Origin: Burkholderiaceae bacterium
GTDB taxonomy: Bacteria > Pseudomonadota > Gammaproteobacteria > Burkholderiales > Burkholderiaceae_C
Assembly (NCBI GenBank): GCA_026125795.1
Contig: JAHCKM010000002.1
Span: forward strand, 558,001-622,000
Reading direction: 5' to 3'
Length of the DNA: 64,000 nt
The notes beneath the pieces were generated by a model, which ran no database searches, had not been told where the DNA came from, and saw only the letters and a list, made by a program, of their open reading frames with translations. Shown here piece by piece: positions 1 to 64,000 of the stretch. A program made the translations under genes and the position numbers. Positions within the stretch are counted from its first letter, which is position 1, and each line of letters starts with the position of its first letter.

Positions 1-136
1 CACGCTCTAATCCCCTCCAGCCGAGGCCCCAACTTCAGGCTTCATCATATTTGAACGCCGGCTGCGAACGGCATGCAGACTTTCCGTCGGTAACGGCTCC
101 TACAGTCTTGTTCATTCAGATGAAGGGAACTGCTCG

Positions 137-838
137 ATGATCACCTTGCGCAAATCCGCGGACCGTGGCCAGGCCGACCACGGCTGGCTCAAGAGCCAGC
201 ACAGCTTCTCGTTCGCCGACTACCACGACCCCGCGCACATGGGCTTCGGCAACCTGCGCGTCATCAACGAGGACCGCATTGCGCCGGGCACCGGCTTCGG
301 CACGCACGGCCACCGCGACATGGAGATCGTGAGCTATGTGCTCGACGGCGCGCTGGCGCACCGCGACAGCATGGGCAACGGCGCCACCATCGTGCCGGGC
401 GACGTGCAGCGCATGAGCGCCGGGCGCGGGGTGATGCACAGCGAGTTCAACGCCGCGCGCGATGCCGCCACGCACTTCCTGCAGATCTGGATCCTGCCGT
501 CGGAGCGCGGCATCGAGCCGGGCTACGAGCAGAAGGCGTTCAGTGCCGCCGACAAGCGCGGCCGCCTGCGCCTGGTGGCTTCGCCCGACGGGCGCGACGG
601 CTCGGTCACCGTGCATGCCGACGCGCGACTGCTCGCCGGCCTGTTCGACGGCGACGAGTCCGCCGAGGTGGCGTTGCAGCCGGGGCGGCTGACCTACGTG
701 CATCTGGCGCGCGGTCAGCTCGACGTGAACGGCCAGCGCTTGAGCGCCGGTGACGCCGCGCTGCTGCGCGACGAGAAGCGGCTCGAGCTGTCCGGCGGCA
801 AGGGCGCCGAGGTGCTGGTGTTCGACCTCGCACCCTGA
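137..838 (+). CDS. Pirin family protein
   Basis: 233 residues, the usual length of a bacterial pirin. The N-terminal cupin half carries the family's metal-binding signature: HGHRDMEI near residue 56 and HSEFNAA near residue 101. The opening ITLRKSADRG...WLKSQHSFSFADY is typical of the family. Members bind iron or another metal in the N-terminal barrel; some act as quercetinases and others as transcription co-factors or redox sensors, so the reaction here is unknown. The protein should be cytosolic, since no signal peptide is seen. It is followed at 40 bp by the DUF599 gene on the same strand. The first 136 bases of the window hold no other gene. Confidence 0.93.
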   Translation: MITLRKSADRGQADHGWLKSQHSFSFADYHDPAHMGFGNLRVINEDRIAPGTGFGTHGHRDMEIVSYVLDGALAHRDSMGNGATIVPGDVQRMSAGRGVMHSEFNAARDAATHFLQIWILPSERGIEPGYEQKAFSAADKRGRLRLVASPDGRDGSVTVHADARLLAGLFDGDESAEVALQPGRLTYVHLARGQLDVNGQRLSAGDAALLRDEKRLELSGGKGAEVLVFDLAP

Positions 839-878
839 GCGGCAATGCCAGCCGTCCAACCTCGCCTAAAGTGCGGGG

Positions 879-1589
879 ATGGAGGGCTTGATGCGCGTGC
901 TGGCGCTGCTGCCGCTGGTCGACTGGCTGGCGCTGGTGGCATTCTTCGCCGCCTGGATCGGCTACGCGATGTTCGCCAAGCGGCGCGCGGCGGTGCAGCC
1001 GTCGGTGCTGGCCAGCACCAACCGCTGGCGCAACCAGTGGATGCTGCAGGCCACGCAGCGCGAGAACCGCATCGTCGACGCCGCGGTGATCCAGACGCTG
1101 TCGGTGAGCCCGTCGTTCTTCGCGTCGACCACCATCCTGATCATCGGCGGGCTGCTCGCGGTGCTCGGCACCACCGACAAGGCGAGCGAGCTGGTCAGGG
1201 AGATCCCGTTCGCCGCGCGCACGTCGACGCTGATCTTCGATCTGAAGCTGGCGCTGCTGACCGGCGTGTTCGTGTTCGCCTTCTTCCGCTTCACCTGGAG
1301 CCTGCGCCAGTACACCTTCGGCGCGATCCTGGTCGGCGCCACGCCGGAGCACAAGGCGCTCGGCGAGGGCCCAGAGCGCACGGTCCACGCCGAGCGCGCC
1401 GGTCGCGTGCTGGGGCTGGCGGCCGAGACCTTCAACGACGGGCTGCGCGCCTACTACTTCGCGTTCGCGCTCGTCGCGTGGTTCGTCTCGCCGCTGGCCT
1501 TCATGGCAGCCACCGCGCTCGTGGTGTTCGTGCTGTACCGGCGCGAGTTCAAGTCCGAGGTGCTGCGCATCCTGCGGCAGGAGGTCTAG
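879..1589 (+). CDS. DUF599 family inner-membrane protein
   Basis: 236 residues with four strongly hydrophobic segments, at about residues 8-26, 83-101, 122-140 and 193-222, so an integral membrane protein. The whole sequence matches the DUF599 pattern: an N-terminal membrane segment, then NRWRNQWMLQATQRENRIVDA, then SPSFFASTTILIIGGLLA. The function of this family is not known. A TAAAGT -10-like hexamer (867-872) sits six bases before this ATG, which suits a leaderless transcript starting here. The internal ATG at 891 is an alternative. The stop overlaps the stop of the convergent hydrolase by four bases. Confidence 0.9.
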   Translation: MEGLMRVLALLPLVDWLALVAFFAAWIGYAMFAKRRAAVQPSVLASTNRWRNQWMLQATQRENRIVDAAVIQTLSVSPSFFASTTILIIGGLLAVLGTTDKASELVREIPFAARTSTLIFDLKLALLTGVFVFAFFRFTWSLRQYTFGAILVGATPEHKALGEGPERTVHAERAGRVLGLAAETFNDGLRAYYFAFALVAWFVSPLAFMAATALVVFVLYRREFKSEVLRILRQEV

Positions 1590-2566
1590 CGCGTTTCGGC
1601 CCGTGCGCTCAGGAAGGCCTTGACCGGCGCCACCGACGCCGCCGGGTCTTCCTCCTGCGGCACATGGCCGAGGCCATCGAGCACGATGAGGCGGCTGCCG
1701 GCGATGTCGGTCTCGAATCGCTTGCCGAGTGTTGGCGGAATCAGGCGATCGCGCGCGCCCCAGATCAGCAGCGTGGGCACCTTCAGCGCGCGGATGCGCT
1801 CCACGTTTGCCGCTACCGATTGCAGATCCGCCGCCTGGGCCTGGAAACGTTGCACCAGCGCACGGCGGTTGCCTTCGCGTAGCGTGATCTCGAAATAGCG
1901 GTCGACCAGCGCCGGCGTCACGCGCGATGGATCGCCATACACCTCGCGCACGCTGGCCTCCAACAGGCCGCGCGGCAGCCACCACTCGAAGGCTCGGTTG
2001 ATGCCCGGCACGTTGGCGATCCGGAAGCCGATCGGCACCGACTCGCTGCGCAGCTCGTAACCCGCCGCATCGACCAGCACCAGCGCGCGCACGCGCTGCG
2101 GCGCCAGCGATGCGACGCGCCACGCCACCTCGCCGCCAAGCGAGTTGCCGCCGAGCGCGAAGCCCTGCACCTTCAGCTCGTCGAGCAGCTCGAGCACGAA
2201 GCGTGCGAGCTCGTCGCCGCTGTAGTGCCACTGCGCATAGCGGCCGCTGAACGGACCGGTGAGGCCGAATCCGGGCAGGTCGAACGTGATCACGCGGCGC
2301 TGTTGGCGCAACGCCGCGCTCCAGCCTTCCCAGGTGTGCAGGCTCGCCGACGTGCCGTGCACCAGCACCAGCGGCATCGCATCGTCGCGCGGGCCCTCGT
2401 CGCGCAGGTGCACGAGCTGGCCGTGCAGATCGATGAACTGCGACGGCGGCGGCGCCCAGCGCGCCACCAGCGACTGCACGCTTCGGTCTGGCGCGCGCGA
2501 CAACGCGAGCGCGAGCGCGCTGGCCATCAACAGCAGGCCCACGAGACGCGGCAGCCAGCGGACCAT
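1586..2566 (-). CDS. Alpha/beta fold hydrolase, membrane-anchored
   Basis: 326 residues. An N-terminal hydrophobic segment (about residues 4-22) probably anchors it in the inner membrane or exports it. The hydrolase fold shows the oxyanion motif LVHGTSASLHTWEGW, the nucleophile elbow GNSLGG (Ser), an acid Asp in WGARDRLIP and the C-terminal His in GLGHVPQEEDP, so the catalytic triad looks complete. The substrate is unknown; the family includes esterases, haloalkane dehalogenases and C-C hydrolases. I chose the ATG at 2566 because a TACAAT hexamer ends exactly seven bases upstream; an ATG at 2575 in the same frame overlaps that hexamer. Confidence 0.88.
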   Translation of the reverse strand: MVRWLPRLVGLLLMASALALALSRAPDRSVQSLVARWAPPPSQFIDLHGQLVHLRDEGPRDDAMPLVLVHGTSASLHTWEGWSAALRQQRRVITFDLPGFGLTGPFSGRYAQWHYSGDELARFVLELLDELKVQGFALGGNSLGGEVAWRVASLAPQRVRALVLVDAAGYELRSESVPIGFRIANVPGINRAFEWWLPRGLLEASVREVYGDPSRVTPALVDRYFEITLREGNRRALVQRFQAQAADLQSVAANVERIRALKVPTLLIWGARDRLIPPTLGKRFETDIAGSRLIVLDGLGHVPQEEDPAASVAPVKAFLSARAETR

Positions 2567-2573
2567 CGGCGGC

Positions 2574-2619
2574 ATTGTAGGAGCCGTCGCGCGTCATGCC
2601 GCGCCGTGCTCCCTACAAT
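2574..2619. promoter_or_regulatory. Divergent leaderless-type promoters between hydrolase and dnaE
   Basis: Two TACAAT hexamers face away from each other: one on the minus strand at 2579-2574 and one on the plus strand at 2614-2619. Each is followed by exactly seven bases and then an ATG (2566 minus, 2627 plus). This spacing places the transcription start on or next to the initiation codon. No convincing -35 hexamer is visible. The identification is by pattern only. Confidence 0.5.
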
Positions 2620-2626
2620 CGTGCGC

Positions 2627-2707
2627 ATGTGTTCGCCCCCATGCTCGCTTCGCTCGCTGCCCCCCGAGGGGGTGCGTCAACGGCTTCGGGCGGCCGGGCG
2701 CCGCTGA
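2627..2707 (+). CDS. Short leader ORF made of repeat sequence, upstream of dnaE
   Basis: A 26-codon reading frame starts at the ATG placed seven bases after the TACAAT hexamer and stops with TGA two bases before the dnaE ATG. Its body is the dispersed palindromic repeat at 2635-2706, so the peptide (rich in Pro, Arg, Leu and Ser) is probably meaningless in itself. It could couple translation into dnaE through the TGACATGG junction. It may have arisen when the repeat landed between a leaderless promoter and the dnaE start codon. Expression is unproven. Confidence 0.3.
   Translation: MCSPPCSLRSLPPEGVRQRLRAAGRR
2635..2706 (+). repeat. Dispersed palindromic repeat, copy A
   Basis: GC-rich element with a CGCTTCGCTCGC segment, a CCCCCCGAGGGGG palindrome and a CTTCGGGCGGCC segment, ending in GCGCCGCTGA. 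The same ordered blocks recur at 5415-5476 (opposite orientation, inside dnaE), 13753-13831 and 20664-20740. The copies lie directly upstream of start codons in two cases (dnaE, waaC). Confidence 0.75.
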
Positions 2708-2708
2708 C

Positions 2709-5700
2709 ATGGCCTTCGTCCACCTGCGCACGCACACCGAGTATTCGGTGGTCGACGGCACGCTACGCATCGACGACGCGGTGCGCGCGGCGCGCGCCGA
2801 CCATCAGGTGGCGCTGGCGATCACCGACCTCGGCAACCTCTTTGGTGCCGTGAAGTTCTATCGCGCCTGCCGCGCCGCGGGCGTGAAGCCGCTGATCGGC
2901 GTCGATCTGTGGCTCGAGCCCGCCAACCCTGCCGACAAGCAAGCCACGCGCCTGCTGCTGTTGGTGTGCAACCGCACCGGCTACCTCAACCTGTGCCAGT
3001 TGTTGTCGCGTGCATGGACCGGCAACGTGCAGCGCGCGCAGGCCTGGGTCAAGTGGCAGTGGCTGGCCGAGTGCCATGAAGGCTTGATCGCGCTCTCGGG
3101 CGCCGATGGCGGCGCCGTCGGCGCGGCCCTGCTGGCCGGTGATCGCGAGCGTGCGTCGGCGCAGGCGCAGCGCCTGGCGGCGATCTATCCGGGCCGCTTC
3201 TACCTCGAGCTGCAGCGTGCCGGCTTGCCGACCAACGAGGCGCAGGTGCGACTGGCGGTGTCACTGGCCGCCGAGCTCACGCTGCCGGTGGTGGCGACGC
3301 ACCCGGTGCAGTTCGCCGCCACCGAGGAGTTCGATGCGCACGAGGCGCGTGTATGCATTGCCGAAGGCGAGACGCTGGCCAATCCGCGGCGCGTCAAGCG
3401 TTTCACGCGCGAGCAGTATTTCAAGACGCAGGCGCAGATGCAGGCGCTGTTCGCCGACGTGCCGTCGGCGATCGCCAACAGCTTCGCGATCGCGCAGCGC
3501 TGCAATCTGCAGCTCACGCTGGGCGTGCCGCAACTGCCCGACTTTCCCACGCCCGACAGCTCGCCGCTCGACGAGTACTTTCACGGGTTGAGTCACCAGG
3601 GCCTCGAGCGCCGCCTGCTCACGCTGTATCCGCAACAAGCCGAGCGCGACCGGCAACGTGTGCGCTACGTCGAGCGCCTCGAGTACGAGATCGCCACCAT
3701 CCGCAAGATGGGCTTCGCCGGCTACTTCCTGATCGTGGCCGACTTCATCAACTGGGCTCTCGATCACGGTTGCCCGGTCGGCCCGGGGCGCGGCTCGGGC
3801 GCGGGATCGCTGGTCGCCTATTCGCTCGGCATCACCGGCCTCGATCCGATCCAGTACAACCTGCTGTTCGAGCGATTCCTGAACCCCGAGCGCGTGTCGA
3901 TGCCTGACTTCGACATCGACTTCTGCCAGGCCAACCGCGATCGCGTGATCGACTATGTGAAGCAGCGCTACGGCCGCGACGCGGTGAGCCAGATCGCCAC
4001 GTTCGGCACGATGGCAGCCAAGGCCGCGTTGCGCGACGTGGGGCGTGTGCTCGGCATGGGCTATGGCCATGTCGATTCCATCGCCAAGCTGATCCCCGCG
4101 CCGCCGGGCAAGACGGTGACGCTGGCCAAGGTGCCGCAGGATCCCGACCCCGGCGTGATCTACGCGCGCAAGGAAGCGCCCGAGATCAACCAGCGCGAGG
4201 CCGCCGAGGAAGAGGTGGCCGAGCTGCTCGCCTTGGCCACGCAGGTTGAGGGCCTGGTGCGCAACATCGGCATGCACGCCGGCGGTGTGCTGATCGCGCC
4301 GGGCCGCATCACCGACTTCTGTCCGCTGTACCAGCAGCCCGGCAGCGATTCGGCGGTGAGCCAGTACGACAAGGACGACGTCGAGGCGATCGGCCTGGTG
4401 AAGTTCGACTTCCTCGGCCTGGCGACGCTGACGATCCTGGAACTGGCCAAGGACTTCATCGTCGCGCGGCATCCGGAGCATGCCGGCTTCAGCTTCGAGC
4501 GCGTGCCGTTCGACGACCCGGCCGTGTACCGGCTGTTTTCCAACGGCCAGACCGAAGCCGTGTTCCAGTTCGAATCGCGCGGCATGATCGGCATGCTGCG
4601 CGATGCCAAGCCCTCCAAGCTCGAGGATTTGATCGCGCTGAACGCGCTGTACCGGCCCGGGCCGATGGACAGCATCCCGTCATTCTGCGCGCGCAAACAC
4701 GGCCGCGAGCCGATCACCTACCCGCATCCGCTGCTCGAGGATCTGCTGCGCGACACCTACGGCGTCATCGTGTACCAGGAGCACGTGATGCAGGGCGCGC
4801 AGATCCTGGCCGGCTTCTCGCTCGGCGCGGCCGATCTGCTGCGCCGTGCCATGGGCAAGAAAAAGCCGGAAGAGATGGCCAAGCAGCGCGAGCTGTTCCG
4901 CGCCGGCGCGGCCCGAAACGGCGTCGATCAGCCCAAGGCCGACGAAGTGTTCGACCTGATGGAGAAGTTTGCCGGCTACGGGTTCAACAAGAGCCACGCC
5001 GCCGCTTACGTGGTGCTCGCGTACCAGACGGCTTGGCTCAAGGTGCACTTCCCGGCTGAGTTCTACGCCGCCAACATGAGCGTGGAAATCGACAACACCG
5101 ACAAGCTCAAGGTGCTGATCGACGACGCCAAGCAGTTCAACGTGGAATTCGAGCCGCCCGACGTCAACCGCGGCACCTACCGCTTCGAGCCGGTCGAGAC
5201 CAAACGCGTGCGCTACGGGCTCGGCGCCGTCAAGGGCACGGGGCAGGGTGCGATCGAGGCCATCGTCGCGGCCCGTGAGGACGGCGGGGCGTTCCGCAGC
5301 CTGTTCGACTTCTGCGCGCGCGTCGATCGCCAGCGCGTCAACAAGCGCGCGGTCGAGGCGCTGGTCAAGGCCGGTGCGTTCGATGCGCTGCATGCGGAGC
5401 GTGCGCCGGCCGGCGCCGGGCCGTCCCAAGCGGGCCGAGCCCCCTCGGGGGGCAGCGCCGAAGGCGCGTGGGGGCGGGCATCTCTTCTGGCCAGCATCGG
5501 CCTGGCGTTCGAGTGGGCCGACACGCAGGAGGTCAACCAGTCGCAAGGCGGCCTGTTCGACTTTGGCGACTCGCACGCCGCGTCGACCCACGAGCCGGCG
5601 CTGGTGGCGGCCGAGCCATTCGGTGTGCGCGAACGGCTGTCGTTCGAGAAGGCGGCGCTCGGCTTCTACTACTCGGGCCATCTCTTCGAGCAGTTCGCGG

Positions 5701-6275
5701 CCGAGGTGCGCCGCATCGCCAAGCGCGCGATCGCCGATCTGGTCGATTCACGCGAGCCGGTGCTGCTGGCCGGCGTGGTGAGCGACCTGCGGTTGGTCAA
5801 CAGCCAGCGCGGCCGCGTCGCCATCTTCAAGCTCGACGACATGAGCGAGCGCATCGAGGCGGTGGTGAACGAGGAACTGTTGGACTCCACGCGCGACCTG
5901 CTGCGCGAAGACGAGTTGCTCGTCGTGCAGGGCCGTGCGCAGCCCGATCGTTTCTCCGGCGGCTTGCGCTTGAATGTGTCCCAGGTGTGGGATCTGGCCG
6001 GGGCGCGCGCGCGCTTCGGCCGTTATCTGGAGGTGAGCGTCAACGGCACCGTACCGCCGCTGCACGAGCTGCTGCGCCAGTGGCCGGTGCGCCGCGTGGC
6101 GAGCGAGCAGGGCAGCACGCTGCTCGGCTTGCCGGTGCGCCTGCGCATCGAGCGCACCGACGCAGAGCTGAAGCTCGATCTCGGCGAAGACGGCCGCTTC
6201 TGGCCCAGCGACGATGCGCTGCAGCGCTGGAAAGCGGTGGCCCATCGCGGCGAAGCCGCGATCGTGTACGAGTAG
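2709..6275 (+). CDS. dnaE: DNA polymerase III subunit alpha
   Basis: 1,188 residues, close to the usual beta-proteobacterial DnaE1. It is the replicative polymerase that copies the chromosome within the polymerase III holoenzyme. The order is an N-terminal PHP domain (FVHLRTHTEYSVVDGTL, residues 3-19), the C-family polymerase core with GPGRGSGAGSLVAY and the catalytic carboxylates of PDFDIDF near residue 400, helix-hairpin-helix motifs, then a C-terminal OB-fold (about 985-1080). The reading frame stays open far upstream, but homology begins at this ATG. Oddly, about 23 residues near 899-922 (Ala/Gly/Pro-rich) are encoded by a copy of the dispersed repeat, inserted between KAGAFDALHAER and ASLLASIG, normally contiguous. 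Confidence 0.96.
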   Translation: MAFVHLRTHTEYSVVDGTLRIDDAVRAARADHQVALAITDLGNLFGAVKFYRACRAAGVKPLIGVDLWLEPANPADKQATRLLLLVCNRTGYLNLCQLLSRAWTGNVQRAQAWVKWQWLAECHEGLIALSGADGGAVGAALLAGDRERASAQAQRLAAIYPGRFYLELQRAGLPTNEAQVRLAVSLAAELTLPVVATHPVQFAATEEFDAHEARVCIAEGETLANPRRVKRFTREQYFKTQAQMQALFADVPSAIANSFAIAQRCNLQLTLGVPQLPDFPTPDSSPLDEYFHGLSHQGLERRLLTLYPQQAERDRQRVRYVERLEYEIATIRKMGFAGYFLIVADFINWALDHGCPVGPGRGSGAGSLVAYSLGITGLDPIQYNLLFERFLNPERVSMPDFDIDFCQANRDRVIDYVKQRYGRDAVSQIATFGTMAAKAALRDVGRVLGMGYGHVDSIAKLIPAPPGKTVTLAKVPQDPDPGVIYARKEAPEINQREAAEEEVAELLALATQVEGLVRNIGMHAGGVLIAPGRITDFCPLYQQPGSDSAVSQYDKDDVEAIGLVKFDFLGLATLTILELAKDFIVARHPEHAGFSFERVPFDDPAVYRLFSNGQTEAVFQFESRGMIGMLRDAKPSKLEDLIALNALYRPGPMDSIPSFCARKHGREPITYPHPLLEDLLRDTYGVIVYQEHVMQGAQILAGFSLGAADLLRRAMGKKKPEEMAKQRELFRAGAARNGVDQPKADEVFDLMEKFAGYGFNKSHAAAYVVLAYQTAWLKVHFPAEFYAANMSVEIDNTDKLKVLIDDAKQFNVEFEPPDVNRGTYRFEPVETKRVRYGLGAVKGTGQGAIEAIVAAREDGGAFRSLFDFCARVDRQRVNKRAVEALVKAGAFDALHAERAPAGAGPSQAGRAPSGGSAEGAWGRASLLASIGLAFEWADTQEVNQSQGGLFDFGDSHAASTHEPALVAAEPFGVRERLSFEKAALGFYYSGHLFEQFAAEVRRIAKRAIADLVDSREPVLLAGVVSDLRLVNSQRGRVAIFKLDDMSERIEAVVNEELLDSTRDLLREDELLVVQGRAQPDRFSGGLRLNVSQVWDLAGARARFGRYLEVSVNGTVPPLHELLRQWPVRRVASEQGSTLLGLPVRLRIERTDAELKLDLGEDGRFWPSDDALQRWKAVAHRGEAAIVYE
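5415..5476 (-). repeat. Dispersed palindromic repeat, copy B, inside dnaE
   Basis: In inverted orientation relative to copy A, this segment carries GGGCCGTCCCAAGC, the AGCCCCCTCGGGGGGC palindrome and GCGCCGAAGGCGCG. It aligns best to the reverse complement of copy C (13753-13831). It lies wholly inside the dnaE coding sequence, preserves the reading frame and contains no stop codon. Confidence 0.75.
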
Positions 6276-6445
6276 GCGGCGAGGACCCGATCGTCTACGT
6301 CCAGGCGGCGCCACCGCGATCGCGCACGAGCAGCGAGCGCAGCCCGCCAATGTAATCGACGGTAAGCAACACGGCGGAGCGGTCACCCGCAACGCGACCG
6401 CCGGCGTTAGGCTGGAACAATCGCCCATTTCGACGAGGTTCCGCC

Positions 6446-6892
6446 ATGAAGTCCAAGTTGCTCTTGTGCGCAGCGATGCTGGCGCTGTCGGCCGGTGCCA
6501 CCCATGCCGCGGATGTCGGCGTGTCGGTGGAGGTGAGTCAGCCGGGGGTCTACGGCCGCATCGACATCGGTCGCTTTCCGCAGCCGCAGGTGATCGTGCC
6601 GCAGCCGGTGGTGATCGCGCGGCCTGCGGTGGTGGTGGCCCAGCCGCAGCCGGTCTACATGTGGGTGCCGCCCGGTCACCGCAAGCACTGGAGCAAGCAC
6701 TGCCGTCACTACAACGCCTGCGGCGTGCCGGTGTACTTCGTGCGCCACGATTGGTATGACCATCACGTGCAGCCGCGCGAACAGTGGCGTGGCCGCGGCG
6801 ACGACGACCGCGGCCGCGGGCGCGGCGACGACGACCGGGGTCGCGGGAAAGGTCATGGCAACGGTCACGGCAAGGGCAAGCGTCACGACTGA
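6446..6892 (+). CDS. Small secreted basic protein with Arg-Gly-Asp-rich repeats
   Basis: 148 residues. An N-terminal signal peptide (MKSKLLLCAAMLALSAGATHA, cleavage after AHA-like THA near residue 21) points to export. The middle has a Pro/Gln/Val-rich stretch, then a conserved-looking HRKHWSKHCRHYNACGVPVYFV segment with two Cys. The C-terminus is low complexity, with two near-identical RGRGDDDRGRG units followed by GHGNGHGKGK. Similar secreted proteins are common in Burkholderiales genomes without a known role. It stands alone: dnaE ends 170 bp upstream and a patatin gene starts 60 bp downstream. The His/Arg/Gly-rich tail could bind metal or polyanions, but that is speculation. Confidence 0.75.
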   Translation: MKSKLLLCAAMLALSAGATHAADVGVSVEVSQPGVYGRIDIGRFPQPQVIVPQPVVIARPAVVVAQPQPVYMWVPPGHRKHWSKHCRHYNACGVPVYFVRHDWYDHHVQPREQWRGRGDDDRGRGRGDDDRGRGKGHGNGHGKGKRHD

Positions 6893-6952
6893 CCTGCCGA
6901 TGCGTGGGCCGGCTCGCCGTCGCGGGCGCAGGCTTGGCTACAGTAGCCGGCC

Positions 6953-8191
6953 ATGTATGAGACCCCGCTGGCCGGGCTGATCCTCACCGGTGGCGGCGCT
7001 CGCGCCGCCTACCAGGTGGGGGTGCTGCGTGCGTTGGCGCGCATGCGCCGCGAGTGTGGTGCCGACCTCAAGCGCAACCCGTTCGGCGTGATCGCCGGCA
7101 CCTCGGCCGGCGCAATCAACGCCGCCGCGCTGGCCTGCGGCGCCGACGACTTCGAAGCCTCGGTGGATCGCGTGGCGCAGGTGTGGCGCGACTTCCATGC
7201 CGAGCAGGTGTACCGCTCCGATTCGCTCGGCGTGATCCGCAGCGGCGCGCAATGGCTGACGATGCTGTCGATCGGGTGGCTGATCGCGCGCTGGCGCCGC
7301 GCGCGCCCGCGCTCGCTGCTCGACAACCAGCCGCTGGCCGAGCTGCTGCAGCGCATGGTGCCGCTGGCGCGGCTGCGCCTGATGCTGCGTGCGCGCCACC
7401 TGCATGGCCTGGCGGTGAGCGCGTCGAGCTACAGCTCGGGGCTGCACGTGACGTTCTACGACGCGGTGGTGCCGATCGAGCCGTGGACGCGCTCGCAGCG
7501 CATCGCGGTGCAGGGGCGCATCAACCACGCGCACCTGCTCGCGTCGTCGGCGATCCCGTTCGTGTTCCCGGCGGCAGCGATCGAGCTCGACGGCATGAGT
7601 GAGTGGTTCGGCGACGGCTCCATGCGGCAGACCGCGCCGATCTCGCCGGCGGTGCACCTGGGCTCGCAGAAGGTGCTGGTGGTCGGCGCCGGACGCATGC
7701 ACGAGCCGCCGGGGCGGCGCGTGGAGAGCCACGCGGCCTACCCGAGCCTGGCGCAGATCGCCGGCCACGCGCTGTCGAACATCTTCCTCGACGCGCTGGC
7801 GGTCGATGTGGAACGCATGCGACGCATCAACAACACGCTGTCGCTGCTGCCCGAAGGCGCGCGTGCCAAGACCGCGCTGCGGCCGATTGACGTGCTGGTG
7901 ATCGCGCCGAGCCAGCGCCTCGACGACCTGGCCGCCGACCACCAGAACACGCTGCCGGTGCCGGTGCGCGCGATGCTGCGCGGCATGGGCGTGACCGGCA
8001 AGGGCCGCGACGCGCGCGGCGCCGCGCTGGCCAGCTACCTGCTGTTCGAGGCGCCGTACACGCGCGCGCTGATGGAGCTCGGCGAGGCCGACGCACTGGC
8101 GCGCCGCGACGAGGTGGTGGCGTTCTTCGGCTGGGGCGCGCAGCGTGCCGCCGCGCCGATCGTCGGCGAGGCGAGGGCCGCGCTGCACTGA
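6953..8191 (+). CDS. Patatin-like phospholipase family protein
   Basis: 412 residues. Patatins are lipid acyl hydrolases using a Ser-Asp dyad. Seen here are the oxyanion loop GGGARAAYQVGVL (residues 10-22), the nucleophile motif GTSAG (near residue 47) and the catalytic Asp in FGDGS (near residue 220). The C-terminal half is longer than the minimal patatin fold and resembles other proteobacterial patatins. There is no signal peptide, so it should be cytosolic or peripheral to the membrane. A TACAGT hexamer (6939-6944) ends eight bases before the ATG, within the small palindrome GGCTACAGTAGCC (6936-6948), suggesting a leaderless transcript. The substrate is unknown. Confidence 0.9.
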   Translation: MYETPLAGLILTGGGARAAYQVGVLRALARMRRECGADLKRNPFGVIAGTSAGAINAAALACGADDFEASVDRVAQVWRDFHAEQVYRSDSLGVIRSGAQWLTMLSIGWLIARWRRARPRSLLDNQPLAELLQRMVPLARLRLMLRARHLHGLAVSASSYSSGLHVTFYDAVVPIEPWTRSQRIAVQGRINHAHLLASSAIPFVFPAAAIELDGMSEWFGDGSMRQTAPISPAVHLGSQKVLVVGAGRMHEPPGRRVESHAAYPSLAQIAGHALSNIFLDALAVDVERMRRINNTLSLLPEGARAKTALRPIDVLVIAPSQRLDDLAADHQNTLPVPVRAMLRGMGVTGKGRDARGAALASYLLFEAPYTRALMELGEADALARRDEVVAFFGWGAQRAAAPIVGEARAALH

Positions 8192-8201
8192 TGCAAGCGC
8201 T

Positions 8202-8516
8202 TCAGCGCGGGGCCGAGGCCGCTGCGGAATCGCGATAGGGTTGGCCATTGACCGTCAAGCCTTCACGCGAGAGCTGCTCCGCCGTCTTGGCTCCAAGTCC
8301 GCCAACGCGTCGCTGCAGATCGGCCCAATCGGCAAAAGGCTTGCGTTCGCGCTGAAGCAGCATGCGCTCGACCTTGGACGGGCCGAGCCCGCCGAGTTGC
8401 TCGAGTTCGGCGCGCGACGCCGCATTGACCTCGATGGCCGCGCAGAGCGCCGGCGCGAGCGCGATGAAGCAAGCGCACAGCGCGGCTCGCGAGGGCTGGC
8501 GCAGGAGGCGTGTCAT
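8202..8516 (-). CDS. ComEA-like helix-hairpin-helix protein
   Basis: 104 residues. An N-terminal hydrophobic signal (about residues 8-26, CACFIALAPALCAA) is followed by a tandem helix-hairpin-helix domain: IEVNAASRAELEQLGGLGPSKVERML and then FADWADLQRRVGGLGAKTAEQL. This is the layout of the short ComEA-type proteins that bind double-stranded DNA in the periplasm during natural uptake. The reading frame is open further upstream, but the signal peptide begins at this ATG. It converges with the patatin gene, with ten bases between stops. Whether this cell is transformable cannot be told from the window. Confidence 0.82.
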   Translation of the reverse strand: MTRLLRQPSRAALCACFIALAPALCAAIEVNAASRAELEQLGGLGPSKVERMLLQRERKPFADWADLQRRVGGLGAKTAEQLSREGLTVNGQPYRDSAAASAPR

Positions 8517-8642
8517 GTTCGGGAAAGCGTGCCGGATATCATGGCACGTACGGATGGATGCCCGAACCGTGCGCCTCGTGTTCACGACCGGCATTCCGCC
8601 GCCGCTGCGCCGCCGGTCGGCAGGCTCGGAAAGGAAACTTGA

Positions 8643-9314
8643 GTGATACGCATCTTTGTCGGCTTCGATCCGCGCGAGGCAGTCGCCTTCCATACCTTCA
8701 CCCAGAGCGTGCTCGAAACCGCCAGCGTGCCGGTTGCGTTCACGCCGCTGGTGCTGTCTTCATTGCCGGGGTACACCGAGACCCACAAGGACGGCAGCAA
8801 CACGTTCATCTACTCGCGTTTCCTCACGCCTTTCCTGTGCGACTTCGAGGGCTGGGCACTGTTCGCCGACGGCGACATGATCTGCCGCACGGACATTGCC
8901 AAGCTGTGGGCGATGCGCGACGACAGCAAGGCCGTGATGGTGGTCAAGCATGATTACCAGACCAAGGCCACGACCAAGTACCTGGGCAACAAGAACCAGA
9001 ACTATCCCCGCAAGAACTGGTCGAGCGTGGTGCTGTGGAACTGTGGCCACGCCAAGCATCGCCAGCTGCAGCCCGACTTCGTGATGAACCAGACCGGTGC
9101 CTTTCTGCACCGCTTCAGCTGGCTCGACGACGGCGAGATCGGCAGCTTGCCGCTGGAGTGGAACTGGCTCACCACTGAATACGAGAACAACCCCCGCGCC
9201 CACCTGCTGCACTTCACGCTCGGCACGCCTTGCTTCAAGGACTACTGGGATGCCGACATGGCCGATGTCTGGCACGCCGCCCATGAGCGATCGCAGTCCG
9301 GCATGCACGTGTGA
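8643..9314 (+). CDS. Glycosyltransferase, GT8-like
   Basis: 223 residues starting at GTG with AAGGAAA just upstream. It begins with a Rossmann-like strand (IRIFVGFDPREAVAFHTF) and has the metal/nucleotide-sugar motif FADGD near residue 78, as in glycosyltransferases that use DxD to hold Mn2+ and a UDP-sugar. A second conserved stretch, LPLEWNWLTTEY, sits near residue 180. Many short proteins of this type occur in surface polysaccharide loci of Proteobacteria. The stop overlaps the GTG start of the next gene by four bases (GTGA), so the two are translationally coupled. The sugar and acceptor are unknown. Confidence 0.8.
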   Translation: MIRIFVGFDPREAVAFHTFTQSVLETASVPVAFTPLVLSSLPGYTETHKDGSNTFIYSRFLTPFLCDFEGWALFADGDMICRTDIAKLWAMRDDSKAVMVVKHDYQTKATTKYLGNKNQNYPRKNWSSVVLWNCGHAKHRQLQPDFVMNQTGAFLHRFSWLDDGEIGSLPLEWNWLTTEYENNPRAHLLHFTLGTPCFKDYWDADMADVWHAAHERSQSGMHV

Positions 9315-10204
9315 GCGTGATCGACGCCTTCGTCTGCACGAACCTCGTCAACTACACCATCGCATTGCACGGCGTGAAGCCGGGCGTCGGCCGGCGCGCG
9401 CTGTTGCTGTACGAGCCCGGCCGCATGCCGAAGCCCGCGCTGCCGCGTGTGTGGCCGGTGGCGATCGGCATCTGGTCGTTGCGCCTGCTGCGCTGGCTGG
9501 CCGCCCTGCGATGCATCCACACCCTGTACATCCCGCACCATCGCTTCAACCGCCGCGTGACGCTGGCCCAACGGCATGCACGACAGGTGGCCTATCTCGA
9601 TGACGGCCTCGACACGCGCCGGCGAGTGCCACGCAACTTTGACCTGCACGCGCTGAGCCCGCGCTCGCGCTACCACACCTTCGCCGAATACGCGGTGCTG
9701 CCCGACTGGCTTGCAGCCTTCGACGTGCGGCGCGACACGCCGCTGCTGCAGCTTGCCGCCGCAGCACGCCTGCAGCTGTTGCCGCTCGACGATGTGGACC
9801 ACGTGCTGATCGAGTCCCCCGGGTTGCGTACGCAGGAGATCATCACGGGGCTGCGACTCGATCCGCGACGTACCCTGGTCGTGCGCCACCCGGTGGCGGC
9901 CAAACGCGGTGCGCTGCCCCAGGGTTGCCGCGTGGCGGAAGGCCATGGGCACAGCCTGGAGGCGTCGATGCTCGCCAGCCGCGACCGCGCGTTCTATTTC
10001 GGCGAAACCATGGCCTTGGTGTTCGCCGCCTCGTCCGAAGTGGCGCGCAGCAATCGGGTGTATGCCCAGCTTGACGATGCGCAGCGCGACAACCTCGTGG
10101 GTCTGCGCTGGCAGCCGGTGCCGGGCTGCGAGACAGGTGCCGCACGCCTGTACGAGGTCAGCGTGGCCCAGGCACCCAGCCCGTCAGGCGCCGCCGCCGC
10201 GTAG
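9311..10204 (+). CDS. Uncharacterised protein of the glycan cluster
   Basis: 297 residues, not recognised with confidence. It starts at GTG overlapping the stop of the GT8-like gene. The sequence has VAYLDDGLDTRRRV near residue 97 and LVVRHPVAAKRGALPQG near residue 197, reminiscent of sialyl- or polysialyl-transferase-like and CDP-glycerol-type enzymes, in which a short D-D-G loop and a late basic His-Pro motif recur. That resemblance is weak. No signal peptide or clear membrane helix is present. Its coupling to a glycosyltransferase and its location in a glycan locus suggest a transferase or a partner of one. Its 3' end overlaps the convergent DUF5672 gene by 21 bases. Confidence 0.7.
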   Translation: MSVIDAFVCTNLVNYTIALHGVKPGVGRRALLLYEPGRMPKPALPRVWPVAIGIWSLRLLRWLAALRCIHTLYIPHHRFNRRVTLAQRHARQVAYLDDGLDTRRRVPRNFDLHALSPRSRYHTFAEYAVLPDWLAAFDVRRDTPLLQLAAAARLQLLPLDDVDHVLIESPGLRTQEIITGLRLDPRRTLVVRHPVAAKRGALPQGCRVAEGHGHSLEASMLASRDRAFYFGETMALVFAASSEVARSNRVYAQLDDAQRDNLVGLRWQPVPGCETGAARLYEVSVAQAPSPSGAAAA

Positions 10205-11002
10205 GCGCTGCCACTGCAAGTGAAGCCGCAGCCGCCAGGTGCGGCGGTCGCGCATGCCCAGGCGCCGTCGCTTGGCCAGCAGCTCGGCCGCGGCGGCCAG
10301 CTCGCCCGCGCGAATCAGGCGGCGGCACAGATCGTGGGCGTCGAGGCTGCGCGCCAGCGCGTCCGGCATGGCATGCAGGAAGCGCATCAGCTCCGTCGGC
10401 GGCAGTTCGCGCGGCAGGTTGAACAGGCCATGGAAGCCGAACGTCGGCCCGTCGGGCGCGATCCGCTCGTAGGCAAAGCGCTCGGCAACCTCGGGCGGCG
10501 CAATGCGGATGCCGTGCCGCTGCTCGAGCAACAGGCGGTTCTCCGAGCAGATGCAGACGTCCTCCGGGTGGCTGATGCGGATCTGCGGGTCCTGCAGCGC
10601 CTGCAACAGGCGCCGGGAGCGCAACGAGAAGCCGCCGTTGCCCACCGATTGATCGCGTGGCCGGTCGTGCCAGCGCGCGCCGATGTAGTCCCACTGCAGG
10701 AAGTCGGCTGACCAGCGCTGCGGGTGCGTGACGAACCCGTCCCACTGAATCACCAGCACGTGCGACGTGTGCGTGTGTCCGGCGAGGCCACGCAGCATGA
10801 ACTGCGAGTACGCCTCGATGGTGTCGACTCGCACGTCGACCACGCGGGCATGCTCCGGCGGTTCGGCCAGCCGCGCCGCTTCGGTGAACAGCACCACGTC
10901 GCCGAAGCGGATGCCCGACATCGTCCGGCGCATCGCCCACAGCGCGAACGTCGGCTCGCGTGTGTCCACGCAAACCAGCGTCACGTGGGGCAGGTCGAGC
11001 AT
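10184..11002 (-). CDS. DUF5672 family protein (glycan cluster)
   Basis: 272 residues. The N-terminal half carries the hallmarks of DUF5672: LVIQWDGFV (near residue 88), WDYIGARW, VGNGGFSLRSRRLL and HPEDVCIC. These give the appearance of a small glycosyltransferase fold in which a D-G or E-D pair could bind a nucleotide sugar. The C-terminal 70 residues are helical and Arg/Ala-rich. The ATG shares its A with the TGA stop of the upstream GT1-family gene (TGATG), so the two are translationally coupled. The family has no proven reaction; a role in lipopolysaccharide or capsule assembly is inferred from neighbours. Confidence 0.8.
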   Translation of the reverse strand: MLDLPHVTLVCVDTREPTFALWAMRRTMSGIRFGDVVLFTEAARLAEPPEHARVVDVRVDTIEAYSQFMLRGLAGHTHTSHVLVIQWDGFVTHPQRWSADFLQWDYIGARWHDRPRDQSVGNGGFSLRSRRLLQALQDPQIRISHPEDVCICSENRLLLEQRHGIRIAPPEVAERFAYERIAPDGPTFGFHGLFNLPRELPPTELMRFLHAMPDALARSLDAHDLCRRLIRAGELAAAAELLAKRRRLGMRDRRTWRLRLHLQWQRLRGGGA

Positions 11003-12084
11003 CACGCGCGCTGATGCATCCGCGTCAAGAGCTGCAGGTACAGCTTGAGATACGACTGCGCACAGCGTGCCCAGCTGAAGCTGCGTGCGCGCTGCACCAG
11101 CGCCTCGGCACGGCCTGCGTGCTGATGGTCGGACAGGCCGGCCTCGACCACCGCGCGCATCGCCACCGCATCGAACGAATCGAAGTAGTACGCCACCTCG
11201 CCGCCGACCTCGGGCAACGAGGTCAGGCGCGACAGGAACACCGGCTTGCCGAAGTGCATCGCTTCGATCGGCGGCAGGCCGAAACCTTCGGCGATCGACG
11301 GGAACACGAAGCCTTGGCAGTGCGCATACAGCCAGGCCTTCTGCCCCTCGTGCAGGTCGAGCCGCACGGTCACGTTGTGCAGCTTGCGCTCGGCCACCAT
11401 GCGCTGCACCTCGCCGGTGTAGGTGCTGGTCGAGCCGGCCAGCACGATGGGCTTGGCTGGCCAGGCCGCCGCCATCGCGAGGATCGCCTCGATGTTCTTG
11501 CTGGGCGCCATGCGGCTGATGTGCAGCAGAAAGGGCTGCTCGCCGACGCCTTCGACCGGGCGCGGCTTGGCCTGCGTCAGGTCGGTGGCGCCGTTGTGGA
11601 TCACCGTCACCGGCGTGCCCAGGCGCGGCACGTGCGATGCAATGTCGCCGGCCACGTGCTGGGTGATCGCGACGACCGCGTCGCTGCCTCTGAGGCGCCG
11701 TGCCAGTCGCTCCAGGTAGCGCTCCCGCTTGGAGCCCGACTTCAGGTGCAGGAAGTTGAGGTCGTGCACCGTCTCCACGCGCACAGCCGTCCCGCTCGGC
11801 GGCAGGAGCCGGATGTGCTGGTGCAGCCGATGCCACAGTGCAAAGCGCACCGGGCGCCAATGCCAGAAACGCTGCAGCGTGTGCAGAGACAGGTAGTTCA
11901 CGTCGCGCCCGAACTGGCCATGCCAGCGCCGCGGCAGGTGGTAGTGCAGATGGATGCCATGGTCACGGCGCAGCGCCTGGGCGCGCAGCGCCAGCTCCGT
12001 GCCGAGCTGGCGCGAGAACTCACCGAGCCCGTCGTGCCAGTGTTCCACCCGGCCGAAGCTCAAGCCGATGTGGCGCTCGTTCAT
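11002..12084 (-). CDS. Glycosyltransferase family 1/4 (GT-B fold)
   Basis: 360 residues. It has the C-terminal GT-B nucleotide-sugar site: HISRMAPSKNIEAIL (about residue 195), FVFPSIAEGFGLPPIEAM (about 275) with the E-x7-E arrangement, and PVFLSRLTSLPEVGG. The N-terminal acceptor half contains VETVHDLNFLH. Members transfer a hexose or similar sugar onto growing lipopolysaccharide core or other surface glycans at the inner face of the inner membrane. The chosen ATG overlaps the stop of the GT9 gene (ATGA), and its own stop touches the DUF5672 start, making a three-gene coupled operon on the minus strand. Confidence 0.9.
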   Translation of the reverse strand: MNERHIGLSFGRVEHWHDGLGEFSRQLGTELALRAQALRRDHGIHLHYHLPRRWHGQFGRDVNYLSLHTLQRFWHWRPVRFALWHRLHQHIRLLPPSGTAVRVETVHDLNFLHLKSGSKRERYLERLARRLRGSDAVVAITQHVAGDIASHVPRLGTPVTVIHNGATDLTQAKPRPVEGVGEQPFLLHISRMAPSKNIEAILAMAAAWPAKPIVLAGSTSTYTGEVQRMVAERKLHNVTVRLDLHEGQKAWLYAHCQGFVFPSIAEGFGLPPIEAMHFGKPVFLSRLTSLPEVGGEVAYYFDSFDAVAMRAVVEAGLSDHQHAGRAEALVQRARSFSWARCAQSYLKLYLQLLTRMHQRA

Positions 12085-13046
12085 GACACCGACCGCTGCG
12101 CGTGCGCCTGGGTCATCACTTCCTCGACCGTAGGCCACTCGATGCGCTGCGCAGGCTGCGGTCGCCGCACGATCGTGACGGTGGGTCCCCACGGCGCCCA
12201 CTGCTCGGGCTTGGTGGGACCGAGCACGCTGATCACGCGCGTGCCCACCGCGGCGGCCAGGTGTCCCGGTCCGGTGTCGTTGGACACGAGCAGCGCGGCG
12301 CGCTGCAACAGCGCCCCGTACGCGCCGAGCTTGACGCCCTCGAGCGCGAGCACACCGGGGTAGTGTTCGCGCAGCAGCGCTTCTTCGCCGGGACCGGGGC
12401 AGGCGACCACCTGTGTGCCAGCCGCGACGAGCTGGCGCGCAAACGTGGGGAAGTGGGGCCAGGTCTTGTCGAGCTTCTCGAACGTGCCGCCGGCAAACGG
12501 ACAGATCACGACGAAGCCGGGTTCAATACCGTGCTCGCGCAGTAGCGCATCGGCGCGCTGGGCATCGGCCGGCGCCAGCTTCAGGCCGATGGATGCCGGC
12601 GGCGGCCGATCCACGCGCAGCAGGCGGCAGGCGAGCTCCCAGTAGCTCACCAGCGCATGGCCGCCGTAGGTGATGGGCTCGCTGCGCGCGAGCAGGAAGC
12701 CGCGCGCCTCCTGCGCATACCCAACCGCTCGCAAGCCCGCAAGCCGCATCTCGAGCGCACCGGAGAACGAGGTGGGCAGCACCAGCGCGTTCTCGCGTGC
12801 ATCGAAGCGGCTGTCGAGCGCCCGCGCCTGGTGGCGCAGCCGGCGCAATTGCGCCACCCGCTCGCGCCAGGTGGACGCGCGCACATGCACCGGCCAGCCT
12901 TCGCCGGCCAGCAATGCGGGCGCCCAACCCTTGCCGATCAGTTGCAGTTGGTATCCATGCGAGGCCAGCAGATGCAGCGCCGGCACACCCAGGATCACGT
13001 CGCCGACCCAGTTGCGCAGCCGCACGATCAGGGGTCGCGGCTCCAT
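12081..13046 (-). CDS. Glycosyltransferase family 9 (heptosyltransferase-like)
   Basis: 321 residues. The family layout is clear: an N-terminal LIVRLRNWVGDVILGVPALHLL (residues 5-26) and a C-terminal donor site with PFAGGTFEKLDKTWPHF (about 165) and VSNDTGPGHLAAAVGTRVISVLGPT (about 245). GT9 enzymes add heptose from ADP-heptose in lipopolysaccharide inner core; the exact sugar is unproven. It heads the operon GT9-GT1-DUF5672. It diverges from the DUF4254 gene across only 45 bases (13047-13091), where the sequence GATAATC/GATTATC could serve as a -10 in both directions. Confidence 0.9.
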   Translation of the reverse strand: MEPRPLIVRLRNWVGDVILGVPALHLLASHGYQLQLIGKGWAPALLAGEGWPVHVRASTWRERVAQLRRLRHQARALDSRFDARENALVLPTSFSGALEMRLAGLRAVGYAQEARGFLLARSEPITYGGHALVSYWELACRLLRVDRPPPASIGLKLAPADAQRADALLREHGIEPGFVVICPFAGGTFEKLDKTWPHFPTFARQLVAAGTQVVACPGPGEEALLREHYPGVLALEGVKLGAYGALLQRAALLVSNDTGPGHLAAAVGTRVISVLGPTKPEQWAPWGPTVTIVRRPQPAQRIEWPTVEEVMTQAHAQRSVS

Positions 13047-13091
13047 TCAGGCACGGATAATCGGCATCCGGCCATTCTGCCACCCGACCCC

Positions 13092-13745
13092 ATGCAGACC
13101 TCGCTTCCATCCGCTGCCGACGTGACCGCGCTGCACGACCAATTGCTGAGTAGCGCGGGCTGGCCGGCGAGCGAGCCGGCGCCGCGCGACGATGCGCTGT
13201 GGTTGTGGATCCAGACCAACCACCGCTTCAACTGCCGCCTGTGGGCCGAAGAAGACCTGGCGCGGCGCACGCAAGTGGGCGATGACCAGATCGCCGCCAA
13301 CAAGCGCGCCATCGACCGCTACAACCAGGCGCGCAACGACGCCACCGAACGGGTCGACGAGCTCCTGCTGACCGCGCTCGGCCTGGTCGATCCGGCGTCG
13401 GCGCGCACCGACGCGCCGGTGTCCACGGTCAAGCCCGGTTCGCGCCTGAACAGCGAGACCGCGGGCAGCATGATCGATCGGCTGTCCATCCTGGCGCTGA
13501 AGATCCACGCGATGCACGCGCAGACCGAGCGCACCGACGTCGACGAGGCGCATCGCCTGTCCAGCCGCGGCAAGCTCGAGCGGCTGCAGCAGCAGCGTGC
13601 CGATCTCGCCGCCTGCCTCGACACGCTGCTCGCCGACGCGCGGGCCGGCCGCGCGCACTTCAAGGTGTATCGCCAGTTCAAGATGTACAACGACCCGCGC
13701 TTCAATCCGGCGCTGGTTTCCGAGCGTCAGCAGCGCCACGGCTGA
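13092..13745 (+). CDS. DUF4254 family protein
   Basis: 217 residues, all helical in appearance and without a signal peptide. The family signature is complete: NHRFNCRLWAEEDLARR (near residue 41), NKRAIDRYNQARNDATE (near 70), LNSETAGSMIDRLSILALKIHAM (near 118) and YRQFKMYNDP close to the end. DUF4254 proteins occur in lipopolysaccharide and capsule loci of many Gram-negative bacteria, but their job is not known. It sits divergently from the GT9 operon and 96 bp before waaC, with a copy of the dispersed repeat between the two. Confidence 0.88.
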   Translation: MQTSLPSAADVTALHDQLLSSAGWPASEPAPRDDALWLWIQTNHRFNCRLWAEEDLARRTQVGDDQIAANKRAIDRYNQARNDATERVDELLLTALGLVDPASARTDAPVSTVKPGSRLNSETAGSMIDRLSILALKIHAMHAQTERTDVDEAHRLSSRGKLERLQQQRADLAACLDTLLADARAGRAHFKVYRQFKMYNDPRFNPALVSERQQRHG

Positions 13746-13752
13746 AGCCATG

Positions 13753-13831
13753 GTGGCCCCCACGCTCGTCGCTGCGCGCCTTCGCCGCCCCCCGAGGGGG
13801 TGCTGTCCGGCTTGGGGCGGCCCAGCGGACT
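13753..13831 (+). repeat. Dispersed palindromic repeat, copy C
   Basis: Contains GGCCCCCACGCTCG, the CGCCCCCCGAGGGGGTGC palindrome and CTTGGGGCGGCCCAGC, and ends in GGACTGA ten bases before the waaC ATG. Its reverse complement matches the in-frame insertion in dnaE at 5415-5476 almost block for block. It fills the whole space between the DUF4254 gene and waaC. Confidence 0.75.
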
Positions 13832-13841
13832 GAGCATTCGC

Positions 13842-14795
13842 ATGCGCGTGCTGATCGTCAAGATGTCGTCGATGGGCGACGTGGTGCATGCGCTGCCCGT
13901 GGTGCACGACATGCGTCGTGCGATCCCCAACCTGGAAATCGAGTGGTTGGTCGAGGCGTCGTTCGCCGCGATCCCGCGCATGCACCCGGGCGTTGACCGT
14001 GTGCTGCCGCTCAACTTTCGGCGCTGGCGCCGCAAGTTGTGGGACGGCGACACCTGGCGCGCCATGGGCGCGCTGCGTGCGCAGCTGCGAGAGCGCGCCT
14101 ATGACTGCGTGCTCGATCTGCAGGGGCTGCTCAAGAGCGTGCTGTGGGGGCGCCTGGCCAACGGGCCGTTGATGGGCTACGACAGCGCCAGCGCGCGCGA
14201 CCCGCTGGCGGCCTGGTTCTATGCACGCAAGGCCCAGGTGCCGCGCCAGTTGCATGCCATCGATCGGTGTCGCCGGCTGGCCGCCGCGCACCTGGGCTAC
14301 CCGGTGCCCACCGATGCGCCGGTGTTCGGCATCGCACCGGGGCCCGGCGCGTGGAAGTTGCGCAGCCCGAGCGCCGCGCTGATCCCGTGCGCCAGCCGGC
14401 CGGAGAAGATCTGGCCCGAAGCGCGCTGGATCGCCGTGGGCAAGCGCATCAAGGCGATGGGCCTGTCGCCGCTGGTGATCTGGGGCACCGAAGAAGAGCA
14501 GGTGCGTGCCGAGCGCATCGCCGCCGGCTGCGAGGGCGAGGTGCCGCCGTTCCTCAACGTGCACGACATGGCGTCGTTGCTGGCGGCCACCAAGCGCGTC
14601 GTGGGCCTGGACACCGGCTTCTCGCACCTGGCCGCGGCGCTCGGGCGGCCGACGATCGGCATCTACTGCGACCACGAGCCCGGGTTGGCCGGCATCGTCG
14701 GCAGCGCGGGCGTGGCCAGCATCGGCGGCAAGGGCCAGGTGCCGTCGCTGCAACAAGTGCTGGCGCTGCTGGAGCAGCAGCGCGCGTTACCTTAG
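13842..14795 (+). CDS. waaC: Lipopolysaccharide heptosyltransferase I
   Basis: 317 residues. WaaC adds the first L-glycero-D-manno-heptose onto Kdo of the lipopolysaccharide inner core, from ADP-heptose, on the cytosolic face of the inner membrane. Seen are the family start MRVLIVKMSSMGDVVHALP, the Asp of DLQGLLKS (near residue 93) used in catalysis, and the donor site DTGFSHLAAALGRPTIGIY (near 262). The reading frame extends upstream through the repeat, but this ATG begins the conserved region. The stop overlaps the stop of the convergent lapB gene by four bases. Confidence 0.93.
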   Translation: MRVLIVKMSSMGDVVHALPVVHDMRRAIPNLEIEWLVEASFAAIPRMHPGVDRVLPLNFRRWRRKLWDGDTWRAMGALRAQLRERAYDCVLDLQGLLKSVLWGRLANGPLMGYDSASARDPLAAWFYARKAQVPRQLHAIDRCRRLAAAHLGYPVPTDAPVFGIAPGPGAWKLRSPSAALIPCASRPEKIWPEARWIAVGKRIKAMGLSPLVIWGTEEEQVRAERIAAGCEGEVPPFLNVHDMASLLAATKRVVGLDTGFSHLAAALGRPTIGIYCDHEPGLAGIVGSAGVASIGGKGQVPSLQQVLALLEQQRALP

Positions 14796-15958
14796 AGCTC
14801 TTCGATGCGCTGCGCCGGGAAGGTGTCCCAGCTCAGGCAGCCGGGGCATTGCCAGAAGTGTTGCGGCGCCTCGAAGCCGCAGGCGGCGCAGCGATATCGC
14901 TGCAGCGGCCGCGCCGCCAGCGCCACCGCCTCGCGCACGTCGCGCAGCGCCTGTTCGTCGTTGCCGTTCATCGGCGCATCGAGCACCGCCAAAGCGGCCG
15001 ACAGCGTCGGCTGAACGTGCAGCAGTGACTGCGCACGCTCACCGACGTCAGGCACGGTCGGTTGTGTCGGCAATGCGCCGTCGAGCAGCCGCATCGCGTG
15101 CAACAGGTCGACGCTGGGCTGCTCTTTCATGCGCCGCTCGATCGTGGCGCGCGCCGCCTCGACCTGGCCGCTGCCGATGGCCGCGGTCGCGTAGTCGCTC
15201 GCCACCAGGGGGAACAGCCCCGGCGCGTGCTGCAGCAGCTCGGTGTAGTGCATAAACGCACCCGCGGCGTCGCCCTTCTGCGTAGCCAGGCGCGCCGCCA
15301 CGATCAGCGGGCGCGGCGCGTGCGGGGCGGCTTCGCGCGCACGGCGCAGCGCGTCGGCGGCACCGTTGGGGTCGCCGGCATCGCTGGCTTGCAGCGACAG
15401 CTCGCACCAGTGGTGCGCGATGCGGCTGGCGTACGAGCCCGTGCCGCTGGCTTCGAGCCGGGCCGCGACCTCGGCCGCGGTGCGCCAATCGCGCGCGCGT
15501 TCGGCGAGCGAGAGCCGCGCCAGGCGCGATTCGATGTCGAAGTCGGTGCCCTCGAGCTCGCGGTAGGCCTGTTCAGCGCGATCGAGCAGGCCGGCCTTGA
15601 CGAAGTCCTGCGCGAGCGCGTGTTGTGCGCGCGCACGGTCGGCGGCGCCCAGGTCGGCGCGTTGCAGCAGATGCTGGTGCACGCGCACCGCGCGCTCGAA
15701 CTCGCCGCGGCGGCGAAACAGGTTGCCGAGCGCAAAGTGAAGGTCAGCGGTGTCGGGGTCGCGCTGCACCGCCTCGATGAAGGCGTCGATCGCCTTGTCG
15801 TGCTGTTCGTTGAGCAGCAGGTTCAAGCCTTGGAAGTAGGCCTTGGGCGCTTCGCGCTGCGCCCGCTTCCATTGGCCGATGTCGATGCGCGAGGCGATCC
15901 AGCCGAAGGCAAAGGCGATCGGCAGGCCGATCAGCAGCCATTGCAGATCGAAATCCAT
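14792..15958 (-). CDS. lapB: Lipopolysaccharide assembly protein B
   Basis: 388 residues. LapB (YciM) is an inner-membrane tetratricopeptide protein that helps control LpxC proteolysis through FtsH and so balances lipopolysaccharide synthesis. An N-terminal membrane helix (about residues 6-22) is followed by a basic stretch, a series of tetratricopeptide repeats from about residue 40 (for example AKAYFQGLNLLLNEQHDKAI and LHFALGNLFRRRGEFERAV) and a C-terminal rubredoxin-like zinc site with two CxxC pairs (CAACG near 358, CPGC near 374). Its start lies nine bases after the lapA stop, as in the usual rpsA-ihfB-lapA-lapB order. Confidence 0.95.
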   Translation of the reverse strand: MDFDLQWLLIGLPIAFAFGWIASRIDIGQWKRAQREAPKAYFQGLNLLLNEQHDKAIDAFIEAVQRDPDTADLHFALGNLFRRRGEFERAVRVHQHLLQRADLGAADRARAQHALAQDFVKAGLLDRAEQAYRELEGTDFDIESRLARLSLAERARDWRTAAEVAARLEASGTGSYASRIAHHWCELSLQASDAGDPNGAADALRRAREAAPHAPRPLIVAARLATQKGDAAGAFMHYTELLQHAPGLFPLVASDYATAAIGSGQVEAARATIERRMKEQPSVDLLHAMRLLDGALPTQPTVPDVGERAQSLLHVQPTLSAALAVLDAPMNGNDEQALRDVREAVALAARPLQRYRCAACGFEAPQHFWQCPGCLSWDTFPAQRIEEL

Positions 15959-15967
15959 GTCTCTGCG

Positions 15968-16288
15968 CTACAGCCCTTCGCGCGGCGGCTGCGCCAACGC
16001 GATCTCGGACGGCGTGGCCGTCGTCAGCTCCGGCACGGCCGGCGTCGGTGCCGGCGGGGTGCGCGACTGCCGTTGGTTCATGCGGTGATGCCGCCACCAG
16101 CGCGGCACCATCGCCAGCACGCCGAGCGCGAGTCCGGCGCCGAAGGCCGCCAGCACCACGATCACCAACGGAGCCTGCCACTGCGCACCAAAGAACCAAT
16201 GCACGATCACCTCGTGCTGGTTGTTGAGCGCGAAGGCAAACAGCGTGAAGAAGATGAAGGCGCGGATCAGCCAGGTGAAGATGCGCAT
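15968..16288 (-). CDS. lapA: Lipopolysaccharide assembly protein A
   Basis: 106 residues with two membrane helices (about residues 6-22 and 41-62) separated by NNQHEVIVHWFFG, the typical DUF1049/LapA layout. A cytosolic basic and Pro-rich tail follows. LapA acts with LapB at the inner membrane in lipopolysaccharide assembly. It sits between ihfB and lapB on the same strand, with only 43 and 9 bases of spacing, so it is probably cotranscribed with both. Confidence 0.9.
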   Translation of the reverse strand: MRIFTWLIRAFIFFTLFAFALNNQHEVIVHWFFGAQWQAPLVIVVLAAFGAGLALGVLAMVPRWWRHHRMNQRQSRTPPAPTPAVPELTTATPSEIALAQPPREGL

Positions 16289-16331
16289 CGCCGCGCATTC
16301 TAAGGACCGCCTCGCCGACGAGGCGCGCGCC

Positions 16332-16643
16332 TCAGTCGTCGCCGGGCTGCGCGGTTGCGGGCAGCTGGCGGTCGACCGACTCGCGCAACGCCTTGCCCGG
16401 CTTGAAGTGCGGCACGAGCTTTTCCGGGATCGTCACCTGCTCGCCGCTGCGCGGATTGCGCCCCACGCGGGGAGGGCGCCGGTTGATCGAGAAGCTGCCG
16501 AAGCCACGGATCTCGATGCGATGGCCGCGCGCCAGCGCGTCGGTCATCGCATCGAGGATCGTCTTCACCGCGAACTCGGTGTCACGCTGCGTCAGCTGCG
16601 CAAAGCGCTCGGCGAGCTTGGCCACCAGATCGGATCGGGTCAT
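16332..16643 (-). CDS. ihfB: Integration host factor subunit beta
   Basis: 103 residues. IHF beta pairs with IHF alpha to bend DNA at specific sites in transcription, replication and recombination. The sequence shows the family start [14 protein letters not shown], the [26 protein letters not shown] core and the DNA-inserting arm [17 protein letters not shown] with its intercalating Pro. The reading frame is open far upstream, overlapping rpsA in another frame, but homology begins here. It follows rpsA by 80 bases, as in most Proteobacteria. Confidence 0.96.
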
Positions 16644-16723
16644 CGCGTGTTCCGCGCGCGCGCGTCCGCGGCCGGGCGACGGCGTGTCGTCATCGGCCGC
16701 GGGTTCGAGCATCTCAGTAACGC

Positions 16724-18445
16724 TCAGGGGTTGCCGTCGCGGTTGTCGAGCTTGGCACGCAGCAGCGCGCCGAGGCTGGTGGTGCCGGCCGTCTCGCGCT
16801 CGTTGCTCTGCGCAAGGCGCTGCATCGCCTCTTGCTGGTCGACCGCGTCCTTGGCCTTGATCGAGAGCTGGATCGAGCGCGCCTTGCGGTCGACGTTCAC
16901 GATGATCGCGTTGACCTCGTCGCCTTCCTTCAGCACGTTGCGCGCATCCTCCACGCGATCGCGGCTGATCTCGCTGGCACGCAGGTAGCCGGTGACGTCG
17001 GCCGTGAGCTGGATCTCGGCGCCGCGCGGGTCCACCGTCTTGACCTTGCCGCTGACCAGCGCGCCGCGGTCGTTGAGTGTGACGAAGCTGGTGAACGGAT
17101 CCTGGTCGAGCTGCTTGATGCCCAGGCTGATGCGCTCGCGCTCGATGTCGATGCCCAGCACGATGGCCTCGACCTCCTGGCCCTTCTTGTAGTTGCGCAC
17201 CGCGGTCTCGCCCGGCTCGTTCCAGCTCAGGTCCGACAGGTGCACCAGGCCATCGATGCCTTGCGCCAGGCCCACGAACACGCCGAAGTCGGTGATCGAC
17301 TTGATCGGGCCCTTGACCTTGTCGCCGCGCTTGACGTTGCCCGCGAACTCTTCCCACGGGTTGGCCTTGCACTGCTTCATGCCCAGGCTGATGCGGCGCT
17401 TGTCCTCGTCGATCTCGAGCACCATCACCTCGACCTCGTCGCCCAGGCTCACGACCTTGCTCGGCGCGACGTTCTTGTTGGTCCAGTCCATCTCCGAGAC
17501 GTGCACCAGGCCTTCGATGCCGGGCTCGATCTCGACGAAGGCGCCGTAGTCGGCGATGTTGGTCACCTTGCCGAACAGGCGCGTGCCGCTCGGGTAGCGG
17601 CGCGACACGCCGTGCCACGGATCGTCGCCGAGTTGCTTCAGGCCAAGCGACACGCGGTTCTTCTCGGCGTCGAACTTCAGCACCTTGGCGGTCAGCTCCT
17701 GGCCAACCTGCACCACTTCGCTCGGGTGGCGCACACGGCGCCAGGCCATGTCGGTGATGTGCAGCAGGCCGTCGATGCCGCCGAGATCCACGAATGCACC
17801 GTATTCGGTGATGTTCTTCACCACGCCATGCACGATGGCGCCTTCGGTCAGCGTCTCGAGCAGCTTGGCGCGCTCTTCGCCCATGCTGGCCTCGACCACG
17901 GCGCGGCGGCTCAGCACCACGTTGTTGCGCTTGCGGTCGAGCTTGATGACCTTGAATTCGAGCGTCTTGCCTTCGTACGGCGTCAGGTCCTTGACCGGCC
18001 GGGTGTCGATCAGCGAGCCGGGCAGGAAGGCGCGGATGCCGTTGACCAGCACCGTGAGGCCGCCCTTGACCTTGCCGGACACGGTGCCACTGACGAAGTC
18101 GCCCGACTCGAGCGCGGTCTCCAGCGCCAGCCACGAGGCCAGGCGCTTGGCCTTGTCGCGCGACAGGATGGTGTCGCCGTAGCCGTTCTCGATGGCATCG
18201 ATGGCCACCGAAACGTAGTCGCCGACCTGGACCTCGACTTCGCCCTGGTCGTTCTTGAATTCATCGATCGGAACATAGGCCTCGCTCTTGAGGCCCGCGT
18301 TGACCACCACGTAGTTGAAGTCGATGCGCACCACCTCGGCGGTGATGACCTCGCCGGCGCGCATCTCGCTGCGCTTGAGCGATTCTTCAAACAGGGCGGC
18401 GAACGATTCGCCGCCCGAAGCGGTGGCGGTTTGGGTTTGTGGCAT
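16724..18445 (-). CDS. rpsA: 30S ribosomal protein S1
   Basis: 573 residues, standard for Burkholderiales. S1 unfolds messenger RNA and holds it on the 30S subunit. Six S1 OB-fold domains can be followed, each with a motif like [21 protein letters not shown] or [22 protein letters not shown]; the first two (about residues 30-185) are the ribosome-binding type and lack the RNA-binding aromatic set. The start ATG has AGGAAAG close upstream. The 168-base leader between aroA/cmk and rpsA carries two hairpins, which may allow S1 to regulate its own synthesis. Confidence 0.97.
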
Positions 18446-18498
18446 GAATGCTTTCCTAGCGGCCGGGACGATGGATGCGATGCGGGTCGACCGGCCTT

Positions 18499-18565
18499 GC
18501 AACCGAAGTTGCGGGGTTGAGTTGAACATCCGCTCGGATCGACGCTGCGAGCGCAGCCTGTCGAC
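18499..18565 (-). promoter_or_regulatory. Structured rpsA leader: UUCG hairpin and a second hairpin
   Basis: Read on the minus strand, the leader contains GCAAC-TTCG-GTTGC (18512-18499), a five-base stem closed by a C(UUCG)G tetraloop. Upstream of it is GCTGCG-CT-CGCAGC (18557-18544), extended by TCGAC/GTCGA with a two-base bulge. Both lie between the aroA/cmk stop and the rpsA Shine-Dalgarno. S1 autoregulation through a structured leader is known in Escherichia coli; the match here is structural only. Confidence 0.4.
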
Positions 18566-18613
18566 CTCTGCGGTCCTGGAAGATGCCTCAGACCGAGGTG
18601 CCGCGGTGGCGTT

Positions 18614-20638
18614 TCAGTCGAAGACGTAGCGCTCGTTCCACCACTGCAGCACCCGATCGGCGGACTGTTCGATCGTGAGCGACGAGTTGTCGAGTTGGAG
18701 CGCATCCGGCGCGGGCTTGAGAGGCGAGACGGCGCGGTTCACATCGCGTGCGTCGCGCGCCTCGAGCTCGGCGCGAAGGTCGGGCAGTGTAGCGGAAATG
18801 CCCTTTGAAATCAATTGCTTAAGCCGCCGCTCGGCGCGCATCGCGGCGCTTGCGGTGAGGAACACCTTGAGCGATGCGTCGGGGAACACCACGGTGCCCA
18901 TGTCGCGTCCGTCGGCCACCAGGCCGGGCACGCGGCGGAACGACAGCTGCAGCGCATGCAGCGCCTGGCGCACCGCAGGCAGCGCCGAGACGTGCGACGC
19001 GAGCTTTCCGACTTCTTCGTGGCGCAGTGCGAGCGTGACGTCGGCGCCGTCAAGCCACACGGTGTCGGCCTCGAAGCGCAGCGCCAGCGACGCCGCCACG
19101 CGCCCCAGCGCGTCGGCGTCGTCGGCCGCGACGTCGCGTCGCATCGCGGCCAGCGCGGTGGCGCGGTACAACGCGCCGGAGTCGAGCTGGTGCCAGCCGA
19201 GGCGCGCCGCCACGGTGGAGGCCAGCGTGCCCTTGCCCGAGGCGGTGGGGCCGTCGACGGTGATCACCGGAATGTCGGGCGTGTCGGTGGAGGCCACGCC
19301 GAACAACGTTTCAAAGTAATCGGGAAAGGTCTTGCCGACACAGCGCGGATCGAGCAGGCGCACCGGCACGTGCCCGCCGGCCAGTGGGTTGAATGCCGCC
19401 AGCGACAGGCACATCGCCATGCGGTGGTCGTCGTAGGTGTGCAGCGCGGCGCGCCGCCAGCGATCCGGCGACGCGGGCGGTTCCACTTCGATGAAATCGG
19501 CCCCGTCGACCACGGTGGCGCCGAGCTTGCGCAGCTCGGCGGCCATCGCGGCGATGCGGTCGGTCTCCTTCACGCGCCAGCTGCCGATGTGCGTGAGCCG
19601 CGTGCGGCCGCTGGCGTACAGCGCCATCGCGGCCAGTGTCATCGCGGCGTCGGGCATGTGGTTGCAGTCGAGCGTCACCGCCTGCAGCGGCCATGCCCCT
19701 CGCCGCACTTCGATCCAGCCGGGGCCGCCGGTCACGCGCGCGCCCATCGCCTGCGCCGCATCGATGAAGCGGATGTCGCCCTGGATCGAGTCGAGACCGA
19801 CGCCTTCGATGCGCAGCGGCGCCTCCACGCCGGCGATCGCGCCGGCGGCGATGAAGTAGGACGCCGACGAGGCATCACCTTCCACATGGATGCGTTGCGG
19901 CGCCCGGTAACGGCTGCCGGCCGGGATCGTGAAGCGCTCGAAGCCGTCGCGCTGCACGACGATGCCGAAGCGCTGCAGCAGCGCCAACGTGATCTCGACA
20001 TAGGGCTTGGAGATCAGCTCGCCATCGACTTCGATGACGATGGGCTGGGCACCGCCGGCCAGCGGCAGCGCCAGCAGCAGCGCCGTGAGGAACTGGCTCG
20101 ACACGTCGCCGCGCAAGCGGATCGGCGCGCCGGTGTGAACGGCGCCGCCGGCTTGGCCGCGCAGCAGCAGCGGCGGAAAACCATCGTGGCCGAGGTATTC
20201 GACCTGTGCGCCGAGCTGGCGCAGCGCGTCGACCAGGTCGCCGATCGGCCGCTCGTGCATGCGCGCCACGCCGCGCAGCTCGATCTCGCCGCCGTCGCGC
20301 GTGACCAGCAGCGCCAGCGCCGCCGCCAGCGGTCGCATCGCGGTGCCGGCGTTGCCCAGGTGCAGCACGAGGCGTTGCGCCGCGGTGCGGAGCCGGCCGC
20401 CGATGCCGCGCACCTGGGTGACGGCTCCATCGCCGGCCACGCCGCAGCCGATCTGGCGCAGCGCTTCGAGCATGACCTGCGTGTCGTCGGAATCGAGCAG
20501 GTCATGGATCTCGGTGATGCCTTCGCTGAGGCCGGCCAGCAGCAGCACGCGGTTGGAGATGCTCTTGGAGCCGGGCAGCCGCACGGTGCCAGCCACACGC
20601 CGCAACGGCGGCACATCGAGGTGGGGAATGTCGAACAT
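18614..20638 (-). CDS. aroA/cmk: Fused 5-enolpyruvylshikimate-3-phosphate synthase / cytidylate kinase
   Basis: 674 residues joining two enzymes. Residues 1 to about 445 are AroA, which condenses shikimate 3-phosphate with phosphoenolpyruvate in the aromatic pathway: [20 protein letters not shown] (21-40), [13 protein letters not shown] (about 90) and the late [12 protein letters not shown] motif (about 355). Residues from about 454 are cytidylate kinase, which phosphorylates CMP and d[17 protein letters not shown]-loop, [11 protein letters not shown] and [13 protein letters not shown]. The fusion is known in Burkholderiales. It lies between tyrA and rpsA, the normal place for both separate genes. 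Confidence 0.97.
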
Positions 20639-20663
20639 GGACGCGGGCGCGCTCGAAGCCAGC

Positions 20664-20740
20664 GCTCAGGCCCCGCACGGCCGCCCGAAGGGGCCTGATT
20701 CCCCGCGGGGGGACGCGAGCGCAGCGAGCCAGCGGGCCAT
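20664..20740 (-). repeat. Dispersed palindromic repeat, copy D (divergent)
   Basis: On the minus strand it reads GCTCGCTGCGCTCGCGTCC, then CCCCCGCGGGG, then CTTCGGGCGGCCG and ends in GGGGCCTGAGC. The block order matches copy A. It occupies the whole interval between tyrA and aroA/cmk, two genes of the same operon. Confidence 0.65.
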
Positions 20741-20746
20741 TTGAGC

Positions 20747-21631
20747 TCAGGACTTGTTGCCGCCGCGCGGGCCGCCGAGTTGCCATCCTGCGCGTGCTTC
20801 TGCGGCGCTGCGGATCAGGTCTTCCAGCGCATCCGCGTTGCCGCTCTTGATCACGTGCTCCAGCGCATCGAGCGTGTGGCGAAAGCGTGCGGACTGCTTG
20901 AGGATCTCTTCGCGGTTGGCCATCAGGATGTCGCGCCAGATCGCCGGGTCGCTGGCCGCGATGCGCGTGAAGTCGCGAAAGCCCGGCCCGGCCAGCGAAA
21001 GAAAATCGCGCCCGGCCGGCTGGTTGACCACGGCGCTGAAGTATGCGAACGCCAGTAGGTGCGGCAGGTGGCTCACCGAGGCAAACGCGGCGTCGTGGTT
21101 CTCCGGCGTCATGCGCAGCACCTGCGCGCCGATCGCGGCCCACACATCGGTGGCCTTCTGCACCAGTTCAGGCGACGTCTGCGGCAGCGGCGTGAGGATC
21201 ACCTGTCGGCCGGCATAGAGCGCGGCATCGGCGTTGTGGACGCCGGCCACCTCCTTGCCGGTGATCGGATGCGCGGGCACGAAGGCCGGCACACGATCCT
21301 TCAGCACGCGGCGCGCGGCATCGACCACGTCGCGTTTGGTCGAGCCCACATCCATGAACAGCACGTTGGGCTCCACCAAGTGGCGGATGGCCTTGAACGT
21401 GACCTCGCTGGCCGACACCGGCACCGCGATCAGCACGATGTCGGAGCCGCTCACCGCGAGCAGCGCCGACTCGGCAGCCACGTCGATCACGCCCATGCGC
21501 TTGGCCCGGTCGGTGGTGGAGGGCGACTTGCTGTAGCCGACCACGCGCTTGACCAGCCCGGCGCGCTTGAGCGCCAGCGCAAATGAGCCGCCCATCAGGC
21601 CGCAGCCGATGACGCCGAGTTGGGTGAACAT
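20747..21631 (-). CDS. tyrA: Prephenate dehydrogenase
   Basis: 294 residues. TyrA oxidatively decarboxylates prephenate to 4-hydroxyphenylpyruvate for tyrosine. It shows the NAD-binding VIGCGLMGGSFALALKRAG near the N-terminus, SDIVLIAVPVSA, and the catalytic and substrate motifs HPITGKEVAG and VSHLPHLLAFA. Its length fits a monofunctional enzyme without an ACT domain. An in-frame ATG six codons upstream (21649) is a possible alternative start. It lies between pheA and aroA/cmk in the aromatic amino-acid block. Confidence 0.94.
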   Translation of the reverse strand: MFTQLGVIGCGLMGGSFALALKRAGLVKRVVGYSKSPSTTDRAKRMGVIDVAAESALLAVSGSDIVLIAVPVSASEVTFKAIRHLVEPNVLFMDVGSTKRDVVDAARRVLKDRVPAFVPAHPITGKEVAGVHNADAALYAGRQVILTPLPQTSPELVQKATDVWAAIGAQVLRMTPENHDAAFASVSHLPHLLAFAYFSAVVNQPAGRDFLSLAGPGFRDFTRIAASDPAIWRDILMANREEILKQSARFRHTLDALEHVIKSGNADALEDLIRSAAEARAGWQLGGPRGGNKS

Positions 21632-21717
21632 CGTTTGGCCGGATGCCATGTCAGTCGGCGCTGGGCCCCTCCCAAGTGCCGGCCGCAGCCAAGAAAGTGA
21701 GCTCGGGGGTCAACATC

Positions 21718-22818
21718 TCAATGGGTGTCGATCGGGTAGGCCCCGAGCACCTTGAAGAACGCGCATGCCTCGCGCAACTCGCGCAGCGCCCCGCCGACCT
21801 TGGGATCGTCGGGATGGCCCTCGACGTCGATGTAGAAGTAGTACTCCCACTGGCCCGAGCGGGCCGGACGCGACTCGAAGCGGCTCATCGACACGCCGTG
21901 TCGCTTCAGCGGCACCAGCATGTCGTGCACCGCGCCCGGCTTGTTTTCCACCGACACGACGAGGCTGGTGCAGTCATGGCCCGATGGCTTGGGCGCGGGA
22001 TGGCGATCGGGATGCGTGAGGATCGCAAAGCGCGTGCGGTTGTGCGCCTCGTCCTGGATCGCGGGCGCGAGCACGTGCAGGCCGAACTCGGCCGCCGCGC
22101 GCGTGCCGGCGATCGCCACCAGCGCGGCGTCCTGTGCGGCCAGGCGCGCCCCTTCGGCGTTGCTCGCCACGGGACGGCGCTCGGCCTCGGGCAGGTTGAG
22201 GCTGAGCCAGCCATGGCACTGCGCCAGCGCCTGCGGGTGCGCCACCACGCCCTGAATGCCCGCCATCGTGTTCGTCCTGCGCAGCAGGTTGTGGCGCACG
22301 ATCAGGCTGGTCTCACCGATGATGAACAGCGGCATCGTGAGGAACAGGTCGAGCGAGCGCGCGACCACGCCTTCGGTGTTGTTCTCGACCGGCACCACGC
22401 CGAAATCGGCCGCACCGGCGCTGGTGGCGCGCACCACCTCGTCGAAGCTGGCGCACGGCACACGAACGATCGACGAGCCGAAGTAGCCCAGTGCTGCTTC
22501 TTCGCTGAACGTGCCCGCCGGTCCCAGGTAGGCCACACGCGACGGCGTCTCGAGCGCGCGGCAGGCCGACATGATCTCGCGCCAGATCGGCGCGATGCTG
22601 TCGGGCGCCAGCGGCCCCTTGTTCTGCGCCTTCAGCCCATCGATCACCTGCGCCTCGCGCTCGGGGCGAAACACCACCGAACCTTCCTGCTTCTTCAGTT
22701 CGCCCACCTGCTGGGCCAGCGCGGCGCGGCGGTTCAACGCGGCCAATACCTCGCGGTCGACCGCATCGATGCGATCGCGCAAAGCCAGCAATTCGGGGTT
22801 GGGAGGGGCCTCGGGCAT
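21718..22818 (-). CDS. pheA: Bifunctional chorismate mutase / prephenate dehydratase
   Basis: 366 residues. The P-protein converts chorismate to prephenate and then to phenylpyruvate for phenylalanine. An AroQ-type mutase domain (ALRDRIDAVDREVLAALNRR, about residues 12-90) is followed by the dehydratase (VAYLGPAGTFSEEAALGYFG, about 95-275) and a C-terminal ACT domain for feedback control by phenylalanine (KPGAVHDMLVPLKRHGVSM and the ESRP motif, about 285-360). It is 75 bases downstream of gyrA. In many relatives serC stands between gyrA and pheA, and hisC between pheA and tyrA; neither is here. Confidence 0.95.
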   Translation of the reverse strand: MPEAPPNPELLALRDRIDAVDREVLAALNRRAALAQQVGELKKQEGSVVFRPEREAQVIDGLKAQNKGPLAPDSIAPIWREIMSACRALETPSRVAYLGPAGTFSEEAALGYFGSSIVRVPCASFDEVVRATSAGAADFGVVPVENNTEGVVARSLDLFLTMPLFIIGETSLIVRHNLLRRTNTMAGIQGVVAHPQALAQCHGWLSLNLPEAERRPVASNAEGARLAAQDAALVAIAGTRAAAEFGLHVLAPAIQDEAHNRTRFAILTHPDRHPAPKPSGHDCTSLVVSVENKPGAVHDMLVPLKRHGVSMSRFESRPARSGQWEYYFYIDVEGHPDDPKVGGALRELREACAFFKVLGAYPIDTH

Positions 22819-22893
22819 GGAACGACACGAATTCTTGCACGCCGCGTGCCCCGCGCGGCGCCGTCGGTCGCCAAGTCTGCCGCGGCGCTTGAA

Positions 22894-25554
22894 TCAGGCC
22901 GACGGTTCGGCGTCGGTCGGGTCGGCCTCCTCGCCCTCGCCGTTGGCGTCGTTCTCGACGATGCGCTGCAACCCGGAGAGCTTGGCGCCGTCGTCCAGCG
23001 CGATCAGCGTCACGCCCTGCGTGGCGCGGCCCAGCTCGCGGATCTCAGCCACGCGCGTGCGCACCAGCACGCCGCGATCGGTGATCAGCATGATCTCGTC
23101 GTCGGGGCGCACCAGCGTGGCCGCCACCACGCGGCCGTTGCGCTCGCTTTGCTGGATGGCGATCATTCCCTTGGTGCCGCGACCGTGGCGGGTGTACTCG
23201 CTGATCGGTGTGCGCTTGCCGAAGCCGTTTTCGGTGGCGGTGAGCACGCTGGTGCGTGCCGATCCGTCGGCCCCACTCAGCGTCTCGTCGCGGTCTGCGA
23301 CCAGCATCGCGATCACGCGCTGGCCGTCGTCGAGCATCATGCCGCGCACGCCGCGCGCCTGGCGCCCCATCGGCCGCACGTCGTCTTCGTCAAAACGCAC
23401 CGCCTTGCCGCCGTCGGAGAACAGCATCACGTCGTGCTTGCCGTCGGTGAGCGCGGCGCCGATCAGGTAGTCGCCCGGATCAAGGTCCACCGCGATGATG
23501 CCGGCCTTGCGCGGGTTGCTGAACTCGTCGAGCGCGGTCTTCTTCACCGTGCCGAGCGCGGTGGTCATGAACACGTAGTGATCGGCCGGGAAGCTGCGGA
23601 ACTCGCCGGTCAGCGGCAGCACGACGGTGATCTTCTCGTCGGGCGTGAGCGGGAACATGTTGACGATCGGCTTGCCGCGGCTGGAACGCGAGCCCTGCGG
23701 CACCTCCCACACCTTGAGCCAGTACACGCGGCCCCGGTTGCTGAAGCACAGGATCCAGTCGTGCGTGTTGGCGATGAAGAGCTGGTCGATCCAGTCGTCT
23801 TCCTTGGTCACCGCGGCCTGCTTGCCACGGCCGCCGCGGCGCTGCGCGCGATAGTCCGACAGCGCCTGGCTCTTCACGTAGCCGGTGTGGCTCAGCGTGA
23901 CCACCATGTCCTGCGGCGCGATCAGGTCTTCAGTCAGCAGCTCCTGCACGTTGCGCTCGATCACGCTGCGCCGCGCGCCGATCTTGGTCTGGCCGAACTC
24001 CTCGCGCAGCGCCGTCAACTCGTCGCCGATGATGCGCACCACGCGTTCGGGCTTGGTCAGGATGTCGAGCAGGTCGGCGATGCGCTCCATCACCTCCTTG
24101 TACTCGTTGATGATCTTGTCCTGCTCCAGGCCGGTGAGGCGCTGCAGGCGCATCTGCAGGATCTCGTTGGCCTGCTCGTCCGACAGGCGGTACAGCCCGT
24201 CGAACTGCAGGCCGTAGTGCACCGGCAGGCCTTCGGGCCGGAAGGCGTCACGCCCGCCGGGCGCCTGGTCCTGCGCACGCGCCAGCATCTCGCGCACCAG
24301 CGAGGAATCCCAGCCCTTGCTCATCAGCGCCGCCTTGGCCACCGGCGGCGTCGGCGAGGTCTTGATGGTCTCGATGAACTCGTCGATGTTGGCCAGCGCG
24401 ACCGCCAGGCCTTCGAGCACGTGGCCGCGCTCGCGCGCCTTGCGCAACTCGTAGACCGTGCGGCGCGTGACGACCTCGCGCCGGTGGTCGAGGAAGATCT
24501 CCACCAGCTGGCGCAGGTTGCAAAGCTTGGGCTGTCCGTCGACCAGCGCCACCATGTTGATGCCGAAGGTGTCCTGCAGCTGCGTCTGCTTGTACAGGTT
24601 GTTGAGCACCACCTCGGGCACTTCGCCGCGCTTGAGCTCGATCACCACGCGCATGCCGGACTTGTCGCTCTCGTCCTGGATGTGGCTGATGCCCTCGAGC
24701 TTCTTCTCGTTGACGAGCTCGGCGATGCGCTCGAGCAGCGTCTTCTTGTTCACCTGGTACGGGATCTCGTCGACGATGATCGCCTGGCGCTGGCCGCGAT
24801 CGATGTCTTCGAAATGACACTTGGCGCGCATGATCACCTTGCCGCGCCCGGTGCGATAACCCTCGCGCACGCCGGCCAGCCCGTAGATGATCCCGGCGGT
24901 GGGGAAGTCCGGCGCCGGGACGATCTCCATCAGCTCGTCGACGCCGGCCTGCGGGTTCTTCAGCAGGTGCAGGCAGGCATCGACCACCTCGTTGAGGTTG
25001 TGCGGCGGCACGTTGGTGGCCATGCCCACCGCGATGCCGGCCGAGCCGTTGACCAGCAAGTTGGGCAGCTTGCTCGGCAGCACCAACGGCTCTTTTTCGG
25101 AGCCGTCGTAGTTGGGGCCGAAATCGACCGTCTCCTTGTCGATGTCGGCCAGCATCTCGTGCGCGATCTTGGCCAGCCGGATCTCGGTGTAGCGCATCGC
25201 CGCGGCGTTGTCGCCGTCCACCGAGCCGAAGTTGCCCTGGCCGTCGACCAGCATGTGGCGCAACGAAAACGGCTGCGCCATGCGCACGATGGTGTCGTAG
25301 ATCGCGGTGTCGCCGTGCGGGTGGTACTTGCCCATCACGTCGCCGACGATGCGCGCGCTCTTCTTGAATGGGCGATTCCAGTCGTTGTTCTGCTCGTGCA
25401 TCGCGAACAGGACGCGGCGGTGCACCGGCTTCAGGCCATCGCGTGCATCGGGCAATGCCCGACCCACGATGACGCTCATCGCGTAGTCGAGGTACGAACG
25501 CCGCATCTCCTCTTCGAGGCTGACGGCGACGGTTTCCTTGGCGAATTGGGTCAT
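22894..25554 (-). CDS. gyrA: DNA gyrase subunit A
   Basis: 886 residues. GyrA forms the DNA breakage-reunion part of gyrase, which introduces negative supercoils. The N-terminal topoisomerase domain begins with the family start [34 protein letters not shown] and holds the active-site Tyr in [11 protein letters not shown]. The C-terminal half is the six-bladed DNA-wrapping pinwheel with the GyrA-box QRRGGRGK near residue 570. The position equivalent to E. coli Ser83 is Thr (HGDTAIYD), as in several wild-type species. The last 30 residues are acidic. It diverges from the ompA-like gene over 277 bases. Confidence 0.97.
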
Positions 25555-25831
25555 GCAGCGAGCAGCAGGCAGCCGCTTTTGGGAGAGGCCGAGTGCCCGT
25601 TGCAGGCACGGCAGTGGGGTGATTCTAAGGGGCTACCCCGTGTCGCAGCTTCGCAACAAGCACGGTCTATACAGCATCACACCGGGCCAAAATGAAGGCC
25701 GTCAGGAGCCCTATGGCACAATCTTCGCGGTCGGTGGTGAGCGCTCGCAGAACTGGGTGTTTGCCCGATTTTCTCGCTTCCGATGCAGACGTTTCGCAGG
25801 CAATCTGCGGCAATCCCCTGAGAGGAGAACC

Positions 25832-26512
25832 ATGAAGAAACTCAACAAGGTGGCGATGCTTTTTGCATCGGCCGCTTTGGCTGCGCCGCTGTCGGCCCCT
25901 GCGCAGTCCAATTCAGCGGACAACTGGCGCAGCGGCGATGGTGCCCTGGTGTGGAAGAACGGCACGGGTGAGCAGTGCTGGCGTGATGCCAGCTGGACAC
26001 CGGCCACCGCAAACCCCGCCTGCGACGGCGCGCTGAAGCCGCCGCCCCCGCCACCCCCGCCCGCGCCAGCCCCCGCGCCGGCACCGGCACCGCGTGTGGC
26101 GCCGCCGCCTCCTCCGCCGCCGCGTCCGCCGGCGCCGCCGCCTGCCCCGGTGAGCGAGAAGGTGACCTTTGCTGCCGACGCGTTCTTCGACACCGGCAAG
26201 TCGGTGCTCAAGCCCGAGGCGCGCGCCAAGCTCGACGATCTCGTGTCCAAGACCAGCGGCGTCAACCTCGAAGTGATCATCGCGGTCGGTCACACCGACT
26301 CCGATGGCTCCGACGCCTACAACCAGAAGCTGTCGGTCTCGCGTGCGGAAGCCGTGAAGGCCTATCTGGTGAGCAAGGGCGTCGAACGCAACCGTGTCTA
26401 CACCGAAGGCAAGGGCGAGAAGCAGCCCGTCGCCGACAACAAGACCCGCGAAGGCAAGGCTAAGAACCGCCGCGTCGAAATCGAAGTGGTGGGTACGCGT
26501 ACCCGTCGCTGA
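25832..26512 (+). CDS. OmpA family outer-membrane protein
   Basis: 226 residues. A signal peptide (MKKLNKVAMLFASAALAAP, cleavage near residue 25) leads a short region with WKNGTGEQCWRD, then a roughly 45-residue Pro/Ala linker, then the C-terminal OmpA peptidoglycan-binding domain (about 110-222) with FFDTGKSVLKPEARAKLDDL, VGHTDSDGSDAYNQKLSVSRA and NRRVEIEV. There is no beta-barrel domain, so it is a small tether between the outer membrane and the cell wall. A strong AGAGGAGA ribosome site precedes the ATG. A perfect terminator follows at 26542. The gene begins the plus-strand group ompA-ubiG-gph-ssrA. Confidence 0.93.
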   Translation: MKKLNKVAMLFASAALAAPLSAPAQSNSADNWRSGDGALVWKNGTGEQCWRDASWTPATANPACDGALKPPPPPPPPAPAPAPAPAPRVAPPPPPPPRPPAPPPAPVSEKVTFAADAFFDTGKSVLKPEARAKLDDLVSKTSGVNLEVIIAVGHTDSDGSDAYNQKLSVSRAEAVKAYLVSKGVERNRVYTEGKGEKQPVADNKTREGKAKNRRVEIEVVGTRTRR

Positions 26513-26541
26513 CGCAAGCGGCTCCGAGAGCCTGCTTTCAC

Positions 26542-26566
26542 AAGCCCCGCCTTGGCGGGGCTTTTT
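26542..26566 (+). terminator. Rho-independent terminator after the OmpA-family gene
   Basis: A perfect ten-base stem, AAGCCCCGCC / GGCGGGGCTT, with a two-base TT loop, followed directly by a run of Ts. It sits 30 bases after the stop codon and separates ompA from ubiG. Confidence 0.9.
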
Positions 26567-26656
26567 GTCTGTGCCCGCCGCGCCGAGCCCCTTTGCCGCT
26601 GCGGCCGCCGTGGCCGTGGCTCTTGGTCGCGCGGCGCCGCGCTACGATTGCGCCGC

Positions 26657-27361
26657 ATGAGTGTCAATGCCGATCCGCAGGAACTGGCCAAGTTCAGCGA
26701 GCTGGCCCATCGCTGGTGGGATGAACATGGCGAGTTCAGGCCGCTGCACGCGATCAACCCGCTGCGCCTGCAGTGGATCGAGGCCTTGGCGCCGCTGCGT
26801 GGCAGCCGTGTGCTCGACGTGGGTTGTGGCGGCGGCATCCTGGCCGAGTCGATGGCGCGACACGGCGCCCAGGTGCTCGGGATCGACCTCGCGGCCAAGC
26901 CGCTGAAGGTGGCGCAGCTGCACGCACTGGACAGCGGTGTCGAGGGGCTCGACTACCGCGAGGCCTCGGCAGAGTCGCTTGCGGCGGAGCAGCCGGCTTC
27001 GTTCGACACGGTCACCTGCATGGAGATGCTTGAACACGTGCCGGATCCTGCATCGGTGGTGCGCTCCTGCGCAGCCCTTGCCAAGCCCGGCGGGCGGGTG
27101 TTCTTCTCCACCATCCACCGCAACGCCAAGGCCTTTGTGTATGCGATCGTCGGTGCCGAGCATGTGCTGAACTTGCTGCCCAAGGGCACGCACGAGTACG
27201 CGAAGTTCATCCGGCCGAGCGAGCTCGCGCGCTGGTGCCGCGATGCCGGGCTCGACGTGCTCGAACTCAAGGGCATGCAATACAACCCGATCACCGGGCG
27301 TTATTGGCTGTCGGGCGACACCAGCGTGAACTACCTCGTGGCGTGCGCCAAGCCGCAATGA
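26657..27361 (+). CDS. ubiG: Ubiquinone biosynthesis O-methyltransferase UbiG
   Basis: 234 residues. UbiG carries out both O-methylations of ubiquinone synthesis using S-adenosylmethionine. The family start ELAKFSELAHRWWDEHGEFRPLHAINPLRL is intact, followed by the methyltransferase motif LDVGCGGGILAESMARHGA (near residue 52) and TCMEMLEHVPDP (near 118). A TACGAT hexamer (26643-26648) ends eight bases before the ATG and there is no ribosome site, which suggests a leaderless message. The stop overlaps a 20-codon frame by ATGA. Confidence 0.96.
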   Translation: MSVNADPQELAKFSELAHRWWDEHGEFRPLHAINPLRLQWIEALAPLRGSRVLDVGCGGGILAESMARHGAQVLGIDLAAKPLKVAQLHALDSGVEGLDYREASAESLAAEQPASFDTVTCMEMLEHVPDPASVVRSCAALAKPGGRVFFSTIHRNAKAFVYAIVGAEHVLNLLPKGTHEYAKFIRPSELARWCRDAGLDVLELKGMQYNPITGRYWLSGDTSVNYLVACAKPQ

Positions 27362-27420
27362 GCGCCGCCAGGCCGCTGCTGCCCTGGTGGACGGCCGTTG
27401 GGGCCAAGGGGTTTGCTTGA
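27358..27420 (+). CDS. Putative 20-residue coupling ORF between ubiG and gph
   Basis: The ATG overlaps the ubiG stop (ATGA) and the TGA stop overlaps the gph ATG (TGATG). The peptide is short, with LLPWWTAVGAKGF in its middle. The exact double overlap suggests that ribosomes can pass from ubiG through this frame into gph, which has no other good ribosome site. It may equally be a chance frame in a 59-base intergenic gap, or the shortened remains of a gene. Confidence 0.35.
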   Translation: MSAARPLLPWWTAVGAKGFA

Positions 27421-28085
27421 TGCGTGCGCGCCGCGAGGCCGTGCTGTTCGACCTGGATGGCACGTTGATCGACAGCGCGCCGGACCTCGCGGGTGCCGCC
27501 AACGATCTGCGCACCGCACACGGACTACCGCCGCTGCCGCTGGCCTCGCTGCGGCCCATGGTGGGCGCCGGCGCACGCGGCATGGTCGGCGTGGCGTTCG
27601 GCCGCAAGCCTGGCGATGCCGATTTCGAGGCGCTGCGCGACGCCTTTCTGGCGCGCTATGCGCAGCGCATGCTCGAGCTGACCGCGGTCTTCGAGGACAT
27701 GCAGCCTGTGCTCCACGCTCTTGAACGAGCCGGCGTGCGCTGGGGTGTGGTCACCAACAAGGCGACCCGATTCACCGAGCCGATCGTCGACGGGCTGGGA
27801 CTGCGCGCGCGGCTGTCCGCCCTCGTGTGTGGCGACACCACGCCGCACAGCAAGCCGCACCCGGCGCCCCTTCTGGAAGCCGCGCGCCAGCTCGACGTCG
27901 CTGCGTCGGCGTGCGTGTATGTGGGCGACGACGCGCGCGACATGGTCGCCGGCCGCGCCGCCGGCATGGCGACCCTGGCCGCGCAGTGGGGATACCTGGG
28001 CGAGGGCGCCAGCGTGCACGAGTGGGACGCAGACGCCGTGCTGCGGGAGCCCGCTGAGCTCTTGAACTGGCTCCAACTGGCCTAA
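27420..28085 (+). CDS. gph: Phosphoglycolate phosphatase-type HAD hydrolase
   Basis: 221 residues. It removes phosphate from 2-phosphoglycolate, formed during DNA repair or by oxygenation reactions. HAD motifs are clear: LFDLDGTLIDSAPDL near the N-terminus, a threonine in VVTNKATRF (motif II), lysine in HSKPHPAP (motif III) and GDDARDMVAGRAAGM (motif IV). The cap insert follows motif I, as in Gph. Coupled in the order ubiG-gph, common in Burkholderiales. Other small phosphate esters are possible substrates. The stop TAA overlaps a likely -10 for the tmRNA gene. Confidence 0.92.
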   Translation: MRARREAVLFDLDGTLIDSAPDLAGAANDLRTAHGLPPLPLASLRPMVGAGARGMVGVAFGRKPGDADFEALRDAFLARYAQRMLELTAVFEDMQPVLHALERAGVRWGVVTNKATRFTEPIVDGLGLRARLSALVCGDTTPHSKPHPAPLLEAARQLDVAASACVYVGDDARDMVAGRAAGMATLAAQWGYLGEGASVHEWDADAVLREPAELLNWLQLA

Positions 28086-28088
28086 ACT
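28062..28088 (+). promoter_or_regulatory. Candidate ssrA promoter
   Basis: TTGAAC at 28062-28067 and TAAACT at 28083-28088 are separated by 15 bases and lie 16 bases before the mature tmRNA 5' end. The spacing is short of the ideal 17. The element lies in the end of gph. Confidence 0.35.
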
Positions 28089-28103
28089 GGCACCTTGTTC
28101 TTT

Positions 28104-28476
28104 GGGGCCGACCTGGCTTCGACGTGGGTGCGGAGTCGGTTCAGGGCATGCCGAGCGCCAGATCAGCTCGTTAATCCAGCTGGAACAAAGTAACTGCGAA
28201 CGACGAACGTTTCGCCCTCGCCGCCTAAAAACCGGTGAGCCTCGCAACGGTTGGCCGATGGGCCGGGCTTGAGCCGCAAGGCAAGGGCTGCGAGGTTATT
28301 CACATCGGCTGGCGGTGCGCCGGGTCACTCGGCGCATCGCGAGATCCAGTGACTGGCGGATCCGGTAGCGTGCTGCTGCGCGACCGGGGCCGCGAGACTC
28401 AAACCAGACAGCTACGCATGTAGAACTGGCCGGTGATGGCTTGCGGACGGGGGTTCGATTCCCCCCGGCTCCACCA
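28104..28476 (+). ncRNA. ssrA: Transfer-messenger RNA (tmRNA)
   Basis: 373 bases. tmRNA with SmpB rescues stalled ribosomes and tags the unfinished protein for proteolysis. The 5' end GGGGCCGACCTGGCTTCGAC and the 3' end, with the T-loop GGTTCGATTCC and encoded CCA (28474-28476), form the tRNA-like part. The tag frame 28196-28228 reads ANDERFALAA then TAA, the beta-proteobacterial tag. The body between holds the usual pseudoknots. The gene is one-piece, not permuted. Its 3' end is a common integration site for genomic islands, and an accessory region follows. Confidence 0.98.
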
Positions 28477-28485
28477 TTCAGTGAT

Positions 28486-28511
28486 CTCGGGACGTCCAAG
28501 GACGTCCCGAG
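28486..28511 (+). terminator. Hairpin downstream of ssrA, probable terminator
   Basis: A perfect twelve-base stem, CTCGGGACGTCC / GGACGTCCCGAG, with an AA loop, nine bases after the tmRNA CCA. Only a weak T-rich stretch (TCGTTTC) follows, so termination strength is uncertain. Confidence 0.7.
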
Positions 28512-28516
28512 TCGTT

Positions 28517-28690
28517 TCAGATGGTCATGGATATCAGCTGCTTGCGCAGCTCAGGCTGCCAGCACGACCCACAGACCTGAGCATTCACGTGCCAATGCTG
28601 CGCCGAACGGATGTCGTGCAGCAGCCGCACCGGATCGAGCTGCACGAACTGATCCCGCAGGCGCTGCTTGATCGCGTCGTTCACGCTCGC
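28517..28690 (-). pseudogene. Possible C-terminal remnant of a mobile-element protein
   Basis: About 57 codons read on the minus strand, with VNDAIKQRLRDQFVQLDP and then VRLLHDIRSAQHWHVNAQ. This looks like the tail of a transposase or integrase-like protein, but I cannot name the family. No start or upstream part is present; the frame continues upstream only as Pro/Arg-rich sequence without family features. It lies immediately beyond the tmRNA 3' end, where mobile elements often integrate. The rest of the interval 28477-28772 holds the hairpin and nothing else I can support. Confidence 0.3.
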
Positions 28691-28772
28691 CGAGGCCAGG
28701 CGAGGTCGGTGGCGCCACTGGACGAGCGACGGCTCCTGAGACTCTGATAGCGGCCGGTCGTCCAGTGGAGGT

Positions 28773-30122
28773 CTATTTGGGGCAGGTGGAGGTGGCCTGA
28801 GACAGCGTGCCTTGCGCAACGCGCTGCATGATGTCGCGCCCAGCTTCCGCGGGTTGCAGCAGTTGCTGGATGACGGAGGCAAGCCGATCCAGCCGTACCG
28901 GCTTGCTCAGGCACATGCTGGCGCCCGCCTGCAGACAGTCCTGAAGGTGCTGTTCCGTGGCGTTGGCAGAGACGGCGATGATGGGCAGGTTGGAGTGGGT
29001 CGGATGCGCTCGCAGCATCCTGGTCGCCTGGAGGCCGGACATCCCTGGCATGACGCTGTCCATCACGATGAGGTCAGGCTGGAAACTGCGCACCCTGTCC
29101 ATGCCCTGTTGCCCGTCTTCCGCGCTTTCGCTTTCAAATCCGGCAGCGTTCAGAAAGTCGACGAGCATGGCCCGGTTGTGGGCCACATCGTCGATCACCA
29201 GCACTCGCGCGCGCCGCCCCTCCTGGTGTGCGGGAATGCTCGGAGTCCAGGCCTCGCGTTCGCCCGTGTCGGCGAGCTGCAAGCGCAATCGGAACGAGAA
29301 CTGCGTGCCGCGCCCCGGCTCGCTGGTCACGTCAATGCTTCCACCCATCGCGCTGACCAAGGCACGTGCCACGGTCAAGCCCAATCCAGTGCCTCCTTCC
29401 CGCCGCCTGGCATCCCCAACCTGCTTGAAGGGTTCGAAGATGACGGGAAGGTCCTCCGGCTTGATTCCGACACCCGTGTCGCAAACGTCGATCCGCACCA
29501 AGGCATGCCGGCCCTCGCGTCCTTCGTCGATGGCGCACAGGGTCACGGTGCCTTGGTCCGTGAACCTCAGGGCGTTCCCCAGCAGGTTCAGCAGCACCTG
29601 GCGCAAGCGCAGTTCATCGGCCAGAACCACGGCTGGAAGCTTCGGGTCCACGTCGAGGGCGATGACCAGGTTCTTCTCGCTGGCCTTCGCGCGCAAGACG
29701 TCTGCCGCCGAGCGCAGGAACGCCGCGATTTGCACCGGTGCAAGGACCAGCTCGTGCCGCTGGGCCTCGATCTTCGACAGGTCAAGGATGTCGTTGATCA
29801 GCGACAGGAGATGTTCGCCCGTGGCGCGAATCGTCTCGATGCCTCTGCGCTGCCGCTCGGTCAATCCTTCGTCCATGCCAAGCAGCTGGGCGTAGCCGAG
29901 TATGGCGTTCAGCGGCGTTCGCAACTCATGGCTCAAGGTGGACTCGCTCCCGGCGAAGTTGGCCAGCTCGGCCACTCGGCGCGCGGCGCGCGGCTCGGAC
30001 AATTTTCGGCGCTCGGTCATGCTCGTGACATTGGCGGTGCTTGTGGAGGAGCAGCTGGCGTCGGACCGCGGCAGGGTCATCGCAGAAAGGGCCATCGAAC
30101 GCTCCATGGGACTGCGGGACAT
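28773..30122 (-). CDS. Hybrid histidine kinase without a sensor domain
   Basis: 449 residues. The order is a HisKA dimerisation domain (LSHELRTPLNAILGYAQLL, H near residue 65), a HATPase domain (LLNLLGNALRFTDQG about 160, GTGLGLTVARALVSAMGG about 225) and a C-terminal receiver (VLVIDDVAHNRAML about 290, acceptor Asp in DLIVMDSVMPGMSG about 335, Lys in LSKPVRLD about 390). The first 45 residues are Ser/Met-rich with no PAS, GAF or membrane helix, unlike full-length members, so the sensor part seems lost or replaced. The start is uncertain; 30020 is another ATG. It may take its input from a partner or be a decayed gene. Confidence 0.8.
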   Translation of the reverse strand: MSRSPMERSMALSAMTLPRSDASCSSTSTANVTSMTERRKLSEPRAARRVAELANFAGSESTLSHELRTPLNAILGYAQLLGMDEGLTERQRRGIETIRATGEHLLSLINDILDLSKIEAQRHELVLAPVQIAAFLRSAADVLRAKASEKNLVIALDVDPKLPAVVLADELRLRQVLLNLLGNALRFTDQGTVTLCAIDEGREGRHALVRIDVCDTGVGIKPEDLPVIFEPFKQVGDARRREGGTGLGLTVARALVSAMGGSIDVTSEPGRGTQFSFRLRLQLADTGEREAWTPSIPAHQEGRRARVLVIDDVAHNRAMLVDFLNAAGFESESAEDGQQGMDRVRSFQPDLIVMDSVMPGMSGLQATRMLRAHPTHSNLPIIAVSANATEQHLQDCLQAGASMCLSKPVRLDRLASVIQQLLQPAEAGRDIMQRVAQGTLSQATSTCPK

Positions 30123-30218
30123 GAACAAGCGTAGCCGTCGGCGTGCCGCTCGACCATTGCGCTGAGGTACAACATCCGTGTCCGCAGCGTCGCAAACACT
30201 GGCGCCTGGGATGGGCTT

Positions 30219-30614
30219 CTAAGACCTAGGTATAGGCCCCGGCGCGGGGTTGTCCAGCAGCCCGCCCAAGCAATCGAGCAGTTCGTCAGGCACGAACGGC
30301 TTGATGAGGTAGCCGCGGATCCCCGCGGCGCGGACGCGCAACTGCGTCGTCTCCTTGGGATGGGCGGTCATGATGACCGTCGGAATGGCATGGCCGGCAG
30401 CGGCCAGCGCTTCGTACAGCTGGAGTCCCGACATGCCCGGCATGCGCATGTCTGCCACCAGGCAATCAACGAGAGCGCGATCTGGCGATCCCAGGAAGCT
30501 TTCAGCGTCCTCGAACGCGACGGGGTGGAAGCCCGCCGCCTTCAACAGATCGCTGATCGCATTGCGGATCGACTTGTCGTCGTCCACGATGGCGACGATC
30601 GGCCGATCGGCCAT
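30219..30614 (-). CDS. Stand-alone receiver-domain response regulator
   Basis: 131 residues containing only a receiver domain: VAIVDDDKSIRNAISDLLKAAG near the start, the phosphoacceptor Asp in CLVADMRMPGMSG (near residue 52), the Thr in TVIMTAHP and the Lys in YLIKPF (near 103). No output domain follows, so it may shuttle phosphate or act through protein contacts, like CheY. The ATG was chosen because AGGAGG lies five bases upstream. It is in the minus-strand order PAS kinase - FixJ - receiver - hybrid kinase. A tandem repeat and a palindrome lie in its upstream region. Confidence 0.88.
   Translation of the reverse strand: MADRPIVAIVDDDKSIRNAISDLLKAAGFHPVAFEDAESFLGSPDRALVDCLVADMRMPGMSGLQLYEALAAAGHAIPTVIMTAHPKETTQLRVRAAGIRGYLIKPFVPDELLDCLGGLLDNPAPGPIPRS
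30224..30236 (-). promoter_or_regulatory. Candidate operator half-copy (TATACCTAGGT)
   Basis: On the minus strand the sequence reads CCTATACCTAGGT, upstream of the hybrid kinase gene and inside the last codons of the receiver gene. The same CTATACCTNGGT core recurs at 30711-30726, upstream of the receiver gene. Confidence 0.35.
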
Positions 30615-30631
30615 TTCGCCTCCTGGGATGA

Positions 30632-30677
30632 GATTCGAGCCTAACGCGCGAAGTGATTCGAGCCTAACGCGCGAAGT
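30632..30677. repeat. Perfect tandem 23-bp duplication
   Basis: The unit GATTCGAGCCTAACGCGCGAAGT occurs twice head to tail (30632-30654 and 30655-30677), just upstream of the receiver-gene ribosome site. It duplicates part of the 5' leader or promoter of that gene. Confidence 0.9.
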
Positions 30678-30710
30678 GGCGCCGGCCCATTGCACTCAAG
30701 CCTCGAACGT

Positions 30711-30726
30711 CTATACCTTGGTATGG
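30711..30726. promoter_or_regulatory. Candidate operator palindrome ATACC-TT-GGTAT
   Basis: The sequence CTATACCTTGGTATGG contains a perfect five-base inverted repeat with a two-base spacer (30713-30724). It lies between the FixJ-like gene and the receiver gene, about 100 bases before the receiver start. Together with 30224-30236 it suggests a TATACC-NN-GGTATA site that the neighbouring LuxR-type regulator could bind. Confidence 0.4.
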
Positions 30727-30735
30727 CCGCGCCCG

Positions 30736-31359
30736 TTATGGCAGGGGAGGCAAACCCAGACCATCGGCCATGCGTAGCAGCTCTGGAACCGACTTGGCGA
30801 GCATCTTGCGCATCACTTGACCACGATGGACCTTGACCGTGACCAGGCTCAGCCCCAGCTCGGCTGCAATCTGCTTGTTGGCCCGTCCGGCGACGACGAG
30901 CTTCATGACTTCACGCTCACGCTCCGTGAGCGTACGGTACAGCTGACCCAACTCGGCCACGCGTGTGGAGTCGCGGCGCCTGGTGCGGTCTCGTTCGATG
31001 GCTGCGTTGACGGCGTCGAGCAACGCCTGCTCCTCGAACGGCTTGGTGAGAAAGTCGGCCGCACCCGCCTTCATCGCGCGCACCGTCATCGGGACGTCGC
31101 CGTGCCCGGTGATGAAGATGACCGGCAAGGCGATGCCGGCCTTGGCCAGTTCCTGTTGGAAGGTGAGTCCACTCATCCCCGGCAGCCGCACGTCGAGCAC
31201 CAGGCAGCCGGGCACGTCCGCCCGCGTGGCACGCATGAACTCCTGCGCCGACGCGTACAGGTAGACCTCCAGCCCGACCGACCGGAACAGGCTGTCCAAC
31301 GCGCGCCGCATCGACGCGTCGTCGTCGACGACGAAGACGGCGGCACGCTCGTCCGTCAT
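30736..31359 (-). CDS. FixJ-family response regulator (receiver + LuxR-type HTH)
   Basis: 207 residues. A receiver domain (VFVVDDDASMRRALDSLFRS, Asp in CLVLDVRLPGMSG near 56, TGHGDVPMTVRAMKAGAADFLTKPF) is joined to a LuxR-type helix-turn-helix (LTEREREVMKLVVAGRANKQIAAELGLSLVTVKVHRGQVM, about 140-185). It is a transcription activator controlled by phosphorylation. Its start overlaps the stop of the upstream PAS kinase by four bases (ATGA), so this kinase is its probable partner. Close relatives include FixJ, TodT and StyR-type regulators. Target genes are unknown. Confidence 0.93.
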   Translation of the reverse strand: MTDERAAVFVVDDDASMRRALDSLFRSVGLEVYLYASAQEFMRATRADVPGCLVLDVRLPGMSGLTFQQELAKAGIALPVIFITGHGDVPMTVRAMKAGAADFLTKPFEEQALLDAVNAAIERDRTRRRDSTRVAELGQLYRTLTEREREVMKLVVAGRANKQIAAELGLSLVTVKVHRGQVMRKMLAKSVPELLRMADGLGLPPLP

Positions 31360-33836
31360 GGCCGAACCCCTGGGTCATGGCTCGCATCCGCCGTGGCGGC
31401 TGGCAGCGTGAGGCTGAAGACAGCCCCATGGGGTTCATTGGCGCCGGCCCACAGCCTTCCACCGTGTGCCTCGACGATGGAGCGGCTGATCGACAAGCCG
31501 ATGCCGATGCCCTCCTCCTTCGTCGTGTAGAACGACTCGAACACCTGTTCCAGGCGCTGCGGGTCGATCCCGCTGCCGGTGTCGCGCACTTCCAGCCGGA
31601 TCGCGTCGGGACCGTCGCGCCGCGAGACGAGCGTCAGCATGCGGGGGCGATCCTCCACGGCGCTCATCGCCTCGGCCGCATTCATGACCAGGTTGATGAG
31701 CACCTGCTGCACCTGGATCCGGTCGCCCAGCACGCCCGGCAAGGCCGGATCGAGATCGGTCTGCCGCACGATGCGGTGGGTGCGCGACTCGTGCTCGGTC
31801 AGCGCAAGCACGTCTTGCACTTCGCGGTTGAGGTCCAGGCGCTGCATGCGGACCATCTGGCGCTTGGTCAGCGCGCGAATGCGCGCCACGACGTCGCGCG
31901 CGCGTGCACCGTCGGTCGCGATGTTCGCCAGCGTCGCGCGGGCCTCGGCCAGGTTGGGCGGCTGCGCGGCAAGCCAGCGGGCACATGCGCCGGCGCTGGC
32001 GATCATTGCGCCCAGCGGCTGGCTGACCTCATGCGCGATCGACGAGCTCAGTTCGCCGAGCGTGGTCAGCCGCGACACGTGCGCAAGCTCCATGCGCGAG
32101 GTCTGCAGCGCATGGTCCTGCAGCCGCAGTTTCTCTTCCGCCAGCTTGCGCTCGGTGATGTCGCGCGCCAGGGCCAGGATGTGCACCCGCCCAGCCTGGA
32201 CGAAGGTTCCGCTGCGGATTTCGACCGGAAACACGGACCCGTCGCGGCGCCGGTGCCGGGTCTCGAATGTCATCGTCTCGCCGGCGATCGCACGCTCGGC
32301 GAGTTCCGCGATCGACTCGGCCTCCAGCCCAACGTCGAAGTCGCGCGGACTCATGCCGATCAGCTCGTCGCGGGTGTAACCCAGGCCTTCGCATGCCTGG
32401 CGGTTCACGTCGATCACGTTCAGTTCATGGTCCATGAGGAAGAACGCATCCGTCGCGTGGTCGGCGAAGGTACGGAAGCGCGCCTCGCTGGCCCGCAGGC
32501 CTTCTTCGGCCCGCCGCAGGTCGGTGATGTCCTGCATCACACCGAACTGCCGGATCGCCTGGCCGGTCTCGTCCCAGATCACGTCGCCCTGGCTGTGCAC
32601 CATGCGCTCTTCGCCGTCCGGGCGCACCACGCGGTATTCCACGTCATAGCGCGGTCCACCTTGCAAGGCCGCGTCGCTCGCCGCGGCGGTGCGCAAGCGA
32701 TCGTCCGGATGGATCAGGCCCAGCCAGCGCCCTTGCCAATGCGGCATGTTGACGGGCTCCACGCCAAAGATGCGGCTGGCCTCGTGCGACAGCACCACGT
32801 GCGTTGTGCGGTAGTCACGCTCCCACCATCCGACGTGTGCGATCCGCTGTGCCGCTTCGAGGCGGCGCTCGCTGTCGCGCAGGTTCTCGATCAGCAGCAG
32901 GCTGCTCAAGCCATCGGCCAGGCGCCGCCCGACCTCGCAAAAGAGCCGCTGTTCCTCGTCGGTCCAACTGCGCGCGTGGGCACAGCGGTGCAGGCAGAAA
33001 AGGCTCGGCTGCGCCTGCGTCGCAGGCAGCGCCATGGCCAGGTGCGCGCGGACGCCATGGCGACTCGCCAGCGATCCGGGCAGCACCTGCACGGGCTGGC
33101 CCGAAGTCCGCGAGGCTTCGAAAGCCGCCGACAGCTGCTCGTCGCCCGCCAGGTCGGCACCCCGCGCCAGCACGGGCGCAAGCGGCGGCCGCACGCGTTC
33201 ACTGGCGACTCGCCACTGCGTTAAGCCGGCATCGCAGGGGTGCAGCAGCCACGCGCGATCGCACGACAGCAGGTCGATCGCCGCGTCCAGCACGTCGCGC
33301 AGCAGGCGCTCGACGTCGTGCGTGCCCTGCATGGCCCGGCTGATGCGATCCATGGCCTGCAGAAAGGAGAGGTGGGCGGCGTGCTCCGCCTCGGCGCGCT
33401 TGAGCTGCGTGATGTCGCGCGCAACACCACGGTAGCCTGTGAAGCGACCGCCTTCATCGAACACCGGGAAGCCGGACACCGACATGTGGCGGATGCCGCC
33501 GGAAGCCGTGGGACGGTCGATCTCGAAGTCGCGGAAGGGCAGCATCGCGGCCAGCGTGGCACGGTGCTTGCGCCAGGCTTCTTCGTCAGGCCCCAGGTAC
33601 GGCAGCTCCCAGCGTGTCTTGCCGATCTGGGCGCCGGGCGCCGGTGGATCCTGCAGGGTGGATCCGAACTCCTGGCGCGTGAAGCGATGCTGCGTGTCCG
33701 TCTCCCAGTAGACGTCGAACGACAGTTGCACCAGGCTTCGAAACCGTTCCTCGCTGTCGCGCAGCGCCCTTTCCAGGCGCATGCGCTCGCCCAGGCTCAG
33801 GGCTTCGGGCACCTGCGACACGTGATGGCTTGCCAT
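31356..33836 (-). CDS. Multi-PAS/GAF sensor histidine kinase
   Basis: 826 residues, soluble, with no membrane helix. Domains in order: PAS (about 30-140, ending GYRGVARDITQLKRAEAE), GAF (about 155-310), PAS (about 322-445), PAS (about 450-575), then HisKA with IAHEVSQPLGAM (His near 602) and HATPase with NLVMNAAEAM and DTGSGIDPQ (about 700-815). The H-box HEVSQPL is that of the FixL/TodS-type family that pairs with FixJ-like regulators. The start ATG was taken where the coiled lead-in to the first PAS begins; the frame is open for 23 codons upstream. It is coupled to the FixJ-like gene. The stimulus is unknown. Confidence 0.92.
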   Translation of the reverse strand: MASHHVSQVPEALSLGERMRLERALRDSEERFRSLVQLSFDVYWETDTQHRFTRQEFGSTLQDPPAPGAQIGKTRWELPYLGPDEEAWRKHRATLAAMLPFRDFEIDRPTASGGIRHMSVSGFPVFDEGGRFTGYRGVARDITQLKRAEAEHAAHLSFLQAMDRISRAMQGTHDVERLLRDVLDAAIDLLSCDRAWLLHPCDAGLTQWRVASERVRPPLAPVLARGADLAGDEQLSAAFEASRTSGQPVQVLPGSLASRHGVRAHLAMALPATQAQPSLFCLHRCAHARSWTDEEQRLFCEVGRRLADGLSSLLLIENLRDSERRLEAAQRIAHVGWWERDYRTTHVVLSHEASRIFGVEPVNMPHWQGRWLGLIHPDDRLRTAAASDAALQGGPRYDVEYRVVRPDGEERMVHSQGDVIWDETGQAIRQFGVMQDITDLRRAEEGLRASEARFRTFADHATDAFFLMDHELNVIDVNRQACEGLGYTRDELIGMSPRDFDVGLEAESIAELAERAIAGETMTFETRHRRRDGSVFPVEIRSGTFVQAGRVHILALARDITERKLAEEKLRLQDHALQTSRMELAHVSRLTTLGELSSSIAHEVSQPLGAMIASAGACARWLAAQPPNLAEARATLANIATDGARARDVVARIRALTKRQMVRMQRLDLNREVQDVLALTEHESRTHRIVRQTDLDPALPGVLGDRIQVQQVLINLVMNAAEAMSAVEDRPRMLTLVSRRDGPDAIRLEVRDTGSGIDPQRLEQVFESFYTTKEEGIGIGLSISRSIVEAHGGRLWAGANEPHGAVFSLTLPAATADASHDPGVRP

Positions 33837-34100
33837 GGCTGTCCGGCTGCGTCCTCTGAACAAGGGAATCGACGGCCCGGCGCATTTTGGCCGGGTTCCG
33901 TCCAACGGCGTGCCGCAAAGATCAATGAAATCCCGCGGCTAATCCCGGCAGAAACCGGCCCCTGGGTAAGTCCGCATGCGGCCTGCACCGCTGGCCGGGT
34001 GCCTGCTTGCGGCGCCGGCCGGCAGCAGGTGTAAGCTGGTTTTCCAGTGGGTGCACCCGCCCTGCGAGCCGGCACTCAAGCGATCTCTCCGGACACGTCG

Positions 34101-35315
34101 ATGGCCGCACGCCGAATTCCCCGCGCCGGTCTTACACGCCGCGCAGTCGTGCAGTTGGCTGCCGCCGCCCCGGTGGGCCTGGCCCAGCTGCCGCCCGCCA
34201 CCGCGCAGCGGGCGCCGGTGCGCGTGGGCTACGCGATTGCGCGCAGCGGCGCGCTGGCCGCCGGCGCTCAGGTGACGCAGGAGCCCAACTACCTGTTGTG
34301 GGCCGAGCAGCAGAACGCGGCGGGCGGGCTCAACGTGGCGGGCAGCCGCCGGCCGATCGAGCTGATCGGCTATGACGATCGCACCGACATCGAGACCTGC
34401 GTTCGCACCTACGAAAAACTGATGGGCACCGACAAGGTGGACCTCGTGCTGCCGCCGTATGGCAGCAATGCCAATTTCGCGGTGGCGCCGCTGGCCACGC
34501 GCTTCGGTTATCCCCTGCTTGCACCCACCGTGCTGAGCCGCCAGCTGATCCAGATGAAGTTGCCGTACTACTTCGCGCTGATCCAGCAGGCCGAGCCGAT
34601 GATCGGGGCGCTGGTCGCGGTGCTGAAGGCCGCCGACGTGAAGACCGCCACGGTGATCTACATCGACGACCTGTTCGGCCTGGAATGCCATACGGCGCTG
34701 CAGACCGCGGCGCGGGACGCCGGTATTGCGATCGTCGAGGAGAAGAGCTATCCGCTCGGCGTGAAGGACCTGTCGCCGGTGCTGCGCGCAATGAAGGACA
34801 AGTCACCCGACGCCTTCATCGGCCTCACTTACCCGCCGGACACCATTCTCGCCAGCAAGCAGAGCATGGAGATCGGCTTCAACCCGAAGATCTTCTACGT
34901 GGGCGCGGGCACGGCCTTTCCGCTGTACCGCAGCGTGATGGGCGCCGGTGCCGAAGGTGTGATGGGCATGGGCTCGTGGAATCGCAAATCGAGCGCGGGC
35001 GCGAAGGCGTATTTCGACGCGCACGTGAAGAAGTTCGGCAAGGAGCCCGACCGCTGGGCCAGCGGCGCGGGCTGGGCGGCCCTGGAGATACTGACGGCCG
35101 CCGTGGCCCAGGCCGGGCTGGACCGCAAGGCCATCCGTGATCACGTGGCCAACACCGAACACGACACCATCCTGGGCACGATCAAGTTCAGCGGCAGCGA
35201 GAACGTCGGCACCCCGGGAACCGTGAGCCAGTGGCAAAAGGGCGAGTTCGAGGTGGTGTGGCCGCCATCCCATGCAACGGCGGCGCTGCTGGCGACCAAG
35301 CCGGCGTGGGCCTGA
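34101..35315 (+). CDS. ABC transporter substrate-binding protein (branched-chain amino-acid type)
   Basis: 404 residues. The N-terminus has a twin-arginine-like signal, LTRRAVVQLAAAAPVGLA, cleaved near residue 36. The body is a type I periplasmic binding protein of the LivJ/Leu-Ile-Val class: VRVGYAIARSGALAAGAQ, NAAGGLNVAG, IELIGYDDRTDIETCVRTYEKLM, and VDLVLPPYGSNAN. Such proteins deliver amino acids or aromatic and other acids to an ABC transporter. No permease or ATPase genes are next to it, so it is an orphan here. The neighbouring fumarylacetoacetate-hydrolase remnant hints at a lost catabolic operon. Confidence 0.87.
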   Translation: MAARRIPRAGLTRRAVVQLAAAAPVGLAQLPPATAQRAPVRVGYAIARSGALAAGAQVTQEPNYLLWAEQQNAAGGLNVAGSRRPIELIGYDDRTDIETCVRTYEKLMGTDKVDLVLPPYGSNANFAVAPLATRFGYPLLAPTVLSRQLIQMKLPYYFALIQQAEPMIGALVAVLKAADVKTATVIYIDDLFGLECHTALQTAARDAGIAIVEEKSYPLGVKDLSPVLRAMKDKSPDAFIGLTYPPDTILASKQSMEIGFNPKIFYVGAGTAFPLYRSVMGAGAEGVMGMGSWNRKSSAGAKAYFDAHVKKFGKEPDRWASGAGWAALEILTAAVAQAGLDRKAIRDHVANTEHDTILGTIKFSGSENVGTPGTVSQWQKGEFEVVWPPSHATAALLATKPAWA

Positions 35316-35454
35316 CTTGGCGCAGCGCAGGAGCGACCCGGTGCGAACCACTCCGGCATCCGCTCCACTTGGCAGAGCACGGCCATCATCGCCACACGGC
35401 ACGGGCCGCAAAGGGGCGCAAGTCGTTGCTCCAATGCGCCATCGCGCGGCGCAC

Positions 35455-35917
35455 TGCGGCGCGCACCACGCGCTGGTGGATCACACCGACGGCCCGTCGC
35501 GCCCGTCGTCGAAGCGCGTCTGCATCTGCACACGGTCGCCGAATGCCATGTACGGCGTACGCGCCGCGCCCTCGTCGAGCATCTCGATGGCGCGCCGCTC
35601 GGCGATGCACGACGAACCGAGCTCGCGATAGTTCGGATTGGACACTGTGCCCGAGCCGATGACCCTGCCGGCCACCCGCTCGCGGCTGTAGGCCGCGTGC
35701 GCCACGAGCTGGTCGAAGCCGAACGCCATCGGTGCGCCGTGCGCGGCACCGAAGCGCTGGCCCTTCCAGTCCACCTCCAGCCGCATCTGCACGCGCGCGT
35801 CGCGCCACGCCGTCGGCGAGCTTGTCGAGTTTTGAACACGGTGGCCATCAGCTCGCCGTGCGAGGTGTAGGCCGAGCCGTCGAGCCACTGCCAAGGCGCG
35901 CGGTCGACGAAAGTCAG
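35455..35917 (-). pseudogene. Fumarylacetoacetate hydrolase family protein, decayed
   Basis: Pieces of one enzyme lie in three frames. First comes APWQWLDGSAYTSHGELMATVFK, an N-terminal part of this family. It breaks at a run of four A, after which KLDKLAD continues in another frame. A large part of the middle is missing. Then WRDARVQMRLEVDWKGQRFG and SGTVSNPNYRELGSSCIAERRAIEML, the C-terminal core, run to a TGA after DGPSV. The last residues, GVIHQRVVRAAV, appear in yet another frame, as after a small deletion. The beginning of the gene is also absent. It no longer encodes a full hydrolase. Confidence 0.8.
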
Positions 35918-36333
35918 GCAGACGCCAGCCCGGTACCGCTGGACTGCACCGGCGCCGGAACAGGCGTCGATGCCCAGGCGAGCAGCAGCCAGCGACCCTC
36001 ATCGTGCAGCCACGTGGTGGTGAAGCGGTTATGCAGCGTCTTCTCCTCCCCTTCCAGGCGTACACGCAGGTGGTGGAATCCGCACATCAGGGCCACACCA
36101 TCGACCGGATGCACGATTTCGTCGTAGCGGTGCACGCCGAGGTATTGAATCCGTCCGGACTCGAGCGCGGCAAGATACGACTCGCGTGTGTCAACGTGAC
36201 CCGAAGAGTGGCAGTACAGCAGCTGCGGTGCCAGCATGCGTTCCAGCGAAGCGAGGTCACCGGCGATCATGGCTGCATACCGTGCGTCATCGGCCGTGAG
36301 CAGCTGCGACTTGACGGGTCGGTTTTCACTCAT
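35914..36333 (-). CDS. Nuclear transport factor 2-like (SnoaL-type) protein
   Basis: 139 residues with an NTF2-like cone fold pattern: an N-terminal helix pair (DDARYAAMIAGDLASLERMLAPQLLYCHSSG), a central YLAALESGRIQYLG and a C-terminal sheet (TLHNRFTTTWLHDEGRWLLLAWASTP). Such domains act as small isomerases, dehydratases or ligand binders; the reaction here is unknown. Its start overlaps the stop of a 63-codon frame by ATGA. The last 15 residues, Pro/Ser/Gly-rich, may be a read-out into unrelated sequence, because a broken hydrolase gene starts within the stop region. Confidence 0.8.
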   Translation of the reverse strand: MSENRPVKSQLLTADDARYAAMIAGDLASLERMLAPQLLYCHSSGHVDTRESYLAALESGRIQYLGVHRYDEIVHPVDGVALMCGFHHLRVRLEGEEKTLHNRFTTTWLHDEGRWLLLAWASTPVPAPVQSSGTGLASA

Positions 36334-36521
36334 GCGCACTCCAAACAGAAAAGTGGTCCCTGAGCATTCTGAATGTCGGAGAACCACCTCGGGGCTCTGC
36401 AGGATGCCGGCGCCGCCATGGCAGCAGGCGACTTCGAGGTGACCAAGCCGAGCGGCTCGCGCGTCACCCGCGCCAGGGCGTGGCGACGGCCGCGCAGCGT
36501 GCGCGCAGCCGCATCGGTCAT
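36330..36521 (-). CDS. Hypothetical 63-residue ORF coupled to the NTF2-like gene
   Basis: 63 codons preceded by GGGAGGGC, a good ribosome site, and ending in an ATGA overlap with the NTF2-like gene. The peptide starts MTDAAARTLRGRRHALARV and ends with two Cys (LFCLECA). I do not recognise it. It may be a truncated remnant of a longer gene from the same lost catabolic operon, or a leader. The rest of the interval up to 36713 holds the start region of the large kinase and nothing else I can support. Confidence 0.4.
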   Translation of the reverse strand: MTDAAARTLRGRRHALARVTREPLGLVTSKSPAAMAAPASCRAPRWFSDIQNAQGPLFCLECA

Positions 36522-36713
36522 GGGAAAGCCCTCCCTCGGCCGATGCCAGTCCTGGTACGCTTGGCTGGCAGAAGTGCGATCGCGCAGGGAGCATTGAGGA
36601 CGGTCGGAGCGGGTCCGCAGGCTCGAGTCCGTCCGCGAGTGCCACACCGGCCACGCTGACGCCGCCTTGGCAACGGTGTTCGACGGCACGGTCTGGTTGC
36701 CGAGGTGCTGGGG

Positions 36714-39700
36714 ATGACACCGGGGCAATGGAAGCTGGTCTCCTGGGTCGCGCGAACCCGGGCGTCGCGCATCGGCCATGCGAGCGGCGCGGCCGACGGC
36801 TCGATGGCGCTGCTCAAAGTCGCCACCGGCGACGTCACCGACTTTCGTGAGGAGTTCGCGCTGCTGCGCGCGCTCAACGTTCCGGGACTCCTGCGTCCGC
36901 TGGACCTCACGACCGAGGGCGCGATGCCGGCGATGGTGCTCGACGATCGCGACGTGGTGTCGCTTTCCGAAGCGATCGATGGTTCTGCGTTCGAGGTGGG
37001 CGCTGCGTTGCGCGTGGGCTGTGCACTGGCCCGTACGCTGGCCGGGCTGCATGCGGCAAACGTGTCCCATGGCGACCTGCGTCCCGCCAACATCCTGCTG
37101 GAGCGCAGTTCCGCGGTGACATGGGTGGCCGACGTCAGCGCGGCGGTTGAGCGGCGTCGCGCCGCACTGCACAAGCCGCTGGCCGTGGACGACTGGGCCT
37201 GGGTGGCACCGGAACAAACCGGGCGCATGAACCGCCCGGTGGACCACCGGGCCGACTTCTACCAGCTGGGGCTGCTGCTGTACCGCCTGCTGGCCGGGCG
37301 CCTGCCGTACGACGCCACTGATCCGCTCGAGTGGGCGCACTGCCACACCGCGCGCCTGCCGCCACCGCTGTCGCCGCAGGTGCCGGCGCCGGTGTCGGAG
37401 CTGGTGATCAAGCTCCTGGCCAAGACCGCCGAGCAGCGCTACCGCCACGCCGATGGACTGCTGCAGGACCTGCAACGCTGTCTGGCGCAGTGGGAGGGCC
37501 GCGGCATGGTCGAGCCCTTCCTGCTCGGCAGGGAAGACCCTCCGGACGAGATCGAAGCGCCGCACCGCCTGCACGGCCGGCAAGCGGAGCTGGCGGCACT
37601 ACGCCAGGCCTACGAGCGCGTGGTGACCGCGGCACGCCCGCAGCTGGTTCTTGTGTCGGGCCCGCCCGGCATCGGCAAGACCACGCTGGTGCAGTCGTGG
37701 CGCGAGACCTGGGCCGCGTCCGGCGGTCGATTCGTCGCCGCCAAGTTCGATTCACAGCGCCGCGACGTTCCATACGCCGCGCTGGCGCAGGCGCTGCAGG
37801 AGCTGGTGAAGCAGGTCCTGGCCGAACCTGAAACTCGCATCGCCGCCTGGCGGGCCGCATTGGGCGACGCGCTGGGGACCAGCGGGCAGGTCGTGGCGGA
37901 CATCGTGCCGTCGCTGGCGCTGGTCATCGGCCCGCAGCCGCCGCTGTCGGAGTTGGCACCGGCGGAGGCGCAGAACCGGCTGCGCTGGATGCTGGCCCGC
38001 TTCGTCGGCGTCTTTGCGCGCGCCGAGCACCCGCTGGTGATCTTTCTCGACGACCTGCATTGGGCCGACGTCGCCAGCCTCGGGCTGCTGCGCGATCTGC
38101 TGGTCAGCGGCGTTTCCGGCGCGTTGCTCGTCGTTGGCAGCTACCGCGACCAGGCGGTCGGCGGCGCGCATCCGCTGACCGACATGCTGCAGCGCGCGGC
38201 AACCGAGAACGTGCCGGTGACGCGCATCTCGCTCGCCGCGCTGGAATCGGAACCCATGGCGGCGCTCGTCGCCGAGATCCTGCACGTCTCGGTCAGCGAG
38301 GCCCAGCCGCTGGCCGCGCTGCTGCCGCAACGCGCCCGCGGCAACCCGTTCTTTGTCCTGCAGCTGCTTTCGGCCTTGCGCGCCGAAGGCCTGCTGCACT
38401 TCGACGCCCAACGCCAGGCCTGGGGCTGGGACCTCGAGCGCGTGCGTGCGCGCCAACTGTCGGACGATGTGGTCGATCTGGTCGAACGACGCCTGTTGCG
38501 CCTGAGCGCCGCGGCGCGCGAGGCGCTGCAGCACGCCGCCTGCCTGGGTGGCAGCGGTTCGATCGAGTTGCTGGCGCTGGCGCTGGGCTGGCCGCCGGCC
38601 GATACGCTCGACACGCTTGCCGAGGGAATGCACGCCGGCTTGGTCGTCTGTGCCGGCGGCCGCTATCGATTCACGCACGACCGTGTGCACGAGGCCGCGT
38701 TTGTCCTGATCGCGCCGGCCGACCGTGCCGCGTGGCACTTGCGCATCGGCCGGAGGCTGCTCGGCGGACTCGCGCCCGATGGGCTGGGCGAGCACCTGTT
38801 CGAGGTCGTCCACCAGATCAATCTCGGCGCCGATCTCATCACCGATGATGACCAGGTGCTGCAGCTCGCGCGCTTGAACGCGCAGGCGGGCCGCAAGGCC
38901 AGGGCCAGTCTGGCGTTTGCGTTGGCACGGGAGCACCTGGCACGCGCCGTGGCCGTGTGGCCGGCGGACAGCTGGGAGTCGCGCTACGACGAGACCTTTG
39001 CGCTCGAGTTCGACCTCGCCGAGTGCGAGTTCCTGATCGCTCGCTTCCAGGACGCCGACGCGCGGCTCGAGGTGCTGCTGACACGGGCGCGCTCGCGGTC
39101 CGAGCGCGCGCGTCTCTACGGCCTGCGCATCCGGCTGCGGCTCGTGCCCGGCCAGTTCGGCGCCGCCGCGACGGCGGCGCTCGAGGCGCTGCACCTGTTC
39201 GGCATCACGTTTCCAGACGGCGACACGCAAGCGCTGGTGCAACAGGAGCGCCAGGCGGTCGAACGCGAGCTGGCCGGCCGCGACATCCAGGCGCTGCTCG
39301 ACGCGCCGGCGCTGCAAGACGCCGAGACGCGCACGGTGCTCGGGCTGATCCTCGACTCGTTCACCGGCATCTACATCGCCCGCCCCGACGTCTTTCCGTT
39401 GCTGGTGCTGCACGCCACGCGGCTGGTGCTGCGCCACGGCAACTGCGAGGAGAGCGCGGTCGTCTACACCTACTACGCACGCGTGCTGCTGGCGTTGGGC
39501 GAGATCGCCGCTGCGTACGAGTACTCGCGGCTCGCCGTCAAGCTCAACGAGCGGCTCGATGACCGCAAGCGACGCGGCATGCTGCTGTTCTCGCACGCCG
39601 GCTTCATTCACTTCTGGCGCCGGCCGTTCGCGAGCGGGCGACCGATCCTGGACCGCGGGTTCGACGCGTGCATGGAGGTGGGCAACTTCGTGCACGCGGC

Positions 39701-42700
39701 GCTGATCGCCGTCAACACCTGCCTGTACATGGTTGAAGCCGGCGAGCGGCTCGACGAGCTCGCGTCGCAGGTGGAGCGCACGATCGACTTCCTGCTCGCC
39801 ACGCACAGCGGCGGCACGCTCGAGGTGGTGCAGTGTTTCGGCCAGTTCGTGCGCTGCCTGCAGGGGCGTACGCGCGCGCCAGGTTCGTTCGACGATCAAA
39901 GCCACGACCACGCCGCGACGGTCCGGCGCATGGTGGAGCAAAAGAGCCTCGCGGGGCTGGGCATCGTCCACATGCTGGAGCAGATGGCCGCGTTCATCGT
40001 CGGCGAGCCGCAGGCGGCGCTGCAGGCCGCAGACCGCACCGAAGGCGTGCTGCGTGCGGTCTTCGCGATGGCGGTGCGGCCGACGTATGCCTTCTACCGC
40101 GCGCTCGCGCTGGCCGCGGCCCACGGCGAACTGCCGCCGCCCGAGCAGGCGGCCGCGTTACGCACCCTCGAGCAGATCACCGCCGACCTCGCCGTCTGGT
40201 CGGCCCAGTGCCCGGAGAACTATGCCACCCGTCATGCGCTCGTGGCCGCCGAGCTGGCCCGGCTGCAAGGGCACGAGCTGCAGGCCGAGCGGCTCTACGA
40301 AGACGCGATCAAGGCCGCGCGTGTCGGTGCGCTGGTGCACCAGGAAGCGCTGGCGTGCGAACGTGCGGCGCTGTTCCACCGCTCGCGCGGCATGGAGCGC
40401 ATCGCCGACGTCTATCTGGCCGATGCGCACGCCGCCTACGCACGCTGGGGGGCCAGCGCCAAGCTGAGTCAGCTTGAAGCCGCCCATCCGGTGGCGCGCG
40501 CCGCCGCGGTGGCCGCCCTGCCGATCGATACGCTGGCGGTGATGAAAGCCGCGCAGGCGGTGTCGAGCCAGATCGACCTCGATGCGCTGCTTCAAACGCT
40601 GATGCGCATCGCGCTGGAGCAGGCCGGCGCGCAGGCCGGTCGCCTGTACGTGGTGGCGGCCGGCGAGCGATTCGAGCTGGCCGCCGAGGCCGACGTGCGC
40701 GGCGATGCATGGGTGGTGCATGTCCACCGGCCCGGCGCGGCGGTGCAAGACGGCGATGCGCGGCATCCGATCGGCCTGCTGCACTACGTGCGGCGCAGCC
40801 GCGAGCCCGTGCTGCTGGCCGACGCGACGCAGCCGCACGCGTTTGCCGGCGATGCCTACCTGCGCCACCACCAGCCTCGTTCGGTGCTGTGCGTGCCGCT
40901 GCTCAGGCAGTCGCAGGCAACCGGCGTGTTGTATGTCGAGCATCGGCAAGGCACGCACGCGTTCACCGCGGGGCACGCTTCGGTGCTGGGCATGCTCGCG
41001 GCGCAGGCGGCGATCTCGCTCGAGACCGCCGGTCTGTATGCCGCGCTGAAGGAGGAGAACGAGCAGCGCCGGCGTGCCGAGGCGGCGTCGGTGCAGTGGC
41101 AGGAGCGCATCACGCGGCTGGTGGACTCCAATCTGATCGCCGTGCGCATCACCGATCTCGAGCGTCGCATCGTGGACGCCAACGATGCCTACCTGCGCAT
41201 CGTCGGCTACTCGCGCGAGGAGATGACCTCGGGTGCCCTCACCACCGACATGCTGACACCGCCCGAGTACCGCGCCGCCGATGAGCGCGCGCAGCAGGGG
41301 CTGCTGCAGCGCGGGCGCTACGAGCCGTACGAGAAGGAGTATCTGCGCAAGGATGGCACGCGCGTGCCGGTGCTGGTGGGGGGCATCCTCATCGAAGGGC
41401 CGCCGCAGCTGACGGTGGGCTTCGTGCTCGATCTCAGCGAGCGGCGCCGTGCCGAGGCCGAGCGTCAGGCACGGCTCGAGGCTGAAGCGGCCAACCAGGC
41501 CAAGTCGGCCTTCCTGGCCAACATGAGTCACGAGATCCGCACGCCGATGAACGCGATCCTCGGCATGTCGCAGCTGGCCCTGCAGAGCGGGCTGACCGAC
41601 ACGCAGGCGCGCTACGTCCATCACGTGCAGCGCGCCGCCGAGTCGTTGCTGGCGATCCTGAACGACATCCTCGACCTGTCCAAGATCGAGGCCGGCCATC
41701 TCGAGATGGAGCGCGTCGCGTTCGACATCGACGAAGTGCTCGAACGGGTGGCCGCCGTCATCGGTCTGAAGGCCGAAGAGAAGGGCGTGGAGCTGGTCTA
41801 CGCGCTGCCGCCGCGTTTGCCGCGGCGCCTGCTGGGCGATCCGACGCGGCTCGGACAAGTGCTGCTGAACCTGGCCGGCAATGCGGTCAAGTTCACCGAG
41901 CGCGGCGAGGTGCTGGTGTCGGTCGCTCTGGCGTCGCGCGAGGACGACGCGGTTTCGCTGGCCTTCGAGGTGCGCGACACCGGCATCGGACTGCGGCCGG
42001 ACGAGATGGCCCGCCTGTTCCAGCCCTTCACGCAGGCCGACAGCTCCACCACGCGGCGTTTCGGCGGCACGGGCCTGGGCCTGACCATCAGCCGCCGCCT
42101 GGTGCAGATGATGGGCGGCGACATCACGGTGACCAGCGAGCCCGGACGCGGCAGCCGGTTCCGCTTCACGGCCCGGTTTGGTCTGCCCGGCGCCGCCGCG
42201 GCTCCGCAGCGCCGATCTGAAAAACTGCACGGGCTGCGCGTCCTCGTCGTCGACGACAACGAGTGTGCGCGAGAACAGATGGCCGACATGGCGCGCGCGA
42301 TGTCGCTCGATGCGCAGACGGCGGCCGATGGCGACGCTGCCCTGGCGGCCATCGCGGCGGCCGACGGCGGCGATCGTGCCTTCGACCTCGTGCTGCTGGA
42401 CTGGAAGATGCCGGGCATCGACGGCGTGGAGGTCGCGCGTCGCCTGGTCGGGATGGCGCTGCGCCACCCGCCGCCCACGGTGCTGATGGTCACCGCGTTC
42501 AGCCGCGACGAGGCACGGCGGCGCGCCACCGAGGCCGCCGCGCCGGTGGCTGCGATGCTGGCCAAGCCCGTCACACCTTCCACGCTGCTCGACGCATGCC
42601 TCGATGTGTTGCTGAAGGGCCGACCTCGCTCCGCCATCATCGAAAGCGAGGATGCGATCCTCGCGCGCCAGCGGCAGATCCTGGTCGGCGCGCGCCTGCT

Positions 42701-43460
42701 GGTCGTCGAGGACAACCCGGTCAATCAGGAGCTGGCGTGCGAACTGCTGCGCCGCTCGGGCATCGAGGCGGTGGTCGCGGACAACGGCGTGCGCGCGCTG
42801 CAGATGCTGCAGGAGCAGGCCTTCGACGGCGTTCTGATGGACTGCCAGATGCCCGAGCTCGATGGATACGAGGCCACCCGGCGATTGCGCCGGGACGCAC
42901 GCTGGGCCCGCTTGCCGGTGATTGCCATGACGGCCGATGCGATGGTGGGTGACCGCGACAAGGCCCTGGCGGCAGGCATGAACGACCATGTGGCCAAGCC
43001 GATCAAGGTGGGTGAGCTTTTCGGCACGCTGGCGCGCTGGGTACGTCCCGCCACCGCCGGCCATGCCGCCGGCGCGCTGTTCGACCACGCCGCCTTGCGC
43101 GAGGGCGGCATCGAACCCGGTGGCGCGTTGCACGCGCGGCTGCTGGCCATGTTCGCCGACCGCAGCCGTCACTTCGTGGAGCGGTTCCAGGCCACGGCGG
43201 GTGATCGGGTCGAGGCCACGCGCCTGGCGCATGACCTCAAGTCCGAGGCCGCGCTCCTGGGCGCACGCGGGCTTAGCCTGGTGGCCGCCGAACTGGAGGC
43301 GGCGTGCGCACAAGGCGCGCCCGATCGGGAGATCGAATCGCGACTGGAGCGTGTGCAAGACGCGTTGGCCGCGGTGCTGCAGGCGCTTGACGAGGCACAG
43401 GCCGGCGCTTTGACGCCATCCGCATCGGGCCGAAATGCAGCCGGCATCGACGCAGACTGA
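36714..43460 (+). CDS. Giant Ser/Thr kinase - AAA ATPase - hybrid histidine kinase
   Basis: 2,248 residues, soluble. In order: a protein-kinase-like domain (about 10-265; [10 protein letters not shown] near 119, degenerate DFG as ADV, and [20 protein letters not shown] near 168); an AAA/STAND-type ATPase with Walker [10 protein letters not shown] near 315 and Walker [13 protein letters not shown] near 442; a long helical-repeat region to about 1270; GAF (1283-1443); PAS (1461-1581); HisKA with [10 protein letters not shown] (about 1605); HATPase (1706-1823); two receivers (1841-1966, 1994-2113, acceptor Asp in LLDWKMPG and LMDCQMPE); and an Hpt domain with HDLKSEA (about 2170). ATG chosen for GAGG upstream; GTG at 36705 is an alternative. 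It has a complete internal phosphorelay. Input and target are unknown. Confidence 0.93.
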
Positions 43461-43525
43461 CGCGCCGCACCCGCCGGCATGCTTTGGGCATCGCGATCCA
43501 GCGGCGCAGGGTGTCCAATCACCCC

Positions 43526-44602
43526 ATGTCGTCCACCGCTGTCCCCACGCCCATCCCGCCGATGCTGGCCAAGATTGCCGAGGCGCTGCCGGTGGAGCCG
43601 GGTTTTCTCTTCGAGCCCAAATGGGACGGCTTCAGGGCCATCGTCTTTCGCACCGGCGAACAGACGCTGCTGCAAAGTCGCGACCTGAAGCCGCTGAATC
43701 GCTACTTCCCCGAGCTCGCGCGGGCGTTGCACCAAGCGCTTCCCAAAGGCTGCGTGCTCGACGGCGAGATCGTGGTCGTGTCGCCGCGCGGACTCGACTT
43801 CGACGCGCTGCAGCAGCGCATCCACCCGGCGGTGTCGCGCATCGCCAAGCTTGCGCAGGAGACGCCCGCGAGCTTCGTCGCCTTCGACCTGCTCGCCGCG
43901 GGTGGGAAGTCGACCATGGAACTGCCGCAGTCCGAGCGGCGCGTGCGTCTGGAGCGGCTGCTGGGCAGCGCCAGGCCGCCGCTGCACCTGACGCCGATCA
44001 CGCGCGAGCGCGCCGAGGCCGTGCGCTGGCTCGCGCAGTTTGAAGGTGCCGGTCTCGACGGCGTGGTGGCAAAACTCGAGTCGGCGCCGTACCAGCCCGG
44101 CAAGCGCGCGATGCTCAAGATCAAACACGTGCGCAGCGCCGACTGCGTGGTCGGCGGCTTTCGCGGGTACAAGGACCGCAGCGACGCCGTGGGCTCGTTG
44201 CTGCTCGGTCTCTACGACGATGCGGGCACGCTGCACCACGTGGGCGTGACGTCGTCGTTCACCATGGCGATGCGGCAGCAGCTGCTGCAGGACCTGGCGC
44301 CGCTGCGCGATGGCGCGCTCGAGTCGCACCCCTGGCGCGGCGCCGTCGACGGCGCGGTGACAGGCGATGGGCCGCGCATGCCCGGCGCGCAGAGCCGCTG
44401 GAGCGGCGGCAAGGACCTGCGTTGGCAACCGCTCAGGCCCGAGCGCGTCTGCGAGGTGAAGTACGACCACCTGCAGGGGCAGCGCTTCCGCCATGCGACC
44501 ACGTTCGTGCGTTGGCGTACCGACAAGCCGCCGCAGGACTGCCGCTACGACCAGCTCGACGTGACCCCGCCGTACGAACTGACCCGCGTGTTCGGCGCGT
44601 GA
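43526..44602 (+). CDS. ATP-dependent DNA ligase (LigD ligase-domain type)
   Basis: 358 residues. It is a stand-alone version of the ligase domain of bacterial LigD/LigC, which seals breaks in non-homologous end joining or base-excision repair. The nucleotidyl Lys lies in FEPKWDGFRAI (Lys near residue 32); other motifs are LDGEIVVVSP, AFDLLAAGG, GLDGVVAKLESAPYQPGKR and MLKIKHVRSADCVVGG. The C-terminal OB-fold ends with VRWRTDKPPQDCRYDQ. It converges with the polymerase-domain gene with six bases between stops. No Ku gene is in the window. Confidence 0.93.
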   Translation: MSSTAVPTPIPPMLAKIAEALPVEPGFLFEPKWDGFRAIVFRTGEQTLLQSRDLKPLNRYFPELARALHQALPKGCVLDGEIVVVSPRGLDFDALQQRIHPAVSRIAKLAQETPASFVAFDLLAAGGKSTMELPQSERRVRLERLLGSARPPLHLTPITRERAEAVRWLAQFEGAGLDGVVAKLESAPYQPGKRAMLKIKHVRSADCVVGGFRGYKDRSDAVGSLLLGLYDDAGTLHHVGVTSSFTMAMRQQLLQDLAPLRDGALESHPWRGAVDGAVTGDGPRMPGAQSRWSGGKDLRWQPLRPERVCEVKYDHLQGQRFRHATTFVRWRTDKPPQDCRYDQLDVTPPYELTRVFGA

Positions 44603-44608
44603 GCACGG

Positions 44609-45622
44609 CTATGCCCGCTTGCGTGCCTTGGGCGGTGCGCGCCTGGGCTCCCCCGCCTGCTTGCGGTAGTGCGGCGGCCACGGCGCATCCCCGTGGCCGT
44701 CGGCCTCGTGGCGCGCCGACAGCTCGAGCAGCGGCTCGATCGTGTGGGCGTGGGCATCGATCACCGCGTGCGGGTCGCCCACCGTCTGATAACGCCTGGG
44801 CACCGTCCACAGCGTGAAGTCGGCCGGGTCGCAATCGTCGAGCTCCGGCCACGTCACCGGCGTGGAGACGCGCGCGTCGGGCCTGGGGCGCACCGAGTAG
44901 GCCGATGCGACGGTGCGATCCTTGGCGTTCTGGTTGTAGTCGACGAAGACGCCCTGGCGCTGCTCTTTCCACCAGGCGCTGGTGGCCAGGCCGGGCGCGC
45001 GCTGCTCGACGTCGCGCGCCAGCGCGAGTGCGGCGCGCCGCACCTGGTCAAAGCCCCAGCGGCGCTGAATGCGCACCAGCACGTGCAGGCCGCGCGAGCC
45101 CGAGGTCTTCGGCCAGCCGGTGATGCCGAACTCGGACAGCGCCTGGTGCACGACGCGCGCGACCTGCCGGATCTGCGGCCATTCAATGCCGGGCACCGGG
45201 TCCAGGTCGACGCGAAGCTCGTCGGGGTGATCGAGGTCGTCGGCGCGAACCGGGTGCGGATGCCACTCGAGGCACGCGAGGTTGGCCATCCATGCCAGAT
45301 CGGCGGCGCGGCGCGGAACGATCTCGTCCGCGCTGCGGCCCGAGGGGAACCGGATCGACGCCACCTCGAGCCATGGCGGCCGCTTGGCCGGCGCGCGCTT
45401 CTGGAAGAAGAACTCGCCGTCGATGCCGTCCGGATAACGCACCAGCACGCAAGGGCGACCGCCTGCGCCGCGCAGCGCGCCCGGGGCCACGGCAACGCAG
45501 TAGTTCACCAGATCGAGCTTGCGCACGTTGGCGCTCGGGATCAGCAGCTTCGACGGATGCGTGACGACCACCTCGTGGCCATCGAGATGCAGCTTGAGGT
45601 CGTGTTCTCTCGCGGATGCCAT
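44609..45622 (-). CDS. LigD-type DNA polymerase/primase domain protein
   Basis: 337 residues. It is a stand-alone archaeo-eukaryotic-primase-like domain, the polymerase module of LigD that fills gaps and adds nucleotides at broken ends. It shows the metal-binding DLD of LRVDLDPVPG (about 155), the SGSRGLHVLVRI motif (about 190) and WPELDDCDPADFTLWTVPRR near the C-terminus. A basic tail (PKARKRA) closes it. In many bacteria this module, the nuclease and the ligase are one protein; here ligase and polymerase are separate and convergent, and no nuclease domain is seen. The ATG was chosen at the start of the conserved region. Confidence 0.92.
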   Translation of the reverse strand: MASAREHDLKLHLDGHEVVVTHPSKLLIPSANVRKLDLVNYCVAVAPGALRGAGGRPCVLVRYPDGIDGEFFFQKRAPAKRPPWLEVASIRFPSGRSADEIVPRRAADLAWMANLACLEWHPHPVRADDLDHPDELRVDLDPVPGIEWPQIRQVARVVHQALSEFGITGWPKTSGSRGLHVLVRIQRRWGFDQVRRAALALARDVEQRAPGLATSAWWKEQRQGVFVDYNQNAKDRTVASAYSVRPRPDARVSTPVTWPELDDCDPADFTLWTVPRRYQTVGDPHAVIDAHAHTIEPLLELSARHEADGHGDAPWPPHYRKQAGEPRRAPPKARKRA

Positions 45623-45693
45623 CGGCAGGGGTCCATTGGGGAGCAGTGTTCGAACTGAGAACATGCGCGTCAAGGATGCGTCGCGCGGCGCGC

Positions 45694-46605
45694 TCAGGCC
45701 GAGTGTCGCCTGCGCGGCTTGACCTCGCCGAACAGGTCGAACAGCTGCTGCGCCGCCGGCGACAGCGAACGACCGCGCCGGCGTATCAGCCCGACCTTGC
45801 GCGTGACCACCGGGTCGACCAGCGGCACGCTTACCAGCAGCGGGTGGTCGGGCCCGGGCATGGCCATCGACGGCACCGCGGCCACGCCGAGGCCGGCTTC
45901 GACGAGGCCGAGCGTCGTCGTCACGTGCTGCGCCTCGTAGATGGCCTGCGGCCGGCCTGAAACGCCGGCCAAAGCCTGGTCGAGCAGCACACGATTGCCC
46001 GACGAGCGGCCGACCGAGATGTAGTCGTGGTCGCTCAACTGTGCCCAGCTCACACGCCGCAGCTTGGCCAGCGGGTGGTCGCGCCGGCAAGCCGCGACGA
46101 ACCGTTCTTCGACCAGGGGCTTGAACTCCAGGTCGCCTTCCTGAGCCCCGATGAAGTTGAGCCCGAAGTCCGCCTCCCCGCGGGCCACGGCGGCGAGCAC
46201 GTCGTTGGCGGCGGCGTCCAGCACCTTCACGCGCACCTTGGGGCTGCGCGCGTGATAGCGCCGGATCACCTCCGAGAGGTAGTAGTACACCGTGGACGGC
46301 ACGCAGGCCACCGTGACCTCACCCATGCGCGTATCCGCCACGCCGCGGATGCCGAGCAGCGTCACGTCCAGCTCGTCGAGCAGCTCGCGCACCTTGCGCT
46401 CGAAGTCCCGCCCGACGGCGGTGAGCGTCACGCGCCGTGTCGTGCGCTCCAGCAGCCGCACGCCGAGGGCCTGCTCCAGCTTGTCGATGCGGCGGCTGAA
46501 CGCCGGCTGCGACAGGTGCACCGCCTCGGCGGCCTTGCGGAAGTTGCTGCGCTCGGCCACGGCGCGAAAGGCCAGCAGGTCGTTGAGGTCGAAGTTGATC
46601 GCCAC
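45694..46605 (-). CDS. LysR-type transcriptional regulator
   Basis: 303 residues. An N-terminal winged helix-turn-helix (NDLLAFRAVAERSNFRKAAEAVHLSQPAFSRRIDKLEQALG, about 6-46) leads a periplasmic-binding-fold effector domain (about 90-295; VACVPSTVYYYLSEVIRRY, EADFGLNFIGAQ). Such regulators respond to a pathway intermediate. I chose the GTG at 46605 because GGGAGGG lies five bases upstream; an ATG at 46617 overlaps that site. It is divergent from the prpF-like cluster across a short interval with two inverted repeats, so it is the likely regulator of that cluster. Confidence 0.9.
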   Translation of the reverse strand: MAINFDLNDLLAFRAVAERSNFRKAAEAVHLSQPAFSRRIDKLEQALGVRLLERTTRRVTLTAVGRDFERKVRELLDELDVTLLGIRGVADTRMGEVTVACVPSTVYYYLSEVIRRYHARSPKVRVKVLDAAANDVLAAVARGEADFGLNFIGAQEGDLEFKPLVEERFVAACRRDHPLAKLRRVSWAQLSDHDYISVGRSSGNRVLLDQALAGVSGRPQAIYEAQHVTTTLGLVEAGLGVAAVPSMAMPGPDHPLLVSVPLVDPVVTRKVGLIRRRGRSLSPAAQQLFDLFGEVKPRRRHSA

Positions 46606-46630
46606 GCGCCCTCCCATTGATGCCAGGAAC

Positions 46631-46667
46631 GGATCAGTTGATCCTAAAGATGCAATTCCCTTTTGCA
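46631..46667. promoter_or_regulatory. Candidate operators between the LysR gene and prpF
   Basis: Two inverted repeats sit in the divergent interval. GGATCA-GT-TGATCC (46631-46644) is perfect. TGCAA-TTCCCTT-TTGCA (46651-46667) is perfect in its arms with a seven-base spacer and resembles the T-N11-A box of LysR-type regulators. Both could be the regulator's recognition and activation sites. Confidence 0.5.
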
Positions 46668-46690
46668 ATAGGGAGGCCGACCATACGTCC

Positions 46691-48757
46691 ATGAACCGCG
46701 TTGTCCCCTGCGTCCTGATGCGTGCCGGCACGTCGCGCGGACCGTTCTTCCTGCGCGAGTGGCTCCCCGAGGACGACACGGCCCGCGACGAGGCACTGAT
46801 CGGCGCCATCGGCGCATCGGACCTGCTGCAGGTGGATGGCCTGGGCGGCGGCAGCACCCTGACCAGCAAGGTCGCCATCGTCTCGAAGTCGTCGCATCCG
46901 GGCTGCGACGTGGACTACCTGTTCGCCCAGGTGGGCGTCGGCCAGAAATCGGTCGACACGCGGCCCAACTGCGGGAACATGCTGTCGGGCGTGGCGCCGT
47001 TCGCCATCGAGCAGGGGCTGGTCGCCGCGCAGGACGGCGAGACGACGGTGCGCGTGTACAACGTCAACACGCGCTCGCGCATCGACGTGACGGTGCGGAC
47101 GCCGGGCCGTCGCGTCACCTATGACGGCGATACCGGCATCGACGGCGTCGCCGGCACCGCAGCGCCGATCCGGCTGAACTTCCTCGACGCCTGGGGCTCG
47201 GTGACCGGCTCGGTGTTCCCCTCCGGCCAGCGCATCGACGTCATCCACGGACTCGAGGTGACCTGCATCGATGCCGCGATGCCGCTGGTGATCGTGCGTG
47301 CCCGCGACCTCGGTCTCACCGGGCGCGAGATGCCGGCCGACATTGATGCCGATCGTGTGCTGATGGAGCGCCTGGAGGCCCTGCGCTGCGCCGCGGGCGA
47401 AGCCATGGGTCTCGGTGACGTGTCCAACAGCGTCGTGCCCAAGCCCGTGATCGCCAGCGATGGCGACGATGCCGACAGCATCACGTCGCGCTACTTCACG
47501 CCGCGCCGCTGCCATGCCTCGCATGCAGTGACCGGCGCCATCGGCGTCGCCACCGCGTTCGCGCTGCCGGGCACCGTGATCAGCGCCGCATCGGCACGCA
47601 GCGGCGTGCGTGGCATCTCGGTGCTGCATCCGCAAGGGCGCATCGACGTCGAGGTGGCGATCGAAGGCACCGGCGCCGATGCGGGCGTCCAGCGCGCCGC
47701 CTTGGTGCGCACCGCCCGCAAGATCCTGCAGGGCGAGCTGCACATCCCCGACTACGTGTTTTCCAAACTTCCCGAAGGAGACAAAGAGATGAGAAAGCTG
47801 ATCGCGCCCGCCGCCGCTGCGGCGCTCGTCGCCGCGGCGCCGGCAGCGCTGGCCCAGGCCGCCTTCCCGACGAAGACGATCACCATCGTCGTGCCTACGG
47901 CCGCCGGCGGCGGCAACGACGCGATGGCACGCACCATCGCCCAGAAGCTCGGTCCGTTGCTCGGCCAGACCATCATCATCGACAACCGCGCCGGCGCCAA
48001 CGGCTCGATCGCGAGCGAGTTCGTCGCGCGCGCCACGCCGGACGGCCACACGCTGATGTTCGGCTACATCGCCACGCACGCGATGAACCCGGCGCTGCAG
48101 AAGCTGCGCTACGACCCGGTGGCCGATTTCGAGCCGATCGGCATGGTCGGCACGTCGCCCACGCTGATGGTTGCCACGCCGAGTGCGCCGGTGAAGGACG
48201 TGAAGGATCTGGTCGCGCAGCTGAAGGCCAAACCCGACAAGTTCGCCTACGCGTCGGCCGGCAACGGCACCGCGCCGCACTACGCGGCCGAGCTCTTCAA
48301 GCTGAGCGCCGGGGTTTCGATGACCGGCATCCCGTACAAGGGCTCGGCACCCGCGGTGACCGACACGATCGGCGGGCAGACGCAGTTCATGTTCCCAAGC
48401 CTGTTCACTGCCTTGCCGTATGTGAAGAGCGGCAAACTGCGCGCGCTCGGCGTGGCCGGTCCCAAGCGCAGCGCGCTGCTTCCCGACGTGCCGACGCTCA
48501 AGGAAGCCGGCATCGATGGCGTCGACGTCACCCAGTGGTACGGCTTCTTCGCGCCGGCGAAGACACCCCGGCCTGTGATCGAAAAGCTCAACGCGACGAT
48601 CAACCAGGTGCTGAAGGACAAGGAGACCGAGAAGCGCATCGAGGACCACGGCGCCGACGTGGAAACCAGCACGCCCGAACAACTCGGTGCACTCGTGAAG
48701 AGCGAGCTGGCCAAGTGGAAGTCGGTGGTCCAACGGGCCAAGCTCACAGCGGATTGA
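46691..48757 (+). CDS. PrpF-family isomerase reading in frame into a Bug-type binding protein
   Basis: One open frame of 688 codons. Codons 1-366 (46691-47788) are a PrpF/4-oxalomesaconate tautomerase-like enzyme: CVLMRAGTSRGPFFL near the start, the catalytic-Cys motif RPNCGNML (near 97) and HASHAVTGAIGVATAF (about 278). PrpF proteins shift a double bond in acids such as aconitate, 2-methylaconitate or oxalomesaconate. No stop codon separates this from the binding protein that starts at 47789. In the +1 frame a TGA overlaps that ATG, so an ancestral coupled arrangement changed by a frameshift, or a lost stop, is possible. A fusion would put a signal peptide in the middle of the protein. Confidence 0.82.
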   Translation: MNRVVPCVLMRAGTSRGPFFLREWLPEDDTARDEALIGAIGASDLLQVDGLGGGSTLTSKVAIVSKSSHPGCDVDYLFAQVGVGQKSVDTRPNCGNMLSGVAPFAIEQGLVAAQDGETTVRVYNVNTRSRIDVTVRTPGRRVTYDGDTGIDGVAGTAAPIRLNFLDAWGSVTGSVFPSGQRIDVIHGLEVTCIDAAMPLVIVRARDLGLTGREMPADIDADRVLMERLEALRCAAGEAMGLGDVSNSVVPKPVIASDGDDADSITSRYFTPRRCHASHAVTGAIGVATAFALPGTVISAASARSGVRGISVLHPQGRIDVEVAIEGTGADAGVQRAALVRTARKILQGELHIPDYVFSKLPEGDKEMRKLIAPAAAAALVAAAPAALAQAAFPTKTITIVVPTAAGGGNDAMARTIAQKLGPLLGQTIIIDNRAGANGSIASEFVARATPDGHTLMFGYIATHAMNPALQKLRYDPVADFEPIGMVGTSPTLMVATPSAPVKDVKDLVAQLKAKPDKFAYASAGNGTAPHYAAELFKLSAGVSMTGIPYKGSAPAVTDTIGGQTQFMFPSLFTALPYVKSGKLRALGVAGPKRSALLPDVPTLKEAGIDGVDVTQWYGFFAPAKTPRPVIEKLNATINQVLKDKETEKRIEDHGADVETSTPEQLGALVKSELAKWKSVVQRAKLTAD
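47789..48757 (+). CDS. Tripartite tricarboxylate (Bug/TctC) substrate-binding protein
   Basis: 322 residues from an internal ATG preceded by GAAGGAG at a good distance, so it can be translated separately. A signal peptide (MRKLIAPAAAAALVAAAPAALAQA) is cleaved near residue 23. The body is a Bug protein: FPTKTITIVVPTAAGGGNDAMAR, QTIIIDNRAGANGSIAS, TLMFGYIATHAMNPALQ, FAYASAGNGTAPHYAAELF and IPYKGSAPAV. Bug proteins bind carboxylic acids such as citrate or other di/tricarboxylates and are very numerous in Burkholderiales, often without a nearby TctAB, as here. It probably binds the cluster's substrate. Confidence 0.92.
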   Translation: MRKLIAPAAAAALVAAAPAALAQAAFPTKTITIVVPTAAGGGNDAMARTIAQKLGPLLGQTIIIDNRAGANGSIASEFVARATPDGHTLMFGYIATHAMNPALQKLRYDPVADFEPIGMVGTSPTLMVATPSAPVKDVKDLVAQLKAKPDKFAYASAGNGTAPHYAAELFKLSAGVSMTGIPYKGSAPAVTDTIGGQTQFMFPSLFTALPYVKSGKLRALGVAGPKRSALLPDVPTLKEAGIDGVDVTQWYGFFAPAKTPRPVIEKLNATINQVLKDKETEKRIEDHGADVETSTPEQLGALVKSELAKWKSVVQRAKLTAD

Positions 48758-48868
48758 TTCGCCGGCGAAGGAGCAGCAACAACGAGACCGGCCGCCAGTC
48801 CACAGGATACGACGCCGGCTTCCGCCATATCCTTCGATCCGACGCATCGGCCAAACGGAACCACCCCC

Positions 48869-49717
48869 ATGAGCGAACTCCAGGACTGGATCGGACGCAC
48901 CGAGTCGCGCGACGACCTCGTCACCCCCGCACCGGTGCTCGCACTGAACGCCACGCTGGACCGCGAGCCCGTCGAGGCGCCTGCGGGAACCGCGCTGCCG
49001 CCGCTGTGGCACTGGCTGTACTTTCTGCCCGTGCACCGGCAAAGCGAGATCGGCGCCGACGGCCATGCCAAGCGCGGCGGCTTCCTGCCGCCGGTGCCGC
49101 TGCCGCGCCGCATGTGGGCGGGCAGCCAACTCGAGTTCAAGTCGCCGGTGCGGGTGGGTGACCGGATCACGCGCAGCAGCACGATCACCGACGTGAGCCA
49201 GAAGGACGGGCGCAGCGGCACACTGGTGTTCGTCAAGGTGCGCCACGAGCTGCGCTGCAACGGCGGGCCTGAGCCAGCCATCGTGGAGTTCCACGACATC
49301 GTCTACCGCGCGGCGAGGCAGCCCGGTGACGTCGAGCCGCCGCCGCAGCGCGCAGAAACCAGCGCGGCCTGGCAGCGCGTGATCGTGCCCGACGACGTGC
49401 TGCTGTTTCGCTACTCGGCGCTCACGTTCAACGGCCACCGCATCCACTACGACCGCAAGTACGTGACCGAGGTGGAAGGCTATCCCGGCCTGGTCGTGCA
49501 CGGCCCGCTGATCGCCACGCTGCTGATGGACCTGTTGCGCCGCCACGCACCCGACGCCGACGTCGCTGCGTTCCGGTTCAAGGCCGTGCGGCCGACATTC
49601 GACCTGAACCCGTTTCGCGTGAATGGCCAGATCCAGCCGGACGGCAAGACCGTGAAGCTGTGGGCCCAGGACCACGAAGGCTGGCTCACCATGGACGCCG
49701 TGGCGACGCTGCGCTGA
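48869..49717 (+). CDS. MaoC/FAS1-type hydratase, mesaconyl-C4-CoA hydratase-like
   Basis: 282 residues. Two hot-dog halves: an N-terminal MaoC-like domain (GGFLPPVPLPRRMWAGSQLEF, VGDRITRSSTITDV) and a C-terminal one with FRYSALTFNGHRIHYD and YPGLVVHGPLIATLLMDLL, where the His-Asp pair hydrates a CoA-linked double bond. This matches mesaconyl-C4-CoA / 3-methylfumaryl-CoA hydratase-type enzymes that make citramalyl-CoA. It is cytosolic. It follows the binding protein and is 13 bases before the CoA-transferase. The substrate is inferred from the neighbours. Confidence 0.86.
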   Translation: MSELQDWIGRTESRDDLVTPAPVLALNATLDREPVEAPAGTALPPLWHWLYFLPVHRQSEIGADGHAKRGGFLPPVPLPRRMWAGSQLEFKSPVRVGDRITRSSTITDVSQKDGRSGTLVFVKVRHELRCNGGPEPAIVEFHDIVYRAARQPGDVEPPPQRAETSAAWQRVIVPDDVLLFRYSALTFNGHRIHYDRKYVTEVEGYPGLVVHGPLIATLLMDLLRRHAPDADVAAFRFKAVRPTFDLNPFRVNGQIQPDGKTVKLWAQDHEGWLTMDAVATLR

Positions 49718-49730
49718 AAAGGTGCCTTCG

Positions 49731-50912
49731 ATGCAACCGCTGAAGGGACTCACCGTCGTCACGCTCGAGCATGCGATCGCCGCACCGTTCGCCACGCGCC
49801 AGCTCGCCGACCTGGGCGCACGTGTCATCAAGATCGAGCGCCCCGGAACCGGCGACTTCGCGCGCGGCTACGACGCCCGGGTGCGCGGCCTCGCGTCGCA
49901 CTTTGTCTGGACCAACCGCAGCAAGGAGAGCCTCACGCTCGACGTGAAGCACCCCGAAGCCGCCAGGGTGCTCGAGCGCCTGGTGCTGGAGAAGGCCGAT
50001 GTCGTGGTGCAGAACCTCGCGCCCGGCGCCGCCGCGCGCCTCGGCCTGGGATACGACGCGCTGTCGGCGAAGAAACCGTCGCTCATCGTCTGCGACATCT
50101 CGGGCTACGGCGCCGACGGACCCTACCGCGACAAGAAAGCGTACGACCTGCTGATCCAGAGCGAGGCCGGGTTCGTGTCGGTCACCGGCACGCCCGACGA
50201 GCCGTGCAAGGCGGGCCCATCGATCGCCGACATCGCCGCCGGCATGTACGCCTACACCCACATCCTCGCCGCGCTGCTGCAGCGCGCGCAGAGCGGGCGC
50301 GGCCAGCACATCGACATCTCGATGCTCGAGTCGCTCGCCGAGTGGACCAGCTATCCGCTGTACTACGCGTTCGACGGCGCGCCGCCGCCGCCGCGCACCG
50401 GCGCGGCCCACGCCACCATCTACCCCTACGGCCCGTTTCCCACCGGCGCCGATGGCGGCAGCGTGATGCTCGGCCTGCAGAACGAGCGCGAGTGGGTCAA
50501 CTTCTGCGAGCGGGTGCTGCTGCGCCCGGAGCTGGCCCGCGACGCGCGTTTTGCGGGCAACGCCCAGCGTGTGGCTGAGCGCACCGCGCTGCGTGAGATC
50601 ATCGTCGAGGCGTTCGCGCCGTTGACCGCGCCGGAGGTCGTGCAGCGACTGGAGGCGGCACAGATCGCCAATGCGCGCGTCAACACGATGCGCGAGGTGT
50701 GGGAACACCCGCAGCTGAAGGCACGCAAGCGCTGGCGCGAGGTCGGCTCGCCTGTTGGGCCGCTGCCGGCGATGCTGCCGCCGGGAACCTGGGACGAGGA
50801 ACCGCGCATGGACCCGGTGCCTGCGCTCGGCGAACATACCGACGCGATCCTCGAGGAGCTTGGCATCGACGCCGAGGGAGTCCGCGAGCTGCGCGCGGCG
50901 GAGGCGATCTGA
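49731..50912 (+). CDS. CaiB/BaiF (family III) CoA-transferase
   Basis: 393 residues. Family III CoA-transferases move CoA between acids through a mixed anhydride on an Asp. Seen are KGLTVVTLEHAIAAPFATRQLADLGARVIKIERP at the start, TNRSKESLTLDVKHPE, and the catalytic region SLIVCDISGYGADGPYRDKKAYDLLIQSEAG (Asp in KAYDLL). The length suits the family. Likely job: activate the carboxylic acid imported by the cluster, as succinyl-CoA:itaconate or citramalate transferases do. The ATG at 49731 has AAAGG upstream; GTG at 49722 is an alternative. It is followed by 605 bases of repeat sequence before the lyase gene. Confidence 0.92.
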   Translation: MQPLKGLTVVTLEHAIAAPFATRQLADLGARVIKIERPGTGDFARGYDARVRGLASHFVWTNRSKESLTLDVKHPEAARVLERLVLEKADVVVQNLAPGAAARLGLGYDALSAKKPSLIVCDISGYGADGPYRDKKAYDLLIQSEAGFVSVTGTPDEPCKAGPSIADIAAGMYAYTHILAALLQRAQSGRGQHIDISMLESLAEWTSYPLYYAFDGAPPPPRTGAAHATIYPYGPFPTGADGGSVMLGLQNEREWVNFCERVLLRPELARDARFAGNAQRVAERTALREIIVEAFAPLTAPEVVQRLEAAQIANARVNTMREVWEHPQLKARKRWREVGSPVGPLPAMLPPGTWDEEPRMDPVPALGEHTDAILEELGIDAEGVRELRAAEAI

Positions 50913-50940
50913 CATGGAATCTCAGCAGTCACTTCGGCGT

Positions 50941-51189
50941 GGTGCGCGGCGCGGCGGGCGGTACCCGGTAGCGGCTCCTGCTGTCGCGGTCGGCGCTGCG
51001 CGCCGACTGCGCTGCGGTGCTCGTGCCACGAGGGCGGCTGCGATGCCGCTCGCAGCGGCCCTGAACGGGCCGCCGCTTCATGGCTTCTCGCCGGTCCGTC
51101 GCCTGCGGCGCCGGACTTCCCCTCGTGCCACTGCGCTCCTCGCCGCGCCACAAGTCGCCGCCACCGGGTACCGCCCACCGCGCAGCACC
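50941..51189. repeat. Inverted-repeat element 1 (long-armed hairpin)
   Basis: Left arm 50941-50974 and right arm 51158-51189 are reverse complements over about 32 bases; the GGGCGGTACCCGGT core is perfect, and there is one two-base gap and three mismatches. The interior holds further small palindromes, such as CTCGTGCCACGAG. No coding potential is convincing. The element has the look of a non-autonomous mobile or REP-like structure. Confidence 0.65.
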
Positions 51190-51223
51190 GCTCGTGGTGT
51201 TCGTCGAGGAATACCTCGGTGGT

Positions 51224-51473
51224 GCGGCAAAGCCGGGGTCGGGTGTGCGCCGGCAGCGACATCTGCGGCGCCGAGGACCGCAGAGCGCATGGCCGCGCGC
51301 GCGCAGCGCGCGCTTCAACCTCTGACTCGCGTCGACTGTCCGACCACAGCGAACGCAGTGAGCGGCGGGAGTTTCGACGCGGGCCATGCGATCGAGGACC
51401 GCAGGGAACCCCTCGCGCAGCGAGGGGCTGCCGCAGCCGAGCGCCGGCGCACACCCGGCCGCGGCTTTGCGCG
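51224..51473. repeat. Inverted-repeat element 2 (long-armed hairpin)
   Basis: Left arm 51224-51254 and right arm 51443-51473 share CGGGTGTGCGCCGGC and GCAAAGCCG in inverted order. Inside are GAGGACCGCAG at 51273-51283 and again near 51391-51401, GCGCATGGCC and its inverted partner, and a CCCCTCGCGCAGCGAGGGG hairpin. Its size (250 bp) and arm spacing (188 bp) almost equal those of element 1. The interval 50913-51517 holds no gene I can support. Confidence 0.65.
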
Positions 51474-51517
51474 CTCGATCCCAACCGGAGTTTCGTGCGT
51501 CGCGATGAGACACTGAC

Positions 51518-52333
51518 ATGGACCCTCGCACCTACCTCTTCGTGCCCGGCAACCGCCCCGAGCGCTTTGCCAAGGCGCTCGCCAGCGGTGCCGATGCGGT
51601 CGTGCTCGACCTCGAGGACGCGGTTGCGCCGGAGGCCAAGGGCGCGGCGCGCGACGCCATCGCCCAGTGGTCGCGCGAGGCTGACGATGCAGACCGCGCG
51701 CGCATCGTCGTGCGCATCAACGACGCGCATTCCAGCTCTTTCGCCGACGACCTGCGCCTGCTGCGCGATGCGCGCATCGCGGCGGTGATGCTGCCCAAGG
51801 CGGAGTCTGCCGCGCAGGTGCAAGCGGTGCGGGCCGCCGCGCCCGCAGCGGGCGTGCTGGCGCTGATCGAGAGCGCACGCGGCATCGTGCAGGCGCACCA
51901 GGTGGCTGAAGCCGACGGCGTGGTGCGCCTGGTCTTCGGCACGCTCGACTACGCGCTCGATCTCGACCTCGACATCGTCGACAGCCCCGAGGGCCTGTCG
52001 TACGCGGCCGGCGTGCTTGCGGTGGCGTCGCGCGTCGCAGGGCTCGCGGCGCCGGTGGCCGGTGTCACGCCGCAGCTCGACGACGAGCAGCGCCTGCTGG
52101 CCGACCTGGCGTGGTCGCGCCGCCACGGCTTTGGCGCCAAGCTTTGCATTCATCCGCGCCAGGTGGCGCCCATCCATGCCGCCTTGGCGCCCAGTGCGCA
52201 AGCCATCGAGTGGGCGCGGCGTGTGCTCGCCGCCGAGTCCGCATCACCCGGTGCCGCCCAACTCGACGGCCGAATGATCGACCGCCCCGTGGTGCTGCAG
52301 GCGCAGCGCACGCTCCGGCGCGCCGAGCGCTGA
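51518..52333 (+). CDS. HpcH/HpaI-family CitE-like lyase
   Basis: 271 residues with a TIM-barrel pattern: RTYLFVPGNRPERFAKALASGADAVVLDLEDAVAP at the start (Glu/Asp for Mg2+), ARIVVRIND, VMLPKAESAAQVQ, LALIESARGIVQA (Glu) and FGTLDYALDLDLD. CitE-like enzymes cleave acyl-CoAs such as citramalyl-CoA, malyl-CoA or citryl-CoA. After a CoA-transferase and a mesaconyl-CoA-type hydratase, the likely reaction is cleavage of a citramalyl-CoA-like thioester into acetyl-CoA and pyruvate; that is inference. The start is the first ATG of the conserved region; the ribosome site is weak. Confidence 0.9.
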   Translation: MDPRTYLFVPGNRPERFAKALASGADAVVLDLEDAVAPEAKGAARDAIAQWSREADDADRARIVVRINDAHSSSFADDLRLLRDARIAAVMLPKAESAAQVQAVRAAAPAAGVLALIESARGIVQAHQVAEADGVVRLVFGTLDYALDLDLDIVDSPEGLSYAAGVLAVASRVAGLAAPVAGVTPQLDDEQRLLADLAWSRRHGFGAKLCIHPRQVAPIHAALAPSAQAIEWARRVLAAESASPGAAQLDGRMIDRPVVLQAQRTLRRAER

Positions 52334-52361
52334 ACCCACCTCTTTCAGGAAAGAAGCCGCC

Positions 52362-53708
52362 GTGCCCGCCACCATCATCGACTCCGCCATCTTCCAAGGC
52401 ATCTTCTCCAGCGACGAGATGCGCCAGGTGTGGTCCGACGAAAACCGCACGCAGAAGTACCTCGACATTGAGGCCGCGCTCGCCAAGGTGCAGGGCCGCC
52501 TCAGCGTGATCCCGCAGGAGGCGGCCGACGAGATCGTCAGCCACTGCACGCTCGAGCAGATCGACATGGCCAAGCTGCGCCAGCAGACCGAGCGCATCGG
52601 GTATCCGATCCTCGGCGTGGTGTCGCAGCTCAACGCGTTGTGCCGCGACAAGCTCGGCGAGTACTGCCATTGGGGCGCCACGACGCAGGACATCACCGAC
52701 ACCGCCACCGTGCTGCAGATCCGCGAGGCGCTGGCTATCGTCGAACGCGAGCTGGCGGCCATCTCCGCAGCGATGGCACGCCATGCCAAGGCGCACCGCG
52801 ACACGCCGATGATCGGCCGCAGCAACCTGCAGCAGGCGATTCCGGTGACCTTCGGCTACAAGATGGCCGGCCTGTTGTCGGCGATCGAGCGCCATCGCGA
52901 GCGGCTGGCGCAGCTCAAGGAGCGCGTGCTCGTCGGCGAGTTCGCCGGCGCGGCCGGCACGCTGGCCTCGCTGCAGCAAGCCGCAATGGAGACGCAGGCC
53001 GGCTTGTGCGCCGAGCTCGGACTGAAGCAACCGCTGATCGCCTGGCACACCATCCGCGACAACATCGCCGAAGTCGGCGCCTTTCTCGGCCTGGTGGGCG
53101 GCACGCTCGGCAAGCTGAGCATGGACGTCAAGCTGATGATGCAGACCGAGGTCGGCGAGGTCTACGAGCCGTTCGCGCACGGCCGGGGCTCCTCCAGCAC
53201 CATGCCGCAGAAGCGCAATCCGATCTCCAGCTGCTACATCCATGCCGCGATCTCGGTCGTGCGCCAACACGCGGCCGCGCTGATGGACGCGATGGTCGCC
53301 GACCACGAGCGCTCCACCGGCCCGTGGGAGATCGAATGGATCGTGCTGCCCGAGGCGTTCTGCCTGATGGCCGGCGCGCTGAAACAATCGCGCTTCGTGC
53401 TCGAAGGGCTGGAGGTCGACGCGAGGGCGATGCGTCGCAACATCGACCTGACCCACGGCCTGGTGATGAGCGAGGCGGTGATGATGGGCCTGGGCCCGCA
53501 CATCGGGCGCGAGTACGCGCACGACCTGGTCTACGACATCTGCCGCGCGGCGGTGAAGGAGCAGCGCCCGCTTCTCGACCTGTTGGCCGAGCACCCGGAG
53601 ATCAAGCGCCACCTCGACCGTGCCGCGCTCGCGAAGCTGTGCGATCCGGCCAACTACCTGGGCCAATCGGGGGTGATGGTCGACCGCGTGCTCGCCACGC
53701 TGCACTGA
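52362..53708 (+). CDS. Fumarase/aspartase-superfamily lyase (PcaB/adenylosuccinate-lyase-like)
   Basis: 448 residues from a GTG with CAGGAAAG upstream. The superfamily signature GSSTMPQKRNP lies near residue 279 and the general-base region HWGATTQDITDT near 105; both are intact. The family includes 3-carboxy-cis,cis-muconate cycloisomerase, adenylosuccinate lyase and lyases that release fumarate from substituted succinates. The overall form is closest to the PcaB-like branch used in catabolism. It lies 28 bases after the CitE-like gene and is probably cotranscribed. A role in splitting or isomerising the cluster's starting acid is likely, but the substrate is not known. Confidence 0.9.
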   Translation: MPATIIDSAIFQGIFSSDEMRQVWSDENRTQKYLDIEAALAKVQGRLSVIPQEAADEIVSHCTLEQIDMAKLRQQTERIGYPILGVVSQLNALCRDKLGEYCHWGATTQDITDTATVLQIREALAIVERELAAISAAMARHAKAHRDTPMIGRSNLQQAIPVTFGYKMAGLLSAIERHRERLAQLKERVLVGEFAGAAGTLASLQQAAMETQAGLCAELGLKQPLIAWHTIRDNIAEVGAFLGLVGGTLGKLSMDVKLMMQTEVGEVYEPFAHGRGSSSTMPQKRNPISSCYIHAAISVVRQHAAALMDAMVADHERSTGPWEIEWIVLPEAFCLMAGALKQSRFVLEGLEVDARAMRRNIDLTHGLVMSEAVMMGLGPHIGREYAHDLVYDICRAAVKEQRPLLDLLAEHPEIKRHLDRAALAKLCDPANYLGQSGVMVDRVLATLH

Positions 53709-53863
53709 GGCCCACGACTCGCCACGCGCCGGCTGCATCTGGCGCCTGGCGCCCGGCGTTTCGCGGCGCCGCGCTGCAGCCTGTCGCCTGCCTGTGCCGG
53801 CATGCCGCGATCGTGACGACACTGCGGCCATCGACCCCCTTCTTGCGGGTCGCGGAGTACGGA

Positions 53864-54949
53864 ATGTCGTCAATCTCGCAGGGCCGCACGCATGTCCAGA
53901 GGCTCGCCGCCGCGTGGCTGCTGGCCGCATGCGCCCCCCTCACCGCCAGCGCGCAGGTGGGCATGGCCCGTGCCGAACTGGCCGGCTTGCCGGTGACCCT
54001 GATCTACCCCACCGCCGAGTCCGCGACGCGTCTGGTGCAAGGCAGCTTCGAGATCGACGTGGCCGTGGGCGCGGCGCCCGCGCCGGGCCCGCACCGGCTG
54101 GTGGTGATGTCGCACGGCACGGGCGGGAGTGCGCTGTCGGACCACACGTTGGCCGCCACGCTGGCGCGCGCCGGCTTCGTCGTGGCGCAGCCGCGGCATG
54201 CCGGCGACAACCATGTCGACGCCTCCAAGGCCGGGCCTGCCGCCTGGGCCACGCGGCCGCGCGAGATCAGCGCGGTGATCGATGCGCTGGCCGCCAGCCC
54301 CACTTGGCAGCCGCTGCTGCAGCTGGACAAGGTGGGCGTGCACGGCATGTCGGCCGGTGGGGGGACGGCGCTGGTGATGGCCGGTGCGCGCTGGCGCGTG
54401 CTGGACCTGGCCCGCCACTGCGCCGCACACGCCGATGAAGACCTCGGCTTCTGCTTCAACGGCACGGCCAGCCCCGCCGCACGCGCCGAGCGCAGGGCCA
54501 GCTTTGAACGAGCGCGCGGCGCACCCGAGATCTTCCTGCCCAGCCACGTCACCCAGTGGCATGGTGGACGCGAAGGCGCCGACCCCCGGCCCGACCCCCG
54601 TGTGGCCGCGGTCAGCGCGGCCGTGCCGGTGGCGGCGATCTTCACGCCGGAAAGCCTGGCCGCGATCCGCATCCCGGTGGCCATCGTCGGCGCCAGCCGC
54701 GACCAGAACCTGCTGCCCGCCTTCCACAGCCAGCGCGTGCTGATGAACTGCGGTGCCTGCGTGGGTCTGGACGAGTTGCGCGGCGCCGGACACTTCGATC
54801 TGCTGGCACCGTGGCCGTCGGACGTGGCGCAGCGCGTGGGTGCCGCGCAGGTCCGTGGCGGACTTCCCGAGCCCGACTTCGATCCGAGGCTGCGTCAGGC
54901 GGCGTTCGACAAGATCGTTGCCTTCTTCGATCGCATGCTGCGGCCGTAG
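53864..54949 (+). CDS. Exported alpha/beta hydrolase (dienelactone-hydrolase-like)
   Basis: 361 residues. A signal peptide (about residues 8-32, RLAAAWLLAACAPLTASAQ) directs export. The hydrolase fold shows HRLVVMSHGTGGSALSDHTLA (oxyanion region), the nucleophile elbow HGMSAGGGTAL (Ser near 163), an Asp in VGASRDQNLLP and the His in LRGAGHFDLLAP. Such proteins hydrolyse esters or lactones; the substrate is unknown. Six Cys may form disulfides in the periplasm. It lies 155 bases after the lyase gene on the same strand and may be outside the acid-catabolism cluster. Confidence 0.83.
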   Translation: MSSISQGRTHVQRLAAAWLLAACAPLTASAQVGMARAELAGLPVTLIYPTAESATRLVQGSFEIDVAVGAAPAPGPHRLVVMSHGTGGSALSDHTLAATLARAGFVVAQPRHAGDNHVDASKAGPAAWATRPREISAVIDALAASPTWQPLLQLDKVGVHGMSAGGGTALVMAGARWRVLDLARHCAAHADEDLGFCFNGTASPAARAERRASFERARGAPEIFLPSHVTQWHGGREGADPRPDPRVAAVSAAVPVAAIFTPESLAAIRIPVAIVGASRDQNLLPAFHSQRVLMNCGACVGLDELRGAGHFDLLAPWPSDVAQRVGAAQVRGGLPEPDFDPRLRQAAFDKIVAFFDRMLRP

Positions 54950-55043
54950 CCGTGGCAGGCGGTCTCACACAGCGGCATGTGCGGTGGAGCGCTCAGCCCG
55001 CAGCCGGTGCGCCCATCGCAACCGCGCCGTGAGCTGGCTCGAC

Positions 55044-55427
55044 TCAGCCGCCACTGCCATAGGGTCGCGTGATGATCTCGAGGTAGTGGCCGTTCGGATC
55101 GTTCCAGTAGACGCCGCGTCCGCCGTCGTGGTGGTTGATGCGGCCCGGTTGCTGATGTGCCGGATCGGCCCAGTGCGGCAGCCCACGCGCCTGGATGCGC
55201 TCGAAGATCCGGTCGAACTCCGCCTCGCTCACGAGGAAGGCGTAGTGCTCGATCGTCAGGTGCTCGTCGGCCTGGATGTAGGCCAGCGTGACGTGGTTGT
55301 CGAGCTCGACGTCCCAGAACGGGCCGAATCGCACCGGCGCCGGGCGGCCCAGCATCTCGCTGAGGAACATGGCCGAGGCGTGGGGGTCGCGGGCGTGAAC
55401 GATCGTGTGGTTGAGCTCAATCGACAT
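55044..55427 (-). CDS. Glyoxalase/VOC superfamily protein
   Basis: 127 residues with two beta-alpha-beta-beta-beta modules: ELNHTIVHARDPHASAMFLSEMLG and GGRGVYWNDPNGHYLEIITRPYG. The metal ligands expected for the fold are His in LNHTIV, His in IEHYAFLV and Glu in YLEIITR. Members isomerise, cleave or bind small molecules; function here is open. It is 23 bases downstream of the desuccinylase-like gene and probably shares its transcript. Confidence 0.87.
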   Translation of the reverse strand: MSIELNHTIVHARDPHASAMFLSEMLGRPAPVRFGPFWDVELDNHVTLAYIQADEHLTIEHYAFLVSEAEFDRIFERIQARGLPHWADPAHQQPGRINHHDGGRGVYWNDPNGHYLEIITRPYGSGG

Positions 55428-55450
55428 CGTGTGGCTCCACGCCGGGGCGC

Positions 55451-56380
55451 TCAGCGCATCGGCTGCGTCAGGTAGACGCCTTCGCGCCCGACGATGGGCT
55501 GGCGCGTCGGCATGAAGATCGTGCAGTCGTCGATCGGCGCACGGATCTCATCGTCGCCGTCGGTGGCGATCAGCTCGCCCTTGGCGAACGTCTCGAAGCC
55601 GATCACCGGCCGTGCGAAGCGGAAGTCCGCCTGCTTGACGACGTGCGTGCGCAGCAGCTCGTAGCGCTGCGGTGCCTGCGCACGCGGCGGCACCTCGCGA
55701 TCGATGAGCTTGAAGTGGCCAAGAAAGTCGAGCGCGACGTCGATCGCCAGTTGCGCGCTCGAGCGCTTGAAATGCTGGCCGCACTCGACGACCAGGGCGC
55801 TGCCCTTGCCGTCTGCGCGGCCGTGCGCGCCGTGCTGAATGAGCGGTGTTCCAGAGCCCAGACCGAGCGGCATCACCAGGTGCACGCCAGGGTGCGGCAG
55901 GGCGTTGGCCACCGCGGCGTTGCGCTCGAAAGACGGGTAGACCCAGAACGGCACGACGTCCTGGTTCGTCGAGTGAATATCGAGGATGTGGTCGGCGGCG
56001 GCCACCGCCGGCCGCATCGCGCGGGCTCGGCGCAGCTCGACGCTGTCTTCGCCGCCGTCGAGCTGCGCCGCCGACCAGATGCGATTCAGGTTGTGCGTGA
56101 TCTGCCGGCTGTCGAACGGCCGCTGCGGGTCGAAGCTCTCGTAGGCGGCCACGTTGGCCAGGCTGAGCGTCAGGGTGCCCAGCTTCAGCCGCACGCCGCT
56201 ATCGAGCAGATGGCAGACAGCGACCATGCCGCAGAACTCGTTGCCGTGCGTGATGCCGTTGATCAGCACATGCGGGCCGGGTTTGCCCGATTCGAAGCGA
56301 TGCACGTAGTCGATGCCGGTATTGCCGGCGCGGTAGGGCGTGAGGTCGCGCGGCAGGACTTCGAAAGCCGAAAGGTTCAT
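55451..56380 (-). CDS. Succinylglutamate desuccinylase/aspartoacylase family protein
   Basis: 309 residues. A zinc carboxypeptidase-like fold: the zinc ligands lie in INGITHGNEFCG (HGNE, near residue 45) and DIHSTN (near 130), with the catalytic Glu in VVECGQHF (near 213). Members remove an acyl group from N-acyl amino acids. Whether this one acts on succinylglutamate, acetylaspartate or something else is unknown. A CACAAT hexamer on the minus strand (56393-56388) ends seven bases before the ATG, like the other leaderless-type starts in the window. It is followed by the VOC gene. Confidence 0.9.
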   Translation of the reverse strand: MNLSAFEVLPRDLTPYRAGNTGIDYVHRFESGKPGPHVLINGITHGNEFCGMVAVCHLLDSGVRLKLGTLTLSLANVAAYESFDPQRPFDSRQITHNLNRIWSAAQLDGGEDSVELRRARAMRPAVAAADHILDIHSTNQDVVPFWVYPSFERNAAVANALPHPGVHLVMPLGLGSGTPLIQHGAHGRADGKGSALVVECGQHFKRSSAQLAIDVALDFLGHFKLIDREVPPRAQAPQRYELLRTHVVKQADFRFARPVIGFETFAKGELIATDGDDEIRAPIDDCTIFMPTRQPIVGREGVYLTQPMR

Positions 56381-56480
56381 GCCAACGATTGTGCAACGCG
56401 CGGATCGACCGCAGCGCAGGTTTGGTCTTTCCTGCAGGAACCGGCGCTTCAGCGGCGCGCCGCCCGGGCGCGGCCGCCGC

Positions 56481-56496
56481 TTGATCGATCGGTCAA
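56481..56496. promoter_or_regulatory. Near-perfect palindrome TTGATCGATCGGTCAA
   Basis: A 16-base inverted repeat with one mismatched pair, in the divergent interval between the desuccinylase-like gene and the unrecognised operon at 56636. It could be an operator for either. No regulator gene is adjacent. Confidence 0.3.
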
Positions 56497-56635
56497 TAGT
56501 GAACGTCGATATCGCCGCATCCTGACGTTCTGTCCCATTGATCGCGGAGTCAGAGTGATGCCACCCGAGGCCTCGCGGAACCGGTTCTGGTCGACGAGTG
56601 CCACGTGTGCGTTGTCTCAGATCAGGAGGAAGACG

Positions 56636-56995
56636 ATGAGCATCAAGGTGGAGACGAGCGACGTTTCCGTTGCGAAGCCGGCGCAGCTGGCGTTGATGAA
56701 CAGCAGCGGTGCGAACGTCGAGGTGTTCGTGTTCATGGGTTCCGGCTTCAGCAAGCGCCATGCATTCGACTTTGAGCAGAGCCTGGTGACCTTTCCGGTC
56801 CCGAGAGCGTTGACCGGACGACAGCGATGCATGGTGGTCGTGCAGGTTTCCAAGAGCCAGCTCAACCGCATGTACTCGGTCGCAGTCAGCATCAACGGCG
56901 AGTTCGTTGCGCTTGCCGACGGCAATCTCGATGACGACCTCACCGATGACTCCGGCTCGGGCCTGTTCTTTGTGACGTTCGGAGGTGAGCCATGA
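56636..56995 (+). CDS. Hypothetical protein, first gene of an unrecognised operon
   Basis: 119 residues, acidic, with an excellent AGGAGGA ribosome site. No signal peptide. The pattern of alternating hydrophobic residues (LALMNSSGANVEVFVFMGSGF, MVVVQVSKSQLNRMYSVAVSINGEFVALADG) suggests a small beta-sandwich. I do not recognise the family. The stop overlaps the start of the next gene (ATGA), so the two are made together. Since the second gene is exported and this one is not, the first may be cytosolic or use a different route. Confidence 0.75.
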   Translation: MSIKVETSDVSVAKPAQLALMNSSGANVEVFVFMGSGFSKRHAFDFEQSLVTFPVPRALTGRQRCMVVVQVSKSQLNRMYSVAVSINGEFVALADGNLDDDLTDDSGSGLFFVTFGGEP

Positions 56996-58110
56996 ACGCG
57001 CGCATCGCTACCCCGACCTTCGCCATGGTGTGCGCTGTGTCGGTGTCTGCCCTGGGTCAGGCGGAGCAGCCTGACAAGAACATCAACAACTACCTGGTCG
57101 ACATCACGGGCGGGGTGGTGTCTGCCGGAGGCATCGTCGGGTTCGATTCGCCGATCACCCCCATCGAGACCTCGAAGGATTTCGTCGTCGCGATCCAGCC
57201 GTTGACGTCCGACCACCGCAAGTCGTCTTTCGGCCTGGCCATCACTCCGGCGAAGACAACGCTCTTTCCGATGGCTGGCAACACGTACGTCTCATCACAC
57301 TACATGCGGCTCCTGGGCAACCTGACGCTCAGTTATGCCCAGAACAAGGCGGAGGCGGCCGGGCAGGAGTTCAAGAGGTGGGCCTACTCGATCGACACCG
57401 TCTATTACTTCAAGCTCGCGGATGACCCCGTCTACGCAGGCAGCCTCGCGTTCAAGGCCTGCGCCGACAAGACCGGCCCCGAAACCGAGGCTCGGCTGGC
57501 GGAGTTGTTCAAGCAGTTCGACGACGGCAAGATCACTCAAGCCCAGCTGGACGCGGAGCGCCAGAAGCTGCTCGCCGCGCGCGCACCGGGAACCAACGCC
57601 TGCATCCAGGAAGCGCTCTCGCGCTTGCCATGGAACAGCGGGCGCATGTCCGTCAGCCATGGCGACGGACGCGTGAGTCCTGTCGGCGGCGGTGGACCGT
57701 CGTATTCACTGGGTCAACACTTCAACTTGAACGTCCAGTATCCGGTGCACACCACGGGCCTGGTGCAGGTTTCGTTGCGGCACGCCCGCGACGCATTGAC
57801 GATCGGCACGCTGGGCGCGGCCGAGCCGGAGTTCAAGGGGTCGAGGCTTGCGGCCTTGCGGTACACCTACGGCGGCCAGGAGGACACCGGGCTTCGGGTC
57901 ATGGCGGAAGTCAGCAATTCGAAGTCGTCGTCAGCCGGCGCGTTCCGGGATGCCTTCATGTACGCCGTCGGCGTCGACAAGAAGCTGGCAGGCGGCACGT
58001 GGCTGGAGTTTCGGCTGGGGCGCAGTCGCGTCAACCTCAACGGTGACGAGCAGACCACCGGCTTGCTCAACCTGAACGTGGCACCGACCTTGTTCATGCT
58101 GAAGCGGTAG
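56992..58110 (+). CDS. Hypothetical exported protein, possible outer-membrane barrel
   Basis: 372 residues. A signal peptide (about residues 1-24, with cleavage near ALGQAEQ) is followed by many short amphipathic beta-type stretches, for example FNLNVQYPVHTTGLVQVSLRH, LAALRYTYGG, GLRVMAEVSNSK, TWLEFRLGRSRVNLN, and it ends LNLNVAPTLFMLKR. These alternate as in a transmembrane barrel, although the C-terminal residue is Arg rather than the usual Phe. A helical segment near residues 165-200 (EARLAELFKQFDDGKITQAQLDAERQKLL) interrupts. No known family is recognised. It is coupled to the 119-residue protein. Confidence 0.75.
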   Translation: MNARIATPTFAMVCAVSVSALGQAEQPDKNINNYLVDITGGVVSAGGIVGFDSPITPIETSKDFVVAIQPLTSDHRKSSFGLAITPAKTTLFPMAGNTYVSSHYMRLLGNLTLSYAQNKAEAAGQEFKRWAYSIDTVYYFKLADDPVYAGSLAFKACADKTGPETEARLAELFKQFDDGKITQAQLDAERQKLLAARAPGTNACIQEALSRLPWNSGRMSVSHGDGRVSPVGGGGPSYSLGQHFNLNVQYPVHTTGLVQVSLRHARDALTIGTLGAAEPEFKGSRLAALRYTYGGQEDTGLRVMAEVSNSKSSSAGAFRDAFMYAVGVDKKLAGGTWLEFRLGRSRVNLNGDEQTTGLLNLNVAPTLFMLKR

Positions 58111-58379
58111 TGCGGTACCGGCCGCCACGGCCCGCGTGCCCACGCGCAACGGCGATGGCACAGGTGTGGCGGCTGGGCCGGCAGCCAACTGCAGGCCACG
58201 GCCTTCGTGCGACTGCCGTGGTCTTTCCCCCCTTGCCGGTCAGCCGCCACGCGGCCATGTTCACTGCAGCGTTGTCCGCAGGTCTACCCAGGTTCGTGGG
58301 GACGCCAGCGCATCCGCTGCAGGCGGCGCGACTTTGATCACCGGTGCGAAGACGAAATCGCCCGTCGTCAGCGGGCCAC

Positions 58380-58595
58380 TCAGGGCTCGGTGCTTGCCAA
58401 CAAGGCTGCGGCACACGCCAGCAGCACCACTTTGAGCACCAGGATCGCGACCGCCGCGAGCTTGGAACGGCGCGACGGAGGAAGTGGCAGCACGCCCATG
58501 AAGACCAGCGGGGTCGGCTCCGAAGCGGTCGGGCTGCCCTCGGGGCCCGACGCATGCGCTTGCGCCGCCTCAGGGGACGAGGGGATCGAATCCAT
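58380..58595 (-). CDS. Putative small tail-anchored membrane protein
   Basis: 71 residues. An acidic, Ser/Pro/Glu-rich N-terminal part (SIPSSPEAAQAHASGPEGS) is followed by RRSKLAAVAILVLKVVLLACAAALLA, one membrane helix at the very end. The start is uncertain; in-frame ATGs at 58640 and further upstream would lengthen it. It may be a real small protein or a chance frame in GC-rich sequence. Confidence 0.4.
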   Translation of the reverse strand: MDSIPSSPEAAQAHASGPEGSPTASEPTPLVFMGVLPLPPSRRSKLAAVAILVLKVVLLACAAALLASTEP

Positions 58596-58923
58596 CGCAT
58601 CGGGCCGGCTTTGCCTGGCCGTGAGCTTGGGGCCTGCCATGCCGTGATCTTCGGCCCTGGCGCACGAGGGCGCCAGGGCCACCGGTCGGCGACCGGATCC
58701 GCCGGCCAAATGCGGGCGTGAACGATTGCTCGCGCCTCACTGGCCGTGCGCGCGACCGCGGCCGACGTCCGGCGTGATCAACACGTGAACTTTGCTTGAC
58801 GCGCGCGTGACGCGCGGCCTCCACAGTCCAGCCGCGGGTCAAAAGCCCTGGCGTTCCGCGCTGCGCCATCGCAGGGCGCGGCGTCGTGCAGCGAGAACGA
58901 CAACGAACCGAGGAGGCAACACC
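58596..58923. other. Intergenic region with a strong hairpin, no gene seen
   Basis: Within it, GGCCCTGGCGC (58653-58663) and GCGCCAGGGCC (58670-58680) form a perfect eleven-base stem with a six-base loop. There is no T tract, so it is not a normal terminator. The stretch TTGACGCGCGCG-TGACGCGCGG (58795-58816) has a repeated TGACGCGCG. I see no coding sequence. Confidence 0.5.
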
Positions 58924-60327
58924 ATGTCCACGCCCTACGACGCCGTCGTCATCGGCGGCGGCCAGGCCGGGCCGTCGCTGGCGGTGCGGCTTGCCGGCGC
59001 CGGCATGCGGACCGCGCTGGTGGAGAAGAACCAGCTCGGCGGCACCTGCGTCAACGACGGCTGCATGCCCACCAAGACGCTGATCGCCAGTGCGCGCACC
59101 GCCCATGTGGCGCGCGGCGCCGCGCGCTACGGCGTGACGATCGGCGGCCCCGTTGCGGTCGACATGGCCGCGGTGAAGGCGCGCAAGGACCGCATCGTCG
59201 GTCAGTCGATCGACGGCCTGACGCGCTGGCTGCAGAACACGCCCAACCTCACGCTGCTGTGGGGTCACGCGCGTTTCGTCGGCCCCCATGCGGTGGAGGT
59301 CACCGGCGCGTCCGGCAAGCAGGTGCTCGAGGCGCCGAAGATCTTCATCAACGTGGGCGGACGCGCGCTGCTGCCCGACTGGCCCGGCATCGGCGACGTG
59401 GAGGTGCTGACCCACACATCGATGATGGAGATCGATCGGCTGCCCGAACACCTGATCGTCATCGGCGGCAGCTACATCGGTCTGGAGTTCGCGCAGATGT
59501 ACCGCCGCTTCGGTTCACGCGTGACGGTGATCGAGTCGGCCGACCGGTTGATCGCACGCGAGGATCCCGACGTGTCGCACGAGGTGCAGGCCATCCTCGA
59601 GCGCGAGGGTGTCGCCTTCCATCTGGGCGTGCATTGCGCCAAGGTGGCATCGGCCAAAGGATGCGGGCGCGTCCGCATCGCGCTGAACGCCGGCGGTGCA
59701 GCGCATGAAGTGGAGGGCAGCCACCTGCTCGCCGCGGTGGGCCGCCGGCCCAACACCGACGATCTGGGCCTGCAGCGCGCGGGCATCGCCACGGATGGGC
59801 GCGGCTTCATCAAGGTGGACGACCAGCTGCGCACCAACGTCGACGGCATCTGGGCGCTGGGCGATGCCAATGGCCGTGGCGCCTTCACCCACACCGCCTA
59901 CAACGACCACGAGATCGTGGCGGCCAACCTGCTGGACGGCGACAACCGCCGCGTCAGCCAGCGCATCCCCGCCTACGCGCTGTTCACCGACCCGCCGCTG
60001 GGCCGCGTCGGCATCACCGAGACCGAGGCGCGCGCGTCGGGCCGGCGCGTGTTGTCCGGCCTGATGCCGATGAGCCGCGTCGGCCGCGCCAACGAGCGCG
60101 GCGAGACGCAGGGCTTCATGAAGGTGGTGGTCGATGCCGACACCGAGCGCATCCTCGGCGCGGCGCTGCTGTGCATCGAGGGCGACGAGATCGTGCACGC
60201 GCTGCTCGACGTGATGGCCGCCGGCGCCTCGTACAAGGTGATCCAGCGCGCGATGCACATCCATCCCACCGTCAGCGAGCTGCTGCCCACGCTGCTCGCC
60301 AGTCTGCAAGAACAGCGCGCGCACTGA
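58924..60327 (+). CDS. FAD/NAD-dependent disulfide oxidoreductase (mercuric reductase / lipoamide dehydrogenase-like)
   Basis: 467 residues. Class I pyridine nucleotide-disulfide reductase: FAD site VVIGGGQAGPSLAVRLAGAGM, redox pair in GGTCVNDGCMPTKT (Cys-x4-Cys), second dinucleotide site VIGGSYIGLEFAQM, FAD site GIWALGDANGRGAFTHTAYND, and C-terminal dimer domain with HIHPTVSEL in place of the catalytic HAHPT of lipoamide dehydrogenase. There is no N-terminal heavy-metal domain. The physiological substrate is unknown. A strong GAGGAGG ribosome site precedes the ATG. It is 19 bases before egtD and may belong to a redox-defence unit. Confidence 0.9.
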   Translation: MSTPYDAVVIGGGQAGPSLAVRLAGAGMRTALVEKNQLGGTCVNDGCMPTKTLIASARTAHVARGAARYGVTIGGPVAVDMAAVKARKDRIVGQSIDGLTRWLQNTPNLTLLWGHARFVGPHAVEVTGASGKQVLEAPKIFINVGGRALLPDWPGIGDVEVLTHTSMMEIDRLPEHLIVIGGSYIGLEFAQMYRRFGSRVTVIESADRLIAREDPDVSHEVQAILEREGVAFHLGVHCAKVASAKGCGRVRIALNAGGAAHEVEGSHLLAAVGRRPNTDDLGLQRAGIATDGRGFIKVDDQLRTNVDGIWALGDANGRGAFTHTAYNDHEIVAANLLDGDNRRVSQRIPAYALFTDPPLGRVGITETEARASGRRVLSGLMPMSRVGRANERGETQGFMKVVVDADTERILGAALLCIEGDEIVHALLDVMAAGASYKVIQRAMHIHPTVSELLPTLLASLQEQRAH

Positions 60328-60346
60328 CGCGCATCAGGAGCCTGCC

Positions 60347-61477
60347 ATGGACAACGGCCTTGTGCTGAGATCCTTCACCGCGCAGCGCCGCGCCGTGCCC
60401 CGGCTCGGCGCGCGCGCGGCGGCCGCAGCGGCCCGCTTGGTGCCGTTTGCGCCGGCGCGCGAACCGTGGCCGCGCAGCGGCGCAGCGTCGTTCGAGAGCG
60501 ACGTGCTGGCCGGGTTGGCGCAGCCGCAGAAGGCGATCCCGTCGACCTGGCTGTACGACCATCGCGGATCGGAGCTGTTCGAGCAGATCACGCGCGTGCA
60601 CGAGTACTACCCCACGCGCAACGAGCTGCAGATCCTGCGGTCGTGCGCGCGCGAGATATCCGATGCCGCCGGTCCGCGCGCCGTGGTCATCGAGCTGGGC
60701 AGCGGCTCCAGCCGCAAGACGCGCCTGCTGCTCGATGCGCTCGACACGCCGCAGGCCTACCTGCCCATTGACATCTCGGAGCAGTTCCTGCGCGAGTCGG
60801 TGGCCGAACTGCCGTCGCTGTATGCAGGCCTGCGGGTGCTGCCGATCGTGGGCGACTTCGCGCGCATCGAGACGCTGCCCGAGCTGGCGGTGCTGCGCGC
60901 CGCCGACAGCGATCCCGGCCGGCGCGTGGTGTTCTTTCCCGGTTCGACCATCGGCAACTTCACGCCCGATGCGGCGGTGGCGCTGCTGCGGCGCATCCGC
61001 CGCTGGGCCGGGCCCGATGCGCTGCTCATCGTCGGCGCCGACAGCACGCAGGACCCCGCGGCGTTGATCCCGGCCTACGACGACCGCGAAGGTGTCACCG
61101 CCGAGTTCAACCTGAACCTGCTCGTACGCATCAACCGCGAGCTGATGGCCGACTTTGACCTCGATGCGTTCCGCCACGAGGCGCGCTTCGATGCGCAGCA
61201 CCGGCGCGTCGAGATGCACCTGGTGATCAGCCGCGCGCAGCAGGTGAGCATGCTCGGGCGCAGCTTTCACTTTCGTGCCGGCGAATCGATCCACACCGAG
61301 AACTCCTACAAATACAGCCTACCGGCGTTCCAGCAGCTGGCGGCGCGCGGCGGCTGGGCGCATGCGCAGCGCTGGATCGACGCGCAGGCGCGTTTTGTCG
61401 TGCACGTGCTCGAGCCGATCGCGGGCGCGCGCGCCTGTGCAACCGATGTTCGGTTGATGGCGCGCGATGCGCTGTAA
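60347..61477 (+). CDS. egtD: L-histidine N-alpha-methyltransferase
   Basis: 376 residues. EgtD makes hercynine (trimethyl-histidine) from histidine and S-adenosylmethionine, the first step of ergothioneine synthesis. Seen are PKAIPSTWLYDHRGSELFEQITRVHEYYPTRNE in fragments about residue 60-90, ELGSGSSRKTRLLLDAL (about 120), the VVFFPGSTIGNFTP motif (about 195) and HTENSYKYS late in the sequence. The N-terminal 45 residues are Arg/Ala-rich and not conserved. An AGGAG site precedes the ATG. No egtB (sulfoxide synthase) is in the window, so whether ergothioneine is completed is open. Confidence 0.93.
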   Translation: MDNGLVLRSFTAQRRAVPRLGARAAAAAARLVPFAPAREPWPRSGAASFESDVLAGLAQPQKAIPSTWLYDHRGSELFEQITRVHEYYPTRNELQILRSCAREISDAAGPRAVVIELGSGSSRKTRLLLDALDTPQAYLPIDISEQFLRESVAELPSLYAGLRVLPIVGDFARIETLPELAVLRAADSDPGRRVVFFPGSTIGNFTPDAAVALLRRIRRWAGPDALLIVGADSTQDPAALIPAYDDREGVTAEFNLNLLVRINRELMADFDLDAFRHEARFDAQHRRVEMHLVISRAQQVSMLGRSFHFRAGESIHTENSYKYSLPAFQQLAARGGWAHAQRWIDAQARFVVHVLEPIAGARACATDVRLMARDAL

Positions 61478-61514
61478 GCAGACGACCGATCGTTCGACCA
61501 ACACGCTGGAGCAC

Positions 61515-62816
61515 ATGATGAATCCGAACAAGCAGATCGTCGTCGTCGGAGGCGGATTCGCCGGTACCACGCTGGTGGGCGAGCTCGAGCGCCGCCTGCC
61601 GCCGGGCTACCAGGTGGTGCTGATCAGCGAGGAGAGCTACACCACGTTCAACCCGATGCTGGCCGAGGTGGTGGGTGCGTCGGTGTTCCCGGAGCACGTG
61701 GTGGCGCCGATCCGCCAGATGCTGGACGCGTCGCGCGGCACCCAGTTCATCATGGGCCGCGTGGTCGCGGTGGATCGCGAGCGCCGCATCGTGAGCGCCA
61801 GCACGCTGGCCGGCCTGCGCGAGATCGCCTACGAGCACCTGGTGTTCGCCTTCGGCACGCGCGCCAACCTCGATCTGGTGCCGGGCCTGGCGCAACACGC
61901 TCTGCCGCTGAAGCTGGTGGGCGATGCGATGTTCATCCGCAACCGCGTGCTGCAGCGGGTGGCCAGCATCGAGCTGCAGGCCGATGCGCAGGAGCGTGCG
62001 CGGCTGGGCCACTTTGTGGTGATCGGCGGCGGCTTCTCCGGTGTGGAGGTGGCCGGCGAGCTGGAAGACTTTCTGCACGGTGCGTTGCGCTTCTACCCGC
62101 GGGTGCAGCGCAGCGAGCTGCGCGTGACGCTGCTGCACGATCAGGACCGGCTGCTGCCCGAGCTGCCCGAGTCGCTCGGCCGTGCGGCCGCGCGCTCGCT
62201 GGCGGGTCGTGGCATCGACGTGCGGCTGGGCACACGCGCCAGCGAGGTCACGGCCCAGGGCGTGACGCTGTCCAACGGCGAGGCGCTGGCGGCCGGCACG
62301 GTGATCTGCACCATCGGCACGCGCCCCAACCCGTTGGTGGAGCGCCTGGGCGTGGCTCTGCAGCGCGGCCGCATCGAAACCGAGACCGACCTGCGGGTGC
62401 GCGGCGCGAGCGACCTGTGGGCCATCGGTGACTGTGCGTTCGTGCGCAACCAGGCGGCCGACGGCGCCGTGGCGCCGCCCACCGCGCAGTTCGCCATCGC
62501 CCAGGCGCACCAGCTGGCGCGCAACCTCGTCGACGTGCTGGCCAGCCGGCCCACACGCGCGTTCGGCCACGTGTCGAAAGGCATGATGGCCACCACCGGC
62601 CACCTGAAGGGTGTGGCCCAGGCCTACGGCTTGCGCCTGAGCGGCCTGCCGGCGTGGCTGCTGTGGCGCGCCTACTACCTTTCACGCATGCCCACGCTCG
62701 GGCGCAAGTTCCGCATCTGGGTCGAGTGGACCTGGGGCATGTTCTTTGCAGCCGACATCACCCACCTGCGCTTCACGCGCACGCAAGACGCCGAGCGCGA
62801 AGCCCTCGCGCCTTGA
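61515..62816 (+). CDS. NADH dehydrogenase type 2-like FAD oxidoreductase
   Basis: 433 residues. Two dinucleotide-binding folds: IVVVGGGFAGTTLVGELERRL at the start and FVVIGGGFSGVEVAGEL about residue 175, then DLWAIGDCAFV (FAD ribityl) about 300 and the typical C-terminal helix region with WLLWRAYYLSRMPTLGRKFRIWVEWTWGMFF, which in NDH-2 attaches to the membrane. It probably passes electrons from NAD(P)H to quinone without pumping protons. ATGs at 61515 and 61518 are both possible. It lies between egtD and hbd on the same strand. Confidence 0.9.
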   Translation: MMNPNKQIVVVGGGFAGTTLVGELERRLPPGYQVVLISEESYTTFNPMLAEVVGASVFPEHVVAPIRQMLDASRGTQFIMGRVVAVDRERRIVSASTLAGLREIAYEHLVFAFGTRANLDLVPGLAQHALPLKLVGDAMFIRNRVLQRVASIELQADAQERARLGHFVVIGGGFSGVEVAGELEDFLHGALRFYPRVQRSELRVTLLHDQDRLLPELPESLGRAAARSLAGRGIDVRLGTRASEVTAQGVTLSNGEALAAGTVICTIGTRPNPLVERLGVALQRGRIETETDLRVRGASDLWAIGDCAFVRNQAADGAVAPPTAQFAIAQAHQLARNLVDVLASRPTRAFGHVSKGMMATTGHLKGVAQAYGLRLSGLPAWLLWRAYYLSRMPTLGRKFRIWVEWTWGMFFAADITHLRFTRTQDAEREALAP

Positions 62817-62850
62817 GACCCTTCAACGATTCAACCCCGGAGTCCACACC

Positions 62851-63633
62851 ATGCTCAAACAGAAGTCCGCCATCGTCACCGGATCCACCAGCGGCATCGG
62901 CCTCGGCATCGCGCGCGGTCTGGCCGAACAGGGCGCCGACATCCTGCTCAACGGCTTCGGCAACGCCGACGAGATCGAGTTCACGCGCGCCGAGCTGCAG
63001 CGCCAGTACGGCGTGAAGGTGCGCTACTCGGGCGCCGACATGAGCCGACCCGATCAGATCCGGGCCATGGCCGAGCTGGCGCGCACCGAGTTCGGCAAGG
63101 TGGACATCGTGGTCAACAACGCCGGCATCCAGCACGTGGCGCCGATCGAGGAATTTCCGGAGGAGAAGTGGAACGCCATCATGGCGATCAACCTGTTCGC
63201 CGCCTTCCACCTCATCAAGGCCGTGGTGCCGGACATGAAGGCGCGGCGCTTCGGCCGCATCATCAACGTGGCGTCGGCGCACGGCCTGACGGCCTCGCCG
63301 TTCAAGGCGGCGTACGTCTCGGCCAAGCACGGGCTGATCGGTCTGTCGAAGACGGTGGCCGTCGAGGTGGCCGAGTTCGGCATCACCTGCAACACCATCT
63401 GTCCCGGCTACGTGAAGACGCCGCTGGTGGACAAGCAGATCGCCGACCAGGCCAAGGCGCACAACATCTCGCCGGCCGACGTGGTGCGCGACGTGATGCT
63501 GGTGCACCAGGCGCGCAAGGAGTTCGTGAAGGTCGAGGAGCTCGCCGCGCTGGCGGCGTTCCTCGCCTCCGACGCCGCCGCGTCGATGACGGCCAACGCG
63601 ATTCCGATGGACGGCGGCTGGACGCAGCATTGA
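62851..63633 (+). CDS. 3-hydroxybutyrate dehydrogenase (SDR)
   Basis: 260 residues. Interconverts D-3-hydroxybutyrate and acetoacetate with NAD, a step in poly-hydroxybutyrate turnover. Seen are the short-chain dehydrogenase cofactor motif TGSTSGIGLGIARGLA, NNAGIQHVAPIEEFP, the catalytic Ser (INVASAHGL), and YVSAKHG (Tyr-x3-Lys). The stretch HGLTASPFKAAYVSAKHG and the end PMDGGWTQH are characteristic of this enzyme. A patatin of the type often paired with it follows at 18 bp. Confidence 0.95.
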   Translation: MLKQKSAIVTGSTSGIGLGIARGLAEQGADILLNGFGNADEIEFTRAELQRQYGVKVRYSGADMSRPDQIRAMAELARTEFGKVDIVVNNAGIQHVAPIEEFPEEKWNAIMAINLFAAFHLIKAVVPDMKARRFGRIINVASAHGLTASPFKAAYVSAKHGLIGLSKTVAVEVAEFGITCNTICPGYVKTPLVDKQIADQAKAHNISPADVVRDVMLVHQARKEFVKVEELAALAAFLASDAAASMTANAIPMDGGWTQH

Positions 63634-63650
63634 TTTCACAGGGAGTTGCC

Positions 63651-64000
63651 GTGACCACCACCCGAACCCACCCGCGTCGCGCCAACCGCCAGCGCACGCG
63701 CACGGCGGCCCCGTCGCCCGTGCCCGATCTCGTGATCGGCAAGCCTGCATTGCCCGGCCAGGTCGTGCTGGTGCTGCAAGGCGGCGGCGCGCTCGGCGCC
63801 TACCAGGTCGGCGTCTACCAGGCGCTGCACGAGGCGGGCATCGAGCCTGATTGGGTGATCGGCACGTCGATCGGCGCCATCAACGCGGCGCTGATCAGCG
63901 GCAACCGGCCCGAGGACCGCCTGGCGCGGCTCAATGAGTTCTGGCATCGCGTGGAGCAGCAATGGCCCGTCACCGGGCTGTTCGACTGGTTCGGCCTGGG
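63651..64000 (+). CDS. Patatin-like phospholipase, cut by the window edge
   Basis: At least 116 residues, starting at GTG with CAGGGAG upstream; the 3' part lies beyond the window. After a basic 30-residue lead (RRANRQRTR) comes the patatin core VVLVLQGGGALGAYQVGVYQ (oxyanion loop) and VIGTSIGAINAALISGN (nucleophile GTSIG). In Burkholderiales a patatin with a DUF3734 C-terminus often follows the hydroxybutyrate dehydrogenase gene. Only the N-terminal domain is visible, so the end cannot be judged. Confidence 0.9.
   Translation, partial: MTTTRTHPRRANRQRTRTAAPSPVPDLVIGKPALPGQVVLVLQGGGALGAYQVGVYQALHEAGIEPDWVIGTSIGAINAALISGNRPEDRLARLNEFWHRVEQQWPVTGLFDWFGL

Follow-up and report, generated by a model that had tools for sequence, protein, structure and literature searches.

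A probable BRE-type repeat in frame within dnaE of a Burkholderiaceae bacterium, and short leader ORFs formed by related copies at gene starts

Introduction

How does the gene of a replicative DNA polymerase come to hold a segment that resembles a dispersed repeat, and how can gene and repeat coexist? The question is raised by dnaE in a 64,000-nt stretch of a Burkholderiaceae genome (assembly GCA_026125795.1, contig JAHCKM010000002.1, positions 558,001 to 622,000; referred to as the window), where an initial annotation made from the sequence had placed a palindromic repeat, in frame, within the coding sequence. The best-known cases of selfish repeats within proteins come from Rickettsia and related bacteria, whose palindromic elements (RPE) were reportedly described by Ogata and colleagues in 2000. 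The observations presented below are probably best explained jointly: the dnaE segment would be an in-frame copy of a mobile repeat of the BRE family (Beta-proteobacterial repeat element), inserted long ago, and would belong to a family whose copies are compatible with translation and form leader ORFs at gene starts.

Results and Discussion

A repeat copy inside dnaE

The gene and the insert have the following coordinates in the window.

2709..6275, plus strand: dnaE, DNA polymerase III alpha subunit, 1188 aa; NCBIfam equivalog PRK05673.1, 1381.5 bits (cut-off 1002)
5403..5477, plus strand: in-frame insert, residues 899-923 (APAGAGPSQAGRAPSGGSAEGAWGR), probable BRE-type copy; covariance model match 5402-5483, 62.4 bits

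From its start codon (ATG at 2709) to its stop codon (6273-6275) dnaE is open, in agreement with the original proposal of an insertion in frame and without a stop, and it is assigned to PRK05673.1 as an equivalog. The proposal that the flanking protein sequence is normally continuous was also borne out, because E. coli polymerase III alpha can be aligned up to the insert and again beyond it, with nothing between: the query passes from residue 899 to 923 where the template passes from 896 to 895, and no template residue stands opposite DnaE residues 900-922. The insert measures 75 nt, with boundaries that are ambiguous by a few nucleotides; the site had been located correctly, and its extent (formerly 5415..5476, residues 899-922 or so) needed a small shift.

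When the dnaE segment was compared with its own 6.57-Mb genome, 41 nucleotide matches including itself were obtained (E ≤ 0.001), the best of the others with 89% identity over about 70 nt (E = 3.6e-17). This similarity to other genomic places is far beyond chance, and together with the covariance model match it identifies the segment as a copy of a dispersed repeat, as had been suspected. Folded as a single strand, the dnaE copy gains no stability over shuffled sequences (z 0.80).

Structure, distribution and identity of the element

The initial annotation had listed three further copies, near 2635, 13753 and 20664, as lying between genes. All three are real, but the first is not simply intergenic, since it forms a leader ORF of dnaE (see below).

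2627..2712, minus strand: element copy directly before dnaE, 86.7 bits
13748..13836, minus strand: element copy, 49.7 bits
20662..20745, plus strand: element copy, 70.5 bits

In an alignment of 40 copies from this genome, the element consistently shows three successive hairpins. The first is a stem whose conserved loop reads approximately GGGCCGC, the second a tight one formed by CCCCCTCGGGGG, and the third, which varies, precedes GTGGGGGC. Covariation is seen in the stems. Pairing occurs in 94.2% of cells, compared with 79.2% for shuffles and with 38-50% when the partners were slid, and 114 cells are changed on both sides (29.4 in shuffles), although the tested structure has an advantage here, having been deduced from this very alignment; in helix 1, both-side changes affect seven of the eight pairs. 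With a covariance model of 85 positions, 150 candidates were scored and at least 149 copies recognized in the genome, 134 of 149 matches being 75-91 nt long (range 70-113). The mean GC content of the 40 aligned copies is 76.5% (67.4-84.1%). At one place (G000:C4:414185-414427) three copies stand in tandem, like the BRE arrays of Bordetella. A search of the 64-kb window with Rfam at gathering scores returned a tmRNA gene alone (28104-28476, RF00023, 189.2 bits) and no match to the element.

Under stricter filters the element was found in 30 of 60 genomes, namely in 29 of 36 from the same family, this one included, and in just one of the 24 that represent the order's other families. An exact pattern search in named genomes returned at least 117 stretches, mostly under Burkholderiales names, and matches at E ≤ 0.001 numbered 32 in Bordetella ansorpii, 92 in an Achromobacter sp. 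and 84 in Polaromonas eurypsychrophila. One stretch (L135) belongs to a contig that carries the label of a Desulfobulbus MAG but may be a misbinned betaproteobacterial contig.

The element is very probably BRE. The name is suggested by agreement in length, tandem arrays, host range and the lexA locus, a match to the published description rather than letter for letter. In the accessible sections of the original paper (Hot et al., 2011; PMC3110155), BRE is reported from Bordetella and Comamonadaceae, and from Betaproteobacteria such as Bordetella and Polaromonas, as a GC-rich repeat some 75-91 bp long that also occurs as shorter, partial copies and in tandem arrays. It is described there as mostly intergenic, with some copies wholly within coding sequences and some that overlap ORF ends by a few bases. 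At locus 3 of B. pertussis, two BRE repeats lie between BP1793 and lexA (PMC3110155). A comparable arrangement occurs in the genus of Bordetella ansorpii: in G329 two tandem copies (C1:1817069-1817243) adjoin the 3' end of lexA, which lies on the other strand and whose match ends 24 nt away from them, the only lexA among 20 stretches around copies from five genomes of that genus. The mean GC content here exceeds that of BRE in Bordetella, a different genome (63.7-78.9%, mean 69.0%; PMC3110155), and copies are more numerous here than in the accessible account of Hot et al. (PMC3110155). Those sections contain no in-frame analysis of proteins that carry copies, no dnaE case and no leader ORF.

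Two other repeat families resemble the element in habit. According to the accessible text of two papers, RPE are palindromic repeats that reside in frame within conserved proteins, at solvent-exposed places (PMC3767692, PMC2229807), and the R. japonica polymerase III alpha subunit is recorded as a host of RPE-4 (PMC3767692), a direct precedent for the dnaE copy. RPE hosts belong to another bacterial class, and the likeness considered here is that of in-frame residence in conserved protein genes, in this genome dnaE and eight others. The dnaE insertion itself is another case of the in-frame palindromic repeats that are known from Rickettsia, including its DnaE. For the GTAG/CGTC REPs, the accessible part of Di Nocera et al. 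(2013; PMC3733652) describes intragenic hairpin repeats, including those in replication and repair genes and in R. conorii DnaE, and counts the Bordetella family with those REP-like repeats that lack conserved motifs at their termini. In contrast to the GTAG/CGTC REPs, the element has no such tag in the consensus of 40 copies (inspected by eye), and a link to RAYT was not found. Nor was a terminal inverted repeat of the MITE type seen in this consensus.

Copies inside other genes

Genomic context was available for 144 of the 149 copies and yielded 41 candidate ORFs over 32 copies, of which 40 over 31 copies were scanned with Pfam; a search of this kind, through open frames, would miss copies that break the gene. 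A codon-usage frame classifier was dropped because it missed dnaE itself, and in its place the assignment relied on protein families and solved structures. Besides dnaE, the scan identified eight more in-frame copies with domains around or across the element, so that the expectation of further in-gene copies in this genome was confirmed. The affected proteins are as follows.

AraC/cupin regulator: judged in-gene by its place between two domains
Salicylate 5-hydroxylase (S5H) alpha: 28 extra residues relative to solved homologues
SOGP-type phosphorylase: 25 extra residues
DUF1223 protein: extra residues partly shown against solved homologues
Histidine ammonia-lyase (HAL): 51 extra residues
Serine dehydratase: 25 extra residues
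TPP enzyme: extra residues at the element more weakly shown
HerA-like helicase: 25 extra residues

The insert peptides derive from two sense frames or from the antisense strand, and in-gene copies would accordingly be read through without a stop in any of these three ways. HAL appears to record turnover of the element at one site. The insert there (HAL loci L410, L411, L412 and L415) measures 159 nt in this genome and in G022, a member of another genus, 84 nt in G005 and 45 nt in G032, always in frame, in four genomes of three genera. Five other genomes lack it, nine of 15 loci having been read.

In the named genomes, 25 ORFs from 22 of the at least 117 loci were scanned with Pfam, and the element lies clearly inside a known protein in 11 loci and less clearly in one (L201). 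The proteins include a chorismate-binding enzyme of Achromobacter, with 26 extra residues relative to a solved homologue, MurD of a Xylophilus MAG, where the gap against a solved homologue is longer and the element forms part of it, Hsp33, RecQ at two Variovorax loci, kynureninase, an AAA protein, an alpha/beta hydrolase, and S5H of three Hydrogenophaga genomes, which share the site. In a Hydrogenophaga MAG (L217:2459-3916, plus strand), the S5H ORF holds one element and has a C-terminal tail (GSLPPEGA...) that resembles a second in antisense. A radical-SAM ORF (L264) was dropped from the in-gene set, because its copy is a leader copy before the gene; an FAA-hydrolase ORF (L284) that had likewise looked in-gene at first is a doubtful case, and ORFs around five further weak matches (L425, L426, L431, L432 and L433) had no Pfam match.

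For S5H, RecQ and HAL, third codon positions are better kept in the insert than in the gene, significantly (p < 0.05) in five of ten pairs and not significantly in the other five. Examples are 93% in the insert and 70% in the gene between this genome and L152, 100% and 78% in RecQ, and 85% and 61% between this genome and G022.

Age and history of the dnaE insertion

Across 52 genomes, the insert was recognized by the spacing between GAFD and a QGGLF-type motif, which in this genome is located as follows.

5544..5558, plus strand: QGGLF, expected beta-clamp binding motif; alignment columns 402-406, with little or no variation among 30 DnaE sequences

The spacing is 28-32 residues in 48 genomes and 50-53 residues in four. 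The four carriers, this genome, G001, G004 and G005, belong to one genus and have 22-25 extra residues each, the insert at the dnaE site measuring 22-24 residues in the three congeners; the dnaE genes of G002 and G003, of the same genus, are without it. The DnaE proteins of the four carriers are 83-89% identical, and in a tree of DnaE from which the insert had been left out these species group as a single clade (local support 1.0) beside G002 and G003 (0.993); the outgroup loci L048 and L061, read on the wrong strand, were placed apart. Since the carriers form one clade, the insertion would predate their split and be older than initially thought. The expectation that it would be limited to the strain or a few relatives held for the few relatives; its presence in three of five congeners, all of the same clade, means that it is neither strain-specific nor fresh.

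The congener inserts have diverged to different degrees. Alone among them, that of G001 aligns with the copy here over the full insert length (79% over 67 nt); in G004 the last 27 nt align (89%), and G005 shows almost no similarity. As elements, the inserts of G001 and G005 scored -1.1 and -3.0 bits with nhmmer and that of G004 was not among the matches listed, and the covariance model reached at most 14.4 bits anywhere in the dnaE loci of the five congeners. Within this set, only the dnaE copy of this genome still scores as the element, and a single ancestral insertion is therefore inferred from place, length and partial similarity. An element of about 80 bp with three hairpins and of the BRE family, or its forerunner, would thus have entered dnaE at this site before the four species split.

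The low scores of the congener inserts could also mean that the segment is a native variable loop of the genus whose likeness to the repeat is convergent GC-rich sequence. We find this scarcely credible, given that the dnaE copy contains the whole conserved order of hairpins and loops, is 87-89% identical to several genomic copies over about 70 nt, and has no counterpart in 48 of the 52 genomes.

Insertion before the species split leaves two possible histories for the copy found here, which was either well kept or refreshed from other copies. Between the four species, third positions in the dnaE insert agree in 32-59%, compared with 70-79% in the rest of the gene, and the insert is worse conserved in all six pairs, significantly in four. 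Drift faster than that of the gene, next to a nearly intact copy in this genome, would be expected if the old insert had decayed in all lineages and was renewed here through re-insertion or gene conversion. This genome also has the most copies counted in the genus (at least 75, compared with 15-31, some of those genomes being incomplete), and homogenization would likewise keep third positions in S5H, RecQ and HAL inserts better than in the genes, as seen in five of ten pairs. The lack of a significant difference in the other five pairs speaks against such renewal, as does the GCCGAAGGCGC part, which this genome has in common with G001 and G004 and which fits plain descent. We hold renewal to be possible but on the doubtful side; it is compatible with the old in-frame insertion proposed here except for the history of the dnaE copy.

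The loop in the polymerase protein

The C-terminal 644 residues of DnaE were modelled with AlphaFold (30 sequences, mean pLDDT 81.9). In this model the insert corresponds to model residues 354-375, which have pLDDT values below 50 and no secondary structure. It is placed between the helix-hairpin-helix domain (Pfam HHH_6) and QGGLF, which we take to be the beta-clamp binding motif by its position in DnaE. The model thus depicts a disordered, flexible loop at the site for which an extra loop had been predicted, and the insertion would add 25 such residues there. The polymerase presumably works with its loop, because the gene has been kept open and intact, and it would therefore seem to tolerate the insertion.

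A loop so placed might also be adaptive and alter the behaviour of the polymerase, for example in clamp binding or mutation rate. A comparable effect has been speculated upon for REPs in repair genes (PMC3733652, accessible part), and RecQ at the two Variovorax loci and the HerA-like protein of this genome carry copies as well. However, the identified proteins with copies lie mostly outside replication and repair, and at the protein level the dnaE insert drifts faster than the gene (23-46% versus 83-89% identity), which makes an adaptive role highly improbable.

Leader ORFs at gene starts

In the test for leaders, which used 112 copies with the motif GGCCG[CT], 60 copies stand in the opposite orientation 4-31 nt before an ORF that looks coding; gene starts were those of ORFs of at least 80 codons with a positive codon score, which include some artefacts and are not annotations. 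An ATG lies 0-12 nt before the CCCCCA at the far end of the element in 31 of these 60; one of them is the internal copy of dnaE itself, which was counted because of an antisense ORF. For 21 of these 31 copies, the ORF that begins there ends within -4 to +4 of the start of the next ORF, compared with five of 62 when the same starts were shifted by one or two bases (p = 3.8e-9). The 21 leader ORFs have 24-35 codons, 12 of them 25 or 26, and represent only 21 of the 60 start-side copies. In the named genomes (from at least 117 stretches listed), 57 of 141 copies precede ORFs and 49 of these have the ATG; 35 of the 49 form a full leader, compared with four of 98 controls (p = 3.9e-18), although several of these loci come from one Burkholderia strain and are therefore not all independent. 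Overlaps of the ATGA type are the commonest stop/start arrangement there (24).

Many copies at gene starts would thus provide a short leader ORF that runs from an ATG to the start codon of the gene, as TGACATG, ATGA or TGATG. With the leader stop placed at the start codon of the gene, ribosomes could re-initiate there. A Shine-Dalgarno-like motif precedes the leader ATG in 15 of 35 named leaders (six of 35 controls), and in this genome no excess was detected (five of 21, compared with six of 21). Such a motif also stands inside the element before the gene's own ATG, in 23 of 35 named leaders and three of 21 here, so that direct initiation would be possible instead of re-initiation. Either route could serve the genes that bear leaders.

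The copy before dnaE is an instructive example, with the following predicted features.

2614..2619, plus strand: TACAAT, -10-like box, putative promoter element, 7 nt before the leader ATG
2627..2707, plus strand: predicted leader ORF of 26 codons made by the copy before dnaE; stop codon TGA at 2705-2707, one base before the dnaE ATG

The leader begins MCSPPCSLRSLPPEGVRQRLRAAGRR and is followed by TGA, one base and the dnaE ATG. Five of the six members of the genus that were read have TACAAT and G003 has TAGAAT, 6-7 nt before the first ATG. In G002, G003 and G005 this ATG is the dnaE start itself, and there is no upstream insert. A 33-codon ORF that ends TGAAATG precedes dnaE in G001, and in the sister G004 the leader stops early, short of the dnaE ATG. 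The copy before dnaE thus appears to fill the space between the -10-like box and the start codon as a leader ORF, and the locus suggests how the arrangement can arise. In this genome dnaE carries one copy of each kind, one in the gene and one that forms a leader at its start.

A literature search over titles and the beginnings of abstracts found no published description of the leader arrangement. This habit is the part that was not found in earlier literature and would be new beside the known traits of BRE and RPE.

Mobility

The mobility of the element is inferred from filled and empty orthologous sites. A CAT trinucleotide stands near both ends of many copies, at left offset -16 in 19 of 112 and, on the right side, no more than 12 nt away in 43 of 68, and these ATG or CAT trinucleotides suggest a target site and a short duplication. 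The same pattern bears on the origin of the leaders, which may be neither selected nor used but by-products of insertion next to ATG or CAT and of shared descent. CAT close to both ends is what one would expect from a target preference, the frame of a copy is inherited, and the element often supplies the Shine-Dalgarno-like motif before the gene ATG (23 of 35 named leaders). However, leaders in different core frames (MLTPTLTSFAAPRGG, MKRPPRSLRSLPPEG and MAPTPAFARCPPR types) all end at the gene start, which is not readily explained in this way. We give a by-product origin appreciable weight, though less than even.

No mobilizing enzyme was found in a search that covered Y1_Tnp. The element might be a REP that depends on a RAYT (Y1 transposase) for its movement, as has been suggested for GTAG REPs; consistent with this, Y1_Tnp matches are common in the family and occur in 66 of 100 genomes searched, often as single ones. 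Yet none occurred in the six genomes of this genus (G000-G005), all of which have the element, four of the six being less than 92% complete. The element also occurs without Y1_Tnp in G016, G022 and G025, and the reverse holds for G013, G023, G027, G031 and G034. None of 20 RAYT loci has the element within about 1.5 kb; of the genomes of these loci 13 were searched for it, and 12 carry it and one is without. With the GTAG or CGTC tag absent from the consensus as well, RAYT was rejected as a candidate mobilizer, and we regard its involvement as very unlikely.

Conclusions

The element, in all probability BRE, may be a mobile, translation-proof cassette that targets ATG (CAT). Where it enters a start codon, it would leave the old ATG as the start of a leader of about 24-28 codons, with a stop codon that overlaps or touches the duplicated start, and the host gene would still be expressed through re-initiation or a site inside the element; within genes it would be read through in frame. 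We consider the chances of this proposal to be evenly balanced. The family may persist because its copies are compatible with translation. The same habit of residence within proteins that is known from Rickettsia would then be open to study in large-genome Burkholderiales, where DnaE, HAL and a MurD offer a tractable system. The leader ORF would be a concrete way for a mobile repeat to occupy a start codon without silencing the gene, and the arrangement predicts that these bacteria contain many unannotated, translated leaders of about 26 codons.
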